DNA of 64,000 bases, taken from Paracoccus xiamenensis (GTDB lineage Bacteria > Pseudomonadota > Alphaproteobacteria > Rhodobacterales > Rhodobacteraceae). The position numbers and the translations under genes are program-made. The stretch spans positions 1,054,001-1,118,000 of the forward strand of contig NZ_JAAOHY010000001.1 in assembly GCF_011308835.1 (NCBI RefSeq), written 5' to 3'. This document shows positions 1 to 64,000 of this stretch, piece by piece. Below the pieces are notes generated by a model. The model was not told where the DNA came from. It searched no databases and was given only the letters and a program-made list of their open reading frames with translations. Position 1 is the stretch's first letter; the number at the start of each line of letters is the position of its first letter.

Positions 1-1
1 C

Positions 2-622
2 GAAATGGTCGATCAGGTGGCGATCTTCTTCCTTGCCGGTCACGAAACCAGCGCGTCGGCGCTGGCATGGGCGCTGTGGCTTCTGGCGGCCAATCCCGAC
101 TGGCAGGACCGCGTCGCGGCCGAGTCTCGCACCGCGATCAATCCAGAAAACCCCGAATTTTCAGTTATTTCACGCCTGAACCTCAGCCGTGCAGTCTTCC
201 GGGAGGCCTTGCGCCTTTACCCGCCGGTGCCAATGATGGTGCGCGAGGCCGCCTGCCCGGAACAGTTCCGCGACCGCGAGGTGCCGAAGGGCGCGCAGAT
301 CGTCGTCTCTCCCTGGCATCTGCACCGCCATGAACGCCTGTGGGACAACCCCGACGGCTTCGATCCGGCACGATGGGAGACGGAAAACGGCCGCGCCTGC
401 CAGCGCCGCGCCTATATCCCGTTCTCGGCCGGCGCGCGCGTCTGCCCCGGCGCGGGATTTGCGATGGTTGAAGGGCCGCTGATGCTGTCGCTGATGCTGC
501 GCGATCACCGGCTTGAAACGACCGTCCCGCCGGTGCCCGTCGCGCGGCTGACCGTGCGCGGGCAGGACGGGATCAGGGTCAGGATTTCACCTCGCGACCC
601 GGACGGGTCTTGCCGTCGGTGA
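2..622 (+). CDS. Cytochrome P450, C-terminal part (cut by window start)
   Basis: Heme-thiolate monooxygenase; the N-terminal half lies outside the window. About 206 residues are visible. They contain the I-helix oxygen-binding motif ([10 protein letters not shown]), the K-helix ExxR ([10 protein letters not shown]) and the heme-ligand loop [14 protein letters not shown] with the cysteine that binds iron. Substrate cannot be told. The gene converges on pyrH and its last 44 bases overlap the pyrH 3' end on the other strand, so the final residues (after the beta-rich tail) may be a recent stop-codon extension. No redox partner gene is visible nearby. Family assignment is secure; subfamily is not assigned. 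Confidence 0.93.
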
Positions 623-1346
623 CGCGGGTATAGGTGCCTTCACCCGACAGGATGCCACGGAAGCCGCCCGGCTCGTCCAGCGAAAACACGATGATCGGCA
701 GCTTGTTGTCACGCGCCAGCGCAATCGCCGATGCATCCATCACGCCGAGGTTCTTCTGCAGCGCCTCGTCATAGGTGACTTCGTCATAGCGCACGGCATC
801 GGCGAACTTGTTCGGATCCTTGTCATAGACCCCGTCGACCTTGGTGCCCTTGAAGATCGCCTGACAGTTCATTTCAGACGCGCGCAGGGTCGCGGCGGTA
901 TCGGTGGTGAAATAGGGGTTCCCGGTGCCAGCGGCGAAGATGATGACGCGCTTTTTCTCAAGGTGGCGCACGGCGCGGCGGCGGATATAGGGCTCTGCCA
1001 CCTCGTCCATGCGGATCGCGCTGATGACGCGGGTGTGGATGCCCTTGGCTTCCAGTGCCGATTGCATCGCCAGCGCATTCATCACCGTGGCCAGCATCCC
1101 CATGTAATCGGCGGTGGTGCGTTCCATCCCCTGCGCGCTGCCCTGCAGACCGCGAAAGATATTGCCGCCGCCGATGACCATGCAGACCTCTACGCCCATC
1201 TGCTGGACCGATTCGACCTCATCAGCGATGCGGGCAATGGTCGGCGGGTGCAGGCCAAAGCCCTGATCGCCCATCAGCGCCTCGCCCGAGATCTTCAGCA
1301 TGACGCGATCATAACTGGTCGGGGTCTTAACTTCGGTGTCGCTCAT
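579..1346 (-). CDS. pyrH: UMP kinase
   Basis: Phosphorylates UMP to UDP in pyrimidine nucleotide synthesis; a cytoplasmic hexamer of the amino-acid-kinase fold. The 255-residue product has the N-terminal [10 protein letters not shown], the GGGNIFRG glycine loop and [13 protein letters not shown] near the middle, all typical of bacterial PyrH (usual length about 240). It starts at ATG 1346 and is divergent from miaA. The classical neighbours tsf and frr are not adjacent here: one side is miaA, the other a convergent P450 whose end overlaps pyrH by 44 bases. Confidence 0.97.
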
Positions 1347-1421
1347 CTGCTTTGCCCTTCCAGCGGTTCAACTGGCGCGCAAAATGTCGCAAAAGGGCCA
1401 AAGGTTCAACCGGGTGAACAC

Positions 1422-2306
1422 ATGGACGCGCAGAAGATCATCGCCGGGATCGACCCGGATCGCCATGTGGTGATCGCGGGGCCGACGGCATCGGGTAAAT
1501 CCGCACTGGCATTGCAGATCGCGCAAACGCAGGGCGGCACGGTGGTCAATGCCGATGCGTTGCAGATCTGGTCCTGCTGGCGCGTGCTGACCGCGCGCCC
1601 GGATGAGGCCGACGAAGCCGCCGCCCCACACGCGCTTTACGGCCATGTCGATCCCGGCCGGGCCTATTCGGTGGGCGATTGGTTGAAGGATGTGGCCGGG
1701 CTGAAAGGCCGGCTGATCGTGGCGGGCGGCACGGGGCTGTATCTAACGGCGCTGACCTCGGGTCTGGCACCGATTCCTGCGGTGCCGGCGGAAATCCGGG
1801 CGCGCGGCGACGCTTGGCTGGCCGCAGGCGGGCTGGAACAGATGGTCGCGGCCCTTGATCCCCCCACGCGCGAGAAGATCGACACCCGCAACCCCGTCCG
1901 CGTTCAGCGCGCATGGGAGGTTTTGGAGGCGACGGGGCGCGGCATCTCCGCCTGGCAGCAGGACACGCCCGCGCCGATGATCGCGCCAGAGGATGCGCAT
2001 TGTCTGGTGCTGACCTCGGACCGGGACTGGCTGGCGGAACGGATCGACCGGAGGTTCCGGCAGATGTGGGATCAAGGCGCAGTGGATGAGGTGCGCGCCA
2101 TGCTGCCCGAATGGGCGCCGGGCGCGCAATGGACCCGCGCCATCGGTGCACCTGAAATCGCCGCCTATCTGCGCGAAGAAACCGATGCCGCGACGGCGCT
2201 GGAACGCGCCATCATCGCCACTCGCCAATATGCGAAATCACAGCGGATATGGTTCCGCAACCGCATGAAATCATGGGAAACCCTGCAGGTAGGGCCGCAG
2301 GGTTAA
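1422..2306 (+). CDS. miaA: tRNA dimethylallyltransferase
   Basis: Transfers a dimethylallyl group to A37 of tRNAs that read UNN codons. The 294-residue product begins at ATG 1422, just before the P-loop [11 protein letters not shown] (about residues 19 to 29). An open frame continues far upstream but has no MiaA character, so the ATG 26 codons before the P-loop glycines is preferred. The usual YRGLDIGTAKP segment is replaced by a [11 protein letters not shown]-like segment, a variant I associate with Rhodobacterales. The C-terminal [15 protein letters not shown] motif is intact. The stop overlaps the convergent rlmE stop by four bases. Confidence 0.95.
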
Positions 2307-3076
2307 GCCTCGTCTTCGTCTTCCACCGCGACGGGCTGCGCCCCACGGTATCCCATCGCCACCACGAATTTCTCGGACGAATCGGCGCGCGATGCACCGG
2401 GCTTCACATTCGCGACCTTTTCGAAATTCTGTTTCAGCAGGGCTTGCAGGTTCTGCTCGGCCCCGCCCGCCAGAACCTTGGCGACAAAGGTGCCGCCCGG
2501 TGCCAGCACGTCGAATGCCAGCTGAGCGGCGGCCTCGACCAAGGCCACGATGCGCAAGTGGTCGGTGCCCTTATGCCCCGAGGACGCGGCGGCCATGTCG
2601 GACATGACCACATCGGCCTCGCCCCCCAGCCAGGTCTTCACCTTGTCGTCGGCGCCGTCTTCCAAAAAGTCCAGCACGTGGATCTCAGCGCCGGGGATCG
2701 GGTCGACCTCTTGCAGGTCGACGCCGATGATGCGGCCGACCTTCTTGCCCGATTTCTCGCCCAAAGCATTGATGCGCGGGATCGCCACCTGCAGCCAACC
2801 GCCGGGCGCACAGCCCAGATCGACCACACGCGCGCCGGGGACCAGAAAGCGATACTTGTCGTCAAGCTCCAGGATCTTGAAGGCCGCACGGCCGCGATAG
2901 CCCTCGCGCCGGGCGCGGGCGACATAGGGGTCGTTCAGCTGTCGCTCCAGCCAAAGGGTCGAGCTGAGCTTGCGTCCCTTCGCCGTCTTCACCCGCACCT
3001 TCAGGTCGCGCTGCCCCCGGCCAGAGGACTTGCGTTCGCGCGGCCCGTTCACGCCGCCGCCCGGCTTCTTTACCAT
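2303..3076 (-). CDS. rlmE: 23S rRNA (uridine-2'-O) methyltransferase RlmE/FtsJ
   Basis: Methylates U2552 in the A-loop of 23S rRNA late in 50S assembly. The Rossmann SAM motif [15 protein letters not shown], the substrate-binding region [12 protein letters not shown] and the VMSDMAA motif are present, giving the K-D-K catalytic layout of the FtsJ family. It has 257 residues, against about 209 in E. coli; the extra length is a basic, Gly/Lys/Arg-rich N-terminus. Its ATG overlaps the stop of the upstream ppx gene by one base (TGATG), so the two are translationally coupled. Confidence 0.95.
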
Positions 3077-4215
3077 CAGGTTACCCCGTTCAATGCGTCG
3101 TCTGTGATGGCCCCGTCGCGGACCATCTGAGAATATAAAAGCCCCTCGCGCAGGCCGCGGTCGGCGACCGACAGCCGCCGCGTCGGCCAGATCCGCATCA
3201 GCGTCTGCAGGATCGCCGCGCCCGACATGATCAGCGCGTGACGTTCCCGCCCGATGCGCGGATCGGCGCGCCGGCCTTCGGGGCCAAGGGCCAGATAGGT
3301 GCGGATCACCGCGTCGATTTCTGCACTGGTCATGGTCAGCCCGTCGACCTTGGTGCGGTCATAGCGCTTCAGCCCCAGATGGCTGGCCGCCACCGTGGTG
3401 ACGGTGCCCGAGGTGCCGATGATCTGGAAACCACGATCCGGCGCACCCTTTGCATAGGGGGCGAAATCGGCAAGCATTTCTTCGAAATACCAGCTCATCA
3501 GGGCGAAGCGGCCGGGATCGTCGGTGACGTCGGCGAACTGGTCGCGCAAGGTCGCCACACCCAGCGGCACGCTGATCCAGTCGACCACCCGCGCGCCCCC
3601 CGGCATCGAGGTGAAACTGTCGCCAAGCTTCATGATCGCGCGCGAGCGTTCGTTCGGATCGACTTCGGCCAGATCGATCCAGACCAGCTCGGTCGAGCCG
3701 CCGCCGATATCGACGACCAGCAGCTGTTCCGTCTGCTGATTGACCAGCGGCGCGCAAGAGATGACGGCAAGGCGCGCCTCCTCCTCGGCCCCGATCACCT
3801 CGATCGGCAGGCCGGTCTCGCGCCGGATCATGCGCATGAAGTCGCGGCTGTTGCGCGCGCGGCGGCAGGCCTCGGTCGCGACCAGCCGCATATTCTGCAC
3901 CTCGTGCTGTTCCAGCTTGCGCCGGCACACCTGCAGCGCATGCACGGTGCGCGACATGGACGCACGCGACAGCCGCCCCGAGGCCTCCAACCCCTGACCG
4001 AGCTGGACCGGCTTCGAAAAGCTGTCAACGACCTGAAACTGACTGCCCGTCGGTCGGGCAATCAGCATCCGGCAACTATTTGTTCCCAAATCCAAAGCCG
4101 CATAAAGCGGCCCCGAATCGGGCTGGCGGGTGCCTGACGGCTCAACCTTTGCAGTCGGGAACGCGTCCGCACCCGCAGGACGCCTGGGCGCCATGGTCAC
4201 GCCCTCCGATATCAA
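3076..4215 (-). CDS. Ppx/GppA family exopolyphosphatase or (p)ppGpp phosphatase
   Basis: Cytoplasmic phosphatase of the ASKHA (actin/hsp70) fold acting on polyphosphate and/or pppGpp. The 379-residue product shows the first phosphate loop [14 protein letters not shown] and the second [12 protein letters not shown], plus the conserved TEACRRARN segment. It is the single-domain short form (about 300 to 380 residues), lacking the C-terminal HD-like domain of E. coli Ppx. It is the first gene of a two-gene unit with rlmE. Whether polyphosphate or guanosine pentaphosphate is the main substrate cannot be decided from sequence. Confidence 0.93.
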
Positions 4216-4273
4216 GTTAGTCCCAAGGTAACGAGCCGGGGGGCGGCGTTCAAGGGGGCCTTACCGGCACCCC

Positions 4274-5338
4274 TCAGCCCTTCGGGGCAGTCTGGTCCTC
4301 AGGGGGCGCGGTGGGTGCATCACCGGTGCCGAACAGCCCGGCGAGACCGCGCGAGACCAGATTGCCAACCTTTGGCCGGGGCTGAGCGATGAAAGGCAAG
4401 GGGCGGCAGACCTCCATCGCGGCGATGCCGACGCGGGCGGTCAGTGCGCCGTTCACCACGCCCTCGCCAAAGCGACGCGAGAGTTTTGCCAGCAATCCGC
4501 CGCCGGCCAGCGTGTGGATCATGTCGTCGCCCGCAGCGACCGCGCCCGTCGCAACCAGATGCGTCATCACCGTCCGCGCCAACCGCCAGCCGCCAACCGC
4601 ACCTGCGCGCCCGCCATAGATTTCGGCCATGCGCCGGATCATCCGCAGATTGGCCGCCAGCGCCGCCGCCACATCGGCGAAGGCCAGCGGGATCATCGCG
4701 GTGGCGGCGGCGACGGTGCGCGAGGCGGCCTCGATTTCGCGCCGGGCTTCCTGGTCCAATTGCGCCAGCAGCTGGGTTTCGGCCAGCGTCAGCAGGGTCT
4801 GGGCGTCAAAGACATCGCCGCTGCGTTCGGCCAGTTCGGCCCGCCCCCATTGCGCCTGTGGGCGCGAGGCATAAATCGCATCCAGCCGCTTTACCACCGA
4901 CCGCGCCGCTGTCAGATCGTCCTTCGACAGCGCAAGGCCGGCATCGCGATGGATCTGGTCGATCTGCGCGAACCGGCCCCATGCCCGATATTCGCGGAAG
5001 GCCACCGCCAGCACCGCCAGCGTGAACAGCGCAAACAGTGTGACCCCGATCCAACCCAGGATCGGCCAGCTGGTCATCAGCCCCGAGATATAATTCAGCG
5101 CCCCCACCGACAGCAGGAAGGTAAACAGCGCCGCGCCGGTATTGAACAGGAACCGCGTCAGGCGCGAGGGACCGCGCCCGGCCAGCCGTGTCACCAGTTC
5201 CATCGTGCGCGGACGCGGCAGAACCGCTGCGCCATCCTCGATCGGTGCGGCGTCGGCGGGGTTGGCGCTGGCAGAGGGCTGGGGCGTGCCATCATCCAGT
5301 TCGATCAGCACGGGTCCGTGGCGGCGCGGTTCGGTCAC
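4274..5338 (-). CDS. YcjF-like inner-membrane protein (DUF697/TIGR01620)
   Basis: Membrane partner of the YcjX GTPase-like protein; molecular role unknown. I choose the GTG at 5338, which overlaps the ycjX stop (GTGA), giving 354 residues; a longer in-frame extension to 5461 lies inside ycjX and looks like shadow coding. Two hydrophobic segments stand near residues 75 to 130 (FLFNTGAALFTFLLSVGAL and ILGWIGVTLFALFTLAVLAV), followed by a soluble helical region and a C-terminal DUF697-like domain (about 200 to 320). The pair is widespread in proteobacteria and has been linked to envelope stress. Confidence 0.85.
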   Translation of the reverse strand: MTEPRRHGPVLIELDDGTPQPSASANPADAAPIEDGAAVLPRPRTMELVTRLAGRGPSRLTRFLFNTGAALFTFLLSVGALNYISGLMTSWPILGWIGVTLFALFTLAVLAVAFREYRAWGRFAQIDQIHRDAGLALSKDDLTAARSVVKRLDAIYASRPQAQWGRAELAERSGDVFDAQTLLTLAETQLLAQLDQEARREIEAASRTVAAATAMIPLAFADVAAALAANLRMIRRMAEIYGGRAGAVGGWRLARTVMTHLVATGAVAAGDDMIHTLAGGGLLAKLSRRFGEGVVNGALTARVGIAAMEVCRPLPFIAQPRPKVGNLVSRGLAGLFGTGDAPTAPPEDQTAPKG

Positions 5339-6714
5339 AGGCGGTCTCCGATCAGGAATTCGGCGGCGCGGTCCAGCCGGATATGGGGCGGGCCGTCGCC
5401 GGGGCGCGAGGTATCGGCGGCAGGCCGGAAATTCATCGCCGCATAATCTCCGTCCAGCCATTCCCTGCGACCCTCTCGGGCGGGGACCAGCAGGGATGCG
5501 GGATCGGCGGGCAGCTCGCCCGGATAGAAGGCGGCGCGGCGCCCATCCATCAGCGTGCCGCGAACGGCGGGCAGCTCCTGACCGTTCTGTTCGATCATCG
5601 CCTCGGTCGTGGCGCGCAGGGCGGCGATGGCCATGGCCTCGGTCCGGGCACCGGCGAAATCGGCGCGGTCGCGGGCCTCGCGCAGCAGGGCGGTTGCGAT
5701 ATTGGTCAGGCGGGGATGCTGGGTGTGGTGCAAGTGGTCAGCCTTCGTCGCCGCGAACAGGATCCGTTCGACCCGGCGCAGGCCCAGCACCTGCGCCAGC
5801 CAACCGGCCCGGCCCGGATTGAAGGCCGACAGGATGTCGGCCATGGTTCGGCGCAGATCTTCCAGCGCCGGCGGGCCGGCATGGATCGCGCCCAGCACAT
5901 CAACCAGCACCACCTGCCGGTCGATACGGGCGAAATGGTCGCGGAAGAAGGGCTTCACGATCCGCGACTTATAGGCCTCGTATCGGCGGGCGAATTCGCG
6001 GCGCAAGGGCGACTTGCCCTCAACCGGCGGCAGCGGCGCAAAGGTCAGCGCGGGCGATCCAGCCATCTCGCCCGGCAGCAGGAAGCGGCCCGGCGTGCAA
6101 TCCGACCAGCCGGCCTCGCGCGAGGCGTTCAGATGCGCGGTATAGGCGGCGGCGAGTTCCTGCGCGGTCTGTTCCGACAGCGCCGCGTGCAGGTCGGTCG
6201 CCGCCAGCGCTGCCATGTAATCCTCGGCGCGGGGGCGGCCGGGCATGCGCTCCAGCACCTCGGCCGACCATTCGTCATAGCTGCGTTCCATCAGGCGCAG
6301 GTCCAGCAGCCATTCGCCGGGATAATCGACAATATCCAGATGCACCGTCTGCGGGCTGCGCCAACCGCCGAGGATGCCTTTCGGCTGCACCCGCAGCGAC
6401 AGCCGCAATTCGGAGATATGCCGCGTGCCCTCGGGCCAATAGGGTTCCGGGCCGGTCAGCGCGGCAAGATGACGTTCGAATTCAAAGCGCGGCACCGTGT
6501 CGTCGGGCTGCGGCTGCAACCACGCCGCCTTGATTGAGCCGTCGGCCGCGGCCCGCAGCGCCGTCATCCGCCCCCGGTCCATCAGATTGGCCACCAGCGA
6601 GGTGATGAAGACCGTCTTGCCCGCCCGGCTGAGACCGGTGACCCCCAGCCGGATGACTGGATCGCCCATACCGATGCCACGCATCAGGTCATTCGTGAAG
6701 TCGGTAATGCCCAT
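5335..6714 (-). CDS. YcjX-like P-loop protein (DUF463)
   Basis: Predicted GTP-binding protein of the YcjX/DUF463 family, function not well defined. The P-loop is GVTGLSRAGKTVF near residue 25, and the switch-like DIVDYPGEWLLDL lies near residue 110; an ATKADHLHH segment resembles the NKxD guanine-specificity motif. Start chosen at ATG 6714 (MGITDFTNDLM) because family members begin there and a GA-rich stretch precedes it; an ATG 14 codons upstream is possible. The product has 459 residues. It overlaps the downstream ycjF-like gene by four bases, so the two form an operon. Confidence 0.9.
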   Translation of the reverse strand: MGITDFTNDLMRGIGMGDPVIRLGVTGLSRAGKTVFITSLVANLMDRGRMTALRAAADGSIKAAWLQPQPDDTVPRFEFERHLAALTGPEPYWPEGTRHISELRLSLRVQPKGILGGWRSPQTVHLDIVDYPGEWLLDLRLMERSYDEWSAEVLERMPGRPRAEDYMAALAATDLHAALSEQTAQELAAAYTAHLNASREAGWSDCTPGRFLLPGEMAGSPALTFAPLPPVEGKSPLRREFARRYEAYKSRIVKPFFRDHFARIDRQVVLVDVLGAIHAGPPALEDLRRTMADILSAFNPGRAGWLAQVLGLRRVERILFAATKADHLHHTQHPRLTNIATALLREARDRADFAGARTEAMAIAALRATTEAMIEQNGQELPAVRGTLMDGRRAAFYPGELPADPASLLVPAREGRREWLDGDYAAMNFRPAADTSRPGDGPPHIRLDRAAEFLIGDRL

Positions 6715-6837
6715 CGTCCCGCCATCTCTTTCCGGGACAACCCTTTTCCCCCGCAACCGGTTTCATATCGGTTGCCGGTGCGACCTCTGCAAGTATTTCC
6801 GCTGGCAGGGCGCGGGCCTGCGCGCCATAACGCAGCC

Positions 6838-9252
6838 ATGACCGACAACGCGCCCGCCAGCCTGCCGATCGAGGACGCCTTGCCCGCCCTGCGCGCGGCA
6901 ATGGCCCAGCATGGCCGCGCGGTCCTGATCGCACCGCCCGGCGCGGGCAAGACCACGCGGGTGCCATTGGCACTGTTGGACCAGACCCCCGGCAAGATCG
7001 TCATGCTGGAACCCCGCCGGCTTGCCGCACGTGCGGCGGCCGAGCGTCTGGCCGACAGTCTGGGTCAGCAGCCGGGGCAAGACGTGGGCTATCGCATGCG
7101 CGGGCAATCCGTGCCGGGTACCCGGATCGAGGTTGTGACCGAGGGCATCCTGACCCGGATGCTGCAATCCGATCCTTCGCTTGACGGTGTCGGCTGCGTG
7201 ATCTTCGACGAATTTCACGAGCGCAGCCTGAACGCCGACCTTGGCCTTGCGCTGGTTTGGGAAACGCGCGGGGCGCTGCGGCCCGATCTGCAAGTGCTGG
7301 TCATGTCGGCCACGCTGGATGCGGGTCCGGTCGCGGCATTGCTGGATGATGCCCCCATCGTCGAAAGCCTGGGCCGCGCCTATCCGATCGAAACACGCCA
7401 CCTGCCCCGCCCCCTGCCCGCCGGCACCCGCTTTGACGTCGAAGCCGCCCGCCTGATCGCCACCGCAGAGGCGGAAACCCGCCACGCCCCCGGCGGCTCC
7501 ATCCTGGCCTTCCTGCCGGGCGAGGGCGAGATCCGTCGGGTCGCTGCAAGCCTGTCAGACCTGCCCGCCGAGATCCTGCCCCTTTATGGCGCCATGGATT
7601 TCAAGGCACAGCGCGAGGTGCTGGCGCCCCCCGGACCACGGCGGCGGATCGTGCTGGCGACCTCGATCGCGGAAACCTCGCTGACCATCCCCGGCGTCCG
7701 GGTGGTGGTCGATGCAGGCCGGGCGCGGCGAGCTCGTTTTGATCCGGGTTCCGGCATGTCGCGGCTGGTCACCGAAAAGGTCAGCCGGGCCGAGGCCGAA
7801 CAGCGCCGTGGCCGCGCCGGCCGGGTCGCGCCGGGGATCTGTTACCGGATGTGGGCGCGGGCCGAGGAAGGCGCCCTGCCCGCCTATGCCCCGCCCGAAA
7901 TCGCCGTGGCGGATCTGTCGGGCCTCGCGCTGGAACTGGCCAACTGGGGCAGCGACGGTGCCGATCTGGCCTTTCTGACCCCACCGCCCGATGCCGCGCT
8001 GACCGAGGCCCGTGCGCTGCTGCACGATCTGGGCGCACTGGATGGCCGCGGCCGTATCACCGCCCACGGCAAGGCGCTGGCGCAGCTGCCGGTCCATCCG
8101 CGCATCGCCCATATGCTGACGCAGGCGGGACGCGGCGCGGCCGAGCTGGCAGCGCTGATAGAAGACCGCGACCCACTGCGGGGTGCTGGCGCCGATCTGA
8201 CGTTGCGGCTGCGGGCGCTGCGCGACCCTGCCCGTCACGGCCCGGCGCGTGGCGCGCTTGACCGCATCCGCACCGAGGCAGCGCGCCTGCGCCGTCTGTC
8301 GGGTGACGGCCCGGCGCTGTCGCCCGGCGCGATGGCTGCACTCGCCTATCCCGACCGGATCGGGATGCGCCGGCCTGGCGACCAGCCGCGATATCTGCTG
8401 TCGGGCGGGCGCGGCGCGATCATGGCCGAGGGCGACGCAATGGGCGCCGAACGCCTGATCGTTGCCACCGATCTGGACGGCGAGGGGCGCGAATCGAAGA
8501 TCCGGCTGGCCCTGCCAATCACCGAATCCGAGATCCGCGACCTTTTCGCCGACCGGATCGAACCCGCGGAGGCTGTCGAGTGGTCCGCGCGCGAAGGCCG
8601 CATTACCGCTCGTCTGCGCGAAAAGCTGGGCGCACTGACCCTGACCGAACGCCCGCTGGAATCTCCTGCCCCCGACGCGCTTTCCCGCGCCGCATGGGAA
8701 GGAGTACGCACCGAAGGGCTAAGTTGGTCGCCTGCCGCCGCCCGCCTGCGCGCCCGGATTCGGCTGCTGCCGGATGGCCCCGATGTGTCAGATGACGCGC
8801 TTCTGGCGGACGGCGACTGGTTGATTCCGCATCTTGGGAAAGTCAAAAACAGAAACGATATCAGGTCACTGGACCTTGTTCCTGCGCTGATGGACCTGCT
8901 GCGTTGGGATGGCCAACAGGCGCTGAACCGGCTGGCTCCTGCCCATTTCACCACGCCCCTGGGGCGCAAGGTGCCGATTGATTACGACGCCGAAACCCCC
9001 TCGATCGAGCTTCGCTTGCAAGAGCTGTTCGGCCAGACCACGCACCCGACCGTCGGCCGCCAGCCGCTGCGTATCACCCTGCTGTCGCCCGGTCAGAAGC
9101 CGATTGCGGTGACCAGCGACCTGCCCGGTTTCTGGGCCGGATCTTACGCCGATGTGCGCAAGGATATGCGCGGCCGCTATCCGCGTCACCCGTGGCCCGA
9201 AGACCCGACCGAGGCCGATCCGACCCTGCGCGCCAAGCCGCGCGGCACCTAA
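6838..9252 (+). CDS. hrpB: ATP-dependent helicase HrpB
   Basis: DEAH-box superfamily 2 helicase. Motif I is APPGAGKTTRVPLALL (about residues 39 to 54), motif Ia LEPRRLAARAAAERL, motif II is DEFH rather than DEAH (as is usual for HrpB), motif III SATLD and motif VI QRRGRAGRVAPGICYR. The C-terminal HrpB-specific domain is complete, ending near YPRHPWPEDP. The product has 804 residues from ATG 6838, close to family length. The RNA substrate in bacteria is not established. It converges with the AlkB-like gene, the two stops overlapping by four bases. Confidence 0.96.
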   Translation: MTDNAPASLPIEDALPALRAAMAQHGRAVLIAPPGAGKTTRVPLALLDQTPGKIVMLEPRRLAARAAAERLADSLGQQPGQDVGYRMRGQSVPGTRIEVVTEGILTRMLQSDPSLDGVGCVIFDEFHERSLNADLGLALVWETRGALRPDLQVLVMSATLDAGPVAALLDDAPIVESLGRAYPIETRHLPRPLPAGTRFDVEAARLIATAEAETRHAPGGSILAFLPGEGEIRRVAASLSDLPAEILPLYGAMDFKAQREVLAPPGPRRRIVLATSIAETSLTIPGVRVVVDAGRARRARFDPGSGMSRLVTEKVSRAEAEQRRGRAGRVAPGICYRMWARAEEGALPAYAPPEIAVADLSGLALELANWGSDGADLAFLTPPPDAALTEARALLHDLGALDGRGRITAHGKALAQLPVHPRIAHMLTQAGRGAAELAALIEDRDPLRGAGADLTLRLRALRDPARHGPARGALDRIRTEAARLRRLSGDGPALSPGAMAALAYPDRIGMRRPGDQPRYLLSGGRGAIMAEGDAMGAERLIVATDLDGEGRESKIRLALPITESEIRDLFADRIEPAEAVEWSAREGRITARLREKLGALTLTERPLESPAPDALSRAAWEGVRTEGLSWSPAAARLRARIRLLPDGPDVSDDALLADGDWLIPHLGKVKNRNDIRSLDLVPALMDLLRWDGQQALNRLAPAHFTTPLGRKVPIDYDAETPSIELRLQELFGQTTHPTVGRQPLRITLLSPGQKPIAVTSDLPGFWAGSYADVRKDMRGRYPRHPWPEDPTEADPTLRAKPRGT

Positions 9253-10280
9253 TCTGCCATCATCCGCGTCACCCGCCTGTCCATCACCCGGCGCCACAAA
9301 GGCGGCACCATCGCAATCGCGCCCATAACAGGCAGCGACCAAGGCAGCATCGGGCGACTATCCGCGCCAAGGCGCAGCGCCGGATATTCCCGTCCCGGAT
9401 GAGCATGGTGGTCGGAATGGCGCGGCGCGTTGACCATGGCCAGCGACGAAAACGGATGCGGCGCATCCCAGCTGTGGCGGGGGCCGACCGGCTCCGGCCG
9501 CCCGTCATTCCGCGCGCGGCGCAACCCGTAATGCTGGACGTAATCCGACAGCATCAGCTGCATCTGCGCGTAAAGGCACAGCAGCAGATAGTCGAGCGTC
9601 GCGCGCGGTCCGAAAATCACCCACACCAGCACCGTGCAAAGCGCAGCCCCACCATTCCAGAATGCGTAAGGGTTCATCCGCCCCGATGACGCCGCGCGCT
9701 TCCGTTCTGCCGCCAGTCCGGCCTTGAAGGATCCGAACCACGCACGGGGAAAGAAGCGCCAGAAGCCCTCGCCCTGCCGGGCAGAGTTCGGGTCGCCATC
9801 CGTCGCCACATGAACATGATGGACCAGCCGGTGAGCGCTGACATGATGACCGAACAGCAGCGTGACATAGACGGCAGCACCCAGCCGGAACAGGCCGCGG
9901 CTGCCGCGATGGATCAGCTCATGCGCGAAAGAGTTCGAGACCTGTCCGAACCACATGCCCGCGCCCAGAAACAGCGCCACCCGTTCCGGCCCGCTGAGCC
10001 AGTCATTCGCAAAGCCGCGAAGCGCCCCGACGAGCAGGTCAAGATGGATGATCGCCAGCACGACCAAAAGCGCATTCGCGCCGGGAAAGCGCGCGCCATC
10101 TTCAGCGTCGCCAAAGCCGCGCGCGATGATCGTGTCTGCCAGCGGCGCCGCGACGGCCATCCACAGGAACCCGGCCCAGATGGCCCAGCCGCCGTTGGCC
10201 GCGCCCCAGATCAGCAGCAGCGCGGGGGCGAGTGCGACGATGGCAAAGACCGCGACCGGCGGGACGCGGCCCGCCATCAA
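9249..10280 (-). CDS. AlkB-like membrane-bound di-iron monooxygenase/hydroxylase
   Basis: Integral membrane non-heme di-iron enzyme of the alkane 1-monooxygenase/fatty acid hydroxylase superfamily. The 343-residue product has about six hydrophobic segments and all histidine boxes in AlkB order: HELIHR, HHVSAHRLVHH and RHSDHHAHPGREY. True AlkB proteins are usually about 400 residues, so this is a short member and the substrate (alkane, fatty acid or other lipid) is uncertain. Its ATG overlaps the ftsY stop by four bases, a tight coupling to the SRP receptor. No rubredoxin gene is visible nearby. Confidence 0.88.
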   Translation of the reverse strand: MMAGRVPPVAVFAIVALAPALLLIWGAANGGWAIWAGFLWMAVAAPLADTIIARGFGDAEDGARFPGANALLVVLAIIHLDLLVGALRGFANDWLSGPERVALFLGAGMWFGQVSNSFAHELIHRGSRGLFRLGAAVYVTLLFGHHVSAHRLVHHVHVATDGDPNSARQGEGFWRFFPRAWFGSFKAGLAAERKRAASSGRMNPYAFWNGGAALCTVLVWVIFGPRATLDYLLLCLYAQMQLMLSDYVQHYGLRRARNDGRPEPVGPRHSWDAPHPFSSLAMVNAPRHSDHHAHPGREYPALRLGADSRPMLPWSLPVMGAIAMVPPLWRRVMDRRVTRMMAD

Positions 10281-11428
10281 AGCCCCACAAGCGCGCGGGC
10301 GAAGTCCTGCGGCTCGAACGCGTCGAGGTCGTCGATCTGTTCGCCCACACCGATGGCGTGGATCGGCAGGCCGAACTTGTCGGCAAGCGCGACCAGCACG
10401 CCGCCGCGCGCAGTGCCGTCCAGCTTGGTCATCACCAGACCCGACACATCGGCCAGCTTCCGGAAGGTTTCGACCTGTGACAGCGCGTTCTGGCCGGTCG
10501 TCGCGTCCAGAACCAGCAGGGTATTATGCGGCGCGGAAGGATCCTTCTTGCGGATGACGCGGACGATTTTGGCCAGTTCCTCCATCAGGTCCTGACGGTT
10601 CTGCAACCGGCCCGCCGTGTCGATCATCAGCAGGTCCGCCCCCTCGGCCTCTGCCCGGGTCATGGCGTCGAAGGCGAGGCTTGCGGGGTCCGACCCTTCG
10701 GGCGCGGTCATCACCGGGACGCCCGCGCGCTGCCCCCAGACCTGCAACTGTTCGACCGCTGCGGCGCGAAAGGTATCGCCCGCCGCAATCACCACGTTCT
10801 TGCCCGCCGCCTTGAACTGGCTGGCCAGCTTGCCGATCGTCGTGGTCTTGCCAGAGCCGTTGACGCCGACCACCAGCACAACCTGCGGCTTCTTCGGATA
10901 CAGCGGCAGCGGCCGGGCCACCGGGGTCATGATCCGGGTGATTTCATCCGCCAGCAGGGTCTTGAGCTCGGTCGAGGAAATCCGCCGCCCCATCCGCCCT
11001 TCGGCGATATTGGCGGTGACGCTCAGGGCCGTCTCGACCCCCATATCGGCCGCGACTAAGGTGTCCTCCAACTCCTCCAACATGGCATCGTCAAGCTCGC
11101 GCCGGGGTTCGGCGGCCGTGGGCGCGCCGGTGCCGAACAGGCGGCCCATCAGGCCGGGCTTTGGCGCGGGTTGAGGTGCGGGTGCAGGCGCAGGTTCCGC
11201 CGCCCGCGGTGCCGGGGTCGGCGGAGGCGTCGGTGCAGGTGCGGGCGTCGGTATCACGGCAGGTGCCGGTTCCGCCGCTTTGGGCGGTGCGGGTGGGGGC
11301 GGCGCAGGTTCTGGCGCGGCCGGCGTGGCCGGTTCCGGCGTGCCCTCGCCCACCAGATCGTCCAGCCCCTGCCCGATCTTGGATGATGATTTGGTCAGCC
11401 GCTCGCGCAGCTTGGAAAAGAACGACAT
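10277..11428 (-). CDS. ftsY: Signal recognition particle receptor FtsY
   Basis: GTPase that docks the SRP-ribosome complex at the Sec translocon. The NG domain is complete: P-loop [24 protein letters not shown], and the guanine motif [10 protein letters not shown]. In front is a Pro/Ala-rich A domain (about residues 30 to 95) of low complexity, typical of high-GC alphaproteobacteria. The product has 383 residues. It is followed by the overlapping AlkB-like gene. A hairpin lies upstream at 11447 to 11473, probably the terminator of the preceding gene. Confidence 0.97.
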
Positions 11429-11446
11429 GCGTCCCCCCTGAAAATT

Positions 11447-11473
11447 CGCCCCGAAACCTAAGGCTTCGGGGCG
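11447..11473 (-). terminator. Hairpin, likely terminator between the Lrp-type gene and ftsY
   Basis: Nine-base perfect arms CGCCCCGAA and TTCGGGGCG enclose a nine-base loop. Read on the minus strand the stem is followed by AATTTTC, a short T-rich tail, which suits a Rho-independent terminator for the small gene ending at 11573 and insulates ftsY. Confidence 0.6.
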
Positions 11474-11572
11474 CGGGTGAAAAGGCCCTGTTGCAGGCGA
11501 AAAGACCGCGCCGGCCAGTTAATCGGCACGCGCCTCGGCTTTCGGCCGTGGTGGGCCACCTTCGCCACCGGT

Positions 11573-11809
11573 TTAGAAGGCCTTGAAGGTCATCGTCGTC
11601 AGGGTGCGGACAATGCCTTCGATGTCGAACAGGTTTTCGTTCAGGTAGTGGCCGACATCCACATCATCGGGGATATAGACCTTGGCCAGCAGGTCGAATT
11701 CGCCCGAGGTGGAGTAAAGTTCCGACACCACCTCGCGGTCATAGATGGCATCGGCGACGGCATAGGTCTTGCCGGGGGCGCAGTGAAACTGCACGAAAAC
11801 GGGGCGCAT
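11573..11809 (-). CDS. Stand-alone Lrp/AsnC ligand-binding (RAM) domain protein
   Basis: A 78-residue protein consisting only of the regulation-of-amino-acid-metabolism (RAM) domain of Lrp/AsnC regulators, with no helix-turn-helix. The beta-alpha-beta pattern (FVQFHCAPGKTYAVADAI, then SGEFDLLAKVYIPD, then IEGIVRTLTTMTFKAF) fits. Such proteins form ring oligomers and may bind amino acids or modulate full-length Lrp proteins; no specific role can be claimed. Downstream, a hairpin ends the unit before ftsY. The MATE pump upstream is on the same strand, 30 bases away. Confidence 0.85.
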   Translation of the reverse strand: MRPVFVQFHCAPGKTYAVADAIYDREVVSELYSTSGEFDLLAKVYIPDDVDVGHYLNENLFDIEGIVRTLTTMTFKAF

Positions 11810-11839
11810 GGGCAGCCTTTCGGTAATTGCCCGCGCAGC

Positions 11840-13216
11840 CTATCGCGCCGGGGCGGCGCGGGTCCAGTCCCCGCGCGCAAGCCCGGCATAGAAGCGGCGC
11901 AGCATCAGCACTGCCGCGACCGACAGGCCGACCAGCAGCCCCGCCCAAAGCCCGGCCGGCCCCATCCCCAGCGGGAAAGCCAGCAGATAGGCCGTGGGCA
12001 GGCCGATCACCCAATAGCTGATCGCCGCCAGCACCATCGGCACCCGTGTATCCTGCACCCCGCGCAGCAGCCCCAGCCCCTGCACCTGCAACGCATCGAC
12101 CAGCTGGAACAGCGCCGCCCAGAACATCAGCCCGGTCGCAAGCGCAAGGATCGAAGGCGCCTCGGGGTCCGAGGGGTCCAGATACAGCGCCACCAGCGGC
12201 CCGGGGGCCAGCATGAACCAAAGACTGGTCAGCACCCCGAACAGGACCGAAACCGTGATCACCGTCGCCGCCGCATCACGCAGCATGACCGGATCGCCAA
12301 GCCCCTGCGCCTGCCCGGCGCGGATGGTGCCCGCGTTGGACATGCCCAGATGGAACATGAAGGTGATCGAGGCCAGTTGCAGCGCTATTCCATGCGCGGC
12401 CAATTCGCGGGTGCCGAACCAGCCCATCATGATGTTGGTGCCGACGAACATGCCGACCTCGGCCACCAGGGTCAGACCGACCGGCAATCCCAGCCAGAAG
12501 ATCGCCCGGAATGCCGGCCAGTCAGGGCGCCAGAAGCGCTGCAGCAGTGCGATGGGCCGCGTCTGAGGCAACCACAGCGCATAGGCAAGGATCGCTGCCA
12601 AAGTGATGAACTGGGTCGAGATCGAGGCAATGGCCGCCCCCCTGACACCCAGTTCCGGCGCGCCGAGATTACCGAAGATGAAGACCCAGTTCAGCAGGAT
12701 ATTCAGCGGAATGCCGGCCACCGTCAGCCACAGCACGACCTGCGTTCGCTCCATCGAGGCGAGGTAGGAATTCAGCACCATCGCCCACAGCGCCGCGCCC
12801 ACGCCAAAGCCGGCGATTCGCAAATAGTCCTGCGACAGCTGCGCCACCTCGGGCGTCTGGCCAAGCCCCAGCAGGATCGGCTGGGAATACCACAGGGACG
12901 GCATGATCAGCACAGAATGGATGGCCGACAGCCACAGCGCCATGCGGGTCGCCCGGCGGATCTCGGTGGTATCGCCGCGCGCATTCGCCGCCGCCAGAAG
13001 CCCCATGACACCAATGCCATAGCCAGATCCCAGCATCATCAGGATGAACTGGAACGAGGTCGCCAACACCAGCGCCGCCAGTGCCTCGACCCCGTACCAG
13101 CCGACCATGACCGTATCCGAAATGCCGATGGCCATGCGCGCAAGATGGCTGCCGACCAGCGGCAGGCCGAGCGCCAGCGTGGCGATCAGATGAGGGCGAT
13201 AGCGTGCGAATTCCAT
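11840..13216 (-). CDS. MATE family multidrug/toxin efflux transporter
   Basis: Inner-membrane Na+ or H+-coupled exporter of the MatE family (NorM-like). The 458-residue product has about twelve hydrophobic segments arranged as two MatE repeats; GLPLVGSHLARMAIGISDTVMVG at the N-terminus carries the family signature region. Length matches the usual 450 to 470. It sits between an AmpD-like amidase and a small RAM-domain gene on the same strand. Substrate cannot be predicted. Confidence 0.92.
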   Translation of the reverse strand: MEFARYRPHLIATLALGLPLVGSHLARMAIGISDTVMVGWYGVEALAALVLATSFQFILMMLGSGYGIGVMGLLAAANARGDTTEIRRATRMALWLSAIHSVLIMPSLWYSQPILLGLGQTPEVAQLSQDYLRIAGFGVGAALWAMVLNSYLASMERTQVVLWLTVAGIPLNILLNWVFIFGNLGAPELGVRGAAIASISTQFITLAAILAYALWLPQTRPIALLQRFWRPDWPAFRAIFWLGLPVGLTLVAEVGMFVGTNIMMGWFGTRELAAHGIALQLASITFMFHLGMSNAGTIRAGQAQGLGDPVMLRDAAATVITVSVLFGVLTSLWFMLAPGPLVALYLDPSDPEAPSILALATGLMFWAALFQLVDALQVQGLGLLRGVQDTRVPMVLAAISYWVIGLPTAYLLAFPLGMGPAGLWAGLLVGLSVAAVLMLRRFYAGLARGDWTRAAPAR

Positions 13217-13256
13217 CCGCCGCCGTTAGCGATGTCGGACGACAAGGGCAAGAGCC

Positions 13257-13907
13257 TTACTGAAGACTGGTAAAGAGTGTTGCCGCGGCAGCAGCCATGC
13301 GCCGGTCCTCGGCGCTTTCCGGCCCGGTCGCACCGGGGCGGAAGCGCAGGCGAAAGGCGGCAAGACGCGTTTCCGGTGCGGCCTCGGGATAGCCGATTGC
13401 ATCAAGACTGGCGGCAAGGGGCGCATCATCGCTCGGCGCCGACGGATGCAACGCCAGCCCCCGCCGCGCCAACCGCGCCCAATCGAAACGCGGGCCGGGG
13501 TCGATCTTGCGGCCCGGCGCCATGTCGGAATGGCCGATCACCCCGTCGGGGCCAATGGACCACCGCGCCATGATCCGCGCCAGCAGCAGTTCCAGCGTGT
13601 CCATCTGGGCGGCAGCAAAGGGGCGGTTGCCGGGATTGGCGATCTCGATCCCGATGCTGCGGGAATTCACGTCATCCCGGCCGCGCCAGGAGCCAGCGCC
13701 GGCATGCCAGGCGCGAAGCTCCTCAGGCACGAGGGCCTCTGGCGTGCCGTCATCGTGGATCAGCCAATGGGCGCTGACCTCGGCCGCCGGATCACAAAGG
13801 CGTTCGCGGGCAGAGGCGGCATCGGACATGCCGGTGTAATGGATCACGATCAGCGACGGTCGCGCGCCATCGCGTCTTTCGCCATGGTTGGGGCTGGGAT
13901 GGGTCAT
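13257..13907 (-). CDS. N-acetylmuramoyl-L-alanine amidase, AmpD-like
   Basis: Zinc amidase of the amidase_2/PGRP fold that cleaves MurNAc-L-Ala bonds, probably recycling anhydromuropeptides in the cytoplasm since no signal peptide is present. Visible motifs: LIVIHYTGM (first zinc His), SAHWLIHDDG, AWHAGAGSWRG and GHSDMAPGRKIDPGP with the second His and the catalytic Lys/Asp region. The product has 216 residues. It lies 40 bases upstream of the MATE gene in the same direction. Confidence 0.92.
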   Translation of the reverse strand: MTHPSPNHGERRDGARPSLIVIHYTGMSDAASARERLCDPAAEVSAHWLIHDDGTPEALVPEELRAWHAGAGSWRGRDDVNSRSIGIEIANPGNRPFAAAQMDTLELLLARIMARWSIGPDGVIGHSDMAPGRKIDPGPRFDWARLARRGLALHPSAPSDDAPLAASLDAIGYPEAAPETRLAAFRLRFRPGATGPESAEDRRMAAAAATLFTSLQ

Positions 13908-14079
13908 CGCGGAACAGGGGCGCTGCCCCTCGGCCCGTGCCGGGCCTCACCCCGGGATATTTGGGCCAGACTGAAGGCGGCATTGCCATTGAGGGTTATG
14001 CCGGGCCGCGCCTGTTGAGCAACATGGCGCGGCCAGGGCGAGTTGTTCAGCCGGATCGGTGCAGCGCCGGCGCGCAGGA

Positions 14080-14739
14080 TCACAACTGGCTGGCCCGCTG
14101 TATCGCGGGGGTCCAGCCACAGACATAACCGTCGCCGTCCGGGTCCATTCCCATCGGATCCTGCTGCGGGCCGCCCGATGCCAGGAATTGCAATTGCGCC
14201 GCGTTCGGGTTGGGGGAACGTGCGCAGGCCCTTGCGGCATCCGCGGCCGAGCCGCCGGCGCGGGCATAGATCGCCGTGCCAGGCGCGTGGCGCTGCGATT
14301 CAGCGTAGCGGGTAAGTGCGTCGGTAGGGCGTTCAGGCGGGGCTGGCTGCGCCGGAGCAGCTGCCGGAGCGGCAACCGTCGCCGGGCGCGCTGCCGGCGC
14401 CGAGGCGAGCCGCTGGCCCGTAGCCGGGTCGTAATAGCCGCCCTTGCCCGAAGCCGGCACGGTACCGGCCGCAACTGTTCCCGATGTCTGGCCAGACATC
14501 CGCTGAATGGCGGTCGGGCTGGCGATCATTTCCGGTGTCGGTGCGTTATAGGGACGCGCCCGTGGCACCGTCAGCAACGCCTCGCCCCGACCGGTCAGCG
14601 CCATCTCGCGCGCAGCGCGGTACTGGTCATAGGGCGCATCGCTGCTGAACCGATATCGGGGATCGGCCACTTGCCCCCGTCCATCCGCGCAGGCGGCAAG
14701 CCCCGCGAGGCAGGCCAGACCGAGAAACATCTTCTTCAT
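14080..14739 (-). CDS. Predicted lipoprotein with C-terminal Excalibur-like calcium-binding motif
   Basis: Start chosen at ATG 14739 (MKKMFLG), giving 219 residues with a lipoprotein signal peptide ending LAGLAAC, so Cys is the likely lipidated residue. A middle region rich in Ala, Pro and Thr (about 115 to 145) looks disordered. The C-terminus carries DPDGDGYVCGW, the Excalibur-type DxDxDGxxCE-like calcium loop. Several prophage- and nuclease-associated proteins share this motif, but no enzymatic domain is visible here. The 5' end of the gene lies 27 bases inside the convention-free space after gatA, and the alternative ATG at 14775 overlaps the gatA stop. Confidence 0.8.
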   Translation of the reverse strand: MKKMFLGLACLAGLAACADGRGQVADPRYRFSSDAPYDQYRAAREMALTGRGEALLTVPRARPYNAPTPEMIASPTAIQRMSGQTSGTVAAGTVPASGKGGYYDPATGQRLASAPAARPATVAAPAAAPAQPAPPERPTDALTRYAESQRHAPGTAIYARAGGSAADAARACARSPNPNAAQLQFLASGGPQQDPMGMDPDGDGYVCGWTPAIQRASQL

Positions 14740-14765
14740 CGCACGCCCCTTTTTCATCCGTTCCG

Positions 14766-16247
14766 TTACCACCATTGCGCAGGACGGGCGGCAAAGCCAG
14801 CCGCGCGTTCAAGAACATAGGCGTGGTTCAGCAGATCGCCTTCGTCGAACGGGCGACCGATCAGCTGCAGCCCCAGGGGCAGCCCCTGCGCGTCCAGCCC
14901 CACCGGGACCGAAATCCCGGGCAGCCCGGCGAGGTTCACGGTGACCGTAAACACGTCCAGCAGGTACATCTCGACCGGGTCCTTGCCCGACATATCCCCA
15001 AGGCCAAACGCCGCCGACGGCGTCGCGGGCGTCAGAATCGCGTCCACACCCGAGGCATAGGCCTGATCGAAGTCACGCTTGATCAGCGCGCGCACCTTGC
15101 GGGCGCGGTTATAATAGGCATCATAGAAACCCGCCGACAGTACGTAGGTGCCGATCATCAACCGGCGCTTGACCTCTGGCCCGAAGCCCTCGGCGCGGGT
15201 CTTTTCGTACATCTCGACGATGCCGTCGCCCTGCCCCAGCTTTGCCCTGCGGCCATAGCGCACGCCGTCATAGCGGGCGAGATTAGAGGAGGCTTCGGCA
15301 GGCGCGATGACGTAATAGGCGGGTAGCGCATATTTCGTATGCGGCAGCGAGATGTCGACGATCTCGGCTCCGGCGTCGCGCAGCATATCTGCGCCCTTCT
15401 GCCAAAGCGCGTCGATTTCCGCCGGCATTCCCTCCATGCGGTATTCGCGCGGGATGCCGATCTTCTTGCCACGGATGTCGCCGGTCAGTGCCGCTTCGAA
15501 ATCCGGGACCGGAATATCGGCCGAGGTCGAATCCATGGGATCAACAGACGCCATCGCCCCCAGCATGATCGCCGCGTCGCGCACCGTCTTGGTCATCGGT
15601 CCCGCCTGATCCAGCGAGGATGCGAACGCAATCGTGCCCCAGCGGCTAACGCGGCCATAGGTGGGCTTCAGTCCGACCGTGCCGGTGAACGCCGCGGGCT
15701 GGCGGATCGAGCCGCCGGTATCGGTGCCGGTCGCGGCAAGGCAAAGGTCAGCCGCAACGGCCGCCGCCGAGCCGCCCGACGAGCCGCCCGGCGTCAGCTT
15801 CCGATCATCGACCTTCCACGGGTTCACCGCATTGCCGTAAACGCTGGTTTCGTTGGACGAGCCCATGGCAAATTCGTCCATGTTCAGCTTGCCCAGCATG
15901 ACCGCGCCGGCATTCCACAGGTTGCGGGTCACGGTCGATTCATATTCGGGCACGAAGCCGTCCAGAATGCCGCTGGCGGCCTGGGTGGTGACGCCGCGGG
16001 TGCAGAACAGATCCTTGATCCCCAGCGGAATCCCGGTCATCGCCGCGCCGTCGCCGGCCTTGATGCGTTGGTCAGCGGCCTTGGCCATTTCGCGGGCGAG
16101 TTCCGGCGTGTCCAGCACGAAGGCATTCAAAGCGCCGGCGCCCTCGATCGCGGACAGGCAGGCCTCGGTCAGTTCCGCCGAGGAAATCTTGCCGGCGCGC
16201 AGGTTGTCGCGTGCATCGGCAATGGTCAGTTTGTTCAGATCGCTCAT
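14766..16247 (-). CDS. gatA: Asp-tRNA(Asn)/Glu-tRNA(Gln) amidotransferase subunit A
   Basis: Glutaminase subunit of GatCAB, which converts misacylated Glu-tRNA(Gln) (and Asp-tRNA(Asn)) to the amide form. Amidase-signature residues are present: Lys in [10 protein letters not shown], and the two serines in [15 protein letters not shown] and [13 protein letters not shown]. The product is 493 residues, full length. Its ATG overlaps the gatC stop by four bases; gatB is not in the window, which is common for this group. Confidence 0.97.
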
Positions 16248-16531
16248 TCCACCACCTTCGGCACGGCAAAGAACCCCTCGCGCGCATCGGGGGCGTTGGC
16301 CAGAATTTTCTGCGGATAGCCACCATCGGTCACCACGTCCGCGCGCCGTTTCAGGCGCATCGGCGTGACGCCGGTCATCGGCTCGATGCCGTCGACATCG
16401 ACCTCGTTCAGCTGCTCCATGAAATGCAGGATATTGTTCAGCTCGGCCGCCAGCGCGGGAAGATGCGAATCCTCGACCGCGATACGGGCCAGATGGGCGA
16501 CCTTGCGCGCCTCGTCTTCAGTGATGGACAT
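16244..16531 (-). CDS. gatC: Asp/Glu-tRNA amidotransferase subunit C
   Basis: Small scaffold subunit that stabilises GatA in GatCAB. The 95-residue product starts at ATG 16531 ([17 protein letters not shown]), preceded by an AAAGGAGCT ribosome binding site; a 39-codon upstream extension has no family character. The conserved [15 protein letters not shown] and the C-terminal PMTGV...LRADVV-like region are present. It overlaps gatA by four bases. Confidence 0.96.
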
Positions 16532-16598
16532 GCCAGCTCCTTTAACCTGGCGCCGGTTTAGCCGCGCCCGCCCGATGCTGCAAGCGCGGCCGGGCCGT

Positions 16599-17288
16599 TC
16601 ACAGAATGAAGGGCGCCATGATCTCGGGTTCGACAATCTTGACGCCAAGCGCCTTCAACGGTGCGATATCGGGTTCGAGGATCGGGAAGCTGCGGTAATG
16701 CGAACAGACGATGGTGTCGAAATCGAACCAGCGCTTAGCGGCATAGGCGGCCCGCGCCGGGTCCATGGTGAAATGCCCGCCAATCGACAGGATGCCGATA
16801 TCGGGCCGGTGCAGATCGCCCATCCATTCCATATCGGCCATGATGTCGGTATCGCCCGAGTGGTAGATGGTCTTGCCTTCCCCGGCGATCATATAGCCGG
16901 CCTCGCGCCCGGCATAGACCGGTGCCCCGTCTTCGCCCGCGAAGGAAGATGAATGCGACGCCGTGACCATGGTCACCTTGGCCCCGCCCAGATCGACCGT
17001 ACCGCCCTTGTTGAAACCGATGGTCTGGATACCCGATTTGGTTTCCCAGAACTGCATCAGGTCAAAGATGCCGACGACGGGGATGTCCAATTCGCGCGAG
17101 ATCGCGACGGCATCGGAGGCGTGATCGAAATGACCATGGGTGATCAGGATATGGGTCGCGCCTGCGATGGCCTCGGCCCGTTTTTCGGCCGGAAACAGCG
17201 GGCTGCTGTCCAGCCATGGGTCGATCAGGATCACCGCGTTTTCGATTTCCAGCCGCCAGCTGGCATGTCCAAGCCAGGTCAGTCGCAT
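16599..17288 (-). CDS. UPF0173 metal-dependent hydrolase (beta-lactamase fold)
   Basis: Predicted cytoplasmic metallo-hydrolase of the UPF0173/MBL family, substrate unknown. The start at ATG 17288 (MRLTWLGHASW) gives 229 residues, the normal length; an upstream in-frame extension to 17396 is hydrophobic and atypical. The zinc motif THGHFDHASDA, the later YHSGDTDIMADM and the final SHYRSF histidine are all present, so the active site is intact. It lies 67 bases upstream of gatC on the same strand. Confidence 0.9.
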   Translation of the reverse strand: MRLTWLGHASWRLEIENAVILIDPWLDSSPLFPAEKRAEAIAGATHILITHGHFDHASDAVAISRELDIPVVGIFDLMQFWETKSGIQTIGFNKGGTVDLGGAKVTMVTASHSSSFAGEDGAPVYAGREAGYMIAGEGKTIYHSGDTDIMADMEWMGDLHRPDIGILSIGGHFTMDPARAAYAAKRWFDFDTIVCSHYRSFPILEPDIAPLKALGVKIVEPEIMAPFIL

Positions 17289-17458
17289 CCTTGCCTCCTG
17301 CAATAGCGCATCTCGTCTGAACGATAGCACCGCTATCACCTTGAAAAAACCGCAGAGCAGGAAAATTAATAGTTGCGTTAACGAATTATTAATCACCCTT
17401 CGGTTGTGTTAACTGCAACCGGCAATCAAGCCGGATACGGGCAGGGATAGGGACGGGC
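17289..17458 (+). promoter_or_regulatory. AT-rich intergenic promoter region before the Hint gene
   Basis: This 170-base gap between divergent genes is far richer in A/T than its surroundings around 17360 to 17420. It holds two imperfect direct repeats, ATTAATAGTTGCGTTAAC and ATTAATC...GTTGTGTTAAC. A promoter for the Hint gene is likely here, but no clear -35/-10 pair is assigned. Confidence 0.4.
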
Positions 17459-18571
17459 ATGTCCTACGTGATTCAAGTATTCGACTTCGATGCGCCGGTC
17501 CCTGCCAGCAGCAAGAATGTTCCCTTCATCCAGCAATCGGACATCTCGTTTTCGACCGCCAGGCAAAGCAGCATCTACCTCGACGACGCCGATAATGTCT
17601 TCGAAACCGCCAGCACCTATACCGAACAAGGCCAGAAACTGCTGATCGAGACAGAGCTTGGCGGCACCGTGCTGGCGGCAGGCACGACCCTGACCTATCG
17701 CGCAGGCCAGGTGGCGCTGATCAACGAACCGGGGACGAACAACAGCTATTACGTCTTCTTCCCGCACCGGGCGGGCAGCAACACCGGAGCCTCCAAACTG
17801 GTGGGCGACAAATCGACGGTGCTGGTCATCCCGAGCCGGGTCGACACGCCACCGCTCGATCCGGCAAAAAGCTACAGCTATACGAAAATCTATACCAATA
17901 GCACCGGCTTTAAGATGGCCGAAACGTCGATCCCGCCCAGCTATCTGAACCCGACCTGTTTCGCCACCGGCACGCTGATCGACACCGCGACCGGGCCCCG
18001 GGCGGTCGAGACGCTGGTGGCGGGCGATCTGGTGCTGACCCGCGACCGGGGGCTGCGGCCACTCGCCTGGGCGGGGGGGCGTCATCTGGACGCGCGGCAT
18101 CTGGACATTGCCCCCAACCTGCGCCCGATCCGCATCCGTGCCGGTGCGTTGGGGCCGGGGCTACCGGCATCGGACCTGACCGTCTCACCCCAGCATCGGA
18201 TCCTGATGCGATCAAAGATCACCGAGCGGATATGCGGCACGCCCGAGGCGCTTGTCGCCGCGCGCCACCTTTGCACCCTGCCGGGGATAGAGGTCACCAA
18301 CCCGCCGGGCGGTATCGGCTATCACCATCTTCTGTTCGACCGGCACGAGATCGTGCGGTCAAACGGGGCGTGGACCGAATCGTTGTTCACCGGGCCGCAG
18401 GCGATGGCATCGCTGAGCCCCGCAGCCCGGCGCGAAATCCGGGCCATTTTCCCCGAACTGTTCGGCCAGAATGCCCCCCGCTGGGCTGGGGCACGCGACT
18501 TCCTGACCGGTGCGCAGTGCCGTGAACTGACCCGCCGCCACCAAAAGAACGACAAGCCGCTGTTCGCCTGA
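17459..18571 (+). CDS. Hint (Hedgehog/intein) domain protein
   Basis: Two-part protein of 370 residues. Residues 1 to about 165 form an unrecognised beta-rich region (many Thr/Ser/Tyr). Residues about 167 to 310 are a bacterial Hint-domain of the Hint_2 type: it begins CFATGTLIDTATGPRAVETL with the nucleophilic Cys, and contains SPQHRILM with the His of block B. The usual C-terminal His-Asn of inteins is not obvious, so splicing is not expected; autoproteolysis or cross-linking is possible. Such proteins are numerous in Rhodobacteraceae and often accompany secreted repeat proteins. A strong hairpin follows immediately. Confidence 0.85.
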   Translation: MSYVIQVFDFDAPVPASSKNVPFIQQSDISFSTARQSSIYLDDADNVFETASTYTEQGQKLLIETELGGTVLAAGTTLTYRAGQVALINEPGTNNSYYVFFPHRAGSNTGASKLVGDKSTVLVIPSRVDTPPLDPAKSYSYTKIYTNSTGFKMAETSIPPSYLNPTCFATGTLIDTATGPRAVETLVAGDLVLTRDRGLRPLAWAGGRHLDARHLDIAPNLRPIRIRAGALGPGLPASDLTVSPQHRILMRSKITERICGTPEALVAARHLCTLPGIEVTNPPGGIGYHHLLFDRHEIVRSNGAWTESLFTGPQAMASLSPAARREIRAIFPELFGQNAPRWAGARDFLTGAQCRELTRRHQKNDKPLFA

Positions 18572-18581
18572 CGCAATGAGA

Positions 18582-18611
18582 AGCCCGGCCCGGAAGGGGC
18601 CGGGCCGGGCT
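18582..18611. terminator. Bidirectional terminator between convergent genes
   Basis: Perfect ten-base arms AGCCCGGCCC and GGGCCGGGCT around a ten-base loop, placed in the short gap between the convergent Hint and 5'-nucleotidase genes. There is no long T-run on either side, so efficiency is uncertain. Confidence 0.7.
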
Positions 18612-18638
18612 GCTTCGGCGACGTTTCGCGATCCGCGA

Positions 18639-20309
18639 TTACTGCGCAGCCGGGGCAGCCTCCTCGGCGGGTGCGGCCTCGGCGGGTTCTTCCTCGGCGG
18701 GGGCCTCGATCACGGTGATGCGACCGTCAGTCGCGGGCGAGAAGCCCGGCCCCTGACGGGCGATGTGTTCGGCCAGCACATCGGCCAGATCGGGGCCGAA
18801 GTCATAAACCTGGGTAGCATTGGCTTCGAACACGGAATAGCCGTCACCGCCGTTGCGCATGTAGTTGTTCGAGGCCACGCCGTATTCCGCCGCCGGGTCG
18901 ATGGGCGCCCAGCCGCCATTCTGCATCACCTGCACCTCGCTGATGCGCTTGCCCGCCTCGGCCGCCGGATCGACGGTGTATTTCAGCCCGGCCACCTGCG
19001 AGAAGCGGCCCGCGCCCTCCTCCATCTGGCTGGCGCCGTTTTCCAGCGCCGCCACCACATCCGCGCCTTTCAGCTTGAAGGTCGCCAGCGTGTTCTGGAA
19101 CGGCAGGACCGAGATGATTTCGCCCATGGAAATCGGCCCGGCGTCGATCGAGGCGCGCAATCCGCCGCCGTTCTGAATGGCGATCTGGATGCCCTGATCC
19201 TTCACCCGTTCCAGCATCGCATCGGCCACCAGCGAGCCCATGATGCATTCGCGCGCCCGGCAATTGTTGCGGTCGCCGTCGATCGCGGTCGTGGTCTCGG
19301 CCACGATCTTCGATTTCAACTCCTCGATCGGTGCGGCCAATTCCTTGATGCGGGCGGTGATCGCCTCGTCCGGGGTGACGGAAGCGTCCAGCAGAACCGG
19401 CTGCCCCTCGGCCTTCACCAGCGTGCCGGCATCGTCAAAGGTCAGGACCAGATGGCCAAGATATTTCGAGTAAGCATAGGCCTGAACGACCGGCACCTCG
19501 GCCCCGTCGGCGCCGGCAACCATGGTGGGATATTTACCCTGCGCGTCTTCCATATCACCCAACAGCGTGTGGCTGTGCCCGCCAACCACCGCATCCACGC
19601 CCGGCACCTTTTCGGCGATTTCCTGATCCTTCAGATAGCCGACATGGGTCAGCGCGAGGATCTTGTCGACGCCTTCGGCCTTCAACGCCTCGGCATCGGC
19701 GGTCAGCGCCTCGATCTCGTCCTGAAAGATCACGCTGTCGGAAGGCGAGGCGGTTTCGGGCGTGTCCGTTGCCAGCGCCGAGATCAGGCCGATCTTCTGG
19801 CCGCCCACTTCCAGCACGGCGGTGCCATCCACGATGTCCTTCAGCCGGTTGTTCTGGCTGAGATCCAGATTGCCCGAGATGACCGGGAACTCGACCCCCT
19901 CGGCCAGCACCGCAAGCCCGTCATCACCGTCGTCGAATTCGTGATTGCCCACCGCCATCGCGTCATAGCCGATGGCCTTCATGAACTCGACGACTTCCGT
20001 GCCCTTGTAAGTGGTATAGAACAGGCTGCCCTGATACTGGTCGCCCGCGTCCAGCAGGATGACGTTGCCGCCCTCGGCGGTGATCTGCTCAGACAGTTCG
20101 CGCGCCTTGGCCGCGATCCGGCCCACCCCGCCGAAGCATTCCTTCGCCTCGGCAGTTTCCGCGTCGCAGGTCGAATCGTATTTGTTGATCTCTTCGATCC
20201 GGCTGTGCACGTCATTGGTGTGCAGGACATGCAGCACATATTCAGCCTGCGCAGCGCCAGCGGACAGGGCCAATGCGGCGGCAGAAGCCATAAGGCGGGT
20301 ACGGGTCAT
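18639..20309 (-). CDS. Periplasmic 5'-nucleotidase/UDP-sugar hydrolase family protein
   Basis: Exported metallophosphatase of the UshA/NT5E family that dephosphorylates nucleotides for salvage. Start is ATG 20309 with CAGGAGAT just upstream; it gives a signal peptide (MTRTRLMASAAALALSAGAAQA) and a 556-residue product. The metallophosphatase domain has HTNDVHSRIEE, LLDAGDQYQGS, GNHEFDDG and GGHSHTLL. The C-terminal nucleotidase domain has IQNGGGLRASID and NNYMRNGGDGY. The end is a low-complexity Glu/Ala/Pro tail. A much longer in-frame ORF upstream is not coding. Confidence 0.95.
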   Translation of the reverse strand: MTRTRLMASAAALALSAGAAQAEYVLHVLHTNDVHSRIEEINKYDSTCDAETAEAKECFGGVGRIAAKARELSEQITAEGGNVILLDAGDQYQGSLFYTTYKGTEVVEFMKAIGYDAMAVGNHEFDDGDDGLAVLAEGVEFPVISGNLDLSQNNRLKDIVDGTAVLEVGGQKIGLISALATDTPETASPSDSVIFQDEIEALTADAEALKAEGVDKILALTHVGYLKDQEIAEKVPGVDAVVGGHSHTLLGDMEDAQGKYPTMVAGADGAEVPVVQAYAYSKYLGHLVLTFDDAGTLVKAEGQPVLLDASVTPDEAITARIKELAAPIEELKSKIVAETTTAIDGDRNNCRARECIMGSLVADAMLERVKDQGIQIAIQNGGGLRASIDAGPISMGEIISVLPFQNTLATFKLKGADVVAALENGASQMEEGAGRFSQVAGLKYTVDPAAEAGKRISEVQVMQNGGWAPIDPAAEYGVASNNYMRNGGDGYSVFEANATQVYDFGPDLADVLAEHIARQGPGFSPATDGRITVIEAPAEEEPAEAAPAEEAAPAAQ

Positions 20310-20497
20310 AACAATCTCCTGGTCGAGGACATCTTCGGGGCGGGTTCGCGGCGTCAGCTTGGCCCGGCGCGACGCGCAGGTCAAATGTTGAACGCATCGT
20401 CGCGGGTCACGACAGCGCCATCGACTGCGCCCCCGTGAACGCACCCTCGTGACCGCGCCCTCTTGACCGCGCCCCGCCGAGGCGGGAAACAACCGCC

Positions 20498-20833
20498 ATG
20501 ATGATCTATAAAGTGCTTCGCAGCCCCGAATGGCGGCAGTTCCAGGACCACGGCCAGACTGCCGGCGCGCCCGTCGATCTGGCCGACGGCTATATCCATT
20601 TTTCGACCGCCGAGACGCTGGCCGGAACGCTGGACAAGCATTTTGCCGGCGAGGACGACCTGTGGTTGCTGGCGTGCGATCCCGCAACGATGGGCGAGGC
20701 GCTGCGCTGGGAACCCTCGCGCGGGGGGGCACTGTTTCCGCATCTTTACCGCACCTTGCGACTGGACGAGGTGACCGAGGCCCGCCCCCTGCCGCGTGAC
20801 GCCAACGGATTTCAAATCGGAGAGCTGCCATGA
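20498..20833 (+). CDS. DUF952 family protein
   Basis: A 111-residue small protein of DUF952 (glutathione S-transferase-like/ADP-ribosyltransferase-like fold suggested for the family). Motifs [31 protein letters not shown] and [14 protein letters not shown] are characteristic. Function unknown. It overlaps pyrD by four bases (ATGA) and so is co-translated with it, an arrangement common in Rhodobacterales. Confidence 0.9.
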
Positions 20834-21891
20834 CCCTGATCGAACGCCTGGGCATGAAGATGCTGTTCCAGATGCAGCCCGAAACCGCGCATGACCTGTC
20901 GATCCGGGCGCTGGCATCGAGGCTGGTGCCGGGTGCAGGCGGGCCGGTGACCTCGCCCCGGCTGCGCACGCGGCTGGCCGGGCTGGACCTGCCGAACCCG
21001 GTCGGGCTTGCGGCGGGCTATGACAAGAATGCCCGCGCGGTCGGCGCGCTGATGCAGGCGGGTTTCGGCTTTATCGAATGCGGCGCGGCGACACCCCGGC
21101 CGCAGCCCGGCAATGCCAAGCCCCGGCTGTTCCGGCTTAACCAGGATCAGGCCATCATCAACCGCTTCGGCTTCAACAACGAAGGCGCCGAAGCGATTGC
21201 CGCCCGCCTTGCTGCCCGCCAGCCCGGCATCCCTGTCGGTCTGAACATCGGCGCCAACAAGGACAGCACCGACCGCGCCCAGGATTTCGCGACCGTCGTG
21301 CGCGTGGCAGGCATGGCGGCGGATTTCCTGACCGTCAACGTTTCGTCGCCCAATACCGAACGCCTGCGAGACTTGCAGGGCGCCGACGCATTGGCAGCGC
21401 TGCTGAACGGGGTGATCGCCGCCCGCGACGCCCTGCCAGAGCGCCGGCCGGTCTTCCTCAAGATCGCGCCCGACCTGGACGATGCGGGCCTTGCCGATAT
21501 CGCCCAGGTCGCCCGCACCGTGGGCGTCGACGCGATCATCGCCACCAACACCACGCTGTCGCGCGAGGGGCTGCGCGACCCGCAGGCCTCGGAAGCGGGG
21601 GGCATGTCGGGGCGGCCCTTGTTCGAACGCTCGACCCGCGTGCTGGCGCGGCTTTACCGGATGACCGGCGGGCATATCCCGCTGATCGGCGTGGGCGGTG
21701 TCGGCAGTGTCGAAGACGCCTGGCAAAAGCTGCGCGCCGGCGCGAGCGCGGTGCAGATCTATTCGGCGCTGATCTATGGCGGGTTCTCGCTGGCCGGAGA
21801 GATCGCGCGGGGGCTGGATCAGCGGGCCGAACAACAAGGGCTGACCTGCCTTTCGGAACTGACCGGCACCGGCGTCGCGGACTGGTTGTAA
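20830..21891 (+). CDS. pyrD: Dihydroorotate dehydrogenase (quinone), class 2
   Basis: Membrane-associated FMN enzyme oxidising dihydroorotate to orotate with ubiquinone. The 353-residue product has the amphipathic N-terminal helix region of class 2 enzymes ([20 protein letters not shown]), FMN-binding [13 protein letters not shown], the [15 protein letters not shown] loop with the catalytic Ser region, and [13 protein letters not shown]. The C-terminal FMN phosphate site LIGVGGVGS is intact. Confidence 0.97.
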
Positions 21892-21973
21892 GGGCATCCG
21901 GCCCATGTTGATGGTTTGACGCTTTCCGCCTGCCCGTTTCGCCTTTAGGCTGTTGAAAACGGAAGGAGCTTTC

Positions 21974-22633
21974 ATGCTGGTCATCCATGGCGTTACCCGC
22001 TCTCGCGCCTCGCGCATCATCTGGCTGTGCCACGAAATCGGCCTGCCCTTCCGGCAGGTGCCAGTGATTCAGGCTTATCGGCTGGGCGATCCCGACGCGC
22101 CGGACGCCCCGCTGAACACCCGTTCGCCCGCCTTTCTGAAACTGTCGCCATCCGGCGCGATCCCGGTGGTCGAGGATGACGGATTGCTGCTGTCCGAATC
22201 CTACGCGATCAACCACCACCTGGCGCGCAAGCATGGCGCGCCCTTCGGCCCGCAGGATGCCAGCGAAGACGCGCTGATGATGCAATGGAGCTTTTACGCT
22301 GCCACCGCGATCGAACCCGATGCGCTGACACTGCTGTTCCTGCATTCGCGCGGACAGGCCCAATCGGGCGAGGATCAGGCACTGATCGCCAACGCCGCCG
22401 AACGGCTGATCAGGCCGTTCAAGGTGCTGGACGATCATCTGGCGCGGCACGGCTATCTGGTCGGCGGCCGTTTTACCGTCGCCGATATCAATATGGCCGA
22501 GACGATCCGCTATGCCCAAGGCTATGGCCCGCTGATGGAGGAGTTTCCCGCCATACGGCAATGGCTGGCCGACGCACAGGCCCGCCCGGCATTTCAGCAA
22601 ATGTGGCAGGCCCGTCTGGCAGAGCCTGAATGA
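21974..22633 (+). CDS. Glutathione S-transferase family protein
   Basis: Cytosolic GST-fold protein of 219 residues. Start at ATG 21974 is supported by GGAAGGAG seven bases upstream; the upstream in-frame TTG is ignored. The N-terminal thioredoxin-like domain carries SRASRIIWLCHEIGLPF and the glutathione gamma-Glu site VVEDDGLLLSESYAI. The C-terminal helical domain has GGRFTVADINMAE (N-capping box). Substrate unknown. A hairpin follows at 22646. Confidence 0.9.
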   Translation: MLVIHGVTRSRASRIIWLCHEIGLPFRQVPVIQAYRLGDPDAPDAPLNTRSPAFLKLSPSGAIPVVEDDGLLLSESYAINHHLARKHGAPFGPQDASEDALMMQWSFYAATAIEPDALTLLFLHSRGQAQSGEDQALIANAAERLIRPFKVLDDHLARHGYLVGGRFTVADINMAETIRYAQGYGPLMEEFPAIRQWLADAQARPAFQQMWQARLAEPE

Positions 22634-22645
22634 CCCCCTAACCCT

Positions 22646-22683
22646 TGGGGCAAGCCAAGGCGCGACCGCAAAGCCTTGCCCCA
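22646..22683 (+). terminator. Possible terminator after the GST gene
   Basis: Nine-base arms TGGGGCAAG and CTTGCCCCA with a 20-base loop that can itself pair further (AAGGC/GCCTT). It lies between the GST stop and parE. No strong T-run follows, so it may be only a structural hairpin. Confidence 0.45.
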
Positions 22684-22731
22684 GACCGGCCCTTCATGTG
22701 ATAACTGCCGAAACCAGAAACGAGCAGATAC

Positions 22732-24699
22732 ATGGCCGACGATCTCTTTCCCGTGACGCAGGACGACACCAGCTATTCCGCCGCCTCGATCGAGGTGCTG
22801 GAGGGGCTGGAACCCGTCCGCAAACGCCCCGGCATGTATATCGGCGGCACGGATGAACGCGCGCTGCATCACCTTGTGGCCGAGATCCTCGACAACTCCA
22901 TGGACGAGGCGGTGGCGGGCCACGCCAGCCGGATCGAGGTTGAGCTGCTGGCCGATTTCACCGTCGTCGTGCGCGACAACGGCCGCGGCATCCCGATTGA
23001 TCCGCATCCGAAATTCCCCGGCAAATCCGCGCTGGAAGTGATCCTGTGCACGCTGCATGCGGGCGGCAAGTTCTCGGGCGATGCCTATCAGACCTCAGGC
23101 GGGCTGCACGGGGTTGGCGCATCTGTGGTGAACGCGCTGTCGGATCTGATGGTCGTGCAGGTCGCGCGCAACAAGGAACTGTTCGAACAGCGTTTCTCGC
23201 GCGGGATCCCGCAGGGGCCGGTGGCCAAGATCGGCGCCGCCCCGAACCGGCGCGGCACCACCGTGACCTTCCACGCCGACGAGGAAATCTTCGGCCATCA
23301 CCGCTTCAAGCCCGCTCGACTGCTGAAGATGGTGAAGTCCAAGGCCTATCTGTTCAGCGGCGTCGAAATCCGCTGGAAGTCGGAAATCGACGACGGCGAA
23401 ACCCCGACGGAGGCCGTGTTCCACTTTCCCGGCGGGCTGGCCGATTACCTGTCGGAAACCTTGGACGGGGTGACCACCTATGCCGAGCGCCCCTTCGCCG
23501 GCAATGTCGACTTTCAGGGTCGCTTCGGCGTGCCTGGAAAGGTCGATTGGGCGATCAACTGGACGCCGTCGCGTGACGGTTTCATCCAGTCCTATTGTAA
23601 CACCGTGCCCACCCCCGAAGGCGGCACGCATGAGGCGGGCTTCTGGTCGGCGGTGCTGAAGGGTGTGCGCGCTTACGGCGAGCTGGCCAATAACAAGAAG
23701 GCCGCCCAGATCACCCGCGAAGATCTGCTGACAGGCGGCTGCGCGCTGGTATCCTGCTTCATCCGCGAACCGGAATTCGTCGGCCAGACCAAGGACCGGC
23801 TGGCAACAGTCGAGGCGCAGCGTCTGGTCGAGGGCGCGGTGCGCGACCATTTCGACAACTGGCTGGCGGCGGACCCGAAATCGGCCGGCGCAATCCTCGA
23901 TTTCCTGATCCTGCGTGCCGAAGAACGCCTGCGCCGCCGCCAGGAAAAGGAAACCCAGCGCAAGACCGCGACGCAGAAACTGCGCCTGCCCGGCAAGCTG
24001 GTCGATTGTTCGGCCAAGAACCGGTCCGGCACGGAACTGTTCATCGTCGAAGGCGACTCGGCCGGTGGTTCGGCCAAGCAGGCGCGCGACCGCAACACCC
24101 AGGCGCTGCTGCCCCTGAAGGGCAAGATCCTGAACGTGCTGGGCGCTGCCTCGGGCAAGCTGGGATCGAATGCGGAAATCAACGACCTGTGTCAGGCGCT
24201 TGGCGTCGGCATGGGGACGAAATTCAACATCGACGATCTGCGCTATGACAAGATCATCATCATGACCGATGCCGATGTCGACGGCGCGCATATCGCGTCG
24301 CTGCTGATGACTTTCTTCTTCACGCAGATGCGCCAGATGATCGACAAGGGGCATCTCTATCTTGCCTGCCCGCCGCTTTACCGGCTGACGCAGGGCTCGC
24401 ATCGGGTCTATGTCGCCGATGACGCGGAAAAGGAACGGCTGCTGGCCAAGGGCCTGGGCGGCAAGGGCAAGATCGACGTGCAGCGCTTCAAGGGTCTGGG
24501 CGAAATGGATGCCAAGGACCTGAAGGACACGACGATGAACCCGGCTACGCGCAAGCTGATCCGCGTCACCATCGACGAGGATGCCGCCGGCGAAACCGGC
24601 GATCTGGTCGAGCGTCTGATGGGCAAGAAGCCAGAGCTTCGCTTTGAATATATTCAGGAAAATGCCCGCTTCGTCGAAGAAGAAGGGCTGGATGTCTGA
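22732..24699 (+). CDS. parE: DNA topoisomerase IV subunit B
   Basis: ATPase subunit of topoisomerase IV, which unlinks daughter chromosomes. The 655-residue product has the GHKL ATP site (LDNSMDEAVAGH, DNGRGIPIDPHP, GGLHGVGASVVNALS), the transducer and the TOPRIM motif VEGDSAGGSAKQARDRN with LPLKGKILNV. Assigned as ParE rather than GyrB from the length and from the short, uninterrupted TOPRIM region. parC is not in the window. The last eight bases overlap the start of the chaC-like gene. Confidence 0.93.
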   Translation: MADDLFPVTQDDTSYSAASIEVLEGLEPVRKRPGMYIGGTDERALHHLVAEILDNSMDEAVAGHASRIEVELLADFTVVVRDNGRGIPIDPHPKFPGKSALEVILCTLHAGGKFSGDAYQTSGGLHGVGASVVNALSDLMVVQVARNKELFEQRFSRGIPQGPVAKIGAAPNRRGTTVTFHADEEIFGHHRFKPARLLKMVKSKAYLFSGVEIRWKSEIDDGETPTEAVFHFPGGLADYLSETLDGVTTYAERPFAGNVDFQGRFGVPGKVDWAINWTPSRDGFIQSYCNTVPTPEGGTHEAGFWSAVLKGVRAYGELANNKKAAQITREDLLTGGCALVSCFIREPEFVGQTKDRLATVEAQRLVEGAVRDHFDNWLAADPKSAGAILDFLILRAEERLRRRQEKETQRKTATQKLRLPGKLVDCSAKNRSGTELFIVEGDSAGGSAKQARDRNTQALLPLKGKILNVLGAASGKLGSNAEINDLCQALGVGMGTKFNIDDLRYDKIIIMTDADVDGAHIASLLMTFFFTQMRQMIDKGHLYLACPPLYRLTQGSHRVYVADDAEKERLLAKGLGGKGKIDVQRFKGLGEMDAKDLKDTTMNPATRKLIRVTIDEDAAGETGDLVERLMGKKPELRFEYIQENARFVEEEGLDV

Positions 24700-25396
24700 T
24701 CCAGCGGATCAGCCGCGCCTGCGCCTGACAGATGCCCTTGTGCAACGCGCGACGCAGGTCGTCGACGGCCCGCTGTATCGCGACGAGTGGCATCTGCTGG
24801 ACGATGCCGAACTGGATCGACTTGCCGACGACCTGACCCGGGGCCGGCCCACACCGGTCCCAATTTTCGCCTATGGTTCGCTGATCTGGAATTCGGGCTT
24901 TGCTGTTTCGGCACGCCGCCGCGCAACCGCGATCGGATGGCATCGCCAATTCAGCATCGCATTGGATCATTTTCGTGGCTCGGTCGAGAATCCCGGCCTG
25001 ATGCTGGCGCTCGCATCGGGCGGAACCTGCGAGGGGCTGGTCCTTGACGTCGCGCCGGGAACCGAACACGATTCCCTGCGGGCCGTCCTGAAACGAGAAC
25101 TGGTCGCGCACGAACTCGCCGCCAATGCGCGCTGGATCGAGGTCGAAATCGACGGGCAGCGGTCCGAGGCCCTGACCTTCTACGCCGATCCGATCGACGT
25201 TCCTCTGACCAAGTTGCCGGTCGCGGATCAGGCGCGGCTGTTGGCGCGCGCAAATGGCGCGGCGGGATCAGGCAGCGAATATCTGCTGCGCACCGCGCAG
25301 GGGTTGGAAGCCGCCGGCATCCGCGACCCTTACATCTGGGAATTGCAGGAGCTGGTCGCGGCAGAGATTGAAAGCTGGCCTGCCAAACAGCCCTAA
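24692..25396 (+). CDS. Glutathione-specific gamma-glutamylcyclotransferase, ChaC family
   Basis: Degrades glutathione to 5-oxoproline and Cys-Gly. Start at ATG 24692, inside the parE end, gives 234 residues. The family signature PVPIFAYGSLIWNSGF (YGSL loop), the WHRQFSI segment and the RDPYIWELQELV C-terminus are clear, and a catalytic Glu lies in the TREIxx-equivalent region near residue 130. Coupled to parE by an eight-base overlap; convergent with the PAP2 gene (four-base overlap of stops). Confidence 0.92.
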   Translation: MSDPADQPRLRLTDALVQRATQVVDGPLYRDEWHLLDDAELDRLADDLTRGRPTPVPIFAYGSLIWNSGFAVSARRRATAIGWHRQFSIALDHFRGSVENPGLMLALASGGTCEGLVLDVAPGTEHDSLRAVLKRELVAHELAANARWIEVEIDGQRSEALTFYADPIDVPLTKLPVADQARLLARANGAAGSGSEYLLRTAQGLEAAGIRDPYIWELQELVAAEIESWPAKQP

Positions 25397-25890
25397 AACT
25401 TCATGCCGACGCTGAAGGACGCACCCTCCGTGCCGATTCCGAAATTGGCAGCGCCGAAGCTGAATCCGATCAGTGCGCCGGTCCAGACCTGCTGCGCAGT
25501 GTGTTCACCCGCATGCACGCGGCTCCACCCGGTCAAACCTGCCGCACCATAAGCCAGGGCGCCAGCCTCGGGCTGGTCGTCAAAGCACTTGCCGGCAAGA
25601 TCGGAGGCGCCGAAAAAAGCCGCCGCCGTGTGACCTGACGGAAAACCTTCGCCCTCGCCCGAAGGGCGGCGCGAAATCGGCTGCCCGTCGAAATATCGCT
25701 TCATCCCCAGAACCAACGCCGCCTGCAGCGCGCCCCGCACAACAAAATCCTCAACCCGGTCCTGATCGACGGCGCAGACGGCAGCGGCCAGCGGCAGACC
25801 GTATTTCATCGTCGTGCCGAAGCTCTCGAAAGGATCGGCGCTGACAGGCAGGGCCAAGGTTGCGGCAGACAGCATCGCAGCAAGCTTCAT
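25393..25890 (-). CDS. PAP2 superfamily phosphatase, exported
   Basis: Type 2 phosphatidic acid phosphatase-like enzyme, acting on phospholipid or polyprenyl phosphates at the membrane's outer face. Start ATG 25890 (MKLAAMLSAATLALPVSA) gives a signal peptide and 165 residues in total. The three phosphatase motifs are present: KRYFDGQPISRRP, FPSGHTAAAFFGAS and GWSRVHAGEHTAQQV. It lacks the six-helix core of full PAP2 membrane enzymes and is a short periplasmic form. Confidence 0.85.
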   Translation of the reverse strand: MKLAAMLSAATLALPVSADPFESFGTTMKYGLPLAAAVCAVDQDRVEDFVVRGALQAALVLGMKRYFDGQPISRRPSGEGEGFPSGHTAAAFFGASDLAGKCFDDQPEAGALAYGAAGLTGWSRVHAGEHTAQQVWTGALIGFSFGAANFGIGTEGASFSVGMKF

Positions 25891-25995
25891 TCCGTTCACC
25901 TTTGCCACGCGCGCCATGAATGCAGGTCTGAATTGTTTCTGTCACCGATCGACACCAATCGCCAGAGCCCAATGCCCAATCTGCCACTTCCGCAT

Positions 25996-26240
25996 TCAGC
26001 TCTCGTGCCGAAACGCACGGCCCGACACCTGGATGGAGTTTCCGGACGGGTTCTTCGCATTGGAAAACAGATAGCCATCGGCCTCATGGATCGGCGCGAC
26101 GGCAAGGCCCATCTGCCCCGCGCGCCAACAGAAATCTTCGACATCCTCGATATCGAATAGCAGCTTCACCTGCCCCGCGTGTAAAACCACGCCATCTCGG
26201 TCAGGTGTGGCGTGTAACCATGATCCGGCCCACTGTCGCC
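25996..26240 (-). pseudogene. Decayed VOC/glyoxalase-like gene, C-terminal remnant
   Basis: The minus strand keeps about 60 codons with VOC-family character: KLLFDIEDVEDFCWRA, then GYLFSNAKNPSGNSIQVS, the usual end of such domains. No start codon with a ribosome binding site is visible, and upstream family-like peptides (for example HGYTPHLTEMAWFY) fall in a different frame, so at least one frameshift is implied. The best reading is a dead gene; exact limits are uncertain. Confidence 0.4.
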
Positions 26241-26465
26241 AAATCGGTGACTTCCCCGCGTGAGATTTCCACCTCAGGATGAATCAGAGCACGCCGAGCC
26301 GCAAGACAACCCGCCCCGAGCACCATCAGACAGCGGGAATGGCATCAGTCCTCGCTACCCCCGTGTGGCCATGCGTTGCGCATCGGCACAAACGCCGCCG
26401 CGACCCGGGTGTGGCCCGGCAAAGGCGTCTTCTCAGCACCGCCGATTGGTACACGGCGAAAAGCA
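26241..26465. other. Intergenic stretch without recognisable gene
   Basis: Between the VOC remnant and the clpX terminator no open frame has family character or a plausible start. It may hold the rest of the decayed upstream gene. Confidence 0.4.
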
Positions 26466-26492
26466 AAAGGCCCGGAGAAGCTCCGGGCCTTT
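26466..26492 (-). terminator. Rho-independent terminator of clpX
   Basis: Perfect twelve-base arms AAAGGCCCGGAG and CTCCGGGCCTTT with loop AAG; on the minus strand the stem ends in TTT followed by TGC. It lies 22 bases past the clpX stop. Confidence 0.85.
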
Positions 26493-26513
26493 CCGATCCA
26501 AACGACTGAGGCG

Positions 26514-27776
<1,263 letters not shown>

Positions 27777-27801
27777 GCTACGTCCTTACGTCCAAGGCAG
27801 T

Positions 27802-27853
27802 CCCGCCAACCGGCGGGTCCACGAAGTACTGCCATGTTAGGGGCCACGGCCCC
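27802..27853 (-). terminator. Two hairpins between clpP and clpX
   Basis: GGGGCC-AC-GGCCCC (27840 to 27853) and CCCGCC-AACC-GGCGGG (27802 to 27817). They could attenuate read-through from clpP or process the clpP-clpX message; no T-run follows either. Confidence 0.4.
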
Positions 27854-27896
27854 CGGTCTCAATCCCCAAACCGCAGCGCGGATGCGCCCCGCAGGT

Positions 27897-28532
27897 TTAC
27901 TTCTTTTCTGCCTCGGCCTTGCCGCGCGGCGTCAGGACCTCGTCAATCAGGCCCCAATCCTTCGCCTCTTCGGGCGACATGAAGCGGTCGCGTTCCAGCG
28001 CGGCCTCGACATCAGCCAGCGACTGGCCGGTATGGTGGACATAGATCTCGTTCAAACGGCGCTTCAGCTTTTCGGTTTCGCGCGCGTGGATCAGGATGTC
28101 CGTGGCCTGCCCCTGGAACCCGCCCGACGGCTGGTGGACCATGACGCGGCTGTTGGGCAGCGAATACCGCTGGCCCTTTTCGCCGGCACACAGCAACAGC
28201 GACCCCATCGAGGCCGCCTGCCCGACCACCAGCGTCGAGACGCGCGGGCGAATATACTGCATGGTATCATAGATCGACAGACCGGCGGTCACGACACCGC
28301 CCGGGCTGTTGATGTACATGGAGATTTCCTTGGACGGGTTTTCCGCCTCAAGAAACAGCAACTGCGCGCAGATCAGCGTGGCCATGCCGTCATGGACCGG
28401 CCCGGACACGAAAATGATCCTTTCCTTCAGAAGTCGCGAAAAAATGTCATAGGCCCGTTCCCCGCGCGAGGTCTGTTCGACCACCATAGGAACAAGCGTG
28501 TTCATATAAAATTCTGCCGGATCGCTCATCAA
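27897..28532 (-). CDS. clpP: ATP-dependent Clp protease proteolytic subunit
   Basis: Serine peptidase of the ClpXP/ClpAP proteases. The 211-residue product has the catalytic serine in [14 protein letters not shown], the histidine in [12 protein letters not shown] and the family start [17 protein letters not shown]. It is divergent from pth with a 158-base gap that must hold both promoters. clpX follows in the usual order. Confidence 0.98.
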
Positions 28533-28690
28533 TCTTTCCTGCCCGATTGCCTGCCCTGTCGTTTACGGTCCGATTCGAGACCTGCCAGAGCGATGTTCTA
28601 CCTGCGAAAGGTTGACAGAGTCTTAGTAACGCCCGATCTCATCCGCAAGGGATGCAGCGCATTTGAACCGAATGGGACGAAGGAAGAACG

Positions 28691-29395
28691 ATGAAACTGA
28701 TCGTGGGTCTGGGCAATCCGGGCGCGAAATATGCGGCGAACCGGCACAATATCGGCTTCATGGCCGTGGACCGGATCGCGGCCGATCATGGCTTTCAACC
28801 TTGGCGCAAACGCTTCCAGGCCGAGGTATCCGAGGGGCGGCTGGGTTCCGAAAAAGTCATGCTGATCAAGCCGATGACCTTCATGAACCTGTCCGGGCAG
28901 TCCGTCGGCGAGGCGATGCGATACCTGAAGCTGACGCCCGATGACGTGATCGTTTTTCATGACGAACTGGATCTCGCGCCGGGAAAATGCCGGGTCAAGC
29001 TGGGCGGCGGTCATGCCGGACATAACGGACTGCGTTCGATCCATCAGCATATCGGCGAAAGCTACACCCGCGTCCGTCTGGGCATCGGCCATCCGGGCCA
29101 CAAGGATCGCGTCAGCGGCCATGTCCTGTCCGACTTCGCCAAGGCCGATCAGGATTGGCTGGACGACCTGCTGCGCGGCATTTCCGACGGCGCGGTCGCC
29201 CTGGCAGCGGGCGACGGGCCCGGCTTTCAGAACGCCGTCGCGCGCCGTGTGGCACCAAGCCGCAATCAGGGGGCAGCCGATACCAGCCCGAAAGGTGCCG
29301 CCAAACCGGCCCCGAAACCCGCCGACCCGGCCGAGCCGACTGCCCCGCAGAGCATCAGCGAAAAGCTGCAATCGCTGGCCGCAAGGTTCAAATGA
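28691..29395 (+). CDS. pth: Peptidyl-tRNA hydrolase
   Basis: Releases peptides from prematurely dissociated peptidyl-tRNA. Catalytic motifs are intact: [18 protein letters not shown] (Asn and His), [12 protein letters not shown] (Asn) and [15 protein letters not shown] (Asp). The 234-residue product is longer than E. coli Pth (194) because of a Pro/Ala/Lys-rich tail of about 40 residues, seen in other alphaproteobacteria. AAGGAAGA precedes the ATG. Confidence 0.97.
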
Positions 29396-29630
29396 AGCGG
29401 GCACGCTCGGGGCTGGGTCGCCCCCAGCGCCGCACGCCGCGGCACGGCGGTTGCCCGGCTGGCCGAGCGAAGTCGGCTCTCGCGAGGCGTGGGCGCCGTT
29501 TCGGCTTGCCGACACATTCGGCAATGGTCCGATCGCCTTGTCAAATCCCGACTATGGGGACATCCTGAGGGCGCAGCCGGTCCGTCAAAGGATGGCCGCG
29601 CATGTGCAGGAAAACGCAAGGAGACGCCTT

Positions 29631-30017
29631 ATGGAGCCATCGGTGAACGTGCTGGGCGGGCCATTGCAGCCCTGCTCGATGGATCCGCTGACCGGCTTCT
29701 ATCGCTATGGTTGCTGCAATACCGGGCCTCAGGATCAGGGCAGCCACACGGTTTGCGTCATCGTCACGGCCGAATTTCTGGCCCTGTCCAAATACCTTGG
29801 CAATGACCTGTCGACGCCACGGCCGGAATTCCGCTTTGCGGGTCTGAAACCCGGTGATCGCTGGTGTTTATGCGCGGCGCGCTTTCTGCAGGCGGCGCAG
29901 GAATTCGCGGCCCCCAACGTGGTTCTGGAAGCGACCCATGCCGGTGCCACCCGCATCATCCCACTCGAACTGTTGCGCGCCCACGCCGTCAATTCCGGAG
30001 AGACGCCGCGCCGCTGA
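29631..30017 (+). CDS. DUF2237 family protein
   Basis: A 128-residue protein of unknown function. Start ATG 29631 has AAGGAG seven bases before it. The family signature PLTGFYRYGCCNTGPQD, followed by GSHTVCVIVTAEFL and GDRWCLCAARF, is unmistakable; three cysteines (CC, C) recur and could bind metal. A 235-base gap without a gene separates it from pth. It converges on the LuxR-type gene with only five bases between stops. Confidence 0.9.
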   Translation: MEPSVNVLGGPLQPCSMDPLTGFYRYGCCNTGPQDQGSHTVCVIVTAEFLALSKYLGNDLSTPRPEFRFAGLKPGDRWCLCAARFLQAAQEFAAPNVVLEATHAGATRIIPLELLRAHAVNSGETPRR

Positions 30018-30022
30018 TCGGC

Positions 30023-30598
30023 TCAAGCCCCGCAACTCGGTCTGGCGGCGGTCGGGACGGCTGCGGGATCGAACAGATCTTCGATGAACAGGCTTAGCAG
30101 TTGGTGGCGATTGCCCACCCCGGCCTTGCGATAGACCGCCGCCGCCTGCGCCTTGATCGTCCCCTCGGATGTTCCCCGCAGCGCAGCGATTTCCGCCACG
30201 GACATGCCCTTGATCGAAAACAGCGCGACATCGCGTTCGGCCGGGGACAGTGCCCAATCGGTGAAGCGCTGATCGATCAGGTCCATGAAGGCGGATTTGG
30301 CGCGTGCCAGCTTTTCCTGCGCCTCGCGCCCTGCGCGCAGAGAAAGCGCCAGCATCCGCCCGCCAAGACCGATGCCGGCGATCAAGCCGACCGCCGCGCC
30401 GATATCAAGATATTCGGTATATTCCCAGGCAAGCGGTTCGTAATAAATGCCGAAAACCGAGGCGACCATGTCGCGTATCAGATAGATTGCACATATCGTC
30501 TGCAGCGCCAAGATGGCGACCAGCGGCGCCTGACGCAGAAACTGACCGCCCTGCCGAACAGCTGCCGTCTGCCCATCACTGAACGGGGCGTCAGTCAT
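30023..30598 (-). CDS. Membrane-anchored LuxR-type HTH regulator
   Basis: Start ATG 30598 overlaps the end of the upstream Asp-rich gene (ATGACTGA), giving 191 residues; the longer in-frame extension is antisense-like low complexity. Two hydrophobic helices (about residues 25 to 48 and 68 to 90) come first, then a charged linker, then a LuxR/GerE DNA-binding domain: LSPAERDVALFSIKG, AEIAALRGTSEGTIK, VYRKAGVGNRHQLL. There is no receiver or autoinducer domain, so it is likely a membrane-tethered one-component regulator. Context suggests it senses or controls the two secreted PepSY-like proteins encoded upstream in the same operon. Confidence 0.8.
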   Translation of the reverse strand: MTDAPFSDGQTAAVRQGGQFLRQAPLVAILALQTICAIYLIRDMVASVFGIYYEPLAWEYTEYLDIGAAVGLIAGIGLGGRMLALSLRAGREAQEKLARAKSAFMDLIDQRFTDWALSPAERDVALFSIKGMSVAEIAALRGTSEGTIKAQAAAVYRKAGVGNRHQLLSLFIEDLFDPAAVPTAARPSCGA

Positions 30599-31070
30599 CG
30601 TCGTCATCATCGTCGTCGTCGTCGGAATCGCTGTCGTCCGAGCGGCTGTCGGAATCATCATCTGAATCGTCGTCGTCCCGGTCGTCGTCCGACCTGCCGG
30701 AACGATTGCCCGATTTGCTGCCCGAACTGTCGCGGCCCGATGATACCGGTCCTTCGCGGTCACCGTCATCATCGTCGACGACCGCCAGGCCGACGCTTTC
30801 GGTGCCGCCATCGGCATCCCGCACAAGATCCCGCAGCAGCGCGCCGTTACGCGGGTCGATCACGATCTCGCGCTGATGGCCGCGCCCGGTTGCGGTGACG
30901 ACTACCTTCCCCAGCAAGGTCCGATGCACCTCGATCCGGTCATAGCCCTGATCCATCAGCTGTCGGGTGACCTGGCCGGCAACATCCCCCGCGGCCATGG
31001 CTGGCAGCGGCATCGCAAGCGCAATAGAGGCGGCGATCAGAAGGCCCGTTAAACGATGGCGAAAGGTCAC
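30591..31070 (-). CDS. Secreted PepSY-like protein with Asp-rich tail (1)
   Basis: Start GTG 31070 chosen because GAGGA lies eight bases upstream; an ATG nine codons earlier is possible. The 159-residue product has a signal peptide (GLLIAASIALAMPLPAMAA), a PepSY-like beta domain (VTRQLMDQGYDRIEVHRTLL, REIVIDPRNGALLRDL), then a tail from about residue 98 that is almost only Asp, Ser, Arg and Gly, ending in ten consecutive Asp. Such polyanionic tails bind divalent cations in other proteins, but that is inference here. It is followed, with an eight-base overlap, by the membrane LuxR gene and preceded by its paralogue. Confidence 0.75.
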   Translation of the reverse strand: MTFRHRLTGLLIAASIALAMPLPAMAAGDVAGQVTRQLMDQGYDRIEVHRTLLGKVVVTATGRGHQREIVIDPRNGALLRDLVRDADGGTESVGLAVVDDDDGDREGPVSSGRDSSGSKSGNRSGRSDDDRDDDDSDDDSDSRSDDSDSDDDDDDDDDD

Positions 31071-31095
31071 AGAGGTATCCTCACGGCGGCGGAAC

Positions 31096-31116
31096 AAGGG
31101 GCGCGCGCCGCCCCTT
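31096..31116. other. Hairpin between the two Asp-rich genes
   Basis: AAGGGGCG and CGCCCCTT pair around CGCGC. No T-run; could slow transcription or stabilise mRNA between the paralogues. Confidence 0.35.
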
Positions 31117-31195
31117 GACCGTTTTCGGCGCAGTCGCGAGCCAGATCAAGCCCGTTGCCGCGACAAGGCGGCAAAGGATGTGACCCGCGACGCCC

Positions 31196-31756
31196 TCAGT
31201 CATCATCATTGTCGTCGTCGCTATCGTCACTATCGCTGCCGTCATCGCTGTCGCTGTCGTCGCGACTATCGTCCCGGTCGTTGTCGTCCCGGTCATCGTC
31301 CCGACCATCATCGCGATCGCTGGCGTCATCGCCATCATCGTCACGGTCACTCGCATCGTCGCCGTCGTCATCACGGTCGTTGTCATCGTCACGGTCGTCT
31401 GCATCATCGCCGTCGTCATGATCGCCTGCATCGTCATCGTCATCTTCATCGGCATGGCCGCTGTCGTCCAAGTCATCACGATCATCGGCAATATCGGCCG
31501 CACGGCCCCCGCGCACGGTCTCGGTCTCCTGCTCAATCACCGAGCCAGTCCGCGTGTCATAGGTGATCTCGACTTTCTGGTCACCACGCCACGCTTCGAT
31601 GCTAAGTTCATTCTCGCCACGATCGTGGTCCACTTCGATGTCGGTGAAGCCTTGCTCGGCCAGCGATTGCACGGCCGCATCCGTGCTGACCTGTGCCGAA
31701 GCCGCCGAAAGGCCCAGCACCACAAACACACTCGCCAAAGTCAATTCGTTCCGCAT
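31196..31756 (-). CDS. Secreted PepSY-like protein with Asp-rich tail (2)
   Basis: A 186-residue paralogue of the downstream gene. Signal peptide MRNELTLASVFVVLGLSAASA; PepSY-like domain (AVQSLAEQGFTDIEVDHD, QKVEITYDTRTGSVIEQE); then about 95 residues of acidic low-complexity repeats built on DDRDD and DDGDDASDRDD units. The DNA here is a near-perfect triplet-pattern (GTC/ATC on +), which invites repeat-length change. First gene of the three-gene unit with the second Asp-rich protein and the LuxR regulator; 125 bases separate the two paralogues. Confidence 0.75.
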   Translation of the reverse strand: MRNELTLASVFVVLGLSAASAQVSTDAAVQSLAEQGFTDIEVDHDRGENELSIEAWRGDQKVEITYDTRTGSVIEQETETVRGGRAADIADDRDDLDDSGHADEDDDDDAGDHDDGDDADDRDDDNDRDDDGDDASDRDDDGDDASDRDDGRDDDRDDNDRDDSRDDSDSDDGSDSDDSDDDNDDD

Positions 31757-32022
31757 CTTAAGCTCCTATATGGAATGACGCCGTTCCCCGGCATGGACCC
31801 AGCTAAACAAGGCTGCACCCCGGCACCATTCAACCGAGGAGCTATCGGGCCCGTTTAAACAAAGGTTTATGCACAGAAATTGCTAGCACTCTATTGCTTG
31901 CATTTTAAATTCTTCAGGCGGCGTATTCCCTCGCCCGCAGCGTTCTATTTGCCGAATTTCGACCACAGCCGGCCAAGGCCTGCGACGCAGCAGGAAGGGC
32001 AATCGAAGCGGCATCAGAAAAA
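31757..32022. other. Intergenic region, promoter of the Asp-rich operon and 3' side of trpB
   Basis: About 270 bases without a gene. It is more A/T-rich around 31850 to 31920 than its neighbours and must contain the promoter for the gene starting at 31756. No RNA gene or clear operator is recognised. Confidence 0.35.
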
Positions 32023-32045
32023 GCCGTCCCGACTTACGGGACGGC
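32023..32045 (-). terminator. Rho-independent terminator of trpB
   Basis: Perfect nine-base arms GCCGTCCCG and CGGGACGGC with loop ACTTA; on the minus strand the stem is followed by TTTTTCTGATG, a proper T-run, directly after the trpB stop. Confidence 0.88.
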
Positions 32046-32052
32046 CAGAGGC

Positions 32053-33282
32053 TCAACCGCCGGCGTTGACCTCGACGCCTAGATGCTTGGCGACGGTAAA
32101 GATGTCCTTGTCCCCGCGACCTGACAGGTTGACCACCATCAAGTGATCCTTCGGCAGGGCCGGCGCGATCTTGGTAACGTGGGCAAGCGCATGGCTGGGT
32201 TCCAGCGCCGGGATGATGCCTTCTGTCCGGCACAGAAGCTGGAAAGCCTCAAGCGCCTCCTTGTCGGTGACATAGACATATTCGGCGCGCCCCTGATCGT
32301 GCAGCCAGGCGTGTTCCGGGCCGATGCCGGGGTAATCGAGCCCCGCGCTGATCGAATGCCCGTCAAGGATCTGTCCGTCCTCATCCTGCAGAAGATAGGT
32401 GCGATTGCCATGCAGCACGCCCGGACGGCCGCCGGTCAGGGATGCGCAATGTTCCATCCGTTCATCGACACCGTGGCCGCCGGCCTCGACCCCGATGATG
32501 CGAACGTCGGGGTCGTCGATGAAGGGGTGGAACAACCCCATCGCGTTCGACCCGCCACCGATGCAGGCCACGACGCTGTCAGGCAGCCGGCCCTCGGCGG
32601 CCACCATCTGCGCCTTTGTCTCGCGTCCGATGATCGCCTGAAAATCGCGCACCATGGCCGGATAGGGATGCGGCCCCGCAACGGTGCCGATGCAATAGAA
32701 GGTGTCGCGGACATTGGTCACCCAGTCGCGCATGGCATCGTTCATCGCATCCTTCAGCGTCCCCTTGCCCGAGGTGACCGACACCACCTCGGCCCCCAGC
32801 AAGCGCATCCGAAAGACGTTCGGCGCCTGCCGTTCGACATCGGTGGCGCCCATGTAGACGATGCATTTCAGCCCGAAACGCGCGCAGACAGTGGCGGTGG
32901 CAACACCGTGCTGCCCTGCCCCGGTTTCCGCGATGATGCGGGTCTTGCCCATGCGCCGCGCCAGCAGGATCTGGCCCAGCACGTTGTTGATCTTGTGGCT
33001 GCCGGTATGGTTCAGTTCTTCGCGCTTCAGAAAGATCTTCGCGCCGCCCAGTTCCTCGGTCAGGCGGGGGGCATGGTAAAGCGGGCTCGGCCGGCCGACA
33101 TAATGCGCCCAGAGATCCTCCATCTCTGCCTCGAAGGCCGGGTCTTTCTTGGCGCGGTCATATTCCTGCTGCAGATCGAGGATCAGCGGCATCAGCGTCT
33201 CGCTGACGAAACGGCCGCCGAAGATGCCGAAGCGACCCTGGTCGTCCGGGCCCTGGCTGAGGGAATTGATGCGGTCGTCCAT
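32053..33282 (-). CDS. trpB: Tryptophan synthase beta chain
   Basis: PLP enzyme joining indole and serine into tryptophan. Start ATG 33282 has ACAGGAG upstream and gives 409 residues; a 23-codon upstream extension is ignored. The PLP lysine motif [12 protein letters not shown] and the phosphate loop [10 protein letters not shown] are present, with the C-terminal NLSGRGDKD. trpA and trpF are not adjacent here. It is the last core gene before the accessory island. Confidence 0.97.
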
Positions 33283-33396
33283 GTCACGCTCCTGTCGGTT
33301 CAACGTCCTGCGGGCTGGTGCTGTCGTAGCGAAGCGAGGGGGCCGCGGCAAGTCGGGCTTGCAGGCGCCCGCGCCACAGGTTACGCGAGGGCCGTC

Positions 33397-33486
33397 GGAG
33401 GAGTGGCAGAGTGGTTTAATGCACCGGTCTTGAAAACCGACGTAGGTGGAAGCCTACCGTGGGTTCGAATCCCACCTCCTCCGCCA
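33397..33486 (+). tRNA. tRNA-Ser (anticodon UGA)
   Basis: 90 bases including the encoded CCA. Acceptor arms GGAGGAG and CTCCTCC, discriminator G, T-arm GTGGG-TTCGAAT-CCCAC, a long variable arm (GTAGGTGGAAGCCTAC) as in class II tRNAs, and anticodon loop CTTGAAA with UGA. The outermost anticodon-stem pair is a C-A mismatch. The CCA end is the left half of a 20-base repeat found again at 42719, marking the left border of the island. Confidence 0.95.
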
Positions 33487-33525
33487 TTCACCGCCGATTG
33501 CCCTCTATAGTGCGATATTGCCGCC
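33481..33525 (+). repeat. Island core repeat at tRNA-Ser(UGA) 3' end
   Basis: CCGCCATTCACCGCCGATTG (33481 to 33500) starts in the last six tRNA bases and is repeated exactly at 42719 to 42738. Similarity to the 42.7 kb copy weakens afterwards but seems to resume at GCGATATTGCCGCCGATCACC. The layout resembles an attachment site at a tRNA end. Confidence 0.6.
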
Positions 33526-33637
33526 GATCACCGCATCGCCACCGGATGAGATAGCAAGCCGCCGATTCTACGCCACAGGCCGATATTTCTTGAGCCCAGC
33601 GCCGGCAGCTTCCGACCCCGTACAAGCCGTCAGGCTT

Positions 33638-33787
33638 TGACCTGCCACGGGATTGTTCCTCTAGATGCGATTAGAGTCCGATCCAAGTTGAGGACGGACA
33701 ATAAATCGAACGAGATTTACGGACGAGCAGATCATCAGCATCCTGGCCGAGCATGATGCCGGTGCAAAGTGCGCCGATCTGTGCCGC
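33638..33787 (+). mobile_element. Remnant of an IS3-family element (left end and start of orfA)
   Basis: From TGACCTGCCACGGGA at 33638, the sequence resembles the left end of an IS407-group IS3 element. It then reads NRTRFTDEQIISILAEHDAG and AKCADLCR in one frame (33704 to 33787), the classical OrfA helix-turn-helix start. The expected ATG is ATA. The frame is cut off by the left end of the next IS at 33788, so a younger element inserted into an older one; the rest of the older one is not found on the right side. Confidence 0.6.
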
Positions 33788-33843
33788 TGATCCTCCCCCC
33801 GTGAAGTGTTCCGCCGTTATAATTGGGAAACGGAGGATCAGAA

Positions 33844-34125
33844 ATGGCGAACAAGCGACCGAAGCCGGAAGAGATTGTGTCGAAGTTGCGGCAGGTTGAG
33901 GTTCTGATGGGGCAAGGGATGTCCCGTCTGGACGCGATCAGGAAGATCGGGTTTGTTGAACAGACCTATTACCGCTGGCGCAAGCAGTATGGTGGCATGG
34001 GTGTAGATCAGTTGAAGGAACTGAAGCGGTTGCAAACGGCTGCGACGCGCGGTCTCGGATCTGACGCTGGACAAACTCATTTTGACCGAGGCGGCCCGGG
34101 GAGTTTGAAGCGGTTCACGTCGTGA
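33844..34125 (+). pseudogene. IS3-family OrfA, frameshifted
   Basis: The first 63 codons read as a normal OrfA (RPKPEEIVSKLRQVEVL, RKIGFVEQTYYRWRKQYGG, LKELKRLQ). After LQ the expected KENE residues are missing. The family-like continuation (RLRRAVSDLTLDKLILTEAA) is found in another frame ending TGA at 34108. This fits a deletion of about 11 bases. As it stands the frame runs on to a foreign tail ending at 34125. Confidence 0.7.
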
Positions 34126-34248
34126 TGAACGATCCAGTGGATCGTTCAAGCGCACAAACGGGCGGAGCCCCTGAGCCCCGCTCGCTGCCGGGCCTGCATC
34201 GATCATGTTCGCGGTGAGCTGGGCATTTCCGAACGCCGGGCATGTCGT

Positions 34249-35022
34249 GTGCTGCGCCAGCATCGCTCGACCCAGCGTAAGCTGCCGCAGGGCCGGGCTG
34301 ACGAAGACCGGCTGGTCGCCGATATGATCGAGCTGGCGCGCCAATATGGCCGCTATGGTTATCGCAGGATTGCGGCCCTGTTGCGCGATGCAGGTTGGCA
34401 GGTGAACGACAAGCGTGTTGAGCGCTTATGGCGGCGTGAGGGGCTGAAAGTACCAATGAAACAACCGAAGAAGGGACGGCTCTGGCTGAACGACGGATCC
34501 TGCGTCCGGCTGCGACCGGAATACCGCGACCATGTCTGGTCCTATGATTTTGTCCATTGCCGAACCGATGACGGCAAGGCCTTTCGGACGCTGAACATCC
34601 TGGATGAGCACAGCCGCGAATGTCTGATGATCCGGGTGAAGCGCAGGCTGAACTCGACCGACGTGATCAATGCGTTGAGCGATCTGTTCATGCTGCGCGG
34701 CGTTCCTGCCTTCATCCGATCCGACAATGGCCCAGAGTTCATCGCCCAAGCCGTTCGAGACTGGATCGCAGCTGTCGGGGCGAAGACGGCCTGCATCGAA
34801 CCGGGCTCACCCTGGGAGAACGGCTACTGCGAGAGCTTCAACGCCCGTTTCAGTGATGAGCTTCTGGACGGCGAGATCTTCTACAGCCTCCGCGCGGCGC
34901 AAATCGTCATCGAAACATGGAGGAAGCACTATAACACCAAGCGACCACACAGCGCTCTGGGCTACCGCCCACCGGCCCCCGAAAGCCTCATCCCGATGGA
35001 TCAGAGGCCGGTCATGCACTAA
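34249..35022 (+). CDS. IS3-family transposase OrfB (DDE domain)
   Basis: Integrase-core transposase. The HTH_21 region (RRIAALLRDAGWQVNDKRVERLWR) precedes the rve domain: VWSYDFVHCRTDDGKAFRTL (first Asp), FIRSDNGPEFIAQAV (second Asp) and GSPWENGYCESFNARFSDEL (Glu). Family-like sequence (SPARCRACIDHVRGELGISE) extends upstream of this GTG to about 34165, so OrfB is normally made by -1 frameshifting from OrfA; with OrfA broken, only internal initiation could express it. Two TGA codons at 34123 to 34128 close the frame upstream. Confidence 0.8.
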   Translation: MLRQHRSTQRKLPQGRADEDRLVADMIELARQYGRYGYRRIAALLRDAGWQVNDKRVERLWRREGLKVPMKQPKKGRLWLNDGSCVRLRPEYRDHVWSYDFVHCRTDDGKAFRTLNILDEHSRECLMIRVKRRLNSTDVINALSDLFMLRGVPAFIRSDNGPEFIAQAVRDWIAAVGAKTACIEPGSPWENGYCESFNARFSDELLDGEIFYSLRAAQIVIETWRKHYNTKRPHSALGYRPPAPESLIPMDQRPVMH

Positions 35023-35056
35023 CAATCAAACCGGACCACTCAGGTGGGGCTGATCA

Positions 35057-35311
35057 AATGCACTTCCTCAGCCGACCGAACCGGCGGGGCGCTGCACCAA
35101 GTTCGCAAAGAATATTTATATTCCATTTGCTCGCGACCACCCTCATCGCAGTCGAAAAGCCATTGTCCATGTGCGCGTTCAATTCGTTCTCCTTACCCCC
35201 GGAGTAACCACTTACGCCTCCGTGCGTATTGGCGCTGCCCTGTCCAGATCATAGCTCTCCTCAAAACGGTAGGCGAGCCGAGTGTTGCGCCGATCGATAT
35301 GGAGAGTTGGA
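35057..35311. other. Intergenic stretch after the IS, no gene seen
   Basis: About 255 bases, more A/T-rich than the core genome. It contains neither the missing right part of the older IS3 element nor any recognisable reading frame. It must contain the promoter of the following broken reductase gene, if one is left. Confidence 0.35.
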
Positions 35312-36202
35312 ATGAAGCCTACAATCAGCATCTTGGGGACCGGACGCATGGGATCGGCGCTTGCCGCCGCGCTTCTTCAGGCGGGATACCACACGAGCGT
35401 CTGAAACAGGACGGCAGAAAAGACCAAGGCGCTGGCTGAAGCTGGAGCCACAGTCGCGGCGTCGGTGCGCGAAGCCGTCGAAACAGCCGACATCATCGTC
35501 GTGAACGTCACCGACTACGCTGCAACCACGGCGCTATTGCGTAGCAAGGATGTTGCCTCGACCATCGACGGCAAGGTGATTTTGGAACTCACTTCGGGGA
35601 CGCCGGATGGCGCGCGCGAAGCCGCTGAATGGGCCACCAAACACGGAGCCAGCCATCTCGATGGCGCGATCATGGCCACGCCCGATTTCATCGGCACCGA
35701 GGCCGGGACGATCCTGATCTCCGGACCACGGCCGGCTTTCGAAGCCAGCTCGGTCATGTTTGGCGCCCTTGGCGGCAATGTCCAGCATGTCGGTGTAGAA
35801 CCGGGGCGGGCGAACGCGCTAGACAGCGCGCTGCTTGCTCTCATGTGGGGCGCGCTGTTTGGAACACTCCACGCGATTGCGGTGTGCCAGGCCGAAGACA
35901 TTGATCTAGGCGAACTGGAGCGGCAATGGGCAGCAACCGCTCCCGTGCTTGATGGACTGGTGGCTGACCTCATCAAGCGGACGAATGCCGGTCGTTTTGC
36001 CAGCGACGAGGAGACCCTCTCTTCGATTTCCCCGCACCACAGCTCGCTCCAGCATCTGATTGAGTTGATGGAAGCGCGCAGGATCGACCGCTCGGTGGTC
36101 GATGGTTACGATACAATCTTCAAACGGGCGATTGACGCCGGCCGCGAGAATGATGATTTCGCATCGCTATCGCAGTTCCTGGGCAAACCCGGAGGTAAGT
36201 AG
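35312..36202 (+). pseudogene. NADP-dependent imine-reductase-like (6PGDH-superfamily) gene with in-frame TGA
   Basis: ATG 35312, preceded by GGAGAG, opens a Rossmann start ISILGTGRMGSALAAALLQA. Codon 31 is TGA (35402 to 35404) where VWNRT is expected, then the same frame continues NRTAEKTKALAEAG to a natural end at 36202. The full 296-codon frame has the imine reductase/beta-hydroxyacid dehydrogenase layout, including LELTSGTPDGAREA and the helical C-terminal domain with DLIKRTNAGRF. A single TGG to TGA change explains it. Translation could restart internally at GTG 35465, but that would lack the NADP-binding loop. The SnoaL-like gene follows one base later. Confidence 0.82.
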
Positions 36203-36203
36203 A

Positions 36204-36584
36204 ATGGCGTTGACCACACTCATCGATCAATATTGCTCTGCCTGGTCAAAGGACGACGCCCAGCAGCGGCGAGCGCTGCTGCTCCCCATCTGGGGCGAGG
36301 ACGCAACTTACACGGACCCGATGGTCCACGCTGCTGACGCGGAAGACCTTTTGGCGCATGTCGCAAGCATCCATGCGCGGTATCCCGGTGTCCGCATCTT
36401 GCGAACAAGCGACGTGGATGTCCATCATGGGATCGCGCGCTTCGCTTGGAAGTTCGTGACGCCCGATGGGCCGTCCTTCCCGGACGGTCTGGACATTGCC
36501 TTCCTTGACCCAAGCGAGACGCGAATTGCACGCATCATCGGCTTTTTTGGACCGTTACAGACCACAAAACAGAACTTTGGCTGA
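36204..36584 (+). CDS. SnoaL-like/NTF2-fold small protein
   Basis: A 126-residue protein with the cystatin-like alpha+beta cone fold: LIDQYCSAWSKDD, IWGEDATYTDPMV, then FAWKFVTPDGPSFPDGLDIA and IARIIGFFGPL. GGAGG lies directly upstream and the start is one base after the reductase stop, so both were one operon. SnoaL-like proteins include isomerases, hydratases and non-catalytic members; function here cannot be assigned. Confidence 0.8.
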   Translation: MALTTLIDQYCSAWSKDDAQQRRALLLPIWGEDATYTDPMVHAADAEDLLAHVASIHARYPGVRILRTSDVDVHHGIARFAWKFVTPDGPSFPDGLDIAFLDPSETRIARIIGFFGPLQTTKQNFG

Positions 36585-36753
36585 CGTTGGCCTCAAGGTA
36601 GCAGGCTTGCTATAGGACGAAGTTACGCTGGGAAGAACGTTGATGCGAAGAAAATGAGGATCAACCTTCTCCCCAGCGTATGGCACCCGCATTCCCCTCA
36701 CGTTGCGACACAGACGTTTTTCCGTCGCAGAATACCTGAATTCTCGCCAATGA

Positions 36754-37554
36754 TCACAACGCACTTTCTCTCATAAAATAAATAATCATGCGCAGGTACT
36801 TATGCTCATCCACGAGCATCATTTCGTGGTCGAAGCTTAGCGTTTCCTGACCATCTACAATCGAGCTGACACCTAGCCTGTATTTTGCCGATCGCGGTTT
36901 GCTCCACCATCTTCGGAAGTCTGGCGATACGCAATTCAAGTCGTCGATCAATGAAAGAAGCGCCGGGTTTTCGGGTGCTGCCGCGAGGTCGTAACGAAAA
37001 TTCGCGATCAGTCCTGGACCATCGTTCTGAAACGCCGGGTGGCGCCTGCGCAGTTCAGGATCGGCGAACACCATCCTGAGAAAATTGCGCTCAACGCGAT
37101 CACGTGAAGCAAAGCCGAAAAGCTTATCGGCGGCTTCATTCCAGGCAACGACGTCCCAACCAAGATTAATCACATAGGCAGGCTTGGTCGCAAGATCTTC
37201 CATGACGGCCTGAATACGAGGATTGACAGAAGGCCAGTCATAAATGTCCGCAGGCGGCGGACGCCTGTGGGCCAAGAGGAAAAGATGACAGCACTCTGCA
37301 TCGCTCAGCTTGAGGGCGCGTGAGATATTGAGAAGGAAAGCTTCCGAGACGCCAATCTCCCGACCTTGCTCGAACCATGTGTACCAGGTCAGGCCAACAC
37401 CGGCGAGCGCGGCGACCTCCTCGCGGCGGAGACCCGGCGTTCGTCGACGCGCCGTTTCCGGAAGCCCAACATCCGCGGGCGAAAGGCGTTCGCGATGTCC
37501 CCGTAAAAAATCCGAGAGGTCCTTCTTGGTTCGATCAAGCGTTCGGCCAGCCAT
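36754..37554 (-). CDS. XRE-type regulator with MmyB-like ligand-binding domain
   Basis: A 266-residue regulator. The HTH (residues about 12 to 75) includes RRTPGLRREEVAALAGVGLTWYTWFEQGR, typical of the MmyB class, followed by a PAS-like MmyB domain (YVINLGWDVVAWNEAADKLFG) that binds small hydrophobic ligands in relatives. It is divergent from the MFS pump at 37641, with 86 bases between, suggesting local control of that pump. Confidence 0.85.
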   Translation of the reverse strand: MAGRTLDRTKKDLSDFLRGHRERLSPADVGLPETARRRTPGLRREEVAALAGVGLTWYTWFEQGREIGVSEAFLLNISRALKLSDAECCHLFLLAHRRPPPADIYDWPSVNPRIQAVMEDLATKPAYVINLGWDVVAWNEAADKLFGFASRDRVERNFLRMVFADPELRRRHPAFQNDGPGLIANFRYDLAAAPENPALLSLIDDLNCVSPDFRRWWSKPRSAKYRLGVSSIVDGQETLSFDHEMMLVDEHKYLRMIIYFMRESAL

Positions 37555-37640
37555 GGCAATTGCTCCGAGTAATAGGATAAACTGTCAAATAGTAACACGT
37601 TGCCTGCCGCCTACATACAAGCTCTGTTCAAGGAGGCAAT

Positions 37641-39185
37641 ATGGCTATCGACACCCTTACCTGCTCCGCAGAAATGCCCGCACCAGCCAGCATCAAGACC
37701 TGGCTGGGCTTGGCCGTTCTGGCGCTGCCAACGGTGCTACTCGGCCTGGATATGACTTTGCTCTATCTGGCGCTTCCCGCACTGGCGGAGGATCTTCAGC
37801 CGACCAGCACACAGACTCTATGGATCATGGACATATATGGCTTCATGATCGCGGGTTTTCTTATCACCATGGGTGCGCTTGGCGACCGGATCGGGCGTCG
37901 CAAACTTCTGCTGATCGGCGGTATTGCGTTTGCGGCCGCATCTGTTCTGGCCGCCTACTCGACCAGCCCTGAGATGCTGATTTTCGCCCGCGCCATCCTT
38001 GGTGTCGCGGGCGCGACGCTCATGCCGAGCACATTGGCCCTTATCAGCAACATGTTCGCAGTTCCATCTCAGCGCTCATTGGCCATCGGCTTTTGGGCGA
38101 CGATGTTTGCATTGGGTATGGCCGCCGGGCCACTCGTTGGCGGTCTTCTTCTCGAACGGTTCTGGTGGGGGTCAGCGTTTCTTGTGGCGCTCCCGGTCGT
38201 GGGGATTTTACTCGTGGCGGGCCCCCTATTGCTGCCAGAGTATCGTGATCCCGCAAGGGGACGGTTCGATCTGTTCAGCGTAGCACTGTCGCTTCTTGGC
38301 ATCCTGCCCGGGATATACGCGCTCAAAGAAGCCGCGAAGCATGGCATCGACGTGGCGACGATCCTGGCCGCAATCGCCAGCATCTTGTTCGCCGTTGCGT
38401 TCGTCAGAAGACAACTGAGCTTACGCGAACCCCTGCTCGACATACGCTTATTCGCCAACCGGTCCTTCTCGGCCGCATTGGTCATCTTGTTGCTCAGTCT
38501 TGTCGGCGTGAGCGGTGCGATGCTGCTCGTGACACAGTATCTCCAACTCGTGTCAGGATTTCCCCCGCTTATTGCTGGCATCTGGATGGGGCCACCGGCG
38601 TTGACGATGTTCCTGGCGGGCATAGTCGCTCCCCTCGTAGCGCGGCGCGTAAAACCTGGGCTGGTCGTGGGCGCGGCTATCGCACTTTCGGCATTGGGCT
38701 ACGTCATGATGACCATGGTTGCGCCAACGGGTAGCGTCGGCCTTCTTCTGGCTGGGTTCTCGCTCGTCTATCTGGGGCTCGGGGTGATCGCCGCGCTCGG
38801 CACCGACCTCGTGGTCGGTGCCGCGCCGCCAGCCAAGGCCGGCGCGGCCTCGGCAATGTCAGAGATGGTCCAGGAATTGGGCGCAGCGCTCGGTGTCGCG
38901 ATTATTGGAAGCATTGCGACGTTCATTTACGGTCGCGACCTTGCCAGTACGCTTTCCGCCGACCTTGATCCCTCACAGCTGGATGCGGTTACCGAAGGGC
39001 TTTCGACTGCGATTGCGCTTCAGGAATCTCTGCCCGCCAGTGTGATTGAGCAAGCCCGTGCTGCATTCGTTTCTGGCCTGAACGGTGCCGCGACTGTGGC
39101 CGCCATACTCGCGACCGCTCTCGTAATTCTGTCGATAGTGTCGTTGCGGCATGTCGGCGCGTCTGCGGCCGATGACCCGAATTAG
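37641..39185 (+). CDS. MFS drug exporter, DHA2 (14-helix) type
   Basis: Inner-membrane proton-driven efflux pump of 514 residues with about fourteen hydrophobic segments. Motif A GALGDRIGRRKLL and motif C-like GPLVGGLLLERFWWGSAFL are present. CAAGGAGG precedes the ATG by six bases. Related to QacA/SmvA-type pumps of quaternary ammonium compounds and dyes, but the substrate is not predictable. The divergent MmyB-type regulator likely controls it. Confidence 0.9.
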   Translation: MAIDTLTCSAEMPAPASIKTWLGLAVLALPTVLLGLDMTLLYLALPALAEDLQPTSTQTLWIMDIYGFMIAGFLITMGALGDRIGRRKLLLIGGIAFAAASVLAAYSTSPEMLIFARAILGVAGATLMPSTLALISNMFAVPSQRSLAIGFWATMFALGMAAGPLVGGLLLERFWWGSAFLVALPVVGILLVAGPLLLPEYRDPARGRFDLFSVALSLLGILPGIYALKEAAKHGIDVATILAAIASILFAVAFVRRQLSLREPLLDIRLFANRSFSAALVILLLSLVGVSGAMLLVTQYLQLVSGFPPLIAGIWMGPPALTMFLAGIVAPLVARRVKPGLVVGAAIALSALGYVMMTMVAPTGSVGLLLAGFSLVYLGLGVIAALGTDLVVGAAPPAKAGAASAMSEMVQELGAALGVAIIGSIATFIYGRDLASTLSADLDPSQLDAVTEGLSTAIALQESLPASVIEQARAAFVSGLNGAATVAAILATALVILSIVSLRHVGASAADDPN

Positions 39186-39273
39186 AAGACGCCGACGATG
39201 GATTTAGGTGGAACCTTCGAGCCGCCGCTAGCGGCCGAAGGTTGATCACCGCGCGATCTAGCGTCGGCCGTGT

Positions 39274-40482
39274 TCACTTTGCCTTGACACGCGCCAGAAT
39301 GATCACCGTCGCGATCAGACAGATTGCGCCACTCGCGGCAAACACCCCCCTGGATCCGACCGTCTCCAGCAGAAACCCACCGAAGCCGGCGCCAATCGCT
39401 ATTGCCAAGTTTATCGCAGCGACGATCAGCCCGCCGCCGGTTTCAGCCTCATCCGATAGTGTTCGGGTAATCCAAGTTGACCACGACACCGGAACACCAG
39501 CAAAAACCAGCCCCCAGATCGCAATCAGCGCCGCATCAAGTGCCGGTATACCGCCGAAAGCGGACAGAGAGAGCGCGAGGACGACCATAACCATCGGCAT
39601 GAGCAGCAATGCGAACCTGAGGGAGTGCTCGATCACATACGCGACAAGGTAGGTACCGATGAAATTCGCGATCCCGAAAGCAAACAGGATCGCGGTAACA
39701 CCAGCCACCTGGACGTGGGTCACGTCTTCCAGGAAGGGACGGATGTAGGTGAAGAACGTGAAATGCCCGGCGAAGACAAGCAGAACTGCAAGCATGCCAA
39801 TACCAATGCCCGGACGTCGCATCACATCAAGCAAGACATTGAGCGAACGTCGGTTGCGTGCAGGCAGCGAGGGAAGCGTCGCGAACTGGATCAGGGCAGC
39901 CACGACACCTAAGCCCGATGCGGCGACAAATACCCCGCGCCAGCCAATCAAGGCACCCAGATAACTGCCGACAGGCACCGCGACGACCGTGGCGGCGGAT
40001 ACGCCCATAAAGACGATGGCCAATGCGCGGGGAACTGCATCCGTTGGAACGAGCCTCATCACCGTTGCCGTCGAAAGCGTCCAGAATCCACCCAATGCGA
40101 CGCCAAGCAAAATCCGCCCGACAAGGATCGTTGTTAACCCCGGCGCCGCTGCAACAATCAGATTTGAGACGATCAGCAAAAGAGAAAAGCCAATCAGCAC
40201 AAGCCTGCGGTTCAGCGCACCGATCACGACCGATATCAACAAGCTTGTCACCAATGCGACAATCGCTGTAGCCGTTACCGCTTGTCCCGCCGCACCCTCA
40301 CTGATCTGCAGCCCGCTCGCCATTGGCGTCAACAGACTTGCGGGCAAGAACTCCGCAGTCACAAGAGCGAACACACCCAATGACATTGAAACGACACCTG
40401 CCCAATGCGCATGCTTGTCTTGGGTGTCAGCTTGCTCCGCTTCCAGATTGATTTCCGGCGAAGCTGATATTTCAGTCGTCAT
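39274..40482 (-). CDS. MFS transporter, DHA1 (12-helix, AraJ/YdhP-like)
   Basis: A 402-residue inner-membrane transporter with twelve predicted helices; the N-terminus up to residue 25 is hydrophilic and acidic. Segments such as FALVTAEFLPASLLTPMA and GFWTLSTATVMRLVP are typical of the sugar-efflux/AraJ-type DHA1 group. It is divergent from an AraC regulator at 40561 with 78 bases between. Substrate unknown. Confidence 0.88.
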   Translation of the reverse strand: MTTEISASPEINLEAEQADTQDKHAHWAGVVSMSLGVFALVTAEFLPASLLTPMASGLQISEGAAGQAVTATAIVALVTSLLISVVIGALNRRLVLIGFSLLLIVSNLIVAAAPGLTTILVGRILLGVALGGFWTLSTATVMRLVPTDAVPRALAIVFMGVSAATVVAVPVGSYLGALIGWRGVFVAASGLGVVAALIQFATLPSLPARNRRSLNVLLDVMRRPGIGIGMLAVLLVFAGHFTFFTYIRPFLEDVTHVQVAGVTAILFAFGIANFIGTYLVAYVIEHSLRFALLLMPMVMVVLALSLSAFGGIPALDAALIAIWGLVFAGVPVSWSTWITRTLSDEAETGGGLIVAAINLAIAIGAGFGGFLLETVGSRGVFAASGAICLIATVIILARVKAK

Positions 40483-40560
40483 GTCTCTATCCCACCTTGA
40501 GAACGTAATGGCTGGGATCTGGGGTAGAAATTCTGGACAATCTATGTCAGCTTTACCTGT

Positions 40561-41544
40561 ATGCTTGATCGAAACCCCAGAGATGTCCCCCCACGAGACG
40601 CAGTAAGTGAGTTATTGATGGGGATGCGCCTGCAAGGTGCGCGGTATTGGCGCCTGCGGCTGTCGCCACCCTTCGGCATCCAGTTCGATGAGTTTAGCGG
40701 AGCGCGCTTTCATTTTGTCGGCCAAGGGCAAGCTTATCTGCTGCTGCCAAACCTCGAGCCTCGCCTGATGCAAGCCGGCGATGCTGTGCTGGTCCCACGG
40801 GGCCATCCTCACAAAGTTCTATCCGCGCCTCGTGTCCCATCTCGATCATTCGAAAGCTTTACGCCAGAGCCCGTCTGCGAAGTCTTTTGCGAAATCCGCG
40901 ACTGTGATCCTTCGGTTTGCCGCACGACGGACTGCACGATCCTGACAGGCACGATGGAGCTTGATATGGCGACAATGCATCCACTGGTCTCTTTCATGCC
41001 AGAGGTGATGTCGGTCGGTGCCCTCCTCTCACGCCAGCCGGAAATGCGAACCATCCTGGCAGCGATGGAGCGCGAAATGTCCGAAGATCGGGCGGGCTCG
41101 GTAGGTGTGTTGGCACGCCTTGCCGATGTGATTGCGGCACTGATCGTCCGGGGATGGATAGAATGTGGATGCGATAATACGACTGGTGTGATTGCCGCAC
41201 TGCAGGATCCGGGTCTGGCGCGCGTTCTGGTCGCGATCCACAGTGATCCATCCCGTGATTGGGATGTCCCATCTATGGCTGCATTGTTGGGGGCGTCTCG
41301 CTCGGCGTTTTCGGAGCGTTTCACAAAAACAGTCGGGCTGAGTCCGCTGCGTTATCTAACCGAGTTAAGGATGGGTATCGCCGCGAAACGGCTTGAAAGC
41401 GAGCATATTCCGGTGGCTCAGCTGGCCCATCAGTTGGGGTACGGATCACAGGCTGCGTTCAACCGGGCTTTCAAACGTGTCATCGGCGTACCCCCGGCAA
41501 GCTACCGAAAAACCAACTCGCCATTTTCTTCGAAGAGCGCCTGA
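40561..41544 (+). CDS. AraC-type regulator with cupin sensor domain
   Basis: A 327-residue regulator. N-terminal cupin-type domain (residues about 25 to 165; FHFVGQGQAYLLLPN, AGDAVLVPRGHPHKVL) with a Cys-rich stretch CEVFCEIRDCDPSVCRTTDC that could bind metal or sense redox or electrophiles. C-terminal AraC/XylS domain: WDVPSMAALLGASRSAFSERF and VAQLAHQLGYGSQAAFNRAF. Divergent from the DHA1 pump, its probable target. Confidence 0.88.
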   Translation: MLDRNPRDVPPRDAVSELLMGMRLQGARYWRLRLSPPFGIQFDEFSGARFHFVGQGQAYLLLPNLEPRLMQAGDAVLVPRGHPHKVLSAPRVPSRSFESFTPEPVCEVFCEIRDCDPSVCRTTDCTILTGTMELDMATMHPLVSFMPEVMSVGALLSRQPEMRTILAAMEREMSEDRAGSVGVLARLADVIAALIVRGWIECGCDNTTGVIAALQDPGLARVLVAIHSDPSRDWDVPSMAALLGASRSAFSERFTKTVGLSPLRYLTELRMGIAAKRLESEHIPVAQLAHQLGYGSQAAFNRAFKRVIGVPPASYRKTNSPFSSKSA

Positions 41545-41836
41545 GTGAAACCGGCCTGGGCATAGAATTCAGGATAGCCCGAGATTTCATTTGAACTCGA
41601 CCAGTTTCCCCGCGGTTGCCTCGACAGGCGCGGTGCGCTAAGCGCCCGATGTCGGGTGACAGGAGGCCAGACACGGGACCCAAGACCTCGGATCGCTAGG
41701 CCGCAATAGCACATCATTCAGCTGTTCCGGCGTCGCCTAGGCTCAGGACTCATAGCCAGTAAATGACGAGGGCTGCGAGGGCTATGCCGGACAGGAAGAC
41801 CTTCGGGCATCTGTCATATCGTGTCGCGACGCGTCG

Positions 41837-42319
41837 CTAGTCCTTTAGCCTGCCGAACATGATCTCGATACGGTTTCTCCGTTTGTATCGCTGCTTGTCA
41901 GACCGAACGGTTGTCTTGCGCTGTTTCCGACCCGGGATGCAGGGTCGTATACCCTTGTCTTTCAACGCTTCTCTGAACCAATCTGCGTCATAGCCGCGAT
42001 CTCCGAGTAACCAGTCAACATCAGGAATACTGCTCAGCAAAGCTCGCGCTCCGATGTAGTCGCTGACCTGACCTGCGGTAACAAACAGGTTGAGCGGGCG
42101 GCCCTGGCTGTCGCAGATGGCGTGCAGCTTGGTGTTCATACCACCCTTTGTCCGACCAATCAGGCGGCCGCGCCCTCTTTTTTGACGCTCAAACTGGACG
42201 CTTTGCGGTGAGCCTTGAGGTAGGTCGCGTCGATCATCGCGGTCTTTTCCTCGCCGTGTTCGGCAGCCAACCCGGTCATCATCCGTGCGAAAATTCCTTT
42301 GTCGCTCCACCGCTTCCAA
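41837..42319 (-). CDS. IS5-family transposase, second frame (DDE C-terminal part), truncated by TAG
   Basis: Family-like sequence starts at RGRGRLIGRTKGGMNTKLHA and continues with WLLGDRGYDADWFREAL (catalytic Asp) and the YKRRNRIEIMFGRLKD end region (Glu). Relatives continue with WRRVATRYDRCPKVFLSA. Here that W codon is TAG (41839 to 41837) and the frame then reads RRVATRYDRCPKVFLSGIAL up to TGA at 41750. So one TGG to TAG change shortens the protein by 30 residues. Made by frameshift from the upstream frame, not from its own start. Confidence 0.8.
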   Translation of the reverse strand: MEAVERQRNFRTDDDRVGCRTRRGKDRDDRRDLPQGSPQSVQFERQKRGRGRLIGRTKGGMNTKLHAICDSQGRPLNLFVTAGQVSDYIGARALLSSIPDVDWLLGDRGYDADWFREALKDKGIRPCIPGRKQRKTTVRSDKQRYKRRNRIEIMFGRLKD

Positions 42320-42507
42320 CGGTTGTAGAGCGTCTTGTGTGGCCCGTATTCCTTAGGTGCGTCGCGCCAACGCAAACCATTGCGATTGATGAAGATAATG
42401 CCGCTCAGCACCCGTCGATCATCCACGCGGGGCGTGCCATGGGACTTCGGGAAAAAGGGCTCAAGTCGCGCCATCTGCGCGGCGCTCAACCAGAAACGAT
42501 CAGACAT
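42160..42507 (-). CDS. IS5-family transposase, first frame
   Basis: N-terminal DUF4096-type part of the transposase: ATG 42507 (MSDRFWLSAAQMARLEPFFP), then GIIFINRNGLRWRDAPKEYG and MIDATYLKAHRKASSL carrying the first catalytic Asp. The frame ends shortly after the run of six A (42183 to 42178), where a -1 shift leads into the second frame. The product is 115 residues. Confidence 0.85.
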   Translation of the reverse strand: MSDRFWLSAAQMARLEPFFPKSHGTPRVDDRRVLSGIIFINRNGLRWRDAPKEYGPHKTLYNRWKRWSDKGIFARMMTGLAAEHGEEKTAMIDATYLKAHRKASSLSVKKEGAAA

Positions 42508-42664
42508 GTTTACCGCTCGTTTTTCGAGCCGTGAACCATTCCGCCAACCGGAAATCAATAGGTCCTGAGCCTAGGGCTCAAAGCGAACCTTGGCCGCATC
42601 AGGCGTAGGAGCTCCGCTCTGAGATTCTTGGTTGCCGTGAGACGTCACGTGATTGAGTGGTTCA

Positions 42665-42770
42665 TTCACTTTGTAGGGCTATGGCGTAGGTGTAGTTCTC
42701 TTTTTCATCGGCTTCGGCCCGCCATTCACCGCCGATTGTCGCCGAACATGGCCTATATGCCGTTGATCGC
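42665..42770 (+). repeat. Island repeat, copy A (both halves)
   Basis: Left half (42665 to 42720) contains GCGTAGGTGTAGTTCTC and CGGCTTCGGCC; core CGCCA at 42720 to 42724; right half TTCACCGCCGATTGTCGCCGAA and GCCTATATGCCG. It matches the 60.0 kb copy over both halves, the 56.8 kb copy over the left half, and the tRNA-Ser 3' flanks over the right half. Same orientation as tRNA-Ser(UGA). On the minus strand it reads as a C-terminal peptide ending WRAEADEKENYTYAIALQSE. Confidence 0.7.
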
Positions 42771-42853
42771 CGTGTACGTACCAAGTGGCGGTGAAACGCA
42801 GCATGCCTATGAAATTCTGAAAGCCGGAGAGGGCAATGTGGTCTTGCCCGCAA

Positions 42854-43459
42854 TCAGGATGGCGAATGAAACGCGGCTCTGGCCCGATGGGCTTCATCAC
42901 GCATCACACATCCCTCAGCATGATCGTTGACCAGCCTCATGGCCTGCATGAACGCATAAACTGTTGTAGGACCAACGAATTTCCAGCCCCGCTTACGCAG
43001 CTCTTTTGAAAGAGCCACCGACATGGGGGAAGTCGAGCGGCTTTGTGGAGGAGCCGTCTCGTCCCGAGGTTCGAAGCGCCAGATAAATGCGGCTAAGGAC
43101 CCTTCGGCGTCCGCCAACTCGCAGGCACAACGCGCGTTGTTGATCACGGCTTCGATCTTGCCGCGGTGGCGTACGATTCCCACGTCACTCAACAGCCGGG
43201 CCACATCAGCTTCGTCGAACGACGCCACTTTGCGGAAGTCGAAACCCTGGAACGCCATCCGGAAATTATCGCGTTTGTTCAGGATCGTCCGCCAACTCAG
43301 GCCCGACTGAAAGCTCTCCAGGCACAGCTTCTCGAACAGACGGATATCGTCGGCAACCGGAAACCCCCACTCTTTGTCATGATAATCGAAAAACTCCGGC
43401 GCGGCAGCGCACCAGCCGCAACGAGAGCGCCCATCAGGGCCCGACACGGTCACGCTCAT
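42854..43459 (-). CDS. tag: DNA-3-methyladenine glycosylase I
   Basis: Removes N3-methyladenine from DNA (HhH superfamily, base excision repair). The 201-residue product has the zinc-ligand pattern of Tag: SRCGWC, FDYHDKEWGFPV, and NDHAEGC near the end; the substrate pocket segment LCLESFQSGLSWRTIL carries the catalytic Glu. Its start overlaps the YciI stop by four bases; the unit TetR-YciI-tag is one operon, an unusual partner set for a repair gene. Confidence 0.94.
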   Translation of the reverse strand: MSVTVSGPDGRSRCGWCAAAPEFFDYHDKEWGFPVADDIRLFEKLCLESFQSGLSWRTILNKRDNFRMAFQGFDFRKVASFDEADVARLLSDVGIVRHRGKIEAVINNARCACELADAEGSLAAFIWRFEPRDETAPPQSRSTSPMSVALSKELRKRGWKFVGPTTVYAFMQAMRLVNDHAEGCVMRDEAHRARAAFHSPS

Positions 43460-43749
43460 GCCGGTTCTTTCAGGAAATTCAGCGCCGGAATCGTGCGCTT
43501 TGCATCGATTTCGCGGATTTCGGCAGAGACAACACCATGTACCACGAATGGGTCGGTGGCCACTCGCGCCTCAAGTTCATCACGGCTCTCACCGTGCGAG
43601 ATGATTGCGCCGCCCGCCGCCGGAGAAAGCGAGCCCACGCATAAGAATTTACCCTCGGCAAAACCCTGTGCGATCCAATCGTTATGCGCCGCCATGAATT
43701 CGGACGCGGCAGTTTTATTGTCGGAAAATTCCAGGAAGGTGATGAACAT
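43456..43749 (-). CDS. YciI-like (YCII) family protein
   Basis: A 97-residue protein with the dimeric ferredoxin-like YCII fold. Start ATG 43749 (MFITFLEFSDNK) is preferred over an upstream ATG. AAHNDWIAQGFAEGKFLCVG holds the conserved His and Asp that suggest a small-molecule enzyme; function unknown. It lies 14 bases after the TetR gene and overlaps tag. Confidence 0.85.
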   Translation of the reverse strand: MFITFLEFSDNKTAASEFMAAHNDWIAQGFAEGKFLCVGSLSPAAGGAIISHGESRDELEARVATDPFVVHGVVSAEIREIDAKRTIPALNFLKEPA

Positions 43750-43763
43750 CTTTGTTCCTCTGC

Positions 43764-44348
43764 TCAGTTTTGGGGGATGGACATGCCAGATTGGTCGTCC
43801 AGCCATCTCTCAATTCCGGCAACTTCACGGTGAATGAAGGCTTCGTCCCGATATGCCGAGGCCATGACAGCCACACCTTGCGACCACGTCAGAAGATGCA
43901 TCGCCCGTTCCTCAGCCTCATCTTCCAGGCCAAGGGCGCGAAACTGAACCGCCAGCCAGTCCCGAAACAGGCTGAATATCTTGGCGGCTCGGGACTGTGC
44001 GCCATGATCGAGCTTTGCCAATTCAGAACACAGTGTTCCAACGGGACAGCCGAAAGCCATGATCTTCGTGCGATTGACAACAAGTATATGGATAAAGGAC
44101 AGGATACGTTCACGGGGTGTGCTCCCCTCCGCCTTCCACGCCTCTAGCATTTCGGCTGTTCGCCTTAATCGGCGGGAAATCACTGCATCCAGAATCGCAT
44201 CTTTGGTTTTGAAGTGATGATAGAAGTTTCCCCGTGAAATACCGACCGCAACGGCAATGTCAGCGAAAGACGTGGCCTCAAACCCACCTTCGTAGAAAAG
44301 GTCGTCGGCTCTCTCGACAATCAGGTCACGGGTTACAGGGACGGTCAT
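43764..44348 (-). CDS. TetR family regulator
   Basis: A 194-residue repressor-type protein: HTH SFADIAVAVGISRGNFYHHF near residue 30, followed by a helical ligand domain of the TetR_C-type. First gene of the TetR-YciI-tag operon. A dyad operator (44388 to 44406) stands 40 bases upstream, consistent with autoregulation. Start ATG 44348 preferred to 44357. Confidence 0.9.
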   Translation of the reverse strand: MTVPVTRDLIVERADDLFYEGGFEATSFADIAVAVGISRGNFYHHFKTKDAILDAVISRRLRRTAEMLEAWKAEGSTPRERILSFIHILVVNRTKIMAFGCPVGTLCSELAKLDHGAQSRAAKIFSLFRDWLAVQFRALGLEDEAEERAMHLLTWSQGVAVMASAYRDEAFIHREVAGIERWLDDQSGMSIPQN

Positions 44349-44387
44349 GCAAGGCATCCTATATTGCGACGCACCACCGCTAGGACG

Positions 44388-44406
44388 ATTGACCTAGATT
44401 GTCAAT
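44388..44406 (-). promoter_or_regulatory. Dyad operator before the TetR gene
   Basis: ATTGAC-CTAGATT-GTCAAT: perfect six-base arms with a seven-base spacer, upstream of the TetR start. The complement also gives a TTGACA-like -35 overlapping the dyad. Probable binding site for this TetR protein. Confidence 0.55.
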
Positions 44407-44492
44407 TAAGTGGGTATGACAGCAATCAGCATGGTTGCGAATTGCTCATGCCTGTCATTCAGAGGGTTATGACTCAGCTGTACCCCCCCGTG

Positions 44493-44512
44493 TCGTCGGC
44501 TTCGGCCCGCCA
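44493..44512 (+). repeat. Island repeat, copy E (short left-half copy)
   Basis: TCGTCGGCTTCGGCCCGCCA is identical to the left-half end plus core of the 56.8 kb copy (read on its minus strand) and nearly so to copy A. Sequence on both sides does not match other copies, so this is a truncated trace. It sits in the gene-free gap 44407 to 44643, which holds nothing else recognised. Confidence 0.5.
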
Positions 44513-44643
44513 CGGCGCCCATCACCAGACGTAGCGTTTTTTTCAGTTCCGAGCCGAAGCCGGCAGAACAATCCCGCCCAAGGGGCCATTTTCCATCACC
44601 CGCATCCCCACGCCTGCGTCCGGGCGGCGGGCGACGGTTGCCG

Positions 44644-46101
44644 TCAGCCGCTCTCGTCAAACGGATCGGCAACCTTCGGCCAGTAGTTTCCATCCCGCTT
44701 TGTCAACGGGATGCCAGTCATATCCGGCGAAATCGCACCGCGGCCTCGCATGTGGATGATATCGGCGGCAATCGGCAGGAAGTTCAGGTAGAAGTGATTG
44801 CTCGACTTGACGACGATCACCTTGATCGTGCTGAGATCGAGGCCGGGAAGCGTGAATGTTTCGGGGCTGAGACACTGCGCCCGCTTCTCGCTGAGGATCA
44901 GATGCACGCCATCGGCCTCGATCCAGACCAATGCCCCCACATTCATCGTCGCGTCGCCCAGTCTGAGGGTGGAATCCCTGCTGATGCCTCGGACAACGAC
45001 CCGAAGATCAACCGGATCGCCAGAGGATTTGCCGATCTTGCCGCCGACGCGCGCCTCCATCTGCGCGCCAATTCCGGCGTCGAGGCACATGTTGACCAAG
45101 ACCGGATCCCAGAACATCCCGATCGCCACGTCCTTCATGCCACGGTCCAGCACCTCGCGCAGCACATAGGTCGCATCAGAGGGGGCGCCGCCGCCGGCAT
45201 TGTCCGCGAAATCGGCCAGCACGACGGGGTAAGCGCCCGCATTCTCGGCGCGGTCAAGGGCCTCATTGACGGAGGGGTAATCAGTACCGACCTGATCGCG
45301 CAATGTCCAAAGCCGCTCGCCGAACTCGCGCGCGACGACCGATGCCTTTTCTGCATCGCCATCCGTAACAACCAGCATCCGCGTCCCGACCGAAGGGTTG
45401 TCGCCCCAAGGGAAGCCGTGCGCCAGAGATATGTGCAGGACGCCATCCTTTCCCTCACGCGCCATCATCTCATCGACAAAGCTGCGCATCGGTTCGGTGG
45501 GTGTCATGTACATCGAAATCATCCGGCAGTCATAATCGCGCATGACAGGCCTGATCTTGCCTCCAGCCGTATCGGCCACCATCGAAAAAAGCTCATGCGC
45601 GCGTTCACGTGCGTCCGTATGCGGATATTCCTTGAACAGCACGATCACATCCGCGCATTCGATCATCAGCGGTGTCAGGTGGCAGTGCGGGTCGATCTCA
45701 AGCCCGATGATTGCCTTCGGTCCAAGAATGGCACGCGCACGTGACAAGAGGTCGCCTTCGCAGTCGTCATAGCCCTGCGCCATCATCGCGCCATGCATCG
45801 AAAGGAGCAGTATGTCGGGCCGCTCTCTGCGGACATCGTCAAGAATTTCGTCCCGCATTTCTTCATACACCGCGCGGACCGTCGGCGCGGCTGGCGGGGC
45901 AACGGCGCTGAGGCTTTCGAAAACCTCCCAACCGCGAGCCTCGGCCAGTTGGCGCCATTCGATCAGCGGTTCGGTAGATACGATTGGTATCATTTTTGTG
46001 GCTTCGCGGGTCATCAGCTCTGTCTCGAACGCCAACCGCCCCGTCGGCATGGGCGCGAAAGAATTCGTTTCGGTCGCCAGACAGGCAATGAGTACTTTCA
46101 T
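44644..46101 (-). CDS. M81 family metallopeptidase (MlrC-like)
   Basis: Metallo-hydrolase related to microcystinase C (MlrC), which cleaves small linear peptides. Start ATG 46101 (MKVLIACLATETNSFAP) gives 485 residues, the family norm. The N-terminal MlrC domain has LLLSMHGAMMAQG and GLEIDPHCHLTPLM (metal His), and the C-terminal MlrC_C domain begins near LADFADNAGGGAPSD. It is the last gene of the TRAP transporter unit, so the enzyme probably handles the imported compound. Such M81-TRAP pairs recur in Rhodobacterales and Rhizobiales. Confidence 0.9.
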   Translation of the reverse strand: MKVLIACLATETNSFAPMPTGRLAFETELMTREATKMIPIVSTEPLIEWRQLAEARGWEVFESLSAVAPPAAPTVRAVYEEMRDEILDDVRRERPDILLLSMHGAMMAQGYDDCEGDLLSRARAILGPKAIIGLEIDPHCHLTPLMIECADVIVLFKEYPHTDARERAHELFSMVADTAGGKIRPVMRDYDCRMISMYMTPTEPMRSFVDEMMAREGKDGVLHISLAHGFPWGDNPSVGTRMLVVTDGDAEKASVVAREFGERLWTLRDQVGTDYPSVNEALDRAENAGAYPVVLADFADNAGGGAPSDATYVLREVLDRGMKDVAIGMFWDPVLVNMCLDAGIGAQMEARVGGKIGKSSGDPVDLRVVVRGISRDSTLRLGDATMNVGALVWIEADGVHLILSEKRAQCLSPETFTLPGLDLSTIKVIVVKSSNHFYLNFLPIAADIIHMRGRGAISPDMTGIPLTKRDGNYWPKVADPFDESG

Positions 46102-46263
46102 ATCAGCATCCTTCTTCCGAGGCGGTACCGGCAATGCGGGCCTCTCGACGGTTATTCAGTTGACCATGCGTCCCCGCGCAACCGGCCCATATTAAGGAAC
46201 TTCGTGTCGAGCATCGCGAGAGGTCGAACGCCTCGGCGGCGATCAGGACAGCGAGCCTTCGCC

Positions 46264-46827
46264 TTATTGCAACCTGTCCAATGGCTTGGCTGGATGGCTG
46301 CGCGAGGCCGTAACGCGGCGAACGCAGAAATGCAGAAGCAGCTCTGCAATCGAAAACAGGCCAATCAGCGCGAACCCGATTGGAATGGCCACGCTGAACA
46401 CGGCCATCGACACGCCCATCGTGTCCGCCGTTCTGGCCATCGTCCGGGCGATATAGCCCGAGCCAAACTGACCGTTCAAACCCACAAGGCAGAACCACAG
46501 GACCGGCAAGGTAAAGATCAGCGCGGCGGCATTGCGAATGACCAGGAAACAATCCCCCATCAGCCCGGTCTTTTCCCGCATCTCGGGAAAGAGAGAGGGG
46601 TCTTCGTGGTTGCGGAACGCGCTCGCCGCCCCCAGAAGCCCTGCCCAAACCATCATGAAACGCGCGACCTCCTCGGTCCATGGCGGGGGCGTATCAAGCA
46701 AATAGCGCGCGAGCACCTGCCAACCGGCGCTCAGCACCATCACGATGATGGACAGAACGGCACCCCATAGGGCGATCCGTGCCAAGGCATCAGACACGCG
46801 GTCGAGTGCGAGTGCAAGCGCGCGCAT
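46264..46827 (-). CDS. TRAP transporter small permease (DctQ)
   Basis: Small membrane subunit of a tripartite ATP-independent periplasmic transporter. 187 residues with four hydrophobic helices; WTEEVARFMMVWAGLLGAASAF is the DctQ signature. Start ATG 46827 lies four bases after the dctP-like stop. Gene order M-P-Q differs from the common P-Q-M. Confidence 0.9.
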   Translation of the reverse strand: MRALALALDRVSDALARIALWGAVLSIIVMVLSAGWQVLARYLLDTPPPWTEEVARFMMVWAGLLGAASAFRNHEDPSLFPEMREKTGLMGDCFLVIRNAAALIFTLPVLWFCLVGLNGQFGSGYIARTMARTADTMGVSMAVFSVAIPIGFALIGLFSIAELLLHFCVRRVTASRSHPAKPLDRLQ

Positions 46828-46831
46828 TGCC

Positions 46832-47806
46832 CTAGTTCCCCATTGCCTGTTTCCAGGAATCCAGCAAGCCTTCCGGCATCGGGACCTGCTGCCACAATGG
46901 CATGGACAGCTGCTGGAACTCCAACCAGACATCCGGGCTTAGTGTTGTCACCTCGATCCCCGCCTCGCGCAGCTGATCGAGTTCGCTTGCGCGGCCGGCA
47001 AGCCATTCCCGATTGGCTGCCGTCGCCGCCGCAGCCGCGTCGTCAACGATCTGCTGTTCTTCGGCGCTGAGACCTTGATACCAGTCTTCGGAAATGACGA
47101 TTGTGCGGTGCGCGGTCGACATCCGCGCATCGGTAAAGTGCTTTATGAAACCAGTATGGCCATACAGGATCGGCACGATCGGCGGATTGAGATAGCCATC
47201 TGCAATCCCTGTCTGAAGCGCGTTCGGCACCTCGTCCCAGCTGACGATGGTGCCGCGTGTGCCCCACAGCTCGTAGATGGCAATGTCCGTCTCATCCAGC
47301 GCGCGCATGCGAAGATCGGCCAGATCGGCGGGCGATTTGACGGCATGTTTCGTATTGAAGATCCCCGCGGGCAGACCCAGGCTGGAAATGCCGATGACAC
47401 GAAGCCCGTGCGGCGCGGCCTCTTCGTTGATCTTGTCGATCATGCCGCCGTCATACAGGCCCTTATCCAAGGCAGCGAAATCGGGGACGAAATACGGCAG
47501 CGTCAGCGGCGTCAGGCTTGGCGCAAGCTGCGAGACGCGCTTTGTATCTGAAGACGACACCTCCAACAAACCCTGCTGGATCTGGTCCATTTTCTCTGCT
47601 TCATCGCCCAGTGAACCACGCTCGAATTCCTGCACTTCCATGCCGTGCGACTCGAGGTATTCGCCGAAGGTGTGAACCCAGACATATGTGCCGGATTTTT
47701 CCAGATCCGGCGCACCTTCAAGCGCAATCTTGACCGGGGCGGCGGACAATTGCGATGCGCAGACAATCATGGCAACGGTGCCTGCGCATAGTTTCATCAC
47801 TGACAT
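46832..47806 (-). CDS. TRAP transporter substrate-binding protein (DctP)
   Basis: Periplasmic solute receptor. 324 residues; signal peptide MKLCAGTVAMIVCASQLSAA; TRAP_DctP fold with LRMRALDETDIAIYELWGTR, the segment containing the conserved ligand-carboxylate arginine, and VPNALQTGIADGYLNPP. GAGGAGAT precedes ATG 47806. The ligand is probably an organic or amino acid carboxylate, given the conserved Arg; identity unknown. Confidence 0.92.
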   Translation of the reverse strand: MSVMKLCAGTVAMIVCASQLSAAPVKIALEGAPDLEKSGTYVWVHTFGEYLESHGMEVQEFERGSLGDEAEKMDQIQQGLLEVSSSDTKRVSQLAPSLTPLTLPYFVPDFAALDKGLYDGGMIDKINEEAAPHGLRVIGISSLGLPAGIFNTKHAVKSPADLADLRMRALDETDIAIYELWGTRGTIVSWDEVPNALQTGIADGYLNPPIVPILYGHTGFIKHFTDARMSTAHRTIVISEDWYQGLSAEEQQIVDDAAAAATAANREWLAGRASELDQLREAGIEVTTLSPDVWLEFQQLSMPLWQQVPMPEGLLDSWKQAMGN

Positions 47807-47849
47807 TTTTTGATCTCCTCTCCTGTTTGCGGTCGTGGCGACCGGATTT

Positions 47850-49133
47850 TCATTCCCAAAGACCCATTGCACGCGGCAGAAACAGCGTCAGGTCGGGGAC
47901 GAATATGATGATGAGCAGCACGACGATCTCGATCAGCACGAATGGCAGAACTGCGCGCGCCAGTGCCCAATACTTCATCTTGGCAACCGTCGAGACGATC
48001 ATCAGGCAGCCACCCAAGGGCGGCGTTACAAGGCCGACGCAAAGGTTGAAGCAGATGACAATGCCCAGATGAACGGGGTCCGCCCCATTTTCCAGCGCGA
48101 TCGGCGCCAGCAATGGGACGACCAGGGCCAGTGCCATGATGATCTCGAAAAACATGCCTGCGACGATCAGCAGCAGGTTCATCGCAATCATGAACCCGAC
48201 CGGGCCAAGGCCAAGCTCAGCAATCGTTGCGGCGATTGCTTGTGGAATACGCTCTAACGAGGCCAAATGGCCGAAGGCGGCAATGCCGCAAAGGACCATG
48301 AAGATCGAACCTGTCAGCTTGGCGGTGCGCGCGACGCTGGCCCGCAAGTCGTCAAAGGTGATGCCCGAATAGAAGCTGGAGGCGATGAGCGCGACGAATA
48401 CAGCGACCGCCGCCGCCTCGGTCGGGGTCATCCAGCCCAAGACGATCCCGCCCACGATTATCAGCGGCAGCGATACCGCCGGAAGGGCAACCAGGACGGC
48501 ACGAAGGGGTTCTGGCCGGTCTTCCTTTTCGATCCGTGGGTGATCATCCCGCCACGCATAAAAGGCGTTTGCGCCGAGAAGTGCGGACCCAAGCAAAAGG
48601 CCCGGCACGATCCCCGCCACAAATAAAGCGGCGACCGATGTCTGCATGATGGCGCCGTAGAATATGAGGATGATGGACGGCGGAACGATCGGCCCGATGA
48701 TCGAGGATGCCGCCGTGATCGCCCCGGCATAGACTTCCGGATATCCCCGCTCTTTCATCGCCGGGATCAGCGTATTTGACAACGAAGCAGCATCCGCCAC
48801 CGCCGAACCCGAAATCCCGGCGAAGAAGATGGATGAAAGAACGTTGACGTGGCCAAGCCCACCACGCAAGCGCCCGACGATGACCATCGACAGGTCAATC
48901 AGCGCACGGGTAATGCCACCGCGATTCATGATCTCGCCCGCCAGGATGAAAAGCGGCATCGAAAGCAGGGCGAAAACGCTGATATGGGAAAAAATCTTCT
49001 GCGGAAGCACCGCAAGATAGCGTGTGTTGTCGGTCGCGAAAAACGCAAGAACAGTGCTGGCGCCGAAGACATATGCCAACGCAAGACCCGACGCGAGGAA
49101 CAGCGCCGTGGCGAAAGGGACCAGCCAGATCAT
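47850..49133 (-). CDS. TRAP transporter large permease (DctM)
   Basis: Large membrane subunit carrying the ion-coupled translocation path. 427 residues from ATG 49133 (MIWLVPFATALFLASG) with about twelve helices; signatures FAGISGSAVADAASL and VPPSIILIFYGA are typical. First gene of the dctM-dctP-dctQ-mlrC unit and divergent from the XRE-cupin regulator at 49578. Confidence 0.93.
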   Translation of the reverse strand: MIWLVPFATALFLASGLALAYVFGASTVLAFFATDNTRYLAVLPQKIFSHISVFALLSMPLFILAGEIMNRGGITRALIDLSMVIVGRLRGGLGHVNVLSSIFFAGISGSAVADAASLSNTLIPAMKERGYPEVYAGAITAASSIIGPIVPPSIILIFYGAIMQTSVAALFVAGIVPGLLLGSALLGANAFYAWRDDHPRIEKEDRPEPLRAVLVALPAVSLPLIIVGGIVLGWMTPTEAAAVAVFVALIASSFYSGITFDDLRASVARTAKLTGSIFMVLCGIAAFGHLASLERIPQAIAATIAELGLGPVGFMIAMNLLLIVAGMFFEIIMALALVVPLLAPIALENGADPVHLGIVICFNLCVGLVTPPLGGCLMIVSTVAKMKYWALARAVLPFVLIEIVVLLIIIFVPDLTLFLPRAMGLWE

Positions 49134-49274
49134 GAAAGGCCCCCGCGATCTTCGACGCGAGGACACGGCGGACAGATCGTGTCGCCAAATATCCGGTGGT
49201 CCATGTCTTCCCATCCCCCCTGTCTCGCCCGCCGCTTGCGCACGGCGCGTTATGCATCACATACTATCGGCAAA

Positions 49275-49303
49275 TTTTTCATTTGCAATAATGGAAAATT
49301 ATT
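49275..49303. promoter_or_regulatory. AT-rich dyad in the dctM/regulator intergenic region
   Basis: TTTTTCATT and AATGGAAAA form an imperfect dyad (49275 to 49298), overlapped by AATAAT-GGAAA-ATTATT (49287 to 49303). The half-site GAAAATTATT (49294 to 49303) recurs in the dyad before the DadA-type gene. The 444-base gap 49134 to 49577 has no gene and is strongly A/T-rich here. Confidence 0.55.
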
Positions 49304-49577
49304 CAACTTCCATTCGACCCGAAAATCTGCTGTCTGCCCTGACGCCCAAGATGATACGCCCGACTTGTGCATATATAGCAAACACATAGGGCTATCTGTA
49401 CCCACTCCCACGCCAGCCTTGCCGCAGAGTTCGAAACCTGTACCTCGGTCGCCTCCGGCTTCTGGCGGCAGATCGTGATCATTTTATCATTCGACAAATT
49501 TTTACCCGATGACATTGCGCGCCCCCGACGCCGTGCCTAGACTGCAAGATCTCAGGCACCCTCACCCCGGATCGCAA

Positions 49578-50207
49578 ATGACCTCAAAGAACAGCGTTGT
49601 CGGCGGACCAAACGCATCCTTTGGCGCGCGCCTCAAGGCGCGTCGCAAGCACCAAAAAATGACCCTCACCGAGCTGGCAAAGCTTTCCGACGTTTCCGCA
49701 TCCACGATCTCCAAAGTGGAAAACGACGCAGTTTCACCCACTTACGAAGTCATTGTGAAACTTGCACGCGGCTTGTCCACGACCATCAGCGAAATGTTCG
49801 GAGAGCCGACCTTGCCCGCCCCCGTCGAACGCGCGCCGCGCGGATGGCAAGTGATTGGCCGGCATGGCGAAGGTGTGCGACTGGAAACGGAAACCTACGA
49901 CCACCTCTATCTCTGCTCAGAGCTCGTCGTAAAATCCATGGTTCCCTGCATCGTCCGCATCAAGGCGCGCACGCTCAGCGACTTCGGGCCGCTTACGCAC
50001 CACCGGGGCGAAGAGTTCATTTATGTGCTGAAGGGAAAAATCGAACTGCATACCGAGTTCTACGCGTCGACCGTTTTGAATGAGGGTGACTTCGTTTATA
50101 TCGACAGCACCATGGGCCATGCGTATCTGTGCGGTTCGGACGATGATGCCGTCGTGCTTGCCGTCTGCGCTGGCGGCGACCCGGGTGCCGAAGCCCCGGA
50201 ACTGTAA
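49578..50207 (+). CDS. XRE-type regulator with C-terminal cupin
   Basis: A 209-residue regulator: HTH LKARRKHQKMTLTELAKLSD and VSASTISKVENDAVSPTYE (residues about 20 to 65), then a cupin_2 domain with THHRGEEFIYVLKGKIELH and LNEGDFVYIDSTMGHAY. Such proteins (PuuR-like) usually repress amine or amino acid catabolism genes and bind the substrate in the cupin. Start ATG 49578 preferred to the longer 49509. Divergent from the TRAP unit and upstream of the DadA-RidA pair. Confidence 0.88.
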   Translation: MTSKNSVVGGPNASFGARLKARRKHQKMTLTELAKLSDVSASTISKVENDAVSPTYEVIVKLARGLSTTISEMFGEPTLPAPVERAPRGWQVIGRHGEGVRLETETYDHLYLCSELVVKSMVPCIVRIKARTLSDFGPLTHHRGEEFIYVLKGKIELHTEFYASTVLNEGDFVYIDSTMGHAYLCGSDDDAVVLAVCAGGDPGAEAPEL

Positions 50208-50322
50208 CACCGCCAGAGCCGGGCACCTTCCAACCGCGCGAACGAACAGCCTCGCGGCAGCTGCTATGTAAATTCTTGACGGCCACTCTCGCGCCAAAGT
50301 TTCCACCAGTTTTTCGTATATT

Positions 50323-50346
50323 ATAATTTTCCTTTCAGAAAATTAT
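50323..50346. promoter_or_regulatory. Perfect dyad operator before the DadA-type gene
   Basis: ATAATTTTC-CTTTCA-GAAAATTAT: perfect nine-base arms, six-base spacer, 96 bases upstream of the start codon. Its right arm plus one base, GAAAATTATT, is the half-site also found in front of dctM. A likely site of the XRE-cupin regulator. Confidence 0.65.
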
Positions 50347-50441
50347 TGCTATGCAGATTGCGTAGCTGCGCGCCGGCATGTCCGGTCAGCGCCTGACATC
50401 TGCTGCCAGCTTGATAGCCGACGCAAAAAAGAGAAACGTTC

Positions 50442-51710
50442 ATGCCCAAAAAAGCCATCATCGTCGGTGCCGGTCTGGCCGGTCTGCAGACAGCTTGGTT
50501 CCTTCACAACGATGGCTGGGACGTAACTGTGGTGGAACGCCGCGAAGGCGTCGCATTGGAGACCAGCCTCGCCAATGGCGGGCTGATCACCCCCAGCCAT
50601 GCGGCGCCGTGGAATTCGCCCGGTATCTTCAGGGCGCTTCTGTCATCGCTGAATGATGAGACAGCGGCGCTGTACCTCAAGGCATCGGCAATCCCCAGCT
50701 ACTTGCTCTGGGGGATGAGGTTCCTGCGCAACTCGACATATTCCAGGTACTTCAGAACGATCGAGCGCAACAGCCGACTGGCGCATTTCAGCCAAGGCGT
50801 CCTTAACGAGATGACGGACAGCTTGGGCCTTCGTTTCGACAGCGACCGCCGCGGCACCATCATGTTCTATCGCAACCGGCGGTCACTCGACCGGGTGACA
50901 CCCATCAACAAATATATTGCGGCGTCCGGTGTCAGGGTAAATCCGTGTTCAACGGACGAGCTGATAAGGATCGAGCCAGCGCTTGACAGGATAGGCGATG
51001 GATTGTGCGGGGGCTTCTACTACCCCGATGATCAGCATGGCGACGCGCATCTTTTCTGCCGAGCCCTGGCGGCCAGATTATCGGAAGCCGGCGTTGAACT
51101 GCGCTTCGGCGAAACCGTTAACGGCTTCGAAACCCAGGGGTCGCGTATCACTGGATTGGTGACCGACAAAGGTCGCCTTGCGGCCGATGCCGTCGTCCTG
51201 GCCGCCGGGTTCTGGAGCCGGGAAATCGGACGCAAGCTGCGGCTGAGGTTACCCATCAAACCCGTCAAGGGCTACTCGGTCACATTCGATGTGTCTCAGG
51301 CAAGCCGCAAGCCCGCCATTCCAGTTGTCGACGACGACGCGCATATCGGGATGACTCCGCTGGGCAATCGCATCCGCTTTGTCGGCACTGCCGAGTTCAG
51401 TGGCTATTCACCAGAGATCAACCCGACGCGCATCGATAATCTGCGTCGTGCAGCCCTGACGACATATCCCGATCTGGCGCCGATCATCAACGCGGCCGAC
51501 CCCGTTTCCACCTGGTGCGGGCATCGGCCAATGACGCCAGACTGCCTGCCAATTGTCGGGCAGTCCGGGCCAGAGAACCTCTATCTGAACACCGGGCACG
51601 GATATCTTGGGTGGACAACGGCCAGCGGAACCTCTCGCGCTGTCGCCGATCTGATGTCTGGCAGGCAGCCTTACCTGAGCGAGGACCACTACAGCATGCG
51701 CCGTTTCTGA
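50442..51710 (+). CDS. FAD-dependent D-amino acid dehydrogenase-like oxidoreductase (DadA family)
   Basis: DAO-superfamily flavoenzyme oxidising an amine or D-amino acid to an imino acid. 422 residues: Rossmann FAD loop IIVGAGLAGLQTAWFLHNDG, NGGLITPSHAAPWNSPG near residue 47 and the DadA C-terminal motif TGHGYLGWTTASG. GAGAAAC precedes ATG 50442. The RidA gene follows 26 bases later, which fits imine detoxification. Exact substrate unknown; glycine, proline or other D-amino acids are alternatives. Confidence 0.9.
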   Translation: MPKKAIIVGAGLAGLQTAWFLHNDGWDVTVVERREGVALETSLANGGLITPSHAAPWNSPGIFRALLSSLNDETAALYLKASAIPSYLLWGMRFLRNSTYSRYFRTIERNSRLAHFSQGVLNEMTDSLGLRFDSDRRGTIMFYRNRRSLDRVTPINKYIAASGVRVNPCSTDELIRIEPALDRIGDGLCGGFYYPDDQHGDAHLFCRALAARLSEAGVELRFGETVNGFETQGSRITGLVTDKGRLAADAVVLAAGFWSREIGRKLRLRLPIKPVKGYSVTFDVSQASRKPAIPVVDDDAHIGMTPLGNRIRFVGTAEFSGYSPEINPTRIDNLRRAALTTYPDLAPIINAADPVSTWCGHRPMTPDCLPIVGQSGPENLYLNTGHGYLGWTTASGTSRAVADLMSGRQPYLSEDHYSMRRF

Positions 51711-51736
51711 ATTCCAACGCAAACAATGGAGACATG

Positions 51737-52129
51737 ATGTCAATCGAAGCAATCGGGGGCCCCGTCACCCTTCCGGACGGAACACCAGTACCGCTATCCA
51801 AAGCCGCACGTGCAGGAGACTTTGTCTTTTTGTCCGGGCAGCTGGGCTTTGGTTCCGATGGCCGGGTGGTCGATGGCGGGATCGAGGCGCAGACGCGGCA
51901 ATGCCTCGACAACATCCGGCATATCCTTGCCTCGACTGGCAGCGATCTGAAGGACGTGGTGCGCGCAACGATCTGGCTGACTGACGCGGCCGATTTCCCG
52001 GCGTTCAACCGGATCTATGCCGAGTACTTTCCTTCCCCTCCGCCTGCCCGCTCGACCGTATGCTCGGCGCTGATGCTGCCAAACGCCAAGGTAGAGATTG
52101 AAGTCACGGCCTATACGCCGAAGCTTTGA
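51737..52129 (+). CDS. RidA family reactive imine/enamine deaminase
   Basis: A 130-residue YjgF/YER057c/UK114 protein hydrolysing imino or enamino acids released by the neighbouring oxidoreductase. AARAGDFVFLSGQLGF, IEAQTRQCLDNIRHILA and the C-terminal PNAKVEIEVTAY are family marks; the usual catalytic Arg region reads PPPARSTVCSALM, with Arg kept. Start at the second of two adjacent ATGs, five bases after GGAG. Confidence 0.9.
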   Translation: MSIEAIGGPVTLPDGTPVPLSKAARAGDFVFLSGQLGFGSDGRVVDGGIEAQTRQCLDNIRHILASTGSDLKDVVRATIWLTDAADFPAFNRIYAEYFPSPPPARSTVCSALMLPNAKVEIEVTAYTPKL

Positions 52130-52318
52130 AATGGGATCGGGCCACTGACCGCCAGACGCAAGGCAGAGGCGGCCCGCCCGTAAGCTGGGTAGGTTTGAGC
52201 GGCGTCGGACAGGCACCAACACATCTCGGGCGGCGCGCCACGGCAATGCAGCAATTCGCGAGGCGATGGCGGCCAAGCAAGTTACCAGCCTGACCGCGAC
52301 AGTATGCTGCTGGGTTGG

Positions 52319-53185
52319 TTAGTCGGACAGCTCCAGCCAGATATGCGCCAGTGCGGCCTCGGCCGTTTCCGGGCCGCCATTCTGGACACCCGCCTGCCAG
52401 ATCGGCGCACCGGCAGCATAGCTGCCCGGCACCAGCCCGCCATTTTCGCATTGGCTGACGGCGCGCAGTCGACAGCCTCGGTCGCACGCGGCTGTCAGCA
52501 CCGTAAGAAGCGCCGGGTCCGACATCATTGTGCCTGTGCCGTAAACGCGCAGCACCGCGCCATCCAGCTTTTTCAAAGCAGCGTCGATGACGGCGGCGGG
52601 TATGCCGGGCGTGATGGTCAACACCGCCAGCCGCTTGTCCGCGAAGGTCCGGTAACGAAGTGCGCCGTCCAGCGGCCGTTGCGCCACGCTGCGAAAGGCA
52701 TTCGCATGTTGCGAATCCTGCTTGACCAGCCCCGAGGCTGGCAACACCTCACCCGCGAAGGCCAGCGAAACACCTGCCTCACCCGACATCACGGTTTTCA
52801 GCGCAAGCGCCAGATTTTCCTCGGCATCGCCACCCGTACCCAGTGGATGCATCGAGCCACACAACACGACCGGCCGGTCGATGCCTTGCAGCGCCTGCGA
52901 CAAGGCGGCACCTGTATAGGTCATCGTATCCGTGCCGTGAGTAATCAGCACGCCGCCCGTCGCGGCATGGACGGCGTCTATCAGCCGGTTCCAATGCACT
53001 GGACCCACCTCTGCACTGTCCAGCAGCGGATCAAAGGCAACAACCCGGATCGTCACCCCTTCCGGGGTGATCTCTGCCAGCGCCTTTTCCACCAATCCGC
53101 TGGCAGGCCGCAGGCCGTCGGGTCCCGGCATCATGCCGATGGTCCCGCCGGTATGCAGGATCAGTATCTCATTTTTGGCAATCAA
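52319..53185 (-). CDS. L-asparaginase/glutaminase family amidohydrolase
   Basis: Deamidates asparagine (or a D-isomer or related amide). 288 residues without signal peptide, so cytoplasmic; catalytic threonines in ILHTGGTIGMMPG and ITHGTDTMTYTG are intact, and the PVVLCGSMHP segment follows. Shorter than E. coli AnsA (338) with a reduced C-terminal domain. It overlaps the racemase stop by four bases, so racemase and asparaginase are co-translated. Confidence 0.92.
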   Translation of the reverse strand: MIAKNEILILHTGGTIGMMPGPDGLRPASGLVEKALAEITPEGVTIRVVAFDPLLDSAEVGPVHWNRLIDAVHAATGGVLITHGTDTMTYTGAALSQALQGIDRPVVLCGSMHPLGTGGDAEENLALALKTVMSGEAGVSLAFAGEVLPASGLVKQDSQHANAFRSVAQRPLDGALRYRTFADKRLAVLTITPGIPAAVIDAALKKLDGAVLRVYGTGTMMSDPALLTVLTAACDRGCRLRAVSQCENGGLVPGSYAAGAPIWQAGVQNGGPETAEAALAHIWLELSD

Positions 53186-53913
53186 TTCAGCACACCATCC
53201 ATCGACCAGGCCACCAATGCGTCGGCGACCAGATCCGTCATGTCAACCAGTTGCTTGTCTGTGGCAATTTCCGCAATCAATGGCAGCTCCGTACAGGCAA
53301 GCAGGACGTGATCGGCGTCAAGCGCGTTTACCAGATCCGCGAAGCGTGGCCGCAGTGAGGCATTATGGCTGCCCAGCCTTTTGACATCATGGATCAACTC
53401 GTGCAGGGCAGCGGGATCAGCCGGACGCTCCACATCAATCAGCGTGTCAAGAAAGCGATAGGCTGACCACTCTCCCATCTCGGTTACCGGCGCCGCACCA
53501 AGAAGCGCGACACGCGATATGCCGGTCTTTTCGATCCAGCCCGTCAGGACTGACTGGAAGGAAAGAAGTCGCGCCGTCAGATCCAGCGCCTGAATCTTCG
53601 GCGCGTACCAGTTCAGCGTGTTGCAGGCGATCGCGAAGGCATCAACCTGCGGTGCCAGCACAGCCAGCGACCGCTGCATTGCGGCCCAGACCTCGGCCTC
53701 GTTGCGGGCCAGATCCATCGAAAGGCCCAGTTCCGGCTCTGACACGACGATGACCCGAGGGGCATCCGTATCACCACCGAAATCCGCGCCAAAGGCATCG
53801 GCGTTCTTTCGCAGGACTTTGGACCACAGATCCATTCCAGCCTCGGGTCCGGATCCGGTCACAATCCCCAGCGTGGGCCTTGTCTTCGAAGATCTAAGAT
53901 TGTCGGGATTCAT
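53182..53913 (-). CDS. Aspartate/glutamate racemase family protein
   Basis: Cofactor-independent racemase with two catalytic cysteines: Cys97 in AIACNTLNWYAP and Cys207 in LLACTELPLIAE. 243 residues; the N-terminal GIVTGSGPEAGMDLW is typical. Paired with asparaginase it suggests interconversion of D- and L-aspartate during amide or D-amino acid use. A 15-base perfect palindrome lies 25 bases before its start. Confidence 0.92.
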   Translation of the reverse strand: MNPDNLRSSKTRPTLGIVTGSGPEAGMDLWSKVLRKNADAFGADFGGDTDAPRVIVVSEPELGLSMDLARNEAEVWAAMQRSLAVLAPQVDAFAIACNTLNWYAPKIQALDLTARLLSFQSVLTGWIEKTGISRVALLGAAPVTEMGEWSAYRFLDTLIDVERPADPAALHELIHDVKRLGSHNASLRPRFADLVNALDADHVLLACTELPLIAEIATDKQLVDMTDLVADALVAWSMDGVLN

Positions 53914-53937
53914 TGGATGCTCCGGGCATGGCGAATT

Positions 53938-53952
53938 AATCTGCCGCAGATT
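53938..53952. promoter_or_regulatory. 15-base perfect palindrome in the racemase/regulator gap
   Basis: AATCTGC-C-GCAGATT, seven-base arms with one central base, between the divergent racemase (starts 53913) and the HTH regulator (starts 54036). Position and symmetry suggest an operator for that regulator. Confidence 0.6.
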
Positions 53953-54035
53953 GCTTGACGAAGCCCGCTCGACACAATTAGGCAGACTGGCGCCAACTGG
54001 TGCATTTCGGTGCTGATAGCGAGACAGTTAACACC

Positions 54036-54848
54036 ATGGAGTTCTTCGCGCCCAATTTGCGGCTGCTATGCAGCTACAAACCTTCGATTTCGCGCGTGGC
54101 CAGCGATCTGGACATCAACCGCAGCCAATTGAACCGCTATCTGGCCGGCAGCAGCTTTCCTCGCCGCCCCCTGCTGCGGCGGATCTGCGATTATTTTGGG
54201 GTTGAACCGCATGAGATCGTCCTGCCGCAAACCGACTTTTCAGAGATCGTACGCTTGCGCGGTCTCGATTCCGATCGTCTCGCCCACCGGGTGCAACGAC
54301 ATCTCGACCAGATCCGCGCCCGGGGTGACCGGCGGGTCCTGGAACTGACCGGAAGTTTCTTCGAATACTATTATTCCATGTCGCAGCGCGGGCGTATCGT
54401 CCGCTCACTTGTCGTCTTTGCGCCCGAGGGGGAACATGTCTTCTATCGCCGGCTGGAGCGGATGGGCCCGTTCAACCGACCGGGACGGCGGCATCACCGA
54501 TATCAGGGAAGCGCGCTGTTGCTGGGCGACAGGATTTTCCTGAACGACTATGAATATGATAGCGGGATCGAACTGACGCAGAGCGTTCTTTATCCGGACT
54601 ACACGCATACCTGGACATGTCTGCATGGCGTCAAAATCGGCGTATCTGCAAATCGCAACCACACGCCCTGCTCGGTCCGTACATATTTTGAACGCGCAGC
54701 CCCCGGCCTGCCCCTGATCGGCCACCTGCGCCGCTGTGGCGTTTTCGCGGCGGATAGCCCCGATATTCCTCCACATATTCCCGGACGGATCGACAACACA
54801 GCATCCGGCCCGCACGTCTTTGACGCTTGGTCAGGCAGCAGGGACTGA
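54036..54848 (+). CDS. HTH (XRE/Cro-like) regulator with unknown C-terminal domain
   Basis: A 270-residue protein. N-terminal HTH of Cro/C1 type: YKPSISRVASDLDINRSQLN and RYLAGSSFPRRPLLRRICDY. The remainder (from about residue 70) is a conserved-looking alpha/beta region with SFFEYYYSMSQRGRIVRSL and a Tyr/Trp-rich stretch (YDSGIELTQSVLYPDYTHTW); I do not recognise its family. A start 12 codons upstream at 54000 is possible. Divergent from the racemase-asparaginase pair, its likely target. Confidence 0.75.
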   Translation: MEFFAPNLRLLCSYKPSISRVASDLDINRSQLNRYLAGSSFPRRPLLRRICDYFGVEPHEIVLPQTDFSEIVRLRGLDSDRLAHRVQRHLDQIRARGDRRVLELTGSFFEYYYSMSQRGRIVRSLVVFAPEGEHVFYRRLERMGPFNRPGRRHHRYQGSALLLGDRIFLNDYEYDSGIELTQSVLYPDYTHTWTCLHGVKIGVSANRNHTPCSVRTYFERAAPGLPLIGHLRRCGVFAADSPDIPPHIPGRIDNTASGPHVFDAWSGSRD

Positions 54849-55041
54849 TCCAGCACCGGCCCCGAAGCGGTTGGACCAGTGCCGAAATTCGACTTCGTCG
54901 TCATCGCCGATCATCGAAGGGCATCGCCTGCGGCATTTGCGATGAATTCGAACGCATGCCCAGGGTCGCAACCGAGATCAAGAAAAGACAGCGTTGAACG
55001 GCGGCAACCTTGAATGGCCGGGTCACGTCAACGCTCCTGCT

Positions 55042-55860
55042 TCATCTTGGCTGGGCTGACGGGTTTGAACGCGATGTCACAGTCCCTGGCAGCACAATAT
55101 CAGCGAATGGTTCAGGCAGGCGCTTTCCTTTGGACAGGGCCGTCATCACCTGCGCGCGCGTGTGTCGAAGATGCCGCGCGCTTTCAAAGCGCAGCGCGTC
55201 TAACACCCCGTCGCGGGGATGCAGCTCGTGAATCTCGATCAGGTTGACGCGAGATATCCTCCTGCGACCTGCACCGAAAAGGTCACAGTTCGCGCCACGC
55301 GAAACGAGATGCGCCTCCGCGCCATGCCGATAGCGTGAAACACGGCCATTCAGGTGCAGCGAAATCGCATCGCCAATTTTGCGCGCGGTCGCTTGGGAAT
55401 GACCTCGGCTGTGCAGATGATCCCGAACGCGCTCTCCGCCGCTCAGCGCAAAACACGCCTGGCAGAGCTCGGGCTTGTGGCTTTCGGTCAAGCCTAAATC
55501 ATGCAGAATGGCAGCTGCAAAGAAGAGCGACGGGTCGAAGTCGATCCGTTCGTGCCGGGCAAGCAGCGCACCAAACAGATACGTTCGCCAGCTATGCGCC
55601 AGCAATGCCGGTGCATGCGTCTCTTCGGCCAATGCCAGCGCATCTGCGGTCAGCGCATTCATCGGGGGAAGCAGAACTTCGGTATCGGTCCATTCTGGCC
55701 GCAGCAACCCGAGCGTTTCGGTCACGCGATCCCACGAGTCAGCGGCTTTTACGAGGATCAGATTACCAAGCAGCCGCAGCTTCTCGTTCCATACAAGTGC
55801 GCCACGCCCCCCTGCGCCCCAATCCAAACTTCCCATGCCAGTTGCCTGTCTGTGTCCCAT
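55042..55860 (-). CDS. HD domain protein (predicted phosphohydrolase)
   Basis: A 272-residue protein. The HD metal site is spread over HAPALLAHSWRTYLFGALLA (first His), FFAAAILHDLGLTESH (HD pair) and ISLHLNG, as in small HD hydrolases of cyanamide hydratase type. Substrate not predictable. Start taken at ATG 55860, divergent from a TetR gene 52 bases away; ATG 55836 is an alternative. Confidence 0.8.
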   Translation of the reverse strand: MGHRQATGMGSLDWGAGGRGALVWNEKLRLLGNLILVKAADSWDRVTETLGLLRPEWTDTEVLLPPMNALTADALALAEETHAPALLAHSWRTYLFGALLARHERIDFDPSLFFAAAILHDLGLTESHKPELCQACFALSGGERVRDHLHSRGHSQATARKIGDAISLHLNGRVSRYRHGAEAHLVSRGANCDLFGAGRRRISRVNLIEIHELHPRDGVLDALRFESARHLRHTRAQVMTALSKGKRLPEPFADIVLPGTVTSRSNPSAQPR

Positions 55861-55884
55861 TGCGAGTATCGTTCGTCCCGATTA

Positions 55885-55908
55885 TTTATGTACTGATGTG
55901 AACATAAA
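55885..55908. promoter_or_regulatory. Dyad in the HD-protein/TetR divergent promoter
   Basis: TTTATGT and ACATAAA are perfect seven-base arms with a ten-base spacer in the 51-base gap between the two divergent starts. Likely operator for the TetR protein controlling both genes. Confidence 0.6.
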
Positions 55909-55911
55909 TCC

Positions 55912-56541
55912 ATGGATATAAGATTTATGCAAGACAGTACAAAAACAAAAAGGCCACGCGGCCGCCCTCCTGCCTATGATCGTGACGCAGCGCTGCTGGC
56001 GATCACAGAGACGTTCAGAAGGCAGGGCTATTCCGCCACATCGCTGGAGGAGTTGTCCCTGGCAACGGGGATGAACAGGCCAAGTCTTTTTGCCGCGTTT
56101 GGCAACAAGAAGACGATGTATCTTCTGGCGCTCGACGCGTTTCGCAATCGCATGGCGCAAGCAACCGAAGGCGCGCTGTCGGCGCGAATGTCCTTTTCAG
56201 AATCCCTGACGGCATTCTTTGACGCGGCCATCGAACTCTACTGCTCGGGCGAGGCGCGTGGGTGTCTGGTTTTTGGCACAGCCACAGCAGAAGCGCTTGA
56301 GGATCCGGATATCCAGGCCGTCCTTGCAGCGACCCTCAACGACGTAGAGCTGCAGCTGGAGAAGCTGGCCAGCGACACCGTGGCGCGCGGTGAAACCTCC
56401 TGCGCTCCGACAATAGCGGCCAAGATCCTGTCTGCCGTTCTGGCGGATATCGCGCTGCATGCGAGAGCCGGTGTTGACGAAGACGCGCTGAAAAGGCGGG
56501 CGCATGAAATGTTATCGGTGCTGACAACACGACCGCTTTAA
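55912..56541 (+). CDS. TetR family regulator
   Basis: A 209-residue protein: basic N-terminus KTKRPRGRPPAYDRDAAL, then HTH TSLEELSLATGMNRPSLFAA and FGNKKTMYLLAL; the C-terminal domain has the Cys-containing RGCLVFGTATAEALEDPDI, as in the AcrR-like TetR_C_C group. Divergent from the HD-protein gene. Start 55912 or 55927. Confidence 0.9.
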   Translation: MDIRFMQDSTKTKRPRGRPPAYDRDAALLAITETFRRQGYSATSLEELSLATGMNRPSLFAAFGNKKTMYLLALDAFRNRMAQATEGALSARMSFSESLTAFFDAAIELYCSGEARGCLVFGTATAEALEDPDIQAVLAATLNDVELQLEKLASDTVARGETSCAPTIAAKILSAVLADIALHARAGVDEDALKRRAHEMLSVLTTRPL

Positions 56542-56705
56542 CGCTCCGCAGGACCTGCGCAATCATATCAGTTCATTGAAATCTGTTGCGACGTTGAACC
56601 CGCCTGCCGGGATGGCGGGGGAAGAACGAACCGGTCGGCGCTCAGAGGCGCGGCCGGCCAGTCTCCGAAGGGCGGATGGTCCCCGCAACCCCCTTTGGTA
56701 CATAA

Positions 56706-56729
56706 AGAAAAAGGCCCCGCGAGGGACCT
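56706..56729 (-). terminator. Rho-independent terminator (minus strand) left of the 56.8 kb repeat
   Basis: On the minus strand GGTCCC-TCGC-GGGGCC (one G-T pair) is followed by TTTTTCTTT. It would end transcription coming from the TfoX-like gene. The 400-base gap 56542 to 56941 contains only this hairpin and the repeat copy D. Confidence 0.6.
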
Positions 56730-56754
56730 GCTTTCGGGCTTTCGCCAATATAAC

Positions 56755-56818
56755 TGGCGGGCCGAAGCCGACGAAACCGAGAACTACACCTACGCTATAC
56801 CCCTCCAAAGTGATTGAT
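56755..56818 (-). repeat. Island repeat, copy D (left half plus core)
   Basis: Read on the minus strand: ATCACTTTGGAGGGGTATAG, CGTAGGTGTAGTTCTC, CGTCGGCTTCGGCC and core CGCCA (56759 to 56755). Differs from copy A at about eight of 64 positions; beyond the core the sequence (GTTATATTGGCG) is unrelated. On + it reads as NWRAEADETENYTYAIPLQS followed by D and stop. Confidence 0.7.
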
Positions 56819-56941
56819 AAAAAACGGCCCCGGGGCAAGAGCGCCGGGACATTGTTACTGGCGACCCTCCAGCTCTCCACAGGGCAATGTGGAAGTGCGT
56901 TCTCCTCCGGGTCGCGCCGCAGCGGCCTACTTTGCCGGCAG

Positions 56942-57256
56942 TCATCGAACGAAGGCGAGTGCAGCATCGACGAGCTTGCGCCTTAGCGCGTCGTCACCGA
57001 AAGCCGACGGTCCGGCGCGTACCCAACCTTGCATCCGCCGGCCGCGAGAGATCATCGGAACCACGCAAGGCATATCCAGCGCCCAGCCGTCCCGGTCCTT
57101 GCCGATTCTGGCAAGCATCCCATCGTCGCGTGCCGCGCACAACAGATTGCCATCAAGCAGCCAAGCCCAGCCACCGAACATGGCCTTTTCCGTCAATCCA
57201 GACATGTCCCCAAGGTCGCCCCGTAAGATTTCTTCAAGGCCCTCATCGCGCGCCAA
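56942..57256 (-). CDS. TfoX/Sxy N-terminal domain protein
   Basis: A 104-residue TfoX_N-type protein: KAMFGGWAWLLDGNLLCAAR, then DMPCVVPMISRGRRMQGWV with the characteristic cysteine and RPM-like turn, ending in the usual helix. Single-domain members occur widely; a competence role as in Sxy is not implied. Preceded by a 240-base gap with a GAGGGC-hairpin at 57309 to 57325 and no gene. Confidence 0.85.
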   Translation of the reverse strand: MARDEGLEEILRGDLGDMSGLTEKAMFGGWAWLLDGNLLCAARDDGMLARIGKDRDGWALDMPCVVPMISRGRRMQGWVRAGPSAFGDDALRRKLVDAALAFVR

Positions 57257-57496
57257 GACGTGTCTCCCAAATCACGCCGCGAGGCGGCGACTGCTTGTTT
57301 TGTTATACCGAGGGCGTTGCCCTCGCGCCACTAAGGTAAATGGAACTGTCCGGGGGCAATATCCCCAGCCTTCCGTGCGTCCAAGGGGCTTATGCAGGCC
57401 GGGAGATCCCCCTTCACCCCAACTGCTCTTGCTGGTTGCTACCCCCAGTCTCGGCGACGGCGAGAAGTTCAGGTGCGGTCGGCACCACTTTACGGT

Positions 57497-58294
57497 TCAG
57501 TGCTTATCGATGAAAGAGCTGACAAGCTCAAAGTAGCGGCTGTCCTTCTCCGCGTGAACCTGATGGCCACCTGCTTCGATCACATGCATTTCGGTTCCGG
57601 GGATAGCGTCGGCGATCTGTTTCGAGAGCGACAACGGCGTGAGCACGTCCTGATCGCCACAGATGACGCAAGTCGGACGACGGATTGTGCCGAGGCGCGC
57701 CAATTCATCGTGCGCTATGACCATATCGATGCGTTTGATCGCGACGTCGCGTTCCTCAGGCGCCTGAGCGGCGCGATCGATCCACGCTTGGATCATTTCC
57801 GGATTCTCTGCGGCGTATTCCGGGGCGAACAGGATCATGGCGAAAGCGGCATAAACAGTCGGCAAGTCGGCGTGCTCCATCAAATAGCGCAGGACGGAAA
57901 ACTCACGGCGCATATAGGCGTCCGCGCAGGCAAAGGACGAAGTTAACGTCACACTGCGCACCAGTTCGCTATGGTCGAGCGCCATGATCTGAGCGATCGC
58001 GCCACCGGCCGACGAGCCGACAATATGCGCCGGCCCACCGCCGGCATGTCGCAGCACCGCAGCCATGTCCTGAGCATTTTGTGCCATTGTATGGCCATCT
58101 GCCGGCCGAGAACTTTGCCCGGTTCCGCGCTGATCCGGTAGCACCACATGGTAACGCCCGGCAAACCGTTCCACCTGTGGCCACCATGACATCCCAACTC
58201 CACCTAACCCTGCTATAAGCATGACCTTGGGTTTCTCTGGATTGCCCAACAATTGATAGTGGATGGTGGCGTTTTCGACTTCGACATGCGGCAT
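57497..58294 (-). CDS. Alpha/beta hydrolase
   Basis: A 265-residue single-domain hydrolase. Oxyanion region MLIAGLGGVGMSWWPQ, nucleophile elbow GSSAGGAIAQIMAL (Ser), acid in CGDQDVLTP and His in IEAGGHQVHAEKD make a complete triad. Substrate unknown; resembles esterase/lactonase (3-oxoadipate enol-lactonase-like) members. 74 bases downstream of the aldo/keto reductase in the same direction, so likely one operon. Confidence 0.9.
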   Translation of the reverse strand: MPHVEVENATIHYQLLGNPEKPKVMLIAGLGGVGMSWWPQVERFAGRYHVVLPDQRGTGQSSRPADGHTMAQNAQDMAAVLRHAGGGPAHIVGSSAGGAIAQIMALDHSELVRSVTLTSSFACADAYMRREFSVLRYLMEHADLPTVYAAFAMILFAPEYAAENPEMIQAWIDRAAQAPEERDVAIKRIDMVIAHDELARLGTIRRPTCVICGDQDVLTPLSLSKQIADAIPGTEMHVIEAGGHQVHAEKDSRYFELVSSFIDKH

Positions 58295-58368
58295 GAAGGG
58301 AGTCCCTTGCTACGAGTATGGATTGATGCTGATTTTGGTGAACTATTGGAATCTGACGCTGCCACCAT

Positions 58369-59250
58369 TCAGATGGCTCCGGGATCGTCCTCGGGCCTGA
58401 CTGTGGCAATAGCGTTGAGCTCGGCCAGTTGTTGTTCGGGGATGATCAAGTGCTGGGCCGCGAGGTTCTCGCGGAGATGCGCAAGCGAGCCCGTGCCGGG
58501 GATCACCAGTACGTTCGGCGAACGGTGCAATAGCCAGGCGAGCGCCACTTGGCTGGGGGACGCGTCAAGTATTTGCGCGGTTCGCGACAACGCCTCGAAC
58601 TGAAGCGGCTGGAACCCGCCGAGCGGGAAATAGGGAACATAGGCGATGCCGGCGGCGGCCAGTTCGTTGATGAGAGCGTCATCCCCGCGATGGGCCAGAT
58701 TGTAGTGGTTCTGAACACAGGCAATGTCGCACAAGCCCCGTGCTTCCTTGACTTGCTCGTACGTTACGTTGCTTATGCCGATGTTTCGGACCAAGCCCTG
58801 GCGCTGGAGGTCGATCAGCACTGATAGAGGCTCTGCAATTGAACCTTTGACGGGACCATGCTTCGTCCCTGTCATTCGCAGGTTGACGATTTCAAGAACA
58901 TCCAGTCCGAGATTGCGACGATTGTCCTCCACCGCCTTTGACAGGTCTGCGCGCGAGAGCGCCGGCTTCCACGATCCATCGCGGCCGCGCTTGGCGCGGA
59001 TCTTGGTGACGAGAAGCAGATCGTGCGGATAGGGCGACAGCGCTTCACGGATAAGCAGATTGGTGACATGCGGCCCATAAAAGTCGCTGGTGTCGATGTG
59101 ATCGACACCAAGAGCGACCGCTTCGCGCAAGATAATTCGCGCGGCCTCAGGATCGGATGGCGATCCCATCACGCCCGGGCCAGCGAGTTGCATGGCGCCA
59201 TAGCCGATGCGCCGAACCAAATGGGCGCCGAATTTAAACGTCTCTTCCAC
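58369..59250 (-). CDS. Aldo/keto reductase
   Basis: NADPH-dependent oxidoreductase with TIM-barrel fold, 293 residues. DHIDTSDFYGPHVTNLLI holds the Asp and Tyr, LLVTKIRAKRG the Lys. The fourth residue, usually His in a QxH motif, is replaced in IVNLRMTG, as in a subset of bacterial members. C-terminal cofactor site VLVIPGTGSLAHLREN is present. Divergent from a TetR gene at 59330. Confidence 0.92.
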   Translation of the reverse strand: MEETFKFGAHLVRRIGYGAMQLAGPGVMGSPSDPEAARIILREAVALGVDHIDTSDFYGPHVTNLLIREALSPYPHDLLLVTKIRAKRGRDGSWKPALSRADLSKAVEDNRRNLGLDVLEIVNLRMTGTKHGPVKGSIAEPLSVLIDLQRQGLVRNIGISNVTYEQVKEARGLCDIACVQNHYNLAHRGDDALINELAAAGIAYVPYFPLGGFQPLQFEALSRTAQILDASPSQVALAWLLHRSPNVLVIPGTGSLAHLRENLAAQHLIIPEQQLAELNAIATVRPEDDPGAI

Positions 59251-59329
59251 AGATCATGCCTTTCATGCCTTGTTCGCGTGTCGAGGTTCCAATATATGAA
59301 TGATCCTTCACGTTAGGAATTCGCGTTTC

Positions 59330-59962
59330 ATGACCACCCCGGCAGCCACGCTGAAAGCCCGAAAATTACCCGTTCAAGATCGCTCCCGAGCGACGCGGGA
59401 AGCCCTTCATGCCGCGGTGATTCAGGTTTTGGTGCGCGATGGTGTAAGGCAATGCACCACCACCCGGGTGGCGGAGCGGGCCGGTGTTTCGGTGGGCAGC
59501 CTCTATCAATACTATCCCAACCGCGATGCGTTGCTTGCCGACGTGCTGAGCGAGCATCTGACGGGCATAGCAGACGCCATGAGCACGGCGTTGACTTCTG
59601 CATGCGGCAAACCAGTCGCCGAGGTTGCGGCAGCGCTGGTAACATCGTTTCTGGAAACCAAGTTGCGCAATCCCAATGAATCGAGTGCGCTTTACGCTGT
59701 TTCTGAAGAACTCGGCGGCAGCGCGATGATCGCGCAGTTACGTATACGAACGCTCGCGGACATCGCTGATGCCCTGCGATCAGCCCCTGATATTCGTCTC
59801 AATAATCCTGAAATGATTGGGGCAATCGCGTTCGGTGCATTGATAGGGCCGGTGCGATCGGTGCTTGAAGGCCATCTTGCCCGAGATCAAATCCCGGCAA
59901 TAAAGGACGAGTTGATCGTAATGGTGACCGCCTATCTAAAGGCGGCAGGCAATATTTCCTGA
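59330..59962 (+). CDS. TetR family regulator
   Basis: A 210-residue regulator with HTH TTTRVAERAGVSVGSLYQYY and PNRDALLADVLSEH near residues 45 to 80. The C-terminal domain is TetR_C-like. Start ATG 59330 (MTTPAATLKARK). Divergent from the aldo/keto reductase-hydrolase pair and probably its repressor, with 79 bases between. Confidence 0.9.
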   Translation: MTTPAATLKARKLPVQDRSRATREALHAAVIQVLVRDGVRQCTTTRVAERAGVSVGSLYQYYPNRDALLADVLSEHLTGIADAMSTALTSACGKPVAEVAAALVTSFLETKLRNPNESSALYAVSEELGGSAMIAQLRIRTLADIADALRSAPDIRLNNPEMIGAIAFGALIGPVRSVLEGHLARDQIPAIKDELIVMVTAYLKAAGNIS

Positions 59963-59989
59963 ACGGCACCACCATAACCGGAAGCTCAT

Positions 59990-60110
59990 TGCATGCGGCA
60001 AACGGCGGGACATAGGCAATTTTCGGCAGCAACCGGCGGTGTTTGGCGCGCCGGAGACGGCGAAAGTAAGAACCACACCTACTCTATAGCCCCTAAATTA
60101 AGGCAAGAAT
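59990..60110 (-). repeat. Island repeat, copy B (both halves)
   Basis: On + it reads GCATGCGGCAAACGGCGGGA, then CATAGGCAATTTTCGGC, GCCGGCGGTGTTTGGCG-like core (TGGCG at 60044 to 60048) and the left half with AACCACACCTACTCTATAGC. The right half aligns base by base with the 3' flank of tRNA-Ser(GGA) over about 58 bases. Same orientation as that tRNA. One frame is open throughout (RQTAGHRQFSAATGGVWRAG and onward to TGA at 60112). Confidence 0.7.
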
Positions 60111-60245
60111 GAATGGCTACATTGGGTGGAAAGGAGACAAGCAGCTTTCGGCACGGACTTTCGATAATACGGACGCTTTGTTGGCACCGCGCTTCTTCTT
60201 CAACGACACGGTCGAAATAGCACTCATTCGTGAGTTGACGCTGAT
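60111..60245. other. Gap after repeat copy B, no gene recognised
   Basis: Between the repeat and the EamA-type gene. An open minus-strand frame exists, but shows no family features; could be part of the same mobile unit. Confidence 0.3.
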
Positions 60246-61094
60246 TCAGCTGTTCGCGCGCTGACTGAGCCAGATACTGCCAATAATCAATGCGATACCG
60301 GCAATCTGAAGCGGGGTCAGCGTCTGTTCGAGAAAGCTCCATCCGAGCAGCACCGCCGTCAGCGGACTGAGGAACAGGAGCGATGATACGACCGAAGGAG
60401 ATAATCGCCCGATGCCCCGAAACCAGAGTGCGTAGGTAAAAGCCGCTCCGATCAGGCCGAGCCATACCAACCCCAGAAGGTTGGAGAGCGTCGGAACAGG
60501 AATGGAACGTCCGGCGAGCAGAGCAACGGGAAGCAAAAGCAGGCCGCCGGCGGTCAATTGCCAAGCCGTGAAGGTGAGCGGCGATACCGGAGGTCGCCAT
60601 CTGCGCGCCAAAATGCTTCCGAGTGCCATGGAGGTCGCGCCGGCGAGGCCGGCGGCAACACCGATGGCATCGAGCGCGGCGCTGGGTGTCAAAACGAGCA
60701 GGGCAACGCCGCCCATCCCGACAAGGGCGCCGATGATAGCTGATGGCCGCACCGGGCTGGAAAGAAGAAAGGAGGCCAGAAAGACGACGATCAGGGGCTG
60801 CGCCGAGAGCACGGTGCCGGCAACCCCTCCGGGCAACCGGTAGGCCGCGACAAACAGCATGCTCAGGAAAATCGAGATGTTGAGAGCGCCGAGCACGAAT
60901 GCGCGCAACCACCAGATGCCGATCGGCAATTCTCGCACGATCATCATCAGCAGCAGGCCTGCGGGCAACGCCCGCAGCATGGCGACCGTGATCGGAGAGA
61001 ATCCTGGCAAGAATTCTGTCGTCACCATATAGGTGCTGCCCCAGATAACAGGCGCAATCGCAGTCATGGCAAAATCGGTAACATTGGTTTTCAT
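60246..61094 (-). CDS. EamA/DMT-family exporter
   Basis: Drug/metabolite transporter of 282 residues with ten hydrophobic helices in two EamA repeats (IAPVIWGSTYMVTTEFLPG at the start; ITVAMLRALPAGLLLM). Probable efflux of an amino acid or metabolite. Its ATG overlaps the nitroreductase stop by four bases; the two are one operon, divergent from a LysR gene. Confidence 0.92.
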   Translation of the reverse strand: MKTNVTDFAMTAIAPVIWGSTYMVTTEFLPGFSPITVAMLRALPAGLLLMMIVRELPIGIWWLRAFVLGALNISIFLSMLFVAAYRLPGGVAGTVLSAQPLIVVFLASFLLSSPVRPSAIIGALVGMGGVALLVLTPSAALDAIGVAAGLAGATSMALGSILARRWRPPVSPLTFTAWQLTAGGLLLLPVALLAGRSIPVPTLSNLLGLVWLGLIGAAFTYALWFRGIGRLSPSVVSSLLFLSPLTAVLLGWSFLEQTLTPLQIAGIALIIGSIWLSQRANS

Positions 61095-61705
61095 GATATC
61101 TGCAGAACCTCGGAAAGCGGTCGGCGCGGCTTCTGCGGCCAGTTGCCCGGTGCGGCGCGACCGACCGCAAGAAGCATTACGGGTGTCTCATTTCGGGCGA
61201 GGCCGAATTCGCGGGCCACGGCGTCGGCATCGAAGCCGCCCATAAGACCCGACGCAAGATTCATTGCCTCGGCGGCATACATGAGCGTCGCCGCGCCAAG
61301 GGCGGCCGAACGTATCGCCTCATCGCGGGCCGCGCGGGGTTCGGCGTATTGGACCCCCACATTCTCCTGCCAAACCGAAGCCATGTCTTGCGGCATGTGC
61401 CCGGCTTCGACGAACGGGCGCAGCCGGTCGGCAAGGGTTGTATGGTCGGGCGTCTGCCCGCAGATGATGAATGTGACGGCGGCCTCGGAAACCTTGGCTT
61501 GCCCATAGGCCAGTTGGCGCAGCCTCGTCTTCGCATTCTGTGTCCGCGCCGCAATGAAGCGCCAGTTCTGCAGATTGTAGGCCGTCGGCGCGCGCGTCGC
61601 GAGGCGAACGAGTTCTCCGATCTCGGTGTCGGTGAGCCTGTGAGACGCGTCGAATTGATTGGCGGAAACGCGCCGCTCGATAAGGTGGATGGTTGGATGA
61701 GGCAT
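61091..61705 (-). CDS. Nitroreductase family protein
   Basis: FMN-dependent oxidoreductase of 204 residues. Start ATG 61705 preferred because AGGGA lies seven bases upstream; an ATG at 61723 exists. RRVSANQFDASHRLTD and RAPTAYNLQNWRFIAA are the FMN-phosphate and FMN-ring sites, and LGAATLMYAAEAMNLAS and LLAVGRAAPGNWPQ follow family order. Physiological substrate unknown (quinones, nitro compounds or enones). Confidence 0.9.
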   Translation of the reverse strand: MPHPTIHLIERRVSANQFDASHRLTDTEIGELVRLATRAPTAYNLQNWRFIAARTQNAKTRLRQLAYGQAKVSEAAVTFIICGQTPDHTTLADRLRPFVEAGHMPQDMASVWQENVGVQYAEPRAARDEAIRSAALGAATLMYAAEAMNLASGLMGGFDADAVAREFGLARNETPVMLLAVGRAAPGNWPQKPRRPLSEVLQIS

Positions 61706-61776
61706 TGCGAAATTCCCTGACATTGCTTCGCAGATATAGAGAATTCACTTGCTGGACAGAATATGCCGGTATAGAA

Positions 61777-61790
61777 AGATACTCTTATCT
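61777..61790. promoter_or_regulatory. LysR-type operator candidate
   Basis: AGATA-CTCT-TATCT within the 100-base gap between the divergent nitroreductase and LysR genes, 16 bases before the LysR start; fits a partial dyad of LysR-box type. Confidence 0.45.
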
Positions 61791-61805
61791 GGTAGGAACT
61801 AATAA

Positions 61806-62711
61806 ATGGACCGCTTCACAGCGTTGCAGGTGTTTCGGCATGTGGCTGAACTGGGCAGCTTTGCGGAAGCAGCCCGTAAGCTGGGCCTTTCTCCACCCGC
61901 CATCAGCAAGAATGTAGCGGAGCTTGAAGCGCATCTGGGGGTGCGCCTGATCAACCGGACAACACGGCGCATGGCTCTGACCGAGGAAGGCAGGATCTAT
62001 CTCGACTCCGTCACCCGCGGCCTTGATGCGCTGACCGAGGCGGAAACGGCACTCTCGCTTGTCAAGACGTCGCCGTCCGGCACGCTGCGCGTGAGCGCGC
62101 CTATGACTGTCGCCCTCGTGCGATTTTCCGAAGCGATTCCGGAATTCCTCTCGCTCTACCCAGAACTGAAGCTCGACCTGCATCTCGATGACCGCCGGGT
62201 CGACATCGTTCGCGAAGGGTTCGATCTAGCGATACGCGGCAGCGGCAATCTTGAGGATTCAAGCCTGATTGCAAGAAAGCTGGCGGTCATGCCGCATGTG
62301 CTTTGCGCCGCACCGGCCTATTTCAAGCGGCATGGAAAACCGGAAACGCCATCTGATCTGAAAATTCTGGACCACATTCGTTTTCTGTTTGGCGGAAATG
62401 TCGATACCTGGGAATTCAAAAAGAGAGGGCGCACCGAAAGGATCGCCGTCCAGGCGCGCTACTCGGTAACGTCGAGCCTAGCCGTGCGTGATGCGTTGCG
62501 CGGTGGTCTCGGCGTCAGCCTGATTCCACTTCCCTACGTTGCGAAAGACCTGCGGGACGGACGGCTGCAATCGGTCCTGGATGACTGGACAACGACAGAA
62601 ATCACACACTATGCGGTTTATCCATCGCGCCAGCATCTTGCGCCAAAAATCCGCGTCTTCCTCGACTTCCTGATCCAACAGTTTAGTCGTGCCCCGTCAG
62701 CTTTCGAGTGA
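61806..62711 (+). CDS. LysR family regulator
   Basis: A 301-residue protein with N-terminal winged HTH (FRHVAELGSFAEAARKLGLS, PPAISKNVAELEAHLGVRL) and a PBP2_CrgA-like effector domain (GTLRVSAPMTVALVRF, RGSGNLEDSSLIARKL). Divergent from nitroreductase-EamA, its likely targets. Confidence 0.93.
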   Translation: MDRFTALQVFRHVAELGSFAEAARKLGLSPPAISKNVAELEAHLGVRLINRTTRRMALTEEGRIYLDSVTRGLDALTEAETALSLVKTSPSGTLRVSAPMTVALVRFSEAIPEFLSLYPELKLDLHLDDRRVDIVREGFDLAIRGSGNLEDSSLIARKLAVMPHVLCAAPAYFKRHGKPETPSDLKILDHIRFLFGGNVDTWEFKKRGRTERIAVQARYSVTSSLAVRDALRGGLGVSLIPLPYVAKDLRDGRLQSVLDDWTTTEITHYAVYPSRQHLAPKIRVFLDFLIQQFSRAPSAFE

Positions 62712-62810
62712 GCGCAGAAGGTGACCTTCCATGCGGAATGGGGTCGCAAATTGTCGTTCGCTGGCTCTCAAGTTTTATCGGGCTGTAGCGTAGAACTGGC
62801 GGTTGTGCAT

Positions 62811-62879
62811 GCCGATTGGTGGAATGCGGCAAACGACGGCGCATAGGCTATTTTCGGCGGAAATCGGCGGTGTTTGGCG
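62811..62879 (-). repeat. Island repeat, copy C at tRNA-Ser(GGA) 3' end
   Basis: On + it reads AATGCGGCAAACGACGGCGC, ATAGGCTATTTTCGGCGG, AAATCGGCGGTGTTTGGCG, merging into the tRNA CCA end (TGGCG at 62875 to 62879). It aligns with copy B (about 48 of 58 bases by eye) and with copy A. It holds only the right half; the tRNA takes the place of the left half. Confidence 0.7.
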
Positions 62880-62964
62880 GACGGTGAGGGATTCGAACCC
62901 TCGAGACGGTTCCCCGCCTACACACTTTCCAGGCGTGCGCCTTCGACCACTCGGCCAACCGTCC
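62875..62964 (-). tRNA. tRNA-Ser (anticodon GGA)
   Basis: 90 bases with encoded CCA. Acceptor GGACGGT/ACCGTCC, discriminator G, long variable arm, T-loop GGTTCGAATCC and anticodon loop CTGGAAA giving GGA. The 3' end faces the island. It marks the right border; phaR follows on the other side. Confidence 0.95.
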
Positions 62965-63005
62965 GTGCCCGCGCTACCTAACCGGTGTCGCGGGGAACCG
63001 CAAGA

Positions 63006-63575
63006 TCAGAGCTTCGAAATCCGCTCTTGCAATGCAGCGAGTTGACGGCGGATTTCATCCATGTCGCCCTCGGGCGCCGGGGCGCTGTCCCCGTCGTCCG
63101 GTGCCGGACCCGACGCGCCCCCGCGCCAGCCGCCCATCATCGCCTTCAGGAAGGCCTGTTGCTGGCGCTGAAGCTGATCGAAGCCGGGCATTTTTGCCAT
63201 CGGGCTGGTGCTGGACATCGCGGCCATGTTTTCCATCATCTTCGACTGCCCTTCACGCAGCATCTCGAAGCTGGCGGCCAGAAACTGCGGCACCACGGTT
63301 TGCGCCTGGCTGGTATAGCTGCGCACCAGATCGGTCAGCACATCCACCGGCAGGACGTTTTCGCCCCTGCCCTCGTGTTCGGCGATGATCTGCAGCAGAT
63401 ATTGCCGGGTCAATTCATCCCCGGTTTTCAGGTCGACGATCTTCACCTCGCGACCATCGCGAATGAAGGTCGCGATATCTTCGAGCGTGACGTAGTCACT
63501 GGTTTCGGTGTTATAAAGCCGCCGGCTGGCATAGCGCTTGATCAGCAAGGGCGTGGCGGCATCGGGCTTGGCCAT
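63006..63575 (-). CDS. phaR: Polyhydroxyalkanoate synthesis repressor PhaR
   Basis: DNA- and PHA-binding repressor of phasin and its own gene. 189 residues: N-terminal DNA-binding domain IKRYASRRLYNTETSDYVTL, then DIATFIRDGREVKIVD and the PHB_acc domain with LLQIIAEHEGRGENVLPVDV. The C-terminal part is Met/Gln-rich and hydrophobic (surface binding to granules), ending in a short coiled coil. GAGGACA precedes the ATG. phaP lies upstream on the same strand. Confidence 0.96.
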   Translation of the reverse strand: MAKPDAATPLLIKRYASRRLYNTETSDYVTLEDIATFIRDGREVKIVDLKTGDELTRQYLLQIIAEHEGRGENVLPVDVLTDLVRSYTSQAQTVVPQFLAASFEMLREGQSKMMENMAAMSSTSPMAKMPGFDQLQRQQQAFLKAMMGGWRGGASGPAPDDGDSAPAPEGDMDEIRRQLAALQERISKL

Positions 63576-63635
63576 CGGCTGTCCTCAATGGATGCATTTG
63601 CAGCATCTTGAGGACAATTTGCGGCAATTGCAAAG
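63576..63635 (-). promoter_or_regulatory. TTGC/GCAA-rich region before phaR
   Basis: The gap between phaR and the phaP terminator contains TTGCAGCA, TTTGCGGCAATTGCAA and further TTGC repeats (sense as printed). PhaR of Paracoccus is known to bind TGC-rich sites and regulate itself; this stretch is the candidate site. Assignment is inference. Confidence 0.4.
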
Positions 63636-63636
63636 A

Positions 63637-63667
63637 AAAAAGGGGCAGCCATTCGGCCACCCCTTTT
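63637..63667 (-). terminator. Rho-independent terminator of the phasin gene
   Basis: On the minus strand AAAAGGGGTGGCC-GAAT-GGCTGCCCCTTTT forms a stem with one internal mismatch and is followed by TTTTTTCTTT. It lies 23 bases after the phaP stop and insulates phaR. Confidence 0.8.
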
Positions 63668-63689
63668 CACGTCCGTGCAGAAAAGCCGA

Positions 63690-64000
63690 TCAGGCTTTCG
63701 TGGCGGTCGCGGCTTTCTTGACAGCTTCCTGAGCTTGCTTCGAAGCTTTCTCAGCGGTCTTCTGGGCGTCGTCGGCCAGGTTCTTGCCGGCAGCCATCAG
63801 CAGGTCGACGGTTTCCATCTGCAGTTTCTTGGCAACTTCAGCGAAAGCCGACATGTGCTCGGCAGCGGTTTCGGCCGAGGCGTTGGCGAAATCGGCGAAA
63901 GCCTTGGCATAAGCGCCGGCATCGTCTTTCTTGGTGGTCAGTTCGCCGATGCGGGCGATCGAGTCTTTCGCCCACTGGGCCGAGATCTCGGTCGAACGTT
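63690..64000 (-). CDS. phaP: Phasin family protein (5' part beyond window)
   Basis: C-terminal 103 codons of a PHA-granule coat protein. Visible: SAQWAKDSIARIGELTTKKD, YAKAFADFANASAETAAEHM, SAFAEVAKKLQMETVDLLMA and a Lys/Ala-rich end KKAATATKA, all amphipathic helices of the phasin_2 family. It precedes phaR, which represses phasin expression. Confidence 0.9.
   Translation of the reverse strand, partial: RSTEISAQWAKDSIARIGELTTKKDDAGAYAKAFADFANASAETAAEHMSAFAEVAKKLQMETVDLLMAAGKNLADDAQKTAEKASKQAQEAVKKAATATKA

Follow-up and report, generated by a model that had tools for sequence, protein, structure and literature searches.

A conserved Rhodobacteraceae operon that combines exported, Asp-tailed PepSY-like proteins with a membrane-anchored LuxR-type regulator, a possible self-regulating co-component system

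In Vibrio cholerae, DbfQ, a PepSY protein, attaches to the sensory domain of the kinase DbfS and thereby changes the activity of the kinase, and PepSY genes are enriched more than 60-fold above chance in the vicinity of two-component genes (PMC12714742). In P. aeruginosa, two PepSY genes precede BqsS, and one of their products is predicted to bind it (PMC12714742); BqsS senses and itself binds Fe2+ (PMC12666569), and the BqsRS/CarRS system answers Ca2+, by the cited title of another paper (PMC12714742, PMC12666569). ToxRS and VtrA/VtrC, in which a transmembrane regulator works with a periplasmic partner, are an established kind of system and have been called cocomponent systems (PMC10269533).

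Here, we describe an operon found in a 64,000-nucleotide stretch of Paracoccus xiamenensis DNA (the window), which comes from a 3.64-Mb genome and whose nearest related loci belong to Paracoccus. By its open reading frames, the minus strand carries three genes in the order PepSY1, PepSY2, and TM-LuxR. The initial annotation had described two PepSY-like proteins with Asp-rich tails, followed with an eight-base overlap by a LuxR-HTH regulator with two membrane helices; this arrangement is confirmed, and the overlap between PepSY2 and TM-LuxR reads ATGACTGA. The features of the locus are as follows.

31196 to 31756, minus strand: PepSY1, PepSY-like protein of 186 residues, predicted to be exported, first gene of the operon (open reading frame; PF13670 at 22.9 bits).
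31199 to 31498, minus strand: Asp-rich tail of PepSY1, residues 87-186, with 60 Asp and 9 Arg/Lys in 100 residues.
30591 to 31070, minus strand: PepSY2, PepSY-like protein of 159 residues, predicted to be exported, GTG start at 31070, core motif REIVIDPRNGALLRD.
30594 to 30785, minus strand: Asp-rich tail of PepSY2, residues 96-159, with 30 Asp and 7 Arg/Lys in 64 residues.
30023 to 30598, minus strand: TM-LuxR, 191 residues, with two predicted membrane helices, a long linking helix, and a LuxR/GerE HTH.
30591 to 30598, minus strand: ATGACTGA, 8 bp shared by the stop of PepSY2 and the start of TM-LuxR.
30338 to 30532, minus strand: the two predicted membrane helices of TM-LuxR (about residues 23-48 and 66-87) and the loop between them (hydropathy; model helices at residues 24-48 and 58-114).
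30092 to 30250, minus strand: GerE HTH, residues 117-169, with the recognition helix GTIKAQ containing Lys149.
31856 to 31869, no strand assigned: candidate operator, the dyad TAAAC-N4-GTTTA, which lies 100-113 bp before the start of PepSY1.
32053 to 33351, minus strand: trpB-like gene (PALP domain), the neighbour upstream of the operon.
29631 to 30017, plus strand: DUF2237 gene (Pfam), between pth and the operon.
33823 to 35022: close to the trpB-like gene, two transposase open reading frames, with the Pfam domains HTH_Tnp_1 in one and HTH_21 and an integrase core in the other.

Beyond these features, the G+C content of the window drops past about 36 kb.

As in DbfQRS, the gene for a small exported PepSY protein immediately precedes, within one operon, that for a two-helix membrane signalling protein. 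However, DbfS is a histidine kinase whose sensory domain is periplasmic, and a response regulator accompanies it (PMC12714742), whereas TM-LuxR joins the membrane and DNA-binding parts with almost no periplasmic domain, and its PepSY neighbours carry Asp tails. No histidine kinase or response regulator was found by the PepSY genes, where the neighbours recognised by Pfam are the DUF2237, pth, trpB-like, and transposase genes. The PA2659-PA2658-BqsRS/CarRS locus resembles the trio in that two PepSY genes precede a membrane signalling pair, but that system, which answers Fe2+, is a two-component one, and the excerpted text does not mention acidic tails (PMC12714742, PMC12666569). ToxRS, TcpPH, and VtrA/VtrC share with the trio a membrane-anchored DNA-binding protein whose periplasmic partner is encoded alongside, but differ in having other DNA-binding and periplasmic domains and lipocalin-like partners (PMC10269533). 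The trait of the cocomponent systems, an extracytoplasmic partner gene adjoining that of the regulator, is found for PepSY2 in all 40 high-scoring loci of the sample described below. In the main text of the survey of transmembrane regulators (PMC10269533), the words LuxR, GerE, and PepSY have no occurrences, and full-text searches of openly licensed papers returned no paper on a PepSY-LuxR trio. Because its gene order recurs across genera, the operon exceeds what chance would give; the operon type is real, conserved, and apparently undescribed.

The GerE HTH of TM-LuxR scores 28.0 bits against the curated Pfam cut-off of 23.5. Hydropathy places hydrophobic segments at about residues 20-48 and 66-87; the stretch between them, about residues 49-65, is predicted to form a short loop in the periplasm. 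In the structural model (mean pLDDT 75), the linking helix is long and the HTH region has four helices. TM-LuxR combines membrane helices and a DNA-binding domain in one protein, its membrane location being predicted. The initial annotation had called it a regulator without a sensor domain; neither an autoinducer-binding nor a receiver domain is among its Pfam matches up to E=1. We accordingly rejected assignment as a quorum-sensing LuxR protein, which the two N-terminal membrane helices also contradict, and as a NarL/FixJ response regulator. The closest named NCBIfam is the LIC13292 family (NF047608), matched by 13 of 13 aligned TM-LuxR sequences (best 3.2e-18); TM-LuxR itself lies far under its cut-off (53.9 vs 200 bits), and the C-terminal part alone is matched. 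A PDB sequence search with TM-LuxR returned no hit at 1e-4.

Both PepSY1 and PepSY2 begin with a hydrophobic segment, on which their predicted export is based. We refer to them as PepSY-like because the window's own copies score under the cut-off of PF13670 (PepSY_2): PepSY1 reaches 22.9 bits, below the curated value of 24.3, and PepSY2 has no PepSY match in Pfam. At E<=0.01, PF13670 is matched by 17 of 31 PepSY1 family members and 8 of 40 PepSY2 family members. The two proteins are homologous, as a profile of PepSY2 made without its tail finds PepSY1 in the same genome at 3.4e-6. The AlphaFold model of PepSY2 contains one helix and four strands, with a pLDDT of about 88-93 over residues 31-80; in structure comparison, YpeB (Z 5.6) and YpmB (Z 5.4) rank level with NTF2-like and other folds. 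Foldseek with this model gave no match at E<=0.001, and a PDB sequence search with PepSY2 gave low-complexity matches only. A twin-arginine-like motif (RRx followed by a hydrophobic residue) lies within the first 22 residues of PepSY2 in 23 of 50 relatives, hinting that PepSY2 may be exported folded in many genera; the motif is absent from the PepSY2 of the window. The genome also holds a third, tail-less PepSY-like gene (contig C19:161096-161317, L220; profile 4.3e-8), which adjoins methionine-related genes and has no dyad nearby.

The Asp codons of the tails are mixed (33 GAC and 27 GAT in PepSY1, 20 GAC and 10 GAT in PepSY2), so the tails are not one repeated codon. Tail length and composition differ greatly between genera; some Rhodobacteraceae PepSY2 tails are hardly acidic, and strongly acidic tails persist in most genera sampled. 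The variation is what would be expected if the tails were functionless repeat expansions drifting in a merely ancestral neighbourhood, a view made highly improbable by the mixed Asp codons, by the strongly acidic tails kept in most sampled genera, and by the finding that, across the compared genomes, PepSY2 and the regulator either co-occur or are both missing. Tails from one locus resemble each other in composition more than they resemble tails from other loci (n=33; p 5e-5 by permutation, uncorrected for relatedness and base composition), which fits a joint function and also shared ancestry or base composition. Further PepSY-like genes with Asp/Glu/Thr-rich tails and an additional N-terminal segment lie beside the trio in four Paracoccus loci (L037:4315-5067, L032:891-1490, L033:3096-3665, and L036:5724-6274).

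TM-LuxR is present in 237 of 394 Rhodobacteraceae genomes (genus representatives, as a rule one per genus). Gene neighbourhoods were compared in 40 loci, of which 20 ranked highest and 20 were spaced evenly through the listed, high-scoring matches, with some loci on very short contigs replaced or skipped; being drawn from high-scoring regulators, this sample favours the trio type. Within it, the gene immediately upstream of the regulator is of the PepSY2 type in every locus (40/40), trpB lies upstream on the same strand in 38, and pth downstream on the opposite strand in 25. A PepSY1-type gene is present in 29 of these loci, and beyond them the first gene of L122 matches the PepSY2 profile. 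The order PepSY2-regulator also holds in all of the best 30 regulator matches, the window's own included. When the tail-less PepSY2 profile was applied to 20 held-out genomes that carry the regulator and had given no row to the profile, it found a match in 17; in 20 genomes without the regulator, it found none. The conserved-neighbourhood search that had been proposed for this trio thus finds it again in other Paracoccus and in many Rhodobacteraceae genera.

At the first position of the operon, four loci (L092, L118, L130, and L131) have a gene for a protein with a signal peptide and a long charged tail and no recognisable PepSY domain, the tail in L130 being rich in Arg, His, and Gly and not acidic. 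An apparent contrast, in which the 10 of 40 loci scored as lacking PepSY1 have less acidic PepSY2 tails (p 1e-4), was set aside as not clean because several such loci have other charged-tail first genes.

Five other trio loci in Paracoccus (L032, L033, L034, L035, and L037, of which L032 and L037 are near-copies) have gene overlaps of 8-14 bp, and a sixth, L036, is partly masked. Among 101 Paracoccus genomes, long matches above 70% identity occur in G000, G006, and G024 only, so that the trio is patchy within the genus; a strain-specific gene set is ruled out at the family level by its conservation there. Four loci (L032:2456-3465, L037:5922-7036, L093, and L094) carry a tandem module of a second PepSY2-type gene and a second TM-LuxR, situated between trpB and the acidic trio, in which the tail of the second PepSY2-type protein has little acid. 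Farther out, at 1e-12, the regulator was found in 17 of 289 genomes at the class level, and at the phylum level in 22 of 299, both draws including some members of the family. Three weak regulator matches lie beyond the Alphaproteobacteria (G871, G961, and G973), and their neighbourhoods (L169-L171) gave no PepSY match.

Lower-scoring regulators, sampled in 20 more genomes, gave 22 distinct loci, of which 14 have a PepSY gene in view and 8 have none in view; in 7 of the 14, a cytochrome b561 gene lies upstream of the regulator. The same sister module occurs in Paracoccus itself (L038-L041), where a short non-acidic PepSY gene is followed by a cytochrome b561 gene and then by the regulator, in open reading frames that touch or overlap; in L041, the PepSY domain scores 58.5 bits (PF13670) and the cytochrome b561 81.0 bits. 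Six loci from the class-level search (L073, L074, L075, L077, L079, and L082) have this order as well, and in L089 and L090, from two related genomes of another family, a PepSY2-type gene has an acidic tail. Because these sister modules keep the same order, PepSY is a recurring neighbour of the regulator family. Asp tails belong mainly to the Rhodobacteraceae branch; given the non-acidic sister modules and the hardly acidic tails of some PepSY2 proteins, we regard the PepSY-regulator pair as the core and the Asp tail as an elaboration. Conservation of the regulator without the acidic proteins, which the initial annotation had held to count against its proposal, is therefore found in part: it is seen in the sister cytochrome modules and in the 8 of 22 loci without PepSY, whereas the high-scoring loci keep PepSY2 throughout.

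The sister modules raise the question of a redox or iron circuit, in which an ancestral PepSY-cytochrome b561-TM-LuxR module, sensing electron flow in the periplasm or iron, would have given rise to the trio, which would still report iron or redox state. Such modules are present in Paracoccus and other Alphaproteobacteria, a gene for a VIT-family (iron/manganese-type) transporter directly follows the operon in L041 (L041:3599-4303), and the Fe2+ sensor BqsS of P. aeruginosa has two PepSY genes next to its own (PMC12714742, PMC12666569). However, the trio itself is without a cytochrome gene, and the tree of the regulators, being midpoint-rooted, does not fix the direction of descent. We judge this circuit to be quite unlikely.

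Upstream of the operon, the perfect dyad TAAAC-N4-GTTTA recurs in 31 of 38 trpB-to-operon gaps in addition to the window, and dinucleotide shuffles match it in 0-1 of 100 per gap; the 7 of 38 loci without a perfect dyad in this gap count against autoregulation. All five of the other Paracoccus trio loci with readable upstream DNA also have it. The 3.64-Mb genome contains one perfect copy (6 in the reversed control) and 13 one-mismatch sites, fewer than the 29 of the reversed control, and a wide regulon was rejected on the latter count. Across 392 family genomes, the perfect dyad is present in 171 of 236 with the regulator and in 55 of 156 without it (Fisher p 3e-13, uncorrected for relatedness); since the dyad is not rare by itself, its location weighs more than its presence. 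We consider autoregulation of the operon by TM-LuxR likely on these sequence grounds, and the earlier suggestion that the acidic proteins are the main output of the regulator gains support from this candidate operator, unique in the genome. In many upstream regions, the dyad is followed at fairly even intervals by another half-site and then a third site (TAAACC...GGTCAATGG); these repeats, picked out by eye and weakly visible in the consensus, are perhaps an operator array.

In seven loci (L038, L040, L041, L144, L145, L172, and L174), the dyad TAAGC-N4-GCTTA is found instead. Most of these are PepSY-cytochrome b561-regulator modules; L174 is outside any PepSY module, and L172 has the cytochrome with no PepSY found. 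The recognition helix varies with the dyad, with Lys149 in 40 of 40 regulators with TAAAC and Arg149 in 7 of 7 with TAAGC; in 29 of 76 regulators, neither dyad occurs in perfect form. All seven TAAGC rows fall into one 12-row branch of the midpoint-rooted tree (support 98/98), and we therefore treat the Lys/Arg switch as roughly a single evolutionary contrast and not as a series of independent events. Three further loci with a perfect dyad in the lower-scoring sample (L178, L190, and L184) obey the same rule. L178, although a cytochrome module, combines Lys with TAAAC, so the base there follows the residue and not the module type.

Taken as a mechanism, TM-LuxR would bind TAAAC-N4-GTTTA as a dimer through its LuxR HTH, a step well supported by sequence, and on binding this dyad would have the operon as its own, perhaps its only strong, target. 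Since the regulator has no sensor domain, PepSY2, whose gene overlaps that of the regulator, may present the signal; the periplasmic part of TM-LuxR, too small for much sensing by itself, and the constant exported PepSY neighbour make PepSY2 the proposed partner. By analogy with DbfQ, it would do so by binding the loop and the membrane helices, and such PepSY2-gated signalling through TM-LuxR is plausible. PepSY1 could be a second modulator or a product. With less assurance, the disordered Asp tails may bind Ca2+, Mg2+, or Fe and may render the PepSY-regulator pair sensitive to cations or to outer-membrane state. The regulatory loop would then set the quantity of acidic, cation-binding protein in the envelope. 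We give a probability of roughly 0.5 to the reading of the operon as a PepSY-LuxR co-component system that regulates itself. Against this reading stand the 7 gaps lacking a perfect dyad, the 29 of 76 regulators with neither dyad in perfect form, a genome-wide dyad count no higher than that of the reversed control, the 55 dyad-bearing genomes that lack the regulator, the concentration of the Lys/Arg switch mainly in one clade, the 8 of 22 lower-scoring loci with no PepSY gene in view, the non-acidic PepSY2 tails of some genera, the below-cut-off PepSY scores of the window's own proteins, and the patchy occurrence in Paracoccus. Its more specific form, in which a PepSY-gated one-component regulator uses poly-Asp PepSY as a cation- or envelope-sensing subunit and has its own operon as the single strong target, closing a feedback circuit that fixes how much acidic, polymer-like protein the envelope contains, is put forward tentatively, as a possibility a little short of even odds.

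The same operator evidence would also be accommodated by a circuit in which TM-LuxR senses the membrane or another partner and the acidic PepSY proteins are pure effectors that give no feedback, serving as a cation buffer or as mineral or surface proteins. The dyad makes the operon the prime target in such a circuit, and the first genes of L092, L118, and L131, which keep the signal peptide and charged tail without a recognisable PepSY domain, are what one would expect were the tail the relevant product; the greater likeness of tails within loci than between them (n=33, p 5e-5) also favours this circuit. However, a short PepSY protein accompanies the regulator family even without acid tails, and all 40 high-scoring loci contain PepSY2, which indicates that the regulator's partner is the PepSY domain and not the tail. 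A purely effector role is thus rather unlikely in our estimate. The constant PepSY neighbour could also act as a shield, PepSY2 being a peptidase inhibitor that guards TM-LuxR from regulated cleavage, as TcpH probably does for TcpP. PepSY domains were first proposed as peptidase inhibitors, and partners of transmembrane regulators can work by blocking proteolysis (PMC10269533), but the operon contains no protease gene, and we regard this role as very unlikely. The self-regulating co-component system, with PepSY2 as the signal-presenting partner, remains our preferred reading.

The regulator family is widespread in the Rhodobacteraceae, which include many marine and soil bacteria. The trio looks like an undescribed way to sense or buffer envelope conditions. 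It is also a natural setting in which to ask what role secreted poly-Asp tails play. The model can be tested directly, since the candidate operator is unique in the genome and Lys149 or Arg149 correlates with the type of dyad. If true, it would mean that PepSY control reaches beyond two-component systems to a one-protein regulator, and PepSY-gated regulators of this kind would form a widespread signalling class of the Rhodobacteraceae, the one-protein counterpart of DbfQRS.
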